Source: a virus. From it: 38,044 nt of DNA. Shown piece after piece: positions 1 to 38,044 of this stretch (positions are counted from its first letter, which is position 1; the number at the start of each line of letters is the position of its first letter). The translations under genes and the position numbers were made by a program. The notes under the pieces are model-generated. The model made no database searches. It worked only from the letters and a program-made list of their open reading frames with translations, and had not been told where the DNA came from. The DNA lies in the IMG/VR virus record IMGVR_UViG_3300027841_000161, positions 1 through 38,044 of that record. One strand, given 5' to 3'.

Positions 1-828
1 CTAGAACAACCCGCCCATGATGCCCGGCTCGTAGTTCGTGATCACCAGCTCACGGCTTTCGGTTGGTTTGCCGTGGGTGTTGGCCACACTGTATTTGATG
101 CCTAGATCGTGCATCACTAGCCCATCGAATACACGCCGGATGTCTGGGTGATCGTTGATGCTGATCATCATCTTTCCTTTGCAGGTCCGCATGGTCTCGG
201 CCATCTGTTCATACTGCTCGAAGCCGAACGGGACGCCGTAGCCTTCTACCTGCCAGTAGGGCGGGTCACAGTAGAAGAAGGTGTGCGGGCGGTCGTAGCG
301 CTTGATGCAATCCTGCCAGCTCTGGTTCTCGATGGTGGTGCCTTGTGCCAGGCGCAGGTGGGCAGCAGATAGGTTCTCCTCGATCCTGAGCAGGTTGATC
401 GTCGGGGCGGTGGTGGCGGTTCCGAAGTTCTGGCCGTCGACCTTGCCACCGAAGGCGTGCTGCTGCAGGTAGAAGAAGCGGGCGGCACGCTGGATGTCGG
501 TAAGCGTTTCGGTGTTAGTTGCCTGCAGCCACTTGAATACCTGACGGCTGCTCAGCGCCCACTTGAACTGGCGAACGAACTCTTCCAAGTGGTGCTGCAC
601 CACCCGATAAAGGTTGATCAGCTCACCGTTCACGTCGTTCAGCACCTCGACCGGAGCTGGTGAAGGCCGGAGAAAGTAGATCGCCGCGCCACCACAGAAC
701 ACCTCTACATAACATTCGTGCGGCGGGAAAAGCGGGATGAGGCGGTCGGCCAGCCTGCGCTTACCGCCTAGCCACGGAATGATGGGTGATGCTTCCTGGT
801 TGTTAAAGAACGTGCCCGGATTGTTCAT
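1..828 (-). CDS. D12-class DNA adenine-N6 methyltransferase (Dam-like), in the mom position
   Basis: 275 aa, complete; the stop codon is at the very edge of the window. It should transfer a methyl group from SAM to adenine N6 in phage or host DNA. Visible motifs are PWLGGKR (residues 18-24, SAM-binding motif of the D12/Dam family), VEVFCGGAAIYF (41-52), NDVNGELI (64-71) and catalytic DPPY (188-191). The start has a strong SD (AAGGAGAG, 4 nt before ATG) and its first 26 nt overlap the end of com. The SD lies inside a hairpin (829..853), which suggests Com-dependent translation as in Mu com/mom, but the regulated gene here is a methyltransferase and not the Mom acyl-modification enzyme. Target sequence cannot be read from the protein. 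The likely job is to protect the phage genome from host restriction late in infection. Confidence 0.93.
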   Translation of the reverse strand: MNNPGTFFNNQEASPIIPWLGGKRRLADRLIPLFPPHECYVEVFCGGAAIYFLRPSPAPVEVLNDVNGELINLYRVVQHHLEEFVRQFKWALSSRQVFKWLQATNTETLTDIQRAARFFYLQQHAFGGKVDGQNFGTATTAPTINLLRIEENLSAAHLRLAQGTTIENQSWQDCIKRYDRPHTFFYCDPPYWQVEGYGVPFGFEQYEQMAETMRTCKGKMMISINDHPDIRRVFDGLVMHDLGIKYSVANTHGKPTESRELVITNYEPGIMGGLF

Positions 829-988
829 GCGTCTCTCCTTTAAGGATCGACGCTCCGTGGCGTTCAGGTTCGGCGCTCGTGGCGCTCACTTGGTTCATAG
901 TGCCGCAGCGCGGACACTTGATCTCTATACGTTTGAAGTCGGCCTTGGCCAACAACTTGTGGCAGCTGCCACATCTAACAGTTTCCAT
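803..988 (-). CDS. com: Com-like zinc-finger translational activator
   Basis: 61 aa. The start is the internal ATG at 988, preceded by AAGGTG 7 nt upstream; a longer frame upstream has only a GTG with no SD. The sequence begins METVRCGSCHKLLAKAD and continues with CPRCG, giving the CxxC...CxxC zinc site and the IEI(K/R)CPRC pattern of phage Mu Com. In Mu, Com is an RNA-binding protein that opens the mom ribosome-binding site. Here it overlaps a Dam-like methyltransferase by 26 nt in place of mom, and a hairpin covers that gene's SD. Similar Com/methylase pairs are known to me from some Mu-like prophages. Confidence 0.85.
   Translation of the reverse strand: METVRCGSCHKLLAKADFKRIEIKCPRCGTMNQVSATSAEPERHGASILKGETHEQSGHVL
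829..853 (-). promoter_or_regulatory. SD-sequestering hairpin before the methyltransferase start
   Basis: On the minus-strand mRNA, GCGTC (853..849) pairs with GACGC (833..829) and TCCT (846..843) pairs with AGGA (839..836) around a TAA loop. Between the two stems lie facing GA/GA dinucleotides, which can form tandem sheared G-A pairs. AGGA is the SD of the methyltransferase and the 3' arm ends directly at its ATG. The element is inside the com coding sequence. By analogy with Mu, where Com opens a hairpin that hides the mom start, this is the probable Com target. Confidence 0.7.
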
Positions 989-1020
989 CAACCCACACCT
1001 TGCGTGATAGCCTTCGACCG

Positions 1021-1034
1021 CTGCTCGCGAGCAG
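1021..1034. promoter_or_regulatory. 14-bp perfect palindrome upstream of com
   Basis: CTGCTCGCGAGCAG reads the same on both strands and is flanked by ACCG on one side and TGCGGT on the other, which extends the symmetry imperfectly. It lies 33 nt upstream of the com start in an otherwise non-coding gap. It could be an operator for com/methyltransferase transcription; Mu mom is also controlled at the promoter. No GATC lies inside it, so Dam control of the Mu type is not visible here. Confidence 0.4.
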
Positions 1035-1077
1035 TGCGGTGCTTTGGCTGAACGCAGGCTACATCTGCGGGAGGTGG

Positions 1078-1105
1078 CCGTTAGAGTGTTCGTGCACTTT
1101 AACGG
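1078..1105. other. Inverted repeat after the tail gene, before com
   Basis: CCGTTAGAGTG (1078..1088) pairs with CACTTTAACGG (1095..1105) with one mismatch and a 6-nt loop. It starts 21 nt after the stop of the DUF4376 gene. No T-run follows on the minus strand, so it is not a clear intrinsic terminator; it may be an operator or mRNA-stabilising stem. Confidence 0.4.
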
Positions 1106-1125
1106 TCGCACCGCCTTTTCTTACA

Positions 1126-1719
1126 TCACCACACCACCGCCTCCACCTCTGCCACCGTCCCTGCTGCCGCCACCGCCGCCTTGAGCGTGGCGGCTTTTTG
1201 CAGGGCCAAGAGCTTCACCATCGCGCCATCGGCCAGCACTTGCTTGATCTGGGCGGGCGTGTGGAGGCGGAAGGCTTTGATGCCGGCGGCATCGGCGCAC
1301 TTGTATGGGATGTCGGCGGCCATGCCTACTGCGCCGATCAGGTTGAGCTGGTCGGTTTCGTCGCTGTCGTAGGTGTGAGGTGCGCCGAGTGCGCTGCTGG
1401 TGAAACCGCCGGTGATCTCGGCGGCGCAGGATGTGTTGATGCCTGCCGTGCGCACCAGTTTGGCTTCGGCCAGCAGCTCGGCTTCGGTCGGCGGCGGCGG
1501 GGTCAGGGCGTGCCAGGCTGCGATGGCGGGCTGTAGGTCGGCCAGTACCAGATCGATGCTGTTCGGCGAGCCGTCCAGATACTCAATATGCCCGCTGTCG
1601 CCTGTCTCTCCCCACTGTATCGCCCGCACGCCTTTGAACATCGCCGCCAGCCCCGCCACCTCGCGGAATTCGCCGTCGATCCCCACCACGCCATCCATAG
1701 GAATGATCGTTATACGCAT
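1126..1719 (-). CDS. DUF4376-type tail-fibre accessory protein
   Basis: 197 aa. The C-terminal half carries the DUF4376 signature (GGFTSSALGAPHTYDSDETD, then DQLNLIGAV, Y(K/R)CADAAGIKAFRLHT and an Ala-rich end). This domain occurs on small proteins beside phage tail fibres. The N-terminal 90 residues (MRITIIPMDGVVGIDGEFRE) resemble other tail-tip accessory proteins. It lies two genes downstream of the fibre in the same minus-strand block, so a role in fibre assembly or attachment is likely but inferred. The region 80-100 (ALTPPPPTEAELLAEAK) is a linker plus helix. Confidence 0.7.
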   Translation of the reverse strand: MRITIIPMDGVVGIDGEFREVAGLAAMFKGVRAIQWGETGDSGHIEYLDGSPNSIDLVLADLQPAIAAWHALTPPPPTEAELLAEAKLVRTAGINTSCAAEITGGFTSSALGAPHTYDSDETDQLNLIGAVGMAADIPYKCADAAGIKAFRLHTPAQIKQVLADGAMVKLLALQKAATLKAAVAAAGTVAEVEAVVW

Positions 1720-1720
1720 C

Positions 1721-2050
1721 TCAGTTCCCTCCGATCTTCAACACCGTCCCGTTAACCAAGCCCGCCGCCGTCAGCAGCAAGTCCTGACTGGACTGATTCG
1801 CTTTCACCATCTCATTGCGGAAGCTCTCCACCGCCGCGCCTGTTTGCCGCTGCATCTGACTGTTCTCGATGAGCAGCACAGGCGTCCACGCAAAGGCACA
1901 ATCGCCTTGCTTGATGTCGCCGCCCTGCGGGTTTTTGCCTTGCACATACACCCAGAAGCGGCAGGCGTGCATCTCGCCCTCCACCACCGAACCATCCTCG
2001 ATGCAGGGCTTCTGCATCAACGGGCAAATCATCTTGTCTATCTTGGCCAT
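1721..2050 (-). CDS. Conserved phage tail-region protein with Cys pairs
   Basis: 109 aa, starting MAKIDKMICPLMQKPCIEDG. The ATG at 2050 has GAAGGA about 7 nt upstream; a TTG two codons earlier has poorer spacing. Four cysteines (CPLMQKPC near the N terminus, then HACRFW and GDCAF) could bind a metal or form an Fe-S or disulfide site. The C-terminal part is a predicted amphipathic helix. It overlaps the stop region of the fibre gene and lies between fibre and DUF4376 protein, which suggests a small fibre or baseplate-associated function. I do not recognise a named family. Confidence 0.65.
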   Translation of the reverse strand: MAKIDKMICPLMQKPCIEDGSVVEGEMHACRFWVYVQGKNPQGGDIKQGDCAFAWTPVLLIENSQMQRQTGAAVESFRNEMVKANQSSQDLLLTAAGLVNGTVLKIGGN

Positions 2051-2052
2051 AT

Positions 2053-3126
2053 TCAATCCTTCGAAGCGATGATGAAATCCACATACTTCACGGCGAGATT
2101 GGTCGTACCGGTGAAGGTGTGGGTGTGGTTCGGGGTGGTGTGGGTGTGGGAGCCGCCGCCGCCCTCGGGATTGGCCCCCGCTGAGTTGGCGTAGCCGATG
2201 GATGTTTGATAACCAGCCGACGGTGCGGCAATACCAGGAGCGGCGGTTCTGTTTCCTACACTATAGGTAATTGCATAGTCGTGCTTGTGACTCGGCATCA
2301 TCGCTGTCGTTATTGTCGTCGCTCCACTTGTCCCGCCGCCCCCGCTATTCACCGACCCAGCCACCACGCCCGAGAACGCCGTGGTGAATGCCTCCGAACC
2401 GCCAGCACCCACCGTCCCCGTCACGATGCGCAGCGCGCTGTCATTCAGTCCGGCTGTTGTGTCCTTCGTCCAGCCTGTTGGCGGGGTCGATTGGTTGAAC
2501 ACCATGCGCGTGCCTACATCCATTCCGGCATCCACGCCCAGCGCTGCACGCGCCCCGGCAGCATCGGTCGCGCCGGTGCCGCCGTTGGCTACGGGTAGCG
2601 CACCGCTCACATGCGTGGTCAGCGCGATCTTGCCCCAGCTCGGTGCCGCGCCCACGCCACCGCTGATCAGCGCGTAGCCGGTGCCCACGCCGGCCAGCTT
2701 GGAAAGCGCCGCTGCACCCGATGCATACAGGATGTCGCCGACGGTATAGCTGGTCTGCCCGGTACCGCCTTTGGCGGCGGCGACCGTGGCCAGCGTGAGG
2801 CTGATGCTGATGTTCGCGCTGCCGTCGAACGCGTCACTGATGCCGGTGGCCGCGCCGGTGAAGGTGATGGTGCGGCCGGTGGCCCACTTGTCGGCACTGC
2901 CGCTGATGTTGATGGCATAGGTGGCGGCCAGATCAGCCCAGCTCGTGCCGTCGAATTTCTCCCATTTGCTCGATGCGCTTCTCCAGCGGATCGCCCCGGT
3001 CGGCGGGTTGGTAACGGTGACCACGGCGGGGTCCAGCCCCTGCGCCAGTGCGTCGGTGTTCTCAACGACCGACGCCAGCACAGCGGTATAGGCATCGGTG
3101 GTGATGGGTTTATTTAAGTCGGCCAT
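2053..3126 (-). CDS. Tail fibre / collar-type receptor-binding protein
   Basis: 357 aa. Residues 1-110 form the attachment region; the middle holds glycine/threonine repeats typical of trimeric fibres (AKGGTGQTSYTVGDILYA, then ANGGTGATDAAGARAALG). The C terminus is His-rich (MPSHKHDY, SHTHTTPNHTHTFTG) and ends VKYVDFIIASKD. Such HxH clusters bind metal ions along the needle of many tail fibres, and the VDFIIA ending is common among collar-domain fibre tips. It follows the TipJ-like protein by one nucleotide and should determine host range. There is no invertase gene or inverted fibre segment, so a Mu-like G-segment switch is absent. Confidence 0.85.
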   Translation of the reverse strand: MADLNKPITTDAYTAVLASVVENTDALAQGLDPAVVTVTNPPTGAIRWRSASSKWEKFDGTSWADLAATYAINISGSADKWATGRTITFTGAATGISDAFDGSANISISLTLATVAAAKGGTGQTSYTVGDILYASGAAALSKLAGVGTGYALISGGVGAAPSWGKIALTTHVSGALPVANGGTGATDAAGARAALGVDAGMDVGTRMVFNQSTPPTGWTKDTTAGLNDSALRIVTGTVGAGGSEAFTTAFSGVVAGSVNSGGGGTSGATTITTAMMPSHKHDYAITYSVGNRTAAPGIAAPSAGYQTSIGYANSAGANPEGGGGSHTHTTPNHTHTFTGTTNLAVKYVDFIIASKD

Positions 3127-3127
3127 A

Positions 3128-6100
3128 TCAGAATCCTCGAACGGTCAAACTACAGTTGCCGGACACGCGCGCGCCGGTGTTGTCGAACAGGTATAGCGCC
3201 ACCTCCAGCGGGTTGGGTGCATCCGTGAAGTCATACACCGCCGTCACCGGCGTGGTGCCTTGCGGAGTGAGCGTGATGGCGTCCACGTCGATGAACACCT
3301 TGTTGCCGGTGGCGGTCCAGTCATCGGTGAGGTAGACCACGGTGCCGCTCACATCGGCCGAATCGCAGCTCACCATCCTGGTCACGGTCTTGAGCTTGGA
3401 ATCGAGGCGGATGTTCACGCCCTTGAACTCGATCAGGTCGGTGGTGTTGCTGGCCGTGAAGGTGATGCGGAACTTCACATACTGGAAGGCGGTGGCATAC
3501 ACCTGCCAGGTGCCGACGTAGTCCGTCCAGCTCACGCCGTCGTCGCTCACGCTGATGGTGCAGCTCTTGGCCACAGCACCCACCATGTCCTGCGTTGTCG
3601 GTGTGATGGTGATGCGGTTGCTGGCCAGCAGCGTGCCGTAGTCGATGGTCTCTTCGTAATAGGCGGGAGAGAGGTTCGGCTGGGCATACACCGGATAGCC
3701 GGCATCGATCTGGTCCTGTGGCGTCGTCCAGCTGTTGGTGGTGAAGTGCTCGGCGAATGTCTCGGTGGTATTCACCGGGCCGATCAGCGAGCCGTCCACA
3801 TCGCCGTGCAGCGCGAGGTTGCTCAGGGTGCCGTTGAGCAGGCTGTCGTAGTCTGCCTTGAGCACGTAATCGGGCGGCTGGTTGACGGTGGCGACCACTT
3901 GGCCAGGCGTGCCGTAATTGCCCGCCGTGTCGATGGCGGCCAGCCAATAGGTGTACACGCCTGCAGCGGTCTCGAACACGATGGTGAAGCTGCCGCTCTT
4001 CTGGCCGATCGGCTCACCGCTCGCCCAGGTGCTGCCACGGCGCAGCTCGTAGCCGGTGGTAGGCAGCGTGCCGGCCACCGCGCCCCAGCGCAGCAGCACG
4101 TTGTTGTCGATCACCTCGGTGATGATGGCCGGCGCGGCGGCGGCCGTGATGATGGCCTCCACGCTGGCGGGCGTGCCGGTGTTGCCGGCGATGTCACGTG
4201 CCGCCACCCAGAAGGTGCGGCTGCCGAGCCATACTGCTTTGAGGCTGTGGCGCGTGATGCGGAAGAAGCCGAGCGAGGTGCCGGCGGCCCAGCTCGCGCC
4301 ATAGCGCACTTCGTACATATCCAACGGCAAGGTGCTAGTGGGTGCCGTCCAGTCGAGCTGCAGCTGGTCACCAACGATCTGCGCAGTGAGCGCCGGTGCA
4401 GCGGCCGCCACGATGGGCACGACCACGCTGCCGACCGCGCCTGCGTTGCCGCCGATGTCGGTGGCGCGCACATGGAACGTGCGGTCGCCCGTCCAGTTCG
4501 GGGTGATGCGCAGCGACTGGGTATCCGCGCGGCCCACAAAGTCTCCGGTATCCCAATCCGCCCCGTGGCGCACCTCGTAATTCTTCACCTGATGGGTGGC
4601 GGTACAGTCGTTCCAGGTAAGGTCCACCATGCCGTCCTTTATCGCGCTGGCTAGCACCGGCGCGCTGGGCGCTTCGATGGTGAGGTCACAGGTGGCCTCG
4701 GTGAGCGCGGTGAGCTTGGAGGTGTCGCGGCTGATGATGCGGTAGGTGTGCAGCCCGGCGCTGGCGGGCGGAAGTTTGGCTTGCGCGCCGGCATACACGT
4801 TCCACACCAGCCCGCCGCCGGTGTCGTCGGCGATCAGGTAATCCTTGCGGTCAGGGTCGGCGATCTCTTCCCATGTCAGCACGACGTTGAGCAAGGTCGG
4901 CGTGGCGGTGATGGCTGAGACAGCCGTGGGCGGCACAGTCTTGCCGATCACCAGATGATCGGCATACAGCCAGATGCTCTTCAGGTTGAACACCGGGTTC
5001 ACCGTGCGCGCCCGCACCTGGTAATAGATGAGGTCTTTCACGGGCGAGAGATACACATCGGTGTCGTCGCCGGTGACCTGCACCTTGTTCCATGCACCTT
5101 CACCTGATGTGCGCCACTCCACTTCAACATAGCCGCCATGCACCACGCCCTGCGTGGTCGGCAGCGGCCAGCTCGCATAGATCCGCGAGGTGATGGTGCC
5201 GTCGCTATTGCGCTGCAGATGGTCGGTACCGGATGCCAGGGTGATGGATTCGAGTGGCGCGATAGCGAAGGGGTCGGGCAGGTCGGTGTTGGGCGTGCTG
5301 TCCGGCGTCACCGCGTCGGCCGAGTCCCAGATGGTCGCGGCGTCTTCTTTCATCTTCAGCCACACCAGCTGCTTCAGGCCGACCTTCTTGGCCACCACGC
5401 GATAGATCTTGGTGGTCTGGCCAAGGAACGGGCTGGTGAAGGTGACACGTTTGCCTTCCTGTGGCAGGTCCCATGCCTTGAAGCTGAAATACCCCTCGAT
5501 GGAGAACGCGTTGCGATGGTCTTCGGTCAGGATGCGGCAAAGGTTATGCACGCGCTGCAGATCATCCGTGAAATGGAAGTCGACGGGGTTCCACAACTCA
5601 CGACCGCCGTCTGCAGTGACGTAGGCCGTGTTCCGGTAGGGCTTGTAATCGGTGGCGACCCACAGGTTGGCGGCGCTAACGAATTGACCTTTGATGCCGT
5701 TGTACAGATCCGCATCGTCGACGCCGGGGTTGAAGTTGAAGTCGCCCCAGATGTCGTCCTGTGTCAGCGCCATCACCGGCGCTTCCCACACGCCCGCATG
5801 GATGCTCCAGGTGGTGGGACAGATCGAACCGGCCATGCTCAATGCCATCGACTCCAGCACCTGCCCGCGATCCTGATCGGAGCGCACCGTGCCATTGAGT
5901 GTGTAGCGCGGCAGCATCTGCCCGCCGATGTTGATCAGCGCATCGCAGGCGTTCGCGGCTGCGATGTAGTCGGCCTGCGGCAGATCGGTCACCGGCACAC
6001 GGCACATCTCGCTGGTGAGATAGTCGGCGATGCACAGCGCGTTATTGCTGGAGACTGCCGGCACATCGTCCGGCCAAGCCGGGTCGCGCACGTCGTGCAC

Positions 6101-7009
6101 CTTCTTGCCGTTCATCTTCACTTTGATCGAGGGCAAACCGCCCTGGAATTCCGCATGGTCCAGATCGAGACGAATGATCAGGCCGGTCTTCTCGTCCATC
6201 GTGCAGGTGGACGTGTATTGGGAGGGGGTTGGCGATGCGGCGATCTCGGCCAATGTCAGCGCGTCGGCGGGCGTGGCGGGTGCGCCCAGGCGCTGCCTCA
6301 CGCGGACGCGTGGCGTGTACTTTGTCCGCTGGTAGCTGCAGGTGAAGGCGTGCGAGGAAGAGACAGTGACCACTGCACCGACCAGCGTATAGGGCATGTT
6401 GCGCTGTGTGCCGTTATCGGCAGAGCCTTCCCAATAGGTGATGCGCAGACCGCCTGCCTTGGGCGTATATGCCAAGGTGAACACGGTGCCGCTCTTGTAT
6501 TCGGTGACGTCTACCGGCTCACCGTACAGATATTCGCCTGTTGTGACATTCCCGTTGGCATCCAGCGCGCCCAACCACTTGTCGTTGATGGCCACGTCCA
6601 GGATCGCATCACTCTCATGGTCGGCCACCACGCACACCAGGTGGTGATACTGGTCGCGATCACCGCTGGTCAGCACGTCCACCACGCGCACACCCACCAC
6701 CACCGATTGCCCGTACACATACACATGCGGATGCTCGGACGTGATGACGGTGGCGGTGCGGTCTTTGAGTGAGGCGTTGTAGGCCGCGCGCGCAGCGGCC
6801 TCTTGCTCCTGCATCGCCTTGCGCTGGAGAGACTGCCCCCACACCGAGCCGCCCACCACCAGACCGATACCGACCGCCCAGCCCGCCGCCGACAACGCTG
6901 TGCCGTAGCTCAGCAGCCAGGCACCGGCATACACCAGTGCCTGCGGCATGGCCAGCGCCGCTGTGGACACCAGCAGCAGACCGACAAAAAGACTAAACCG
7001 ACCACGCAT
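3128..7009 (-). CDS. Tail tip protein J-like host-specificity protein with FN3 repeats
   Basis: 1293 aa. The start is taken at ATG 7009 (MRGRFSLFVGLLL) because GGAGG stands 6 nt before it; a start 51 nt upstream lacks an SD. The first 75 residues hold two hydrophobic segments (FSLFVGLLLVSTAALA and a Gly/Ala-rich one near 30-55). The middle (about 80-650) matches the J/TipJ-type tail-tip organisation; from about 690 to 1090 there are repeated fibronectin-III-like units (recurring RTFxVxARDIAGNxG and YELRxGxxWxxG patterns). The C terminus (about 1090-1293) is a separate beta-rich domain. It is located between the NlpC/P60-like gene and the fibre, the lambda J position. It should form the tail tip and take part in host recognition and DNA-ejection triggering. 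Confidence 0.85.
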   Translation of the reverse strand: MRGRFSLFVGLLLVSTAALAMPQALVYAGAWLLSYGTALSAAGWAVGIGLVVGGSVWGQSLQRKAMQEQEAAARAAYNASLKDRTATVITSEHPHVYVYGQSVVVGVRVVDVLTSGDRDQYHHLVCVVADHESDAILDVAINDKWLGALDANGNVTTGEYLYGEPVDVTEYKSGTVFTLAYTPKAGGLRITYWEGSADNGTQRNMPYTLVGAVVTVSSSHAFTCSYQRTKYTPRVRVRQRLGAPATPADALTLAEIAASPTPSQYTSTCTMDEKTGLIIRLDLDHAEFQGGLPSIKVKMNGKKVHDVRDPAWPDDVPAVSSNNALCIADYLTSEMCRVPVTDLPQADYIAAANACDALINIGGQMLPRYTLNGTVRSDQDRGQVLESMALSMAGSICPTTWSIHAGVWEAPVMALTQDDIWGDFNFNPGVDDADLYNGIKGQFVSAANLWVATDYKPYRNTAYVTADGGRELWNPVDFHFTDDLQRVHNLCRILTEDHRNAFSIEGYFSFKAWDLPQEGKRVTFTSPFLGQTTKIYRVVAKKVGLKQLVWLKMKEDAATIWDSADAVTPDSTPNTDLPDPFAIAPLESITLASGTDHLQRNSDGTITSRIYASWPLPTTQGVVHGGYVEVEWRTSGEGAWNKVQVTGDDTDVYLSPVKDLIYYQVRARTVNPVFNLKSIWLYADHLVIGKTVPPTAVSAITATPTLLNVVLTWEEIADPDRKDYLIADDTGGGLVWNVYAGAQAKLPPASAGLHTYRIISRDTSKLTALTEATCDLTIEAPSAPVLASAIKDGMVDLTWNDCTATHQVKNYEVRHGADWDTGDFVGRADTQSLRITPNWTGDRTFHVRATDIGGNAGAVGSVVVPIVAAAAPALTAQIVGDQLQLDWTAPTSTLPLDMYEVRYGASWAAGTSLGFFRITRHSLKAVWLGSRTFWVAARDIAGNTGTPASVEAIITAAAAPAIITEVIDNNVLLRWGAVAGTLPTTGYELRRGSTWASGEPIGQKSGSFTIVFETAAGVYTYWLAAIDTAGNYGTPGQVVATVNQPPDYVLKADYDSLLNGTLSNLALHGDVDGSLIGPVNTTETFAEHFTTNSWTTPQDQIDAGYPVYAQPNLSPAYYEETIDYGTLLASNRITITPTTQDMVGAVAKSCTISVSDDGVSWTDYVGTWQVYATAFQYVKFRITFTASNTTDLIEFKGVNIRLDSKLKTVTRMVSCDSADVSGTVVYLTDDWTATGNKVFIDVDAITLTPQGTTPVTAVYDFTDAPNPLEVALYLFDNTGARVSGNCSLTVRGF

Positions 7010-7352
7010 GATCTGCCTCCGTACGCGGGCGGAACACCAAGCCATCCGCGCCTGGTGCAACCAGATGCGCGCCGCTCACCAGCGACACCACGCCGTCGGC
7101 GATGGCCAGATCGCCATCCTTGGCGTAGTTCGGGTGGATCTGCGGGAAGTGCGCATCCAGCGCGGCCACCAGCCCGCCGTGTTGCTTGATCACGCGCGCG
7201 GCCTGCAGCTCGGTCTGCCACAGCTCATCCGGCAGATGCTGCTTGCCGGTGGCGATCTGCACCCAGCCGATGGCGAAGGTCATGCAGTCGTTCACGCCCC
7301 ACTGGAAGGGGGCGTTCAGGTGGCCGGCGATGTAGTCGGGCAGCGTGTTCAT
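6993..7352 (-). CDS. NlpC/P60-like tail assembly protein (DUF6950-like)
   Basis: 119 aa, starting MNTLPDYIAGHLNAPFQWGVNDC. The ATG overlaps the stop of the upstream gene (ATGA), so translation is coupled. GVNDCMTFAIGW gives the N-D-C-x-x-F motif with the candidate nucleophile Cys of the NlpC/P60 fold, and a later GDLAIADG is the usual strand after the catalytic His region. In lambda-like tails such proteins (gpK type) sit just before the J-type protein and may act as tail-tip peptidoglycan hydrolases or assembly factors. The canonical His is not obvious to me, so activity is unproven. Confidence 0.75.
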   Translation of the reverse strand: MNTLPDYIAGHLNAPFQWGVNDCMTFAIGWVQIATGKQHLPDELWQTELQAARVIKQHGGLVAALDAHFPQIHPNYAKDGDLAIADGVVSLVSGAHLVAPGADGLVFRPRTEADHAWSV

Positions 7353-7942
7353 CGGCGCTGGAATTTCTTGGACAGCCACGGCACCTGCTTGCCGATCAGG
7401 CGGGTCATGCGGTCGAGCGAGGTGTCGTTGGGATAGCGCTGTTTTTGCTGGGCCGCGTTCAGGCGCAGCGCGGGGTTGCGCTTCAGGCCGTAGGCCGAGG
7501 TCTCGCATTTCATCTGCAGGCTGCCGATCGCCTCATCATTCTTGCCGCTGATGCCGCCAGTCGGCGGGTTCATCGTGCCGCGCCAGCATTGTTTCGGCGT
7601 ACCGACCAGACGGTAGTTATTGTCCAGCGGGCAGAAATACATCACCACATCGCGGCCACGCACTTCCTCTGCCGGACCCACAGCCAAAGCGACGAAGTTG
7701 GTGTCGGCCAGACTCATCTCGAAGGTGATCGATGCCGCCGCCGTGCCCTGTGATTCGTCGATGGGCGAGAACGATCCGATGTTACCCATCCCCACCCACT
7801 CATAACCGCCCCAGCTCACGTTCACGCCCAGCGTGGAAGCGCGATACACCAGGCTGGCAAAATGGAATTCGATGAAATAGACGAACTTGACGTGCGCCTG
7901 CTCCATCACCGTCTGCTGTTCGGCATCCAGCTTCGCGGTCAC
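7349..7942 (-). CDS. Tail protein of the DUF2163 / GTA gp14-like type
   Basis: 197 aa. Start chosen at GTG 7942, which overlaps the preceding stop as GTGA and has GGAGG about 10 nt upstream; a TTG at 7951 lies too close to the SD. Sequence features: VYFIEFHFASLVYRAS and WGGYEWVGMGNIGSF are typical of the baseplate-hub proteins of GTA/B3-like tails, followed by a Cys-containing segment (KCETSAYGLKRNPALR). The C-terminal KRYPNDTSLDRM pattern is shared by phage proteins of this class. It is followed by the NlpC/P60-like and J-like genes, so it is part of the tail tip. Confidence 0.7.
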   Translation of the reverse strand: MTAKLDAEQQTVMEQAHVKFVYFIEFHFASLVYRASTLGVNVSWGGYEWVGMGNIGSFSPIDESQGTAAASITFEMSLADTNFVALAVGPAEEVRGRDVVMYFCPLDNNYRLVGTPKQCWRGTMNPPTGGISGKNDEAIGSLQMKCETSAYGLKRNPALRLNAAQQKQRYPNDTSLDRMTRLIGKQVPWLSKKFQRR

Positions 7943-8553
7943 GGATTCCAATCCTCCACCAGATCCAGCGGCGTGCCGTCCACCCCGCCGCGCGCATGCT
8001 TCATGCTCATGCGCGAATCCACGCGCTTGAACAGCGCGGCCGGCTTGTCCCAGGTGACGGGCGAAGCGGTGTCGAAGGCGTTGCGTAACACAGAGCGCAC
8101 CGACACCGATATATCGCCGTTCACATCAGCCGTGGCGTCGGCCGCCACCTTGAACACCTGCTGGGTCGTGCCACTGCCCAAGCCCAAATGGTCGCCGACC
8201 AGCAGCGTCTTGCCTGCCTCGCCCGCGCCCGCGCTGATATTCAGCACGTCGTCGCCATAGGCATGCGCACCGTTCAGTACCATCGTGCCGCGCATCGTGC
8301 CGCGCGGCGCAGGGCGATCCAGATGCCACAGCGCCAGCTGGTTCTTGCGGCCTTCCATCGACAGCAACAACGCCTCCCACTCGGCATATTCCGCACGGCT
8401 GAAGCGCGCAGGTGTAAGCAACGCCGTCCACACCGGATGCGCCAGCTCAGCCGAGCCGCTACCGAAGATCGAATCGAAGCCCAGATCGCGATGCAACCGG
8501 CCCCATTCCACGCCGGTCACTAATGTCAAAGTGGCGGGGAAATTAACGATCAT
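7939..8553 (-). CDS. Minor tail (tail tip) protein
   Basis: 204 aa, ATG at 8553 overlapping the tape measure stop (ATGA). The N terminus (WGRLHRDLGFDSIFGSGSAE) and the central RKNQLALWHLDRPAPRGTMRGT segment are typical of the small tail-tip protein that follows the tape measure in B3/D3112-like siphophages. A central part (about 95-150) is beta-rich with Gly (GEAGKTLLVGDHLGLGSGTTQQVFKV). No enzymatic motif is seen. Position directly after the tape measure fits distal tail or hub assembly. Confidence 0.65.
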   Translation of the reverse strand: MIVNFPATLTLVTGVEWGRLHRDLGFDSIFGSGSAELAHPVWTALLTPARFSRAEYAEWEALLLSMEGRKNQLALWHLDRPAPRGTMRGTMVLNGAHAYGDDVLNISAGAGEAGKTLLVGDHLGLGSGTTQQVFKVAADATADVNGDISVSVRSVLRNAFDTASPVTWDKPAALFKRVDSRMSMKHARGGVDGTPLDLVEDWNP

Positions 8554-10499
8554 GCGATCGCTTTCTGGCGACGCAAGATCTCGATCATCTGCGCCTGCTT
8601 GTTATCGATCAGCTGCGAGATCTCCTGCAGCGCCTGCGCACGGTCAGAGCGCGCATCGACGTTGATGGTGGTGTGGTCGTTGATGACGATCTGCGAGCCA
8701 CCGCTGCCACCACCATCTGCATACACACCCAGCTTGCCGTTGGACATACGCTTCAATGGCAGTGCGCCTTCTGGCCCAGCCTCGCCGGCCACGCCCATAT
8801 TGAACGACCCGCCGTTGCCGAACAGGAACGGTTTCGGGCCATTCAGCACCATCCCGTCGCCGAATGCACCGCCGTTCGCGAATGGCACCATGCCGCCACT
8901 ACCGAACGCGCCACCATTGGCAAAGCCGAACGCCTTCGCAATGCTGCCGAGGACGCCGCTGTCACCGCCTTTGCCGGAGCCGAACAGCTTCTCGGTCAGA
9001 TTCGCCGCAGCTGCGTTGGCCGCGATGCGGAAGATCATCTGCTTGAATGCATCCTCCAGACTGGAGAACTTGCCCATCATCGCGTCGAACATCTGATCGC
9101 CCAACACGCGCTGCGTGCTGTCGCGGTAGTTCTTCCAGATGTCGGACATGCCGGCAGCGGCCTTGTCGGTCTGCTTGACGATGCCGTCCATTGCGGATGT
9201 GTATTTAGTGGCCATCTCCTCTTCGGTGAGCAGGCCACGAGCATGCAGATCGACCAGCTTCGTCCACTCTGCAGTAGCCTTATGGATTGGATCCAAGTTC
9301 GCCAGGATGCGGTTCGCTTCTTCGATGGCTTTGGCGTTTTCTTTGGCCGCCACGGCAGCGGCATCCTGCGCATCTTTTTCCTCGGCCAGCGCGATCACTT
9401 GCTCCATCTGCACGCCGGTGATGCCGCGCTTGGCCGCTTCGTAGATCTTGATTTGCCCGGCAGTCATGCCGTAGATGTCGGACTCGCGCTGCAGCGCGTC
9501 CAGGAATGCGGTGTCCTGCTTTTCTTTCTTCTTCCCCGGCTTGCTTTCTTCCTCCGCCTGCCGTTTCTTCAGGTCGGCGATCTGTTTCTCATAGTCAAAG
9601 AGTTCTTGCTTGCGGGCCGACACCTCTTGGCCAATGGCCTGCGCCAACAGGGCATCGGTTTTATAGTTCACCCCTGCCAAGCGCTTCTGTGCAGCCTCAA
9701 GCTGACCAGTCACGCCATCACGCTTGCCTTCCAGCGCCTTGATTTGTTCGGCAGTTGTTCTCTGGCGACCGCCCGCAGCAGCCTTGGCGTCTTTCTCGGC
9801 CTCTTTCAATCGTGCCGAAGCTTTATCCATCGCCTCCTGGGCGCTTTCTCCCCAGTTGTACCAAGCCACGCCACCAGCGATCAAAGCGCCGGTCACGAGC
9901 GTGACTGGATTGACCAGCCCGCGCATATACCCGCCCATCGCGCGCAGTGCGGGGCCTATCCCGCCGAACGAATCCTTGATCTGCGTACCCTGTTGCAACA
10001 TCACCATCATGGGAGACTGTCCGGCGGCCAGACTCACCCAGATATCGGTGAACTGCATCGGCAGCTGACGGTTAGCCTGAGCCAGTTGCTTGGAAGATAA
10101 GGCGAGCCGGTTGGTGGAAACTGTATGGACATCGGTCGCGGCGCTGGCGGCCGTCATCTGCTTCTGGATATTGGCGTAGGCCAGATCCGTGCGCGCATCG
10201 TCACCGGCAGCGATCTTGCCTCCGGCGGCGGCAGCGTTCAGCTTCTTGAAATCGTCCTGCAGCTGGCGCAGCTTTGCGCCCAATGGGTCGTAGCGGTCGA
10301 GCAGCTGCTTCACGCCGCGCTCGGTGTCCTGCACTTCTTTGCCGTGCTCTTTGTAAGTCTGGCCGAGCATCCGGTTCTGTGCGGCCAGCTTGGTGGACGA
10401 GTTCGTTAACCCATCCAACTTGGCGCGTGTCTCTTCCAGTCCGGCTCCAGCAGACTTGCCGTCATAGGTGAGACGCATCCCGAACGTCAGTTCACTCAT
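8550..10499 (-). CDS. Tail tape measure protein (lambda gpH family)
   Basis: 649 aa. The N-terminal 120 residues are coiled coil (LDGLTNSSTKLAAQNRMLGQ). LPMQFTDIWVSLAAGQSPMM near 150 and the hydrophobic GLVNPVTLVTGALIAGGVAW segment near 200-225 are signatures of the lambda-H-type tape measure. A second coiled coil with Lys/Glu-rich sequence spans about 225-330. The C-terminal part (about 490-600) has AANAAAANLTEKLFG and Gly/Phe-rich FANGGAF repeats, as in the lambda tape-measure C-terminal domain. It sets tail length and is short relative to lambda gpH, predicting a short tail. ATG at 10499 overlaps the stop of a 13-codon leader ORF. Confidence 0.92.
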   Translation of the reverse strand: MSELTFGMRLTYDGKSAGAGLEETRAKLDGLTNSSTKLAAQNRMLGQTYKEHGKEVQDTERGVKQLLDRYDPLGAKLRQLQDDFKKLNAAAAGGKIAAGDDARTDLAYANIQKQMTAASAATDVHTVSTNRLALSSKQLAQANRQLPMQFTDIWVSLAAGQSPMMVMLQQGTQIKDSFGGIGPALRAMGGYMRGLVNPVTLVTGALIAGGVAWYNWGESAQEAMDKASARLKEAEKDAKAAAGGRQRTTAEQIKALEGKRDGVTGQLEAAQKRLAGVNYKTDALLAQAIGQEVSARKQELFDYEKQIADLKKRQAEEESKPGKKKEKQDTAFLDALQRESDIYGMTAGQIKIYEAAKRGITGVQMEQVIALAEEKDAQDAAAVAAKENAKAIEEANRILANLDPIHKATAEWTKLVDLHARGLLTEEEMATKYTSAMDGIVKQTDKAAAGMSDIWKNYRDSTQRVLGDQMFDAMMGKFSSLEDAFKQMIFRIAANAAAANLTEKLFGSGKGGDSGVLGSIAKAFGFANGGAFGSGGMVPFANGGAFGDGMVLNGPKPFLFGNGGSFNMGVAGEAGPEGALPLKRMSNGKLGVYADGGGSGGSQIVINDHTTINVDARSDRAQALQEISQLIDNKQAQMIEILRRQKAIA

Positions 10500-10537
10500 G
10501 GGATGCCTCGGGGGGAATTGTTTGCTTGTGCACGCAT
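10496..10537 (-). CDS. 13-codon leader ORF preceding the tape measure gene
   Basis: The ATG at 10537 lies 6 nt after the TAGATT -10-like box of late promoter A, so a transcript from it would start at or next to this codon. It encodes MRAQANNSPRGIP and its TGA overlaps the ATG of the tape measure gene (ATGA). The GAGG that serves the tape measure lies inside the leader ORF. The arrangement fits a leaderless start followed by translational coupling. The peptide itself has no recognisable function; the coding claim is inference from position and spacing. Confidence 0.5.
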   Translation of the reverse strand: MRAQANNSPRGIP

Positions 10538-10543
10538 GTGGCG

Positions 10544-10598
10544 AATCTACGCGCGCGCGGGATGCCAGTTAAGGCGGAACGGGTTCCGCCCTAACTGG
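10544..10598 (-). promoter_or_regulatory. Late promoter A (activator dyad plus -10) for the tape measure block
   Basis: Dyad core GGAACCCGTTCC lies at 10588..10577 on the minus strand, followed after exactly 26 nt by TAGATT (10549..10544). The dyad sits in a larger inverted repeat, 10565..10598, with arms CCAGTTA/TAACTGG and GGCGGAAC/GTTCCGCC. The distal part of the spacer is CG-alternating (CGCGCGCGCG) and is shared with promoter C. No -35 box is visible, as expected for an activator-dependent promoter. Dyad centre to predicted +1 is about 44 nt, the Mor position in Mu. Confidence 0.75.
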
Positions 10599-11372
10599 TG
10601 GTGTGAAGTTTTTTCAGTGCGGCAAGCTCCATGACTTTTAACCCGTCAAAGACAGTTTCCCAATCACGGCGCTTGATAGAGAGCAATTCAAGCGTGGATT
10701 TGATGCGCTCCGGATAGAGCGTCATGCGTTCTGTACCATCCATCATCTGGCCCCAGCCCCAGCACGACTCAAGCGCCAGGAATGCTTTTACGATGGGGGC
10801 GTTCTCAAGCCATACGATGAACGGTGCATCAGTGTTGCGTTTAACCTGGTCTGACAGACCCATGATCTTCAGATCGTCATCCAACTCATCGCGACCGCCG
10901 AACCGATCAGCTACCCAATGTTCGGCGGCCGCCCTCAGTTTCCCAGGCGCGCCCCATTGCGGATCTCGTGGATCGCAGTCCACAGCGCCACAGAAAGATG
11001 CATGCCGTTCACGCCGGTGATCTGTTTATGCAACACCGCCTGCGTGAATGCCACCTCCGTGCCGGTCGCATCGCGCACATCCTCCCAGCCCGTCATCAGC
11101 TGCGGAAACAGCGCAGCGTTCTCTTCCAGTAGCTCGGCACGAGACTTGCCGGCGATCAACTCAACCTGTTCAGCCGAACCGATCTCTGGCAGCTTCTCTT
11201 TCCGAGTGGCCATGATCGCCTCGTACTCCTCCTCGCTCATCCGCTTGAACACGCCGGTGAACTGAAAGAGGGCGAACTCGCCGCCGTCAGCAGGGATGCG
11301 TACCAGCACCGGCCATTTCACCGGGCCATCGGCATCGATCACAAATAGGGGATGGTTCTTCTTATCGCTCAT
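10591..11372 (-). CDS. Tail assembly chaperone GT fusion made by -1 frameshift
   Basis: Predicted 260-aa product: the 145 residues of the upstream chaperone joined after GGGAAAC to 115 residues of the T frame (LRAAAEHWVADRFGG...). The T frame has no convincing start of its own: its only candidate upstream codon is a GTG inside the G gene without SD. The frames are related by exactly -1. As in lambda gpG/gpGT, the long form is expected to bind tape measure and tail-tube subunits during tail assembly and be absent from virions. The T part has a W-rich segment (WENAPIV..., ESCWGWGQMMDG) typical of the DUF1799-like T-domain. It ends inside promoter A's inverted repeat. Confidence 0.85.
10935..11372 (-). 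CDS. Tail assembly chaperone G-like protein
   Basis: 145 aa. Starts MSDKKNHPLFVIDADGPVKW with GAGGT upstream; the SD overlaps the end region of the tail tube gene. The acidic and helical middle (MSEEEYEAIMATRKEKLPEI, AELLEENAALFPQL) is typical of phage tail assembly chaperones encoded between tube and tape measure. The stop TGA at 10937..10935 directly follows the slippery heptamer, so most ribosomes make this short form and a minority continue in the -1 frame. Confidence 0.85.
   Translation of the reverse strand: MSDKKNHPLFVIDADGPVKWPVLVRIPADGGEFALFQFTGVFKRMSEEEYEAIMATRKEKLPEIGSAEQVELIAGKSRAELLEENAALFPQLMTGWEDVRDATGTEVAFTQAVLHKQITGVNGMHLSVALWTAIHEIRNGARLGN
10938..10944 (-). promoter_or_regulatory. 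Programmed -1 frameshift slippery site G GGA AAC
   Basis: In the G frame the codons read CTG GGA AAC TGA. GGGAAAC has the X XXY YYZ form in the correct register and lies immediately before the stop. Slipping back one base changes GGA-AAC to GGG-AAA and then reads CTG AGG GCG into the open T frame. Lambda uses GGGAAAG at the equivalent place. Confidence 0.88.
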
Positions 11373-11380
11373 GGTTTACC

Positions 11381-12544
11381 TCAAAGGAAAGTGATGGTGA
11401 TCTCGTCGTCGCCAGTGACCGGGTCGGGAGACAAGCTCAAGTCATAGCCAACAGAGCCATCGATATCGATTTCATTGGCGCTGATGATCTTGGTCTTCAG
11501 ATCGATCTGCACCTTCCCGCCTGGCAACGTGCCGTGGATGACCTGGAGCGGGATGCTCGTTTGCGCTTCGATCAGCGCATACGGGTCAAAGGTCGCCAGC
11601 AACTCGGCCAGCACAGAGATCGAGGCAGACGGCTGGCGGCTACCGATCTTGATCTCTTCATAGCCACCGGCATAGATGCCGTGTGCCACCTGATACGCCG
11701 GGTTCACGCTGAACTTCGAGTAGAAGCTGTTCACACCGTTGACCGTGCACACTTGCGTGTTCGCCGCATTCACCGGCTTCTCATACGGCCAACCCGTGCG
11801 GTCGACCACAGGCGGCGCAGCATCCGTTGGTGACATATAGAGCGCCATCAGATCCGCACGCATCTTCGCGGATGACTTGGCATCCAAATTGAAAGAAGGT
11901 GCCCCGCGAGAGCCTTGGCCCTTGTGCAGCACACCATCCATGTTCACGTAGAACACACCCGACTCGAATGTTTCCGATATCAGCGAATACACCACCTTGT
12001 CGCGCACGGAATAGACCGACGTAACATCCGGAACCGTTGCCCATGCCTCGCTGACAGTCGCCACCTTCGTCGCGCCCACATAGCCAGAGATCACCCGCAC
12101 TTGACCGACACCTGTGCCCGCCGTGATCGTGATCGACATATCCTTGTAGGCATCATCAACAACAGATGCCGTCGCGGCCAGCGTGGCCGTCGATGCACCG
12201 CCAGCGGTGGCCGTGCCACCGTCCGCTTCGTTGATGTTCTCTGCAAAGCCGCACGCACGCAGCAGCTTGCCGATCTTCGGCACCACACCCGCGATACCAG
12301 AATTTGCCAGCGCCACATCAAACGCCAGCTTCTTACGCATCGCAGTGATCAGCTTGCCGCTGTTACCCATGTAAGGCTGTTCGATGTTGCGGTCTTCGCT
12401 CTCAACCTCGATAGGCGTCAGCACCACATTGCGCGCCTCGAACCAATCTGCACCAGTCAGGGCCACACCATCGTTATAGGCAGCCTCCAAGCTGAACAGA
12501 ACAGCCTTCTTCTTCCACTGGCGGATATCGACTGGACTAGGCAT
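11381..12544 (-). CDS. Major tail tube protein
   Basis: 387 aa, starting MPSPVDIRQWKKKAVLFSLE. Residues 1-110 (TPIEVESEDRNIEQPYMGNS, MRKKLAFDVALANSG) and the C-terminal beta-rich half (GYEEIKIGSRQPSASISVLA, IPLQVIHGTLPGGKVQIDLK, ending DEITITFL) resemble tube proteins of B3-like transposable siphophages. A Thr/Ala-rich inserted domain occupies about 110-190 (TAGGASTATLAATASVV, TAGTGVGQVRVISGYVG), possibly an Ig-like surface domain on the tail. Position before the G/GT chaperone is the canonical one. It would polymerise into the non-contractile tail. Confidence 0.8.
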   Translation of the reverse strand: MPSPVDIRQWKKKAVLFSLEAAYNDGVALTGADWFEARNVVLTPIEVESEDRNIEQPYMGNSGKLITAMRKKLAFDVALANSGIAGVVPKIGKLLRACGFAENINEADGGTATAGGASTATLAATASVVDDAYKDMSITITAGTGVGQVRVISGYVGATKVATVSEAWATVPDVTSVYSVRDKVVYSLISETFESGVFYVNMDGVLHKGQGSRGAPSFNLDAKSSAKMRADLMALYMSPTDAAPPVVDRTGWPYEKPVNAANTQVCTVNGVNSFYSKFSVNPAYQVAHGIYAGGYEEIKIGSRQPSASISVLAELLATFDPYALIEAQTSIPLQVIHGTLPGGKVQIDLKTKIISANEIDIDGSVGYDLSLSPDPVTGDDEITITFL

Positions 12545-12713
12545 TGTTTACTCCCTTCCCCTTGGGGGATTTGGTTGATTTGGCTGCAGCAGGTGCCGCA
12601 GGCTGCACAGGCGGTACCACATGCCCGCTACGTTCCTGCAGCTCACGCTTACCACCCGCACGAACGACATAAGATCCGCCCTTGCCGCTGTGTTCGTCTT
12701 TGAATTCGTTCAT
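12537..12713 (-). CDS. Small Lys/Pro-rich tail-region protein
   Basis: 58 aa, starting MNEFKDEHSGKGGSYVVRAG. ATG at 12713 overlaps the stop of the preceding gene (TGATG) and has GAGGAG upstream. It overlaps the tail tube start by 8 nt. The C-terminal half is low complexity (PVQPAAPAAAKSTKSPKGKG). Small basic proteins in this slot occur in related phages; function is unknown. Coupled translation on both sides argues that it is real. Confidence 0.65.
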   Translation of the reverse strand: MNEFKDEHSGKGGSYVVRAGGKRELQERSGHVVPPVQPAAPAAAKSTKSPKGKGVNNA

Positions 12714-13147
12714 CAGTAGCTCCTCTCTATGTAGCCGGTTGAAAACACCAGCTGCCACCACAACACACCCGGCGTCAGCGCCAGCAGACCGCCACCGGCA
12801 TACTCGACCGGCTCGTAGCCCTCGGCAGGCACATAGCCCAGCAGCGCATCGATCACCAGCCGGCGCAAGCGCTCAAACTCAACCTGCGCCGCCACACCGG
12901 ACGCATCACGCAGATTGCTCACCGCCAGCGCCACGCCGAAGCGCTCCTTCACCGGCTGCAAGATCGCGCCACCGCCGAGGCTGTTCGCCCCGGCCGTATC
13001 GCTCATCGGCAACACATATGCCGATGGCGTGTTCTTCTGGTCATCCCGCGCCGCCGCGAAGTTCGCCGCCGTCTCAACCTTGCGGAATTCCTTCGCTCCG
13101 TCGGTCTCGATGGCCTTGAGCTGAGTGACGATGGGTAGCAGCAGCAT
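12713..13147 (-). CDS. Probable tail terminator / head-tail joining protein
   Basis: 144 aa. The pattern VTQLKAIETDGAKEFRKVET, then SAYVLPMSDTAG and ALAVSNLRDASG with a C-terminal YEPVEYAGGGLLALTPGVLWWQ matches small phage proteins annotated as tail terminator or Gp37-like. Such proteins cap the tube and connect it with the head. It lies between gp36 (head completion) and the tail tube gene, the canonical place. The assignment rests on pattern and position; there is no catalytic motif. ATG overlaps the gp36 stop by one base. Confidence 0.65.
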   Translation of the reverse strand: MLLLPIVTQLKAIETDGAKEFRKVETAANFAAARDDQKNTPSAYVLPMSDTAGANSLGGGAILQPVKERFGVALAVSNLRDASGVAAQVEFERLRRLVIDALLGYVPAEGYEPVEYAGGGLLALTPGVLWWQLVFSTGYIERSY

Positions 13148-13566
13148 CAGCTGATCGCCCGGTTAGCACGGCTGAAGTCACGCCCGCCAGAACTGATCGA
13201 AGCGCCGCCGGCCACCTTCACCGGCTGGCTGGCCTCATCGATACCCAGTGAAGCCTTTCCGGCGGACACATCGCGCAGCTTGCGGATCGCGTCGTCGTAG
13301 CGTGCCTTCACCTGCTCGGTTGCATTGGTGTCATACAACCGATAGCGGGCGATATCGCATGCCAGGCGAACCAACTCCGGTGATGTCTGCGTCAGCGGTA
13401 GCGAGTAGCGGCTGGCCAGATAGCCGTTGATCTCCGCATCGGTATCGGCCAACACCACCGCCATCGCCGCCGCATCGATCTCGCCGGTACTGGCCTCGTC
13501 AGTCAGCTCGATCAGCTCCTGATTTCTGAAGCGGGTTTCCAGATCGGATTGCGTGGCGTAGGTCAT
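13147..13566 (-). CDS. Mu gp36-like head completion protein (DUF1320)
   Basis: 139 aa. MTYATQSDLETRF followed by LIELTDE, DAEINGYLASRYSLPL and the helix LVRLACDIARYRLYD is the standard DUF1320 pattern of Mu gp36. The protein is all-helical and thought to form part of the head-tail connector. ATG 13566 has GGAGTAATCG upstream. It sits directly after the HI1506-like gene, conserving the Mu/FluMu gene order (gp35-gp36). Confidence 0.9.
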   Translation of the reverse strand: MTYATQSDLETRFRNQELIELTDEASTGEIDAAAMAVVLADTDAEINGYLASRYSLPLTQTSPELVRLACDIARYRLYDTNATEQVKARYDDAIRKLRDVSAGKASLGIDEASQPVKVAGGASISSGGRDFSRANRAIS

Positions 13567-13569
13567 CGA

Positions 13570-14007
13570 TTACTCCGCAGCGATCTCGATCTCTTCGACC
13601 GTCAGCTTGTCTTCGCCTTTGATCTGCTTGATCTGCTCATCGGTCAGCTCAGACACCGGCACGATGTTCTCGCCCTTGTTCCAGGCGCGGCCACCGCGAC
13701 GGAAACCGTCACGACTTGCAGTCACACGCAGCGCGGGCACCTTGCCGGTTGGCTTGGTGGCTTCGGCCAGTGCCTTGGCTTCTGCATCGGCTTTGGCTTT
13801 CTCATCAGCAGCAGCTTGTGCAGCAGCTGCATCGGCTTTGGCCTTCTCGTCTGCAGCCGCTTGTGCAGCCTCAGCGTCCGCCTTGGCCTTCTCGTCTGCA
13901 GCAGCCTGTGCAGCTGCTGCATCCGCCTTCACCTTCTCGGCAGCAGCCTTGGCCGCTGCATCCGCGCTGGGTTTCGCTGTGGATTTACTGGGGGTTGTTT
14001 TTGCCAT
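13570..14007 (-). CDS. HI1506-like (Mu gp35 region) protein with Ala-rich coiled-coil repeats
   Basis: 145 aa. ATG 14007 is preferred because GGAGA stands 6 nt upstream; an ATG two codons earlier is too close to it. The C-terminal 50 residues (PALRVTASRDGFRRGGRAWN, then LTDEQIKQIKGEDKLTVEE) are the HI1506/gp35 domain found between capsid and gp36 in Mu-like phages. The N-terminal 27-71 region is three near-identical 15-residue units of KADA(A/E)AAQAAADEKA, a long Ala-rich helix. The gene follows the structured RNA after the capsid gene. Role: minor head or head-tail protein, inferred. Confidence 0.8.
   Translation of the reverse strand: MAKTTPSKSTAKPSADAAAKAAAEKVKADAAAAQAAADEKAKADAEAAQAAADEKAKADAAAAQAAADEKAKADAEAKALAEATKPTGKVPALRVTASRDGFRRGGRAWNKGENIVPVSELTDEQIKQIKGEDKLTVEEIEIAAE
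13795..13929 (-). repeat. Three 45-bp tandem repeats within the HI1506-like gene
   Basis: Residues 27-41, 42-56 and 57-71 are KADAAAAQAAADEKA, KADAEAAQAAADEKA and KADAAAAQAAADEKA. A partial fourth unit follows. In-frame repeat number could vary between relatives by slippage, changing the length of a helical linker. Confidence 0.9.
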
Positions 14008-14030
14008 GATCATCTCCAAAAATTAAGAAG

Positions 14031-14150
14031 GGTGGATTGAAGTGGCCTACGAGATACCCCGGTGGCCCTGCATGTCAGACAACTCGATGCTGCCAGGGCA
14101 TGCTCCCGCTATGGGGGACTGAAGCTTTCGCTCCAGCCACCTCAATCCAT
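14031..14150 (-). ncRNA. Structured RNA element after the capsid gene (Mu-gpT downstream element-like)
   Basis: Minus-strand RNA beginning about 7 nt after the capsid stop and ending just before the SD of the next gene. A long closing stem pairs 14149..14136 with 14046..14033 (14 bp, one G-U). Inside it are a hairpin at 14136..14119, CTGGAGC with GCTTCAG around a GAAA tetraloop, and a stem GCCCTG/CAGGGC (about 14098..14064) with further CAT/ATG pairing; CCCC and GGGG runs can also pair. No ORF explains the conservation of pairing. A conserved RNA of this location, named Mu-gpT-DE, has been described downstream of gpT genes in Mu-like phages; identity here is by position and multistem form, not by a covariance search. 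Function is unknown. Confidence 0.7.
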
Positions 14151-14156
14151 AACTTG

Positions 14157-15227
14157 TTAGCCGCCTGCGCCGGTAGAGCCGTAGCAGGTCTGCCAGAAAC
14201 CGTAACCGGCAGCTGCGCGGGCTTCTGCGCCGAACTTGAACATCTTGCGCTTGAACACATCATCAGACTGCGCGTCGGTCTGCTCGACGAACACCGGCGC
14301 TTTACGCTCTTGGTAGATGAATGGCTTGATGACCTTGGTGGTATCCAGCAGGAACCATGCAGTGCTGGATGTCAGGCGCGGAGATACGACAGGCTTGAAC
14401 ATGCCCTTGTACAGGTTGGCCTTGCCGTCTTCGAGACGATCTGCCGTGTACAGCGTGTTGGCCACGTCGCGCAGTGCAACAGGCACCAACAGGATGACCG
14501 GCGTCACGTTCAGCGGGCGACCTTCGTCATCCTTGAACAAGCCCATCGCCGTGGCAGCCGCACCCAAGCTGGCCTGTGCCAACGCCTGCGTTGCAGCAGA
14601 CAGCACTGCTGTGCCCTTGTTGGATACTGATTCTTTTGCGCCGGTTGCAGGGTTGGTCACCGGGTGATCGGTGTCGCAGAAGAACTGGCCATCGAAGCAC
14701 AAGCCGGTGAATGCGCCGTTGACCGCCTCGAACACCAACTCGTCTGGCAGCTGCGCAGAAGACTCGCCAGCGGCCTGCGCCTGTGTGCTGTAGATGCCCA
14801 GGATGTCATCCTCGACATCGTTGCGATCGACTTCTACTGTTGCCTCAAAGTCTTCGTTCTCAACCAAATATTTGAAGGCTTCCAGCGACTTGATCTTCTT
14901 GTCCCCGACCCAGCGCTGCATCTTGGGGAATTTGCTCAGCCACTTGTAATCGTTGGCACCGGATGTCGATGTCACCTTCATGGCGATATCAGGCCAAACG
15001 GCTACAACCGCGCTGAATGCATTGTTGAACGACGTCTTCAGGCTGACGAACAGGTTGGCGATGTTGTCGCGGTTGACGATCATGCCGCCCATCGCGAAGC
15101 CCAGCGCGCCATTGCCGAGTACATCGGCATTGATCAAGCCGGGCTGCATGGGCGAACCCACGGACAATGTGGCGACGGCCAGCAGCGCTGCACCGATCAA
15201 CCACGCGAAAGATTTAACTGTTTTCAT
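14157..15227 (-). CDS. Major capsid protein, Mu gpT family, with hydrophobic N-terminal extension
   Basis: 356 aa. The gpT core starts near residue 49 (MIVNRDNIANLFVSLKTSFN, compare Mu MIVTPASIKAL) and contains YKWLSKFPKMQRWVGDK, DRNDVEDDILGIY, LCFDGQFFCDTDHPV and KPFIYQERKAP, all gpT hallmarks. Residues 1-48 are extra: a basic end, then WLIGAALLAVATLSVG, which looks like a signal or membrane segment, then a Gly-rich stretch. ATG 15227 has an excellent SD (AAGGAGAG), whereas the internal ATG at 15083 has only weak GGGCGG. The extension is therefore probably translated, and may be cleaved by the phage protease or act in prohead assembly. It makes the shell of the icosahedral head. Confidence 0.93.
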   Translation of the reverse strand: MKTVKSFAWLIGAALLAVATLSVGSPMQPGLINADVLGNGALGFAMGGMIVNRDNIANLFVSLKTSFNNAFSAVVAVWPDIAMKVTSTSGANDYKWLSKFPKMQRWVGDKKIKSLEAFKYLVENEDFEATVEVDRNDVEDDILGIYSTQAQAAGESSAQLPDELVFEAVNGAFTGLCFDGQFFCDTDHPVTNPATGAKESVSNKGTAVLSAATQALAQASLGAAATAMGLFKDDEGRPLNVTPVILLVPVALRDVANTLYTADRLEDGKANLYKGMFKPVVSPRLTSSTAWFLLDTTKVIKPFIYQERKAPVFVEQTDAQSDDVFKRKMFKFGAEARAAAGYGFWQTCYGSTGAGG

Positions 15228-15265
15228 GCGACTCTCCTTGTTGAATTAATGGGGTGGCGCTCGGC

Positions 15266-15931
15266 TTACGCCTTGTGCACGGTTGCGCGGTAAGTGGCGG
15301 ATGCCGCATCCACTGCGCCTGCGGTGATGTTGGTGGCGCGCACCGTCACCGTGTTGGCGGCGGACACGAACGCGTTGAACACCAGACCGGCAGTCGGCGC
15401 GGCAGGCAGACCCAGCTCAACCGCATCACCGACTGCAGCGCCAGCCACGGTGATGGTCAGGTCTTCGCTGGCAGCGGCCGCGATGGAGGCATAGTCCAGC
15501 GCAGCTGTGGCGGTCAGGCTCTTGCTGCCAGCCTCGGCGACCCACACGCCATCACTTTCCACACCTACCACCACACCGGCAGGTGACAGCGTGCCGTTGC
15601 CGTTGGTCTTGGCCACGGTCAGGTCGTCTTCGATGTAGCAGAGCTTGCCCATGCTGGCTTGCGTCACTGCATCGCCAGAGCTGTTGGCGAACTTGAACGC
15701 TTTGCCACGGCGCACCAGCACAGTCAGGTCACCGGCAGAACCGCCAGAGTTGTCCACGGTCTCTTCAGCGCGTCCCAAATAGGTCAGCGATGTACCGGCA
15801 GCACCGGGAGTGGCGTAGCCGGCAGCATTAGCGGCCACCAGCGAACCCGCGAAAACCTTCACGGCGGCCAGCGGTACGGCGACCAGCTCGGCGTCTTTCA
15901 TTTGTGTGTTTCGATCAGCAGTAAGGGGCAT
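15266..15931 (-). CDS. Capsid decoration/cement protein
   Basis: 221 aa, starting MPLTADRNTQMKDAELVAVP with AAAGGAG upstream. Beta-rich and Ala/Gly/Thr-rich, with LVRRGKAFKFANSSGDAVTQ, GKLCYIEDDLTV and VVVGVESDGVWV, a pattern shared by Mu-like proteins encoded between protease I and capsid T. The C-terminal 80 residues (ITVAGAAVGDAVELGLPAAP) form a second beta domain. It probably trimerises on the capsid surface and stabilises it. It lacks enzymatic motifs. Assignment is by pattern plus fixed gene order I - decoration - T. Confidence 0.75.
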   Translation of the reverse strand: MPLTADRNTQMKDAELVAVPLAAVKVFAGSLVAANAAGYATPGAAGTSLTYLGRAEETVDNSGGSAGDLTVLVRRGKAFKFANSSGDAVTQASMGKLCYIEDDLTVAKTNGNGTLSPAGVVVGVESDGVWVAEAGSKSLTATAALDYASIAAAASEDLTITVAGAAVGDAVELGLPAAPTAGLVFNAFVSAANTVTVRATNITAGAVDAASATYRATVHKA

Positions 15932-15996
15932 AGCTTTCTCCTTTGTTCGGGTCAGTTATTTGCAGGCGAACTTGCCACGCAAATGGTTTGAAACAA

Positions 15997-16572
15997 TTAG
16001 GTTTGAGACTGGGAAGCCAGCGTCTTCTTGAAGGCTTCCGGATCAACGCCGGTGGCCGTGCACATCGCCAGCTGCGCTTCGCTCAGCTCGCCTTCCGGTT
16101 CGCCTGCCGGTTTCTTGCCGCCGGTTTGCGTAGCGGTCAGCGCGTCGATCTGCGGCGCACTTTCCAGATACGCACTCAGCGCAGCCATGTTGGTCTTGCC
16201 CAGATCACGCGCCCACTTCTCTTGGGCGGGCAGCAGCTTGCTGGCGCTCAATGCGGCAGTGACCACGCTATCCACTTCACGCTCTTGGTTCGCAGCAGTC
16301 AGTGCAGCCAGTTCGACTTGCAGCGCCTGCATGGCTTCGACCGGGGCGAACTTGGACAAGTCTGGGGTGGCAGCAGATAGGGCGGCGATCTGCGCGCTCT
16401 GCGCCTGCATCACACCCACGACACCGAGTGTGTTGGCAGCGACTTCTTCAGCCGAACCTTTCTTGATCAGATCGACAGCCTTCTGCAACTCGGCAGCGGT
16501 CTCTTCCGGCGTTGCCAATGCGGGCAGGTTCAGCAGGTAGCGGATACGCTCCAGCAGCTCTTCGATTTTCAT
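15997..16572 (-). CDS. Z: Nested scaffold protein Z (in-frame internal start in I)
   Basis: 191 aa, identical to residues 184-374 of I. The internal ATG at 16572 (MKIEELLERIRYLLNLPA) is preceded by AGGAG with 7 nt spacing, far better than the start of I itself. The product is helical with coiled-coil heptads (AQSAQIAALSAATP, LQVELAALTAANQERE), as expected for scaffold. In Mu, Z is made the same way from I. Confidence 0.8.
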   Translation of the reverse strand: MKIEELLERIRYLLNLPALATPEETAAELQKAVDLIKKGSAEEVAANTLGVVGVMQAQSAQIAALSAATPDLSKFAPVEAMQALQVELAALTAANQEREVDSVVTAALSASKLLPAQEKWARDLGKTNMAALSAYLESAPQIDALTATQTGGKKPAGEPEGELSEAQLAMCTATGVDPEAFKKTLASQSQT

Positions 16573-17121
16573 GTTGGACTCCTGTTGGTTGGTGAGTTGA
16601 TCCAGCTCGGCGCTGGCGGCAGCGATGGCCAGCTCGTGCATGCCATCGATGTTCGGTGTGTTGGTCAGAGCGGCGGAATGCAGCCCGAGGATCTCGCCGG
16701 TGCCCTTCTTGTAGTAGAAGACCGGCGACAGATATTTGTATTCCTTGGCAGCGATGTGGTCCTGTGCGCGCTGCGTCAGGTCAGCCTTGGCGAACAAGCC
16801 TTCGCCCTCGCGCCAGATCAGATCGGCACCGCCGAACCATCCAGCAGCCGGTGCAGGCTGACCGTTCTTTTCCTTGTTCAGGGTCTGGTGTTCGTAGTCG
16901 ATGACCAGGTCGATATTGCGCGACGAATTGAACGCAATCACCTTGGCAGCCAGATCGGCGTCGATGTACCAAGCCTCCGCATCGTTCGGGCGACCATCGA
17001 TGCCACGGAACTTGCCGGCCGGTGTCAGCTGCAGCTCGCCCGCATCGTTCAGCGCAAGCGAACACACGGCGATGCCGATGCCGGGTTGCTGCGTCTTGGT
17101 TGTCTTGGATTTGGATGCCAT
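15997..17121 (-). CDS. I: Prohead protease, Mu gpI family
   Basis: 374 aa. The N-terminal half is the Mu I-like protease: IDLVIDYEHQTL (about 70-81, with the candidate catalytic His in YEHQ), PAAGWFGGADLIWREGEGLF, and YLSPVFYYKKGTGEILGLHS followed by AALTNTPNIDGM (conserved Ser/Thr-Asn-Pro segment). The C-terminal half (from residue 184) is the helical scaffold domain, also made separately from an internal start. The protease matures the prohead and destroys scaffold. ATG 17121 has no SD and lies 6 nt after the -10-like box of promoter B, which predicts leaderless translation of this first late gene. Confidence 0.92.
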   Translation of the reverse strand: MASKSKTTKTQQPGIGIAVCSLALNDAGELQLTPAGKFRGIDGRPNDAEAWYIDADLAAKVIAFNSSRNIDLVIDYEHQTLNKEKNGQPAPAAGWFGGADLIWREGEGLFAKADLTQRAQDHIAAKEYKYLSPVFYYKKGTGEILGLHSAALTNTPNIDGMHELAIAAASAELDQLTNQQESNMKIEELLERIRYLLNLPALATPEETAAELQKAVDLIKKGSAEEVAANTLGVVGVMQAQSAQIAALSAATPDLSKFAPVEAMQALQVELAALTAANQEREVDSVVTAALSASKLLPAQEKWARDLGKTNMAALSAYLESAPQIDALTATQTGGKKPAGEPEGELSEAQLAMCTATGVDPEAFKKTLASQSQT

Positions 17122-17127
17122 GTCGCC

Positions 17128-17171
17128 ATTCTGGGGATGGCGAGAGAGGCGGTTAAGCCGGAACGGGTTCC
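17128..17171 (-). promoter_or_regulatory. Late promoter B (dyad plus -10) for the protease/capsid/tail block
   Basis: GGAACCCGTTCC (17171..17160, minus) is followed by 26 nt and CAGAAT (17133..17128); the ATG of I begins 6 nt later. The spacer starts GGCTTAACCGCC, as in promoter C, but lacks the CG run. No -35 hexamer is seen. An intrinsic terminator stands immediately upstream, so upstream transcripts stop before this promoter. Confidence 0.75.
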
Positions 17172-17222
17172 GCTAGAAACAAAAAGCCCCGCGAGGGGCG
17201 GGGCTGGTGGGTGGGGTGGTGG
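17133..17222 (-). repeat. Terminator-plus-promoter cassette, inverted copy of 30119..30207
   Basis: The two copies align from a CCACC-rich lead through the GCCCCGC/GCGGGGC terminator stem, TTTCTAGC, the dyad and GG(C/T)TTAACCGCCTC, with the same spacing throughout. They are in opposite orientation, 13 kb apart, flanking the whole early and immunity region. Differences are in the terminator loop, in the T-run and in the part next to the -10. Confidence 0.85.
17181..17204 (-). terminator. Intrinsic terminator ending early/middle transcripts
   Basis: Minus strand: GCCCCGC (17204..17198), loop CCCTC, GCGGGGC (17192..17186), then TTTTT (17185..17181). It lies between the last small gene after mor (stop at 17229) and late promoter B. 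This is the clearest boundary between early/middle and late transcription on this strand. Confidence 0.88.
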
Positions 17223-17228
17223 ATTCGG

Positions 17229-17441
17229 TTAGCCTGGCATCACTACTGCCATCCCCTTGTCGCCGATCTGTAGGCATAGGCGTGATAGATAGGTATCACC
17301 GTAATCTACGCGCCATTGATCTGCGGGGTCTGTTTCATGTTCCAGAAAAACAACCTTTCCCTGCTGCTCAGATGGATGCTTGATCGTATCACCCTCGTGA
17401 ATGTCATTTCCTGCGAAGTCTGGCCACGGTGCTTTTCTCAT
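17229..17441 (-). CDS. Small conserved phage protein
   Basis: 70 aa, starting MRKAPWPDFAGNDIHEGDTI. ATG at 17441 has GAGGGG with 7 nt spacing; ATG 17444 directly before it is equally possible. The sequence GNDIHEGDTIKHPSEQQGKV reads like an SH3-like or KOW-like beta-barrel that begins with an EGD turn, and ends LCLQIGDKGMAVVMPG. Similar small proteins are common in proteobacterial phages; no function is known to me. It is the only gene between the Mor-like activator and the terminator, in the position of Mu C, but it does not resemble C and has no HTH. Confidence 0.6.
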   Translation of the reverse strand: MRKAPWPDFAGNDIHEGDTIKHPSEQQGKVVFLEHETDPADQWRVDYGDTYLSRLCLQIGDKGMAVVMPG

Positions 17442-17528
17442 CATCCATCCCCTCTCTTTTTTCCAGCCTATCAGATACCCATCCAAAACCAAAACGCTAA
17501 ATGCGCATCCTGCACTGGGTCTCAATGT

Positions 17529-17551
17529 GTTTATAAAACGCTTTATAAAGC
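17529..17551. promoter_or_regulatory. Tandem AT-rich palindromes downstream of mor
   Basis: TTTATAAA occurs at 17530..17537 and 17542..17549, one helical turn apart; the second is the core of the perfect 12-bp palindrome GCTTTATAAAGC (17540..17551). The AT-rich island is striking in GC-rich surroundings. It is between mor and the 70-aa gene, so it may hold a middle promoter (TATAAA as -10) or an operator for a dimeric regulator. Confidence 0.45.
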
Positions 17552-17612
17552 CCTTGACGCGTTTCGCGCCTCCTGTTCCGTGCCATCGTAGCCATTAGCG
17601 CCTCCAAGGCGC

Positions 17613-18023
17613 TTAAAACAGGCTCCCGTTCCGATCCTCTTCTTCCTCTCTCGATTCCAGTCTGCGCACCCACCTTGGTGTGACGCCGTGCAGCCTTGCC
17701 GCTTCGGTCTGGGTGTAGCCCTCGGCACGGCGGCTGTGCAGGATCTGTCCCTGGCGGATCTTCACCAGTGCCAGTTTGCAGTTCGGTGGGGTGATGGTGA
17801 GTCCGGGGAAGTTCTTCACCAGGATCGTGGCGTGCTTCATGCCCAGCTCAACGGCCAACCAGTGATCCGCACGCATCTCGGTCGGCACATAGAACGGGAT
17901 GCCCGGACGCATCTCGATCAGGCGTAGCGTGGCAGACAGGCCGATCATGCCCACCAGCTCCTGCGCGAACGGCGGCAGGATGCTGATGTCCGCCTCTTCC
18001 AGCGTGACTAGCGTGCCAGCCAT
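17613..18023 (-). CDS. mor: Mor-family transcription activator
   Basis: 136 aa. The N-terminal dimerisation half ends in IPFYVPTEMRADHWLAVELG, matching Mor's VYIPRGQALDSLIRDLRIW beta-strand region. The C-terminal half is the HTH: HSRRAEGYTQTEAARLHGVTPRWVRRLESR. Mor activates the Mu middle promoter by binding a dyad centred near -43; its paralogue C activates late promoters. Only one Mor/C-type protein is visible here, so it may serve both roles and is the candidate ligand of the three GGAACCCGTTCC dyads. It is near the end of the early operon, as expected of a late-timing switch, and overlaps gemA by 16 nt. Confidence 0.85.
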   Translation of the reverse strand: MAGTLVTLEEADISILPPFAQELVGMIGLSATLRLIEMRPGIPFYVPTEMRADHWLAVELGMKHATILVKNFPGLTITPPNCKLALVKIRQGQILHSRRAEGYTQTEAARLHGVTPRWVRRLESREEEEDRNGSLF

Positions 18024-18442
18024 TTCTTCAATTCCTCGATCAGCGCCGACGCCTCGCGGCTGTTCAGCCAGTGCAGATCATCACGCTTGGTCTGGCGCTT
18101 CACAAAAGCGGCCAGCGCCGACTCGGAAGGATTGCGCACCTTGCCCGCCTCGTGCAGCTGCAGCCACAGCGCGCGGATCATCTTGCTCTGCGGATCATCA
18201 GCCAGCTTGCGCGGCTGTGGCTTGGTGCGCTTGAAGCCGCACGCTTCCATATGCGCCAACACATTTTTGCGCCCTGCAAAGTCCAGCTCGGTGCTGCTCT
18301 TCACCCGCGCCACCGACCACAACATGGCGCGATAGGCATCGTCTTCCATGCCCAGCTGCTTCTGCGCGATCTTGATGAGCTGGATCTCGCGCTTCTGCTC
18401 GGCGTAGCGGGATGGGTATTTGTTGGGGCGGCGGGTGGGCAT
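18008..18442 (-). CDS. gemA: GemA-like regulatory protein (Mu gp16)
   Basis: 144 aa. IQLIKIAQKQLGMEDDAYRAML followed by VKSSTELDFAGRKNVLAHME is the DUF1018/GemA pattern, and the C-terminal RALWLQLHEAGKVRNPSESA with FVKRQTKRDDLHWLN is equally typical. In Mu, GemA alters host gyrase/supercoiling and gene expression and lies just before mor; the order gemA-mor is kept here. ATG 18442 is 2 nt after the previous stop. Confidence 0.9.
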   Translation of the reverse strand: MPTRRPNKYPSRYAEQKREIQLIKIAQKQLGMEDDAYRAMLWSVARVKSSTELDFAGRKNVLAHMEACGFKRTKPQPRKLADDPQSKMIRALWLQLHEAGKVRNPSESALAAFVKRQTKRDDLHWLNSREASALIEELKKWLAR

Positions 18443-18444
18443 GA

Positions 18445-19143
18445 CTACTCCAGCGCCAGCGGTGCGGCCGCGCCGTTCACGCCGTGATTAAGCTGGGCTG
18501 ACTTTCCGGCACGGTGGCCAGCAACCAGATCGCCGTAGTCGCGCTCGGACAGATTGCGCCCGGCATTGCGGTTCGTCGTACTGCTGGATTGCATGTTGGG
18601 GTGCTTGTGTTCCAGGTACGCAGTGATGCGGGCTTGCGTTTCAACGTTCCCGGCGAAGCGTTCGATCAGCGCGGTCGCCGTCATCACCCAGCCCTCGCAG
18701 AACAGATCGGCGCGGCGGGTACGCGTGGTGGTGCAGCGCTTCAGCGCCGTCTTGATGTGGTTGGCACGGGCGCACTTCACCTGGCGGAACATCACCTCGA
18801 ATGCATAGCGTGCGATCTCTGCAGATGGCGCAGCGCCGACAAACATCCATGTGCCAACGAACATCCGTCGACCACCATTCCAGCCGACAGCCAGATAGAC
18901 CGAGCATCCGAAAGCATTGGCCACGCGATCAGCCAACTCACATTCCCAGCTCGCAGGCTTTTTGGCTGCCCCTGCGTGCGCACCTTCCTCCTGGATGTCC
19001 GCATGCTCGATGTCCAGATCGGTGATGCCATACGCCTGCATCAGCTTCTGCGCCTGGCGCAGCGCGACAGCTGCTTCATGCTCGTTGCTGGACTTCGCCA
19101 GCGCCAGGCACTTCAGGATCTTCTCGATGATCGCTTTGCTCAT
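18445..19143 (-). CDS. DUF2786-type protein
   Basis: 232 aa. The N terminus (IEKILKCLALAKSSNEHEAAVALRQAQKLM) is the DUF2786 helix pair, followed by a larger alpha/beta domain with a basic patch (RANHIKTALKRCTTTRTRRADLFCEG) and a C-terminal tail rich in Asn and Ser. Members are common in early regions of phages, function unknown; nucleic-acid binding is possible from the basic segment. A short internal duplication is visible (RMFVGTWMFVGAA). ATG overlaps the next gene's stop as ATGA, so it is coupled to the small membrane gene before it. Confidence 0.75.
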   Translation of the reverse strand: MSKAIIEKILKCLALAKSSNEHEAAVALRQAQKLMQAYGITDLDIEHADIQEEGAHAGAAKKPASWECELADRVANAFGCSVYLAVGWNGGRRMFVGTWMFVGAAPSAEIARYAFEVMFRQVKCARANHIKTALKRCTTTRTRRADLFCEGWVMTATALIERFAGNVETQARITAYLEHKHPNMQSSSTTNRNAGRNLSERDYGDLVAGHRAGKSAQLNHGVNGAAAPLALE

Positions 19144-19370
19144 GCCTGCCTCCGTTGGTAAGCGTGCCAGCGGTTGAACGCCCTGCGCAGGGTGTAGCTG
19201 CGGGCGATGCTGATGACGGTGTAGATCACGCCCAGGGCGAAGTTCTGCGCGGCGCTGATCTGCCAGCCGAACAGCGGGAACACCAGCATGTTGAGCAGGA
19301 AGTTGATGCTGAAGCCGACCACCACGTTGATCATGGCCTCGTAGGCGGAGTGTTTGCGGGATTGGCTCAT
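19140..19370 (-). CDS. Small inner-membrane protein with two TM helices (DUF7220-like)
   Basis: 76 aa, starting MSQSRKHSAYEAMINVVVGF. Two hydrophobic segments, about 13-35 (INVVVGFSINFLLNMLVFPL) and 42-60, then a basic tail (YTLRRAFNRWHAYQRRQ). The SRxxSxxEAxxNVxxGxxxN pattern recurs in small phage membrane proteins. No SD is clear and the start is 1 nt after the previous stop, so translation is likely coupled. Function unknown. Confidence 0.7.
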   Translation of the reverse strand: MSQSRKHSAYEAMINVVVGFSINFLLNMLVFPLFGWQISAAQNFALGVIYTVISIARSYTLRRAFNRWHAYQRRQA

Positions 19371-19371
19371 A

Positions 19372-19986
19372 TCAGTGCTGTGGCTCCCCGTTGATGATCT
19401 CGACAGCCTCATCCAGCGCACCGGCCACGTCTGCGATCATCATGGCGTAGTTGGCGAGGTCGACGGCGTGCCGGGCTGCTGTTTGTTCTGAGATAGGAGC
19501 GGCGAAAGCACACATTTTCACGCTGGCGTGCACTTCAAGTTCGGTGCGGGTTAGGCTTTTGTACGACATCCCCTTGTCTTCATCCTTCTCACGCAGGCGC
19601 GCTTCCATCAACAGCGCGAAGGCGAGTACTTCGGGGCGGAGTTCTTGGACGGTGAAGGACATCGGCCGCTCTATGTGCACATGCTCGATTGCCTTGTCTG
19701 GATTGGCAGTTTTCCAGTCCGGCCAGTCTCGTGCCTTATTGCGCTCCAACTTGTCGTGCAGCGCTTGCGCGATCTGCTGCGGCTCATGTCCTGCACGCCA
19801 TGCGCCATCAATGCCCAGCAGGATCACGTCGACCCACTCCATCAGGTCGGTCGGGGCGTTTCCAATCTCGACCAGCTCTTTCTTGATGTGGTCGATCAAA
19901 CCCTTGGTGCGTGCACCGGGGCCGAAGGTGCGCAGGGAGAAGTCGTGTTGCTGTTCGATGTGTTCCACTATGTCGTAGAAGTTCAT
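19372..19986 (-). CDS. dATP/dGTP pyrophosphohydrolase-like protein (DUF550, MazG-like)
   Basis: 204 aa. The N-terminal 100 residues are the DUF550/MazG-like domain: HDFSLRTFGPGARTKGLIDH, HIKKELVEI (E-x-x-E metal helix) and DLMEWVDVILLGIDGAWRAG (E/D metal helix). Such enzymes split (d)NTPs to (d)NMP and PPi. The C-terminal half (LRPEVLAFALLMEARLREKD, HAVDLANYAMMIADVAGA) is a second helical domain often fused in phage homologues. It may shape the nucleotide pool for replication or remove modified or alarmone-like nucleotides; that is inference. Confidence 0.8.
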   Translation of the reverse strand: MNFYDIVEHIEQQHDFSLRTFGPGARTKGLIDHIKKELVEIGNAPTDLMEWVDVILLGIDGAWRAGHEPQQIAQALHDKLERNKARDWPDWKTANPDKAIEHVHIERPMSFTVQELRPEVLAFALLMEARLREKDEDKGMSYKSLTRTELEVHASVKMCAFAAPISEQTAARHAVDLANYAMMIADVAGALDEAVEIINGEPQH

Positions 19987-20504
19987 GCTGCCACCTCATC
20001 CATAGCGCCCTTGAGCAGGGCATCGACGATCTTGTCCACTTCGCTGGCCGGATCGGTGATGAACGCGACATCGGTATCGCTGGTGACGGTGACGCCGACC
20101 TTCTTGAGGGTGGTGGCGTCGCAAGTGTTCAGCCCTTCCTTGCTGGGCGCTTCCTTGGTGGCGATCAGGTTCTCGGCCAGCTCGGGGAAGTGCTTTTTGA
20201 TCAGCTTGATGGTCTGGTCCGGATCGGCGATGTCGATCTTGCCTGGCAGTTTTTTGAAGCCCAGCTTGATGCCGTGCAGCACGGCGGACTTCGGCTTCTT
20301 GAACAGCGCCGCCGATTCCTTCACCAGATCCAGCAGCTCGTCGCCGGTCGAGACGGCGTTGGCCACCAGCTCGCGCAGCTTCTTCAGGCGCTTCCGTTTA
20401 ACGGCATCCATCTCTGCATTGAGCAGAGCGACGTGGTTGGTCAGTGCCAGGCGCGCAGCGGCGTGGGTCTTGGCTTGGGTTTCGATCTCTTGCATGGTTG
20501 GCAC
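19983..20504 (-). CDS. Host-nuclease inhibitor Gam-like protein
   Basis: 173 aa. GTG 20504 is used because AAGGAG lies 7 nt upstream; an ATG 9 nt later is spaced worse. The topology is that of Mu Gam: a long N-terminal helix region, then KLGFKKLPGKIDIADPDQTI, LIKKHFPELAENLIATKEAP and VGVTVTSDTDVAFI, aligning by eye with Mu Gam WRVRPPSVSI, the helix before TKQEINKEA and ITVKSGIEDFSI. Gam binds DNA ends as a Ku-like dimer and blocks RecBCD-type exonuclease. Position in the early operon after B fits. Similarity is distant. Confidence 0.6.
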   Translation of the reverse strand: MPTMQEIETQAKTHAAARLALTNHVALLNAEMDAVKRKRLKKLRELVANAVSTGDELLDLVKESAALFKKPKSAVLHGIKLGFKKLPGKIDIADPDQTIKLIKKHFPELAENLIATKEAPSKEGLNTCDATTLKKVGVTVTSDTDVAFITDPASEVDKIVDALLKGAMDEVAA

Positions 20505-20525
20505 GGTGGTTCTCCTTGCTGTTGG

Positions 20526-20708
20526 TTATTTGAAAATTGCCCAGACGATCCAAGCGATGGCGCTTACGACGCTGACTGGGATGAGTGCGAACAGGTTGCC
20601 GATGCCGCTGAACATGCCGCCGCCGTCATCGACGATGAACAGCGCCCAGAACAAGCCGGTGAGCGTGATGGCGAGTGGTATCCAATGGGAGGCGATAGTG
20701 ATAGTCAT
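20526..20708 (-). CDS. Small two-TM membrane protein
   Basis: 60 aa. ATG 20708 with GGGAGAAC upstream. Two hydrophobic helices: about 6-26 (ASHWIPLAITLTGLFWALFI) and 36-59 (LFALIPVSVVSAIAWIVWAI), joined by a short DDGGGMFSG loop. It could be an early toxin-like or exclusion protein, but nothing in the sequence assigns a role. Confidence 0.6.
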   Translation of the reverse strand: MTITIASHWIPLAITLTGLFWALFIVDDGGGMFSGIGNLFALIPVSVVSAIAWIVWAIFK

Positions 20709-20720
20709 CGTTGTTCTCCC

Positions 20721-21038
20721 TCACGTCGGTACGTGAAGCTGCCCCAGCAGATCGGGCAGCGAGATGCGGCGCAGGCGCGACAGCAGGGTGAGGCTGTGCA
20801 TGGCGCGGTTGTGCAGGAAGGTGCAGGTCTCATCCAGTTCGGCAGCAGTGGCGGCCACGTAGTAGCCGTGCTTGGGCGTGCCGCAGATGGCGTTGCCGTC
20901 GTCGCGCAGGTTGCTCACCAGCGTGCGCACCTGGCGCTCTTTGATGCTGAGCTGCTGCGCGATCTGTTTAACGCCGATGCCGTTGCCTTTGCCGATGTGG
21001 TGGCTGAGCAGGGTTAAGAGTTGGTCATTGGTTGCCAT
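20721..21038 (-). CDS. Small winged-helix DNA-binding protein
   Basis: 105 aa, starting MATNDQLLTLLSHHIGKGNG. ATG 21038 has AAGGAGG about 5 nt upstream. IGVKQIAQQLSIKERQVRTLVSNLRDDGNAI is a clear winged helix-turn-helix, followed by the wing (CGTPKHGYYVAA) and a C-terminal helix. It may be an early-region regulator or replication accessory factor. One of several small wHTH proteins in this operon. Confidence 0.7.
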   Translation of the reverse strand: MATNDQLLTLLSHHIGKGNGIGVKQIAQQLSIKERQVRTLVSNLRDDGNAICGTPKHGYYVAATAAELDETCTFLHNRAMHSLTLLSRLRRISLPDLLGQLHVPT

Positions 21039-21228
21039 CACTACCTCCTTCGTTGGTGAATCCAGTCATTTCGCCTTCGAGCTTTTCGATATCCATTGCG
21101 ATCTCATCCAACCGGCTCTCGAAGTAGCCATCCACATCGCCCCAGTCGGCTGACATGTCAGCCAGCTTTGCTCTGATTGCCTTGAGGCGGCGGCGTTGGT
21201 GCGCTGCCTGCTGTTTAATCGTTGCCAT
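21025..21228 (-). CDS. Small helical hypothetical protein
   Basis: 67 aa, starting MATIKQQAAHQRRRLKAIRA. Mostly helical with a basic N-terminal half and an acidic C-terminal half (DGYFESRLDEIAMDIEKLEG), so probably coiled coil. It overlaps the upstream gene by 14 nt and the downstream wHTH start by 14 nt, consistent with coupled translation. No known family. Confidence 0.55.
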   Translation of the reverse strand: MATIKQQAAHQRRRLKAIRAKLADMSADWGDVDGYFESRLDEIAMDIEKLEGEMTGFTNEGGSDGNQ

Positions 21229-21778
21229 CGTTGTTGCCTCCTGTCTTGGATGATTTGGTGTTGGCCATAGCAAGCACTTCGGCGGGGATGGGCTTGCGGG
21301 GTTTGGGTGCGCTTGGCTGCGCTACGGGTGCGGCAGCCGGTGCACCGCCGCCCACTTGCGTGTGGCCAGCGCGGTGCGATTCGATCTGCGCCTCTTTCTT
21401 GGCTTCGGCCTTCTCGCTGTATCCCGCGATGATGGTGAGCAGGTAGCCGTGGCCTTTGAGCGGCAGGGTGAGGTTGTCGCGCTTGGCCAGTATCTCGTTC
21501 AGCCCCATCGCCCAGTAATCCTGCGGGGCAGACCAGATGCGGCCGCCGCGCTCGATCTTGGCCTCGCGGATCATGGGCAGCAGCTCTTCGATCAACTTGG
21601 CCGTGCGCAGGTTGGACAGCGCACGTTTGGGTGGTGTGAAGAGCCGGGTGTAGCCCAGCAGCAGGTCGCCGAATGGGGTGAGCTTGAACGCCGCCGCGAT
21701 GGCTTGCCGACCGGCGATGTCGTTCAGCGCAGCCTCAATGGGGTACACGGCCTGACAGCATGGGCAGATGAGGTTCAC
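21215..21778 (-). CDS. Conserved phage protein with N-terminal zinc ribbon
   Basis: 187 aa. MNLICPCCQAVYPIEAAL begins with a CPxC zinc knuckle; LTPFGDLLLGYTRLFTPPKR, LSNLRTAKLIEELLPMI and LPLKGHGYLLTIIAGY form a helical core that I recall from early genes of proteobacterial phages. The last 60 residues are Ala/Pro-rich and disordered. There may be a role in replication or helicase loading, since similar proteins occur beside phage replication genes, but no catalytic motif is visible. Confidence 0.6.
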   Translation of the reverse strand: MNLICPCCQAVYPIEAALNDIAGRQAIAAAFKLTPFGDLLLGYTRLFTPPKRALSNLRTAKLIEELLPMIREAKIERGGRIWSAPQDYWAMGLNEILAKRDNLTLPLKGHGYLLTIIAGYSEKAEAKKEAQIESHRAGHTQVGGGAPAAAPVAQPSAPKPRKPIPAEVLAMANTKSSKTGGNNDGND

Positions 21779-22254
21779 TTGGCCGCCTCCGGGTAGTAGC
21801 GGAATTTCCTAGGCTCACCTTCAAAGCGGATGTAGCCGCATTGCTTGAGTGAGAAGAGCGACTGGCGGACACGAGCGGTGTCATGCTGAGGGAAGGCCGC
21901 CAGCACTTCAGCCACCCCCACGCCTGGACGTGCGCGCACCAGATCTCGCACGTCGCTGGAGAGTGGCGAGATACGGCGTGTCCGTTTGCGAGGCTGGGCA
22001 GGTGCGGTGGGTTTGTTCTTGCCGTAGAACTCTGTCTGTTGTGCCACGGTGCCTGCGCGCCACCACACCACGTTCTCCTGTTGACCTTTGATGATCTTGC
22101 AGCAGTAGATCTGGCGTGCCTGGTACAGCGCCATCAGCGCAGCCTCAACATGGCTGCGATGATGGCCTTTTGCCAGCACTGCGGTGTCCACCGGGCGGCT
22201 GGCGCTGCTGCCTTCCAGATTGGCGAGGATCTCGCTTTTCAGATCAGTTGGCAT
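21775..22254 (-). CDS. Double winged-helix DNA-binding protein
   Basis: 159 aa. Two HTH-like segments, about 10-50 (VDTAVLAKGHHRSHVEAALM) and 100-145 (GVGVAEVLAAFPQHDTARVR, QSLFSLKQCGYIRFEG), separated by a basic Pro/Lys/Arg linker (NKPTAPAQPRKRTRRISP). It overlaps the downstream zinc-ribbon gene by 4 nt. A repressor-like or replication-initiation role is possible; unassigned. Confidence 0.65.
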   Translation of the reverse strand: MPTDLKSEILANLEGSSASRPVDTAVLAKGHHRSHVEAALMALYQARQIYCCKIIKGQQENVVWWRAGTVAQQTEFYGKNKPTAPAQPRKRTRRISPLSSDVRDLVRARPGVGVAEVLAAFPQHDTARVRQSLFSLKQCGYIRFEGEPRKFRYYPEAAK

Positions 22255-22489
22255 GTGCGCCTTTCCGTGCGTTCAGCAGGAAGTTAACGTTGGCCATCGT
22301 CTCGGCTTCCAGCGACCGGACATCATTGATGTCGATCTCGCCAGCGGTATGCAGGCCGATCAGATAGCCCTGCACCATGCCGAGCGTGCGGTGCGTGTCT
22401 TCCGGGCTGTTGGCTGCAACCGCTGCGGCCACCTTGTTTCGCAACGAGGTCAGCACGTCGTATTGGGCGAGGTCGATGACGCGGCTCAT
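22244..22489 (-). CDS. Small helical early protein
   Basis: 81 aa, starting MSRVIDLAQYDVLTSLRNKV. Helical; HRTLGMVQGYLIGLHTAGEI and DVRSLEAETMANVNFLLNAR are the two main helices. ATG 22489 overlaps the previous stop by 4 nt. No family recognised. The tight coupling of this whole run (overlaps of 4-14 nt) supports it as a real gene. Confidence 0.55.
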   Translation of the reverse strand: MSRVIDLAQYDVLTSLRNKVAAAVAANSPEDTHRTLGMVQGYLIGLHTAGEIDINDVRSLEAETMANVNFLLNARKGAHAN

Positions 22490-22821
22490 GCTGCACCGCC
22501 GATCCTGCGCCACAAGCGCTTGATGACCGATACGACCGCGCTATCTGCCTTGGGCGCGGGCACTTCCCACACCACGGCGCAGTCGAAGCGGCTGACCATC
22601 TTGTAGCGGCGGGTGCGCTTCTTGATGCACTCGAAGCCATCCACCACGCCTTCGAGTTTCTCGCACAGCGGACTGGCCTTGATGGTGATGCGCGATGCTT
22701 CGATGCGCAGCACCTCGAAGCCGTTCACCTGCAACCATGTCACGCAGCGATCCGCCTGGCTGGCGATCTCGAAACGGGTGGCCCCGTGGTAGCGGCGCGG
22801 GAATTCCATCGCGGTTGTCAT
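22486..22821 (-). CDS. Hypothetical early protein
   Basis: 111 aa, starting MTTAMEFPRRYHGATRFEIA. The start ATG overlaps the previous stop (ATGA). FEVLRIEASRITIKASPLCE and CIKKRTRRYKMVSRFDCAVV suggest a small alpha/beta fold with a basic loop. Only weak SD (GGGGGT). An ATG four codons later is an alternative. No function can be assigned. Confidence 0.55.
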   Translation of the reverse strand: MTTAMEFPRRYHGATRFEIASQADRCVTWLQVNGFEVLRIEASRITIKASPLCEKLEGVVDGFECIKKRTRRYKMVSRFDCAVVWEVPAPKADSAVVSVIKRLWRRIGGAA

Positions 22822-37507: not shown

Positions 37508-38044
37508 ATGTTCACTCATACCATAACCGACAGCAGTGCGATCGACGCCTTCAACCGGCTGATCGCACTGAATGCAGACCCCAGTGGCCCGCTGAAGGGA
37601 ATCGGCGAACTGGCGACCGCCTTCACCAAGCAACGCTTCGAGCTGAGCCAAGACCCGTATGGCACGCCCTGGGCACCGAACTCGGATACCACGCTGCGCG
37701 CACTGCTGCACGACCGCAGCGGCACGTTCACCAAGAAGGGCAAGGTGTCGGCCAAGGGCGGCCGGCTGCTGGCAGGCAAGAAGCCGCTGATCGGCGAATC
37801 GAAGACGCTGTCGACCCAGATCCACTACACGGTGATCGGCAATGACAGCGTGACTATCGCGGCCACCGCTATTCAGGCTGCCATGCAGCACTTCGGAGGC
37901 GACAAGGTCCAGTTCCCTCACCTGTGGGGCGACATCCCCGCCCGGCCCATCTTTCCGGACGAAGCCAGAGGGCTGCCGGATGAACTCACACAAGGTTCTA
38001 TTGATATACTGCGCACTGCGCTGGAGAATTCCATCCGAGGTTGA
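37508..38044 (+). CDS. G: Virion morphogenesis protein (Mu gpG-like)
   Basis: 178 aa, complete; the stop is the last codon of the window. NRLIALNADPSGPLKGIGEL, FTKQRFELSQDPYGTPWAPN and the terminal HLWGDIPARPIFPDEARGLP are the PF05069-type pattern of Mu gpG. It acts in tail completion/head-tail joining. In Mu the next gene is I; here I lies at 17.1 kb on the other strand, so the Mu order is broken after this gene. Confidence 0.88.
   Translation: MFTHTITDSSAIDAFNRLIALNADPSGPLKGIGELATAFTKQRFELSQDPYGTPWAPNSDTTLRALLHDRSGTFTKKGKVSAKGGRLLAGKKPLIGESKTLSTQIHYTVIGNDSVTIAATAIQAAMQHFGGDKVQFPHLWGDIPARPIFPDEARGLPDELTQGSIDILRTALENSIRG

Follow-up and report, generated by a model that had tools for sequence, protein, structure and literature searches.

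The capsid gene and its downstream gap

The stretch of DNA analysed here, referred to as the window, is the record of a Mu-like phage, 38,044 nucleotides long (IMGVR_UViG_3300027841_000161), on the minus strand of which the gene for the capsid protein gpT is followed by a non-coding gap and then by a gene with a FluMu_N domain, also described as HI1506-like (Table 1). The gene after the latter is Mu Gp36-like, and essential tail genes follow downstream on the gpT strand. The gpT reading frame ends with TAA at 14159-14157 and the ATG of the downstream gene is at 14007. Since both flanking genes are on the minus strand, this is the coding strand and an RNA from the gap would be its minus-strand copy.

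Table 1. Coordinates of the genes, the gap and the predicted stems in the window
Feature	Position	Strand	Description
gpT, major head subunit (capsid)	14157-15227	-	356 aa; Mu-like_gpT PF10124 5e-90, phrog_371
gpT-downstream gap	14008-14156	-	non-coding, 149 nt, from gpT stop to next start codon
Folded element	14033-14149	-	117 nt, predicted five-way junction; -57.5 kcal/mol, z -4.5, 0/1000 shuffles
P1 5' arm	14139-14149	-	pairs with 14033-14043; probabilities 0.74-1.0
P1 3' arm	14033-14043	-	partner of 14139-14149
P2	14117-14138	-	9-bp hairpin (14138-14130 / 14125-14117), GAAA loop 14129-14126; probabilities 0.84-1.0
P3	14105-14115	-	weak 3-bp hairpin, pair probability about 0.54
P4	14070-14103	-	two-part hairpin, 5 + 6 bp; probabilities 0.97-0.98, one isolated pair 0.39
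P5	14044-14067	-	two-part hairpin, 4 + 4 bp; probabilities 0.95-0.98
SD of downstream gene	14014-14017	-	GGAG, outside the junction
FluMu_N-domain gene (HI1506-like)	13570-14007	-	145 aa, Ala-rich repeats; PF17891 2.3e-9

Several other features of this phage were observed. The gpT protein carries an N-terminal extension of about 48 residues (15227-15080, minus strand) containing a hydrophobic stretch of membrane- or signal-like character (MKTVKSFAWLIGAALLAVATLS...), which is unusual for a major head protein; it is also present in the relatives L001-L003 and absent in most other gpT relatives, whose matches begin at residue 47-49. In the FluMu_N gene, 45-nt tandem repeats at 13782-13965 (3.7 copies, 83% matches) give rise to an Ala-rich, AAAQAAADEKAKADA-like N-terminal region. 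The Mu-type head genes are split by strand between 29000-38044 (plus) and 1-28000 (minus): a terminase-like gene, the portal gene (33159-36253) and an F-like gene (36256-37422) belong to the plus strand; protease I, gpT and the tail genes follow the transposition genes on the minus strand. The split may reflect either a genuine rearrangement or the assembly. The GC content is 0.52 at 28001-30000, near the switch of the coding strand, compared with about 0.61 elsewhere.

The gap is predicted to fold into a multistem RNA

Folding of the whole gap on the minus strand gave -60.2 kcal/mol with a z-score of -3.47, and none of 200 shuffled sequences was equally stable, while the complementary plus strand reached -51.0 kcal/mol. 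The genome is GC-rich, GC content contributes to the absolute stability of the element, and about 0.6% of the genome windows of the same length (117 nt) are equally stable in absolute energy; the argument for a structure therefore rests on the z-score and not on the raw energy.

A preliminary description of this DNA, which named no strand, had placed a multistem RNA, closed by a 14-bp stem and containing a GAAA-capped hairpin and a further stem, exactly between the gpT stop codon and the next SD. The significance of the fold together with the Pfam matches of the flanking proteins (Mu-like_gpT 5e-90, FluMu_N 2e-9) bears out a multistem RNA at the boundary of the gpT and HI1506-like genes, and on these calculations we regard the structure predicted on the minus strand as confirmed. 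The GAAA-capped hairpin was recovered as P2, with 9 bp, and more than one further stem was found, P4 and P5 mostly at probabilities of at least 0.95 and P3 weakly. As to the closing stem, P1 can indeed be extended from 11 to 14 bp (14149-14136 with 14033-14046, including one G-U pair), but the minimum-energy fold uses only 11 of these pairs, the last three bases of each arm pairing within the neighbouring hairpins. Shuffling the sequence 300 times yielded stems of at most 11 bp, and a 14-bp stem at this site is not a product of chance alone. The placement proved roughly right: the fold begins 7 nt past the gpT stop and terminates 15 nt before the SD and 25 nt before the start codon. The SD has an alternative pairing in a weak 4-bp hairpin with 14027-14030, at a probability of about 0.44, and a U-rich stretch (UUCUUAAUUUUU) lies a few bases 3' of the element. 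The predicted coding-strand fold contains six G-U pairs and a GNRA loop, which is suggestive only of an RNA rather than a DNA element. We found no tRNA- or tmRNA-like feature in the element, and neither an intrinsic terminator nor a promoter-like site within 13800-14500.

Comparison with the Mu-gpT-DE family

The element had been taken to correspond to Mu-gpT-DE (RF03012), with which it shares the gene neighbourhood, as indicated by the name of the family and by the Pfam matches, both lying between gpT and the next late gene; as a member it would control initiation of the downstream gene. A search of the whole window with the RF03012 covariance model gave no match at the gathering threshold (49 bits), the family was absent among Rfam matches up to E 10 in 13900-14300, and over the stretch of the element the matches at E 10 were chance-level only. 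The loci of 40 relatives contained no match to RF03012 either, and none was found at the cut-off among 398 genomes of the phylum, an absence that is weakly shown since no control genome matched. Moreover, the architectures differ. The RF03012 consensus, read from weak sub-threshold matches in two genomes, is 53 nt long and ends at the AUG, and of its two stems, an outer stem CCUG/CAGG and an inner hairpin, the former sequesters part of the SD in its 3' arm (CAGG), whereas the window element exceeds this length more than twofold, with five stems over 117 nt, and leaves the SD outside the junction. We therefore rejected the identity with Mu-gpT-DE, and initiation control by a member of this family is scarcely credible for the element. 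The literature consulted contained a single mention of RF03012 and nothing further on RNA downstream of gpT.

Searches for relatives of the element

No second copy of the element was found within the virus record. Searches of phages, plasmids and viral contigs at the DNA level and with exact and gapped patterns, as well as an exact 20-mer scan of genome contigs, gave no convincing match, and a DNA search of genomes returned chance-level pieces only, the best of them 26 nt long (E 4e-4 among 399 genomes). The element itself was also turned into a covariance model, which gave no match above chance level over 158 genomes and about 0.5 Mb of gpT loci. As no homologue was found, the element's own base pairs are without covariation support.

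The gap behind gpT in relatives

For comparison, gpT loci were drawn from genomes as well as viral contigs, and in 203 of these the gap that follows gpT was analysed. The nearest relatives, L001-L003, are 84-88% identical to the window in capsid-core DNA, and matches of about 88-91% run up to the stop codon; all three are without the window element, and their gaps are unalignable with the window gap and carry unrelated hairpins, namely a short hairpin in L001 and L003 and a near-perfect palindrome of REP-like look (GTAGGAGCGCGATTCATCGCGC...) in L002. The short hairpin is common to L001, L003, L039 and L118. Its 9 pairs are 100% paired in these four loci and six of them are compensated by changes on both sides, whereas shifting the partner column by one to three positions lowers the paired cells to 29-46%; since the alignment is small and hand-trimmed to the hairpins, we take this covariation as supportive, not conclusive. 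These hairpins resemble the window element in occupying the same gap behind the same capsid lineage and in being structure-conserved, but they are 25-30 nt long, have a CCUGAG/CUUGAG-like loop and cannot be aligned with it. Compensatory changes in relatives, which the preliminary description had called for, were thus seen in a hairpin family of the same gap, while the homologous gaps hold different, unalignable hairpins. The two absences that it had named as jointly counting against its claim, of a model match and of covariation in homologous gaps, were found by half, in that the model did not match; the covariation seen belongs to the hairpin family and not to the element itself.

Strong structure behind gpT turned out to be widespread. 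In 65 distinct gpT-downstream gaps of 40-160 nt the mean folding z was -3.06 and 77% lay below -2, and collapsing the loci to 54 capsid clusters left a mean z of -3.02 with 41 clusters below -2. Using one mechanical gene caller for both sets, we found a mean z of -2.56 for gpT gaps versus -1.04 for 179 other gaps of the same loci (Mann-Whitney p=4e-9). Across gpT gaps the fold starts at a median of 7 nt past the stop codon. Terminator-like sites were rare, with 7 of 65 gaps matching on the coding strand versus 5 on the antisense strand, and terminator-like hairpins with U-runs occur in a few relatives (L103, L130, L170 and L175). On the other hand, 70 of the 203 gpT loci, most of which match the window capsid at 60-70%, have gaps shorter than 35 nt, with no room for such an element, and an RNA element in the gap is common but dispensable across the group. 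Over all gaps the sense strand was the more stable in 30 of 64 (p=0.88), which shows no strand bias that would point to selection; RNA-level selection is consequently not demonstrated for the collection as a whole.

Two further observations were made in these loci. The gap directly upstream of gpT holds very strong hairpins (z below about -6) in L066, L178, L181, L190 and L044. A second motif family (CGCGCGACGCCGATA...), 75-90% identical between different members, is found behind gpT in L083, L090, L169 and L180, two of these four loci being in Burkholderia and Pandoraea genomes, and gave no Rfam match where scanned.

Some gap hairpins of relatives are dispersed repeats

In five loci (L043, L077, L087, L092 and L096) further copies of the gap hairpin stand in other gaps of the contig. 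Gap hairpins were also compared with the genomes assigned to the phage contigs, some of which are MAGs, the contig-to-genome assignment being assumed. Within the genome assigned to each, the gap repeat of L092 matched 49 times, over many contigs, and that of L043 13 times, and neither matched any of seven other genomes; these two of the five hairpins tested are dispersed repeats of the assigned genome. The hairpins of L105 and L038 were rejected as host repeats, each being single in its genome, as was that of L077, with only one nearby duplicate.

A proposed cis-acting barrier and the competing explanations

From a single long message, phages have to produce capsid protein in large excess over most other late proteins. 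What was observed is the predicted fold, its location behind the capsid gene, and the fact that relatives are enriched there in strong structures not homologous to it, and these observations favour action in cis on the capsid mRNA, as the preliminary description had suggested; its other suggestion, that the RNA is packaged, is unsupported. We propose that the element is a cis-acting intercistronic RNA barrier, REP/malE-like, that shields the 3' end of the capsid mRNA, a reading to which we give an even chance of being correct. The element would lie on the late polycistronic mRNA directly behind the gpT stop codon, and transcription would cross the gap. Once the downstream message had been cleaved or ended, the fold would block 3'-to-5' exonucleases, and capsid mRNA would stay abundant relative to the following genes, while the SD of the next gene would stay free. 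The anatomy fits such a barrier in that the fold lies just past the stop, no U-tract follows directly, the SD is outside, and in the relatives structure is kept without sequence.

Operon genes needed in excess can have a stable fold at their 3' end that halts 3'-to-5' exonucleases, the classical case being the malE-malF structure, which protects against PNPase and RNase II (PMC5927463). With regard to this 3'-protective class, the window shows a stable predicted fold shortly after an operon gene's stop codon and no intrinsic-terminator U-tract directly behind the stem, and the position-specific enrichment of structure behind gpT in relatives supports, but does not strictly define, membership. 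REP sequences and malE-malF are alike to the gpT case in that a strong fold without a directly following U-tract stands behind an operon gene needed in quantity, and dispersed palindromic repeats are held in other gpT gaps; the difference is that here the operon encodes a phage capsid and the element is single-copy in the record and forms a predicted five-way junction. In the cip-cel operon, highly expressed genes for the subunits of a complex carry 3'-terminal stem-loops that set subunit stoichiometry, with the transcripts of the flanking genes standing in a ratio that follows stem-loop strength (PMC4423207). That, however, is a bacterial cellulosome operon whose stem-loops are reported with orthologues in related species (PMC4423207), whereas in the gpT gap unrelated structures replace one another.

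The main rival to a barrier is that a mobile or host-derived palindromic element, such as a REP cluster or a MITE-like sequence, sits without function in a tolerant gap, so that the fold reflects palindromic DNA. Dispersed repeats fill the same gap in other gpT phages (L092 with 49 matches, L043 with 13), copies stand in other gaps of the contigs of L043, L077, L087, L092 and L096, and the closest relatives are without the window element, all of which would agree with such an insertion. Against this, the element occurs once in the record and had no convincing match in the phages, plasmids, viral contigs and genomes searched, a target-site duplication is not evident by eye, and the gap hairpins of L105 and L038 are not repeated in their genomes. 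Its predicted fold is also multibranched rather than a simple palindrome, and it is the coding strand that folds better and has the six G-U pairs and the GNRA loop. We consider a functionless insertion unlikely.

Ranked after it is a transcription attenuator, by which termination behind the capsid gene, partial or assisted by Rho, would lower downstream transcription. The location after the structural gene in greatest demand, the U-rich stretch a few bases after the element and the U-run hairpins of four relatives speak for attenuation, but no terminator-like site was present in 13800-14500, gap matches on the coding strand (7 of 65) stand against 5 on the other strand, and essential tail genes follow downstream on the same strand, so that we hold it to be improbable. 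Still less can be said for a processed stand-alone small RNA acting in trans, or a ribozyme: a plain barrier would not require anything as elaborate as a compact, well-defined five-way junction with a GNRA loop, but Rfam at E 10 gave chance-level matches only, no promoter-like site was found and there is no conservation in relatives, which makes such an RNA very improbable.

A possible replaceable structure behind the Mu-type capsid gene

The occupant of the gap in the window phage is an unusually elaborate five-stem fold among many unrelated hairpins. Extending the barrier reading to the group, we tentatively suggest that the gap following the Mu-type capsid gene serves as a functional slot, where the presence of a strong fold is conserved but its sequence is exchanged wholesale, including by recruited dispersed palindromic repeats of the host, and that the junction in the window is an independently acquired occupant, functionally interchangeable with unrelated hairpins; we rate this proposal, taken as a whole, at somewhat below an even chance. 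A fold behind gpT that is conserved in position, replaceable in sequence and fillable by host repeats would be a more interesting result than the single element. If it is true, one could understand why Mu-gpT-DE, a family defined by sequence, covers just part of these elements, and REP-like repeats in phage genomes would gain a benefit open to testing. Repeated occupation of this gap by unrelated folds, host repeats among them, would constitute a natural experiment on how phages set capsid dosage through RNA.
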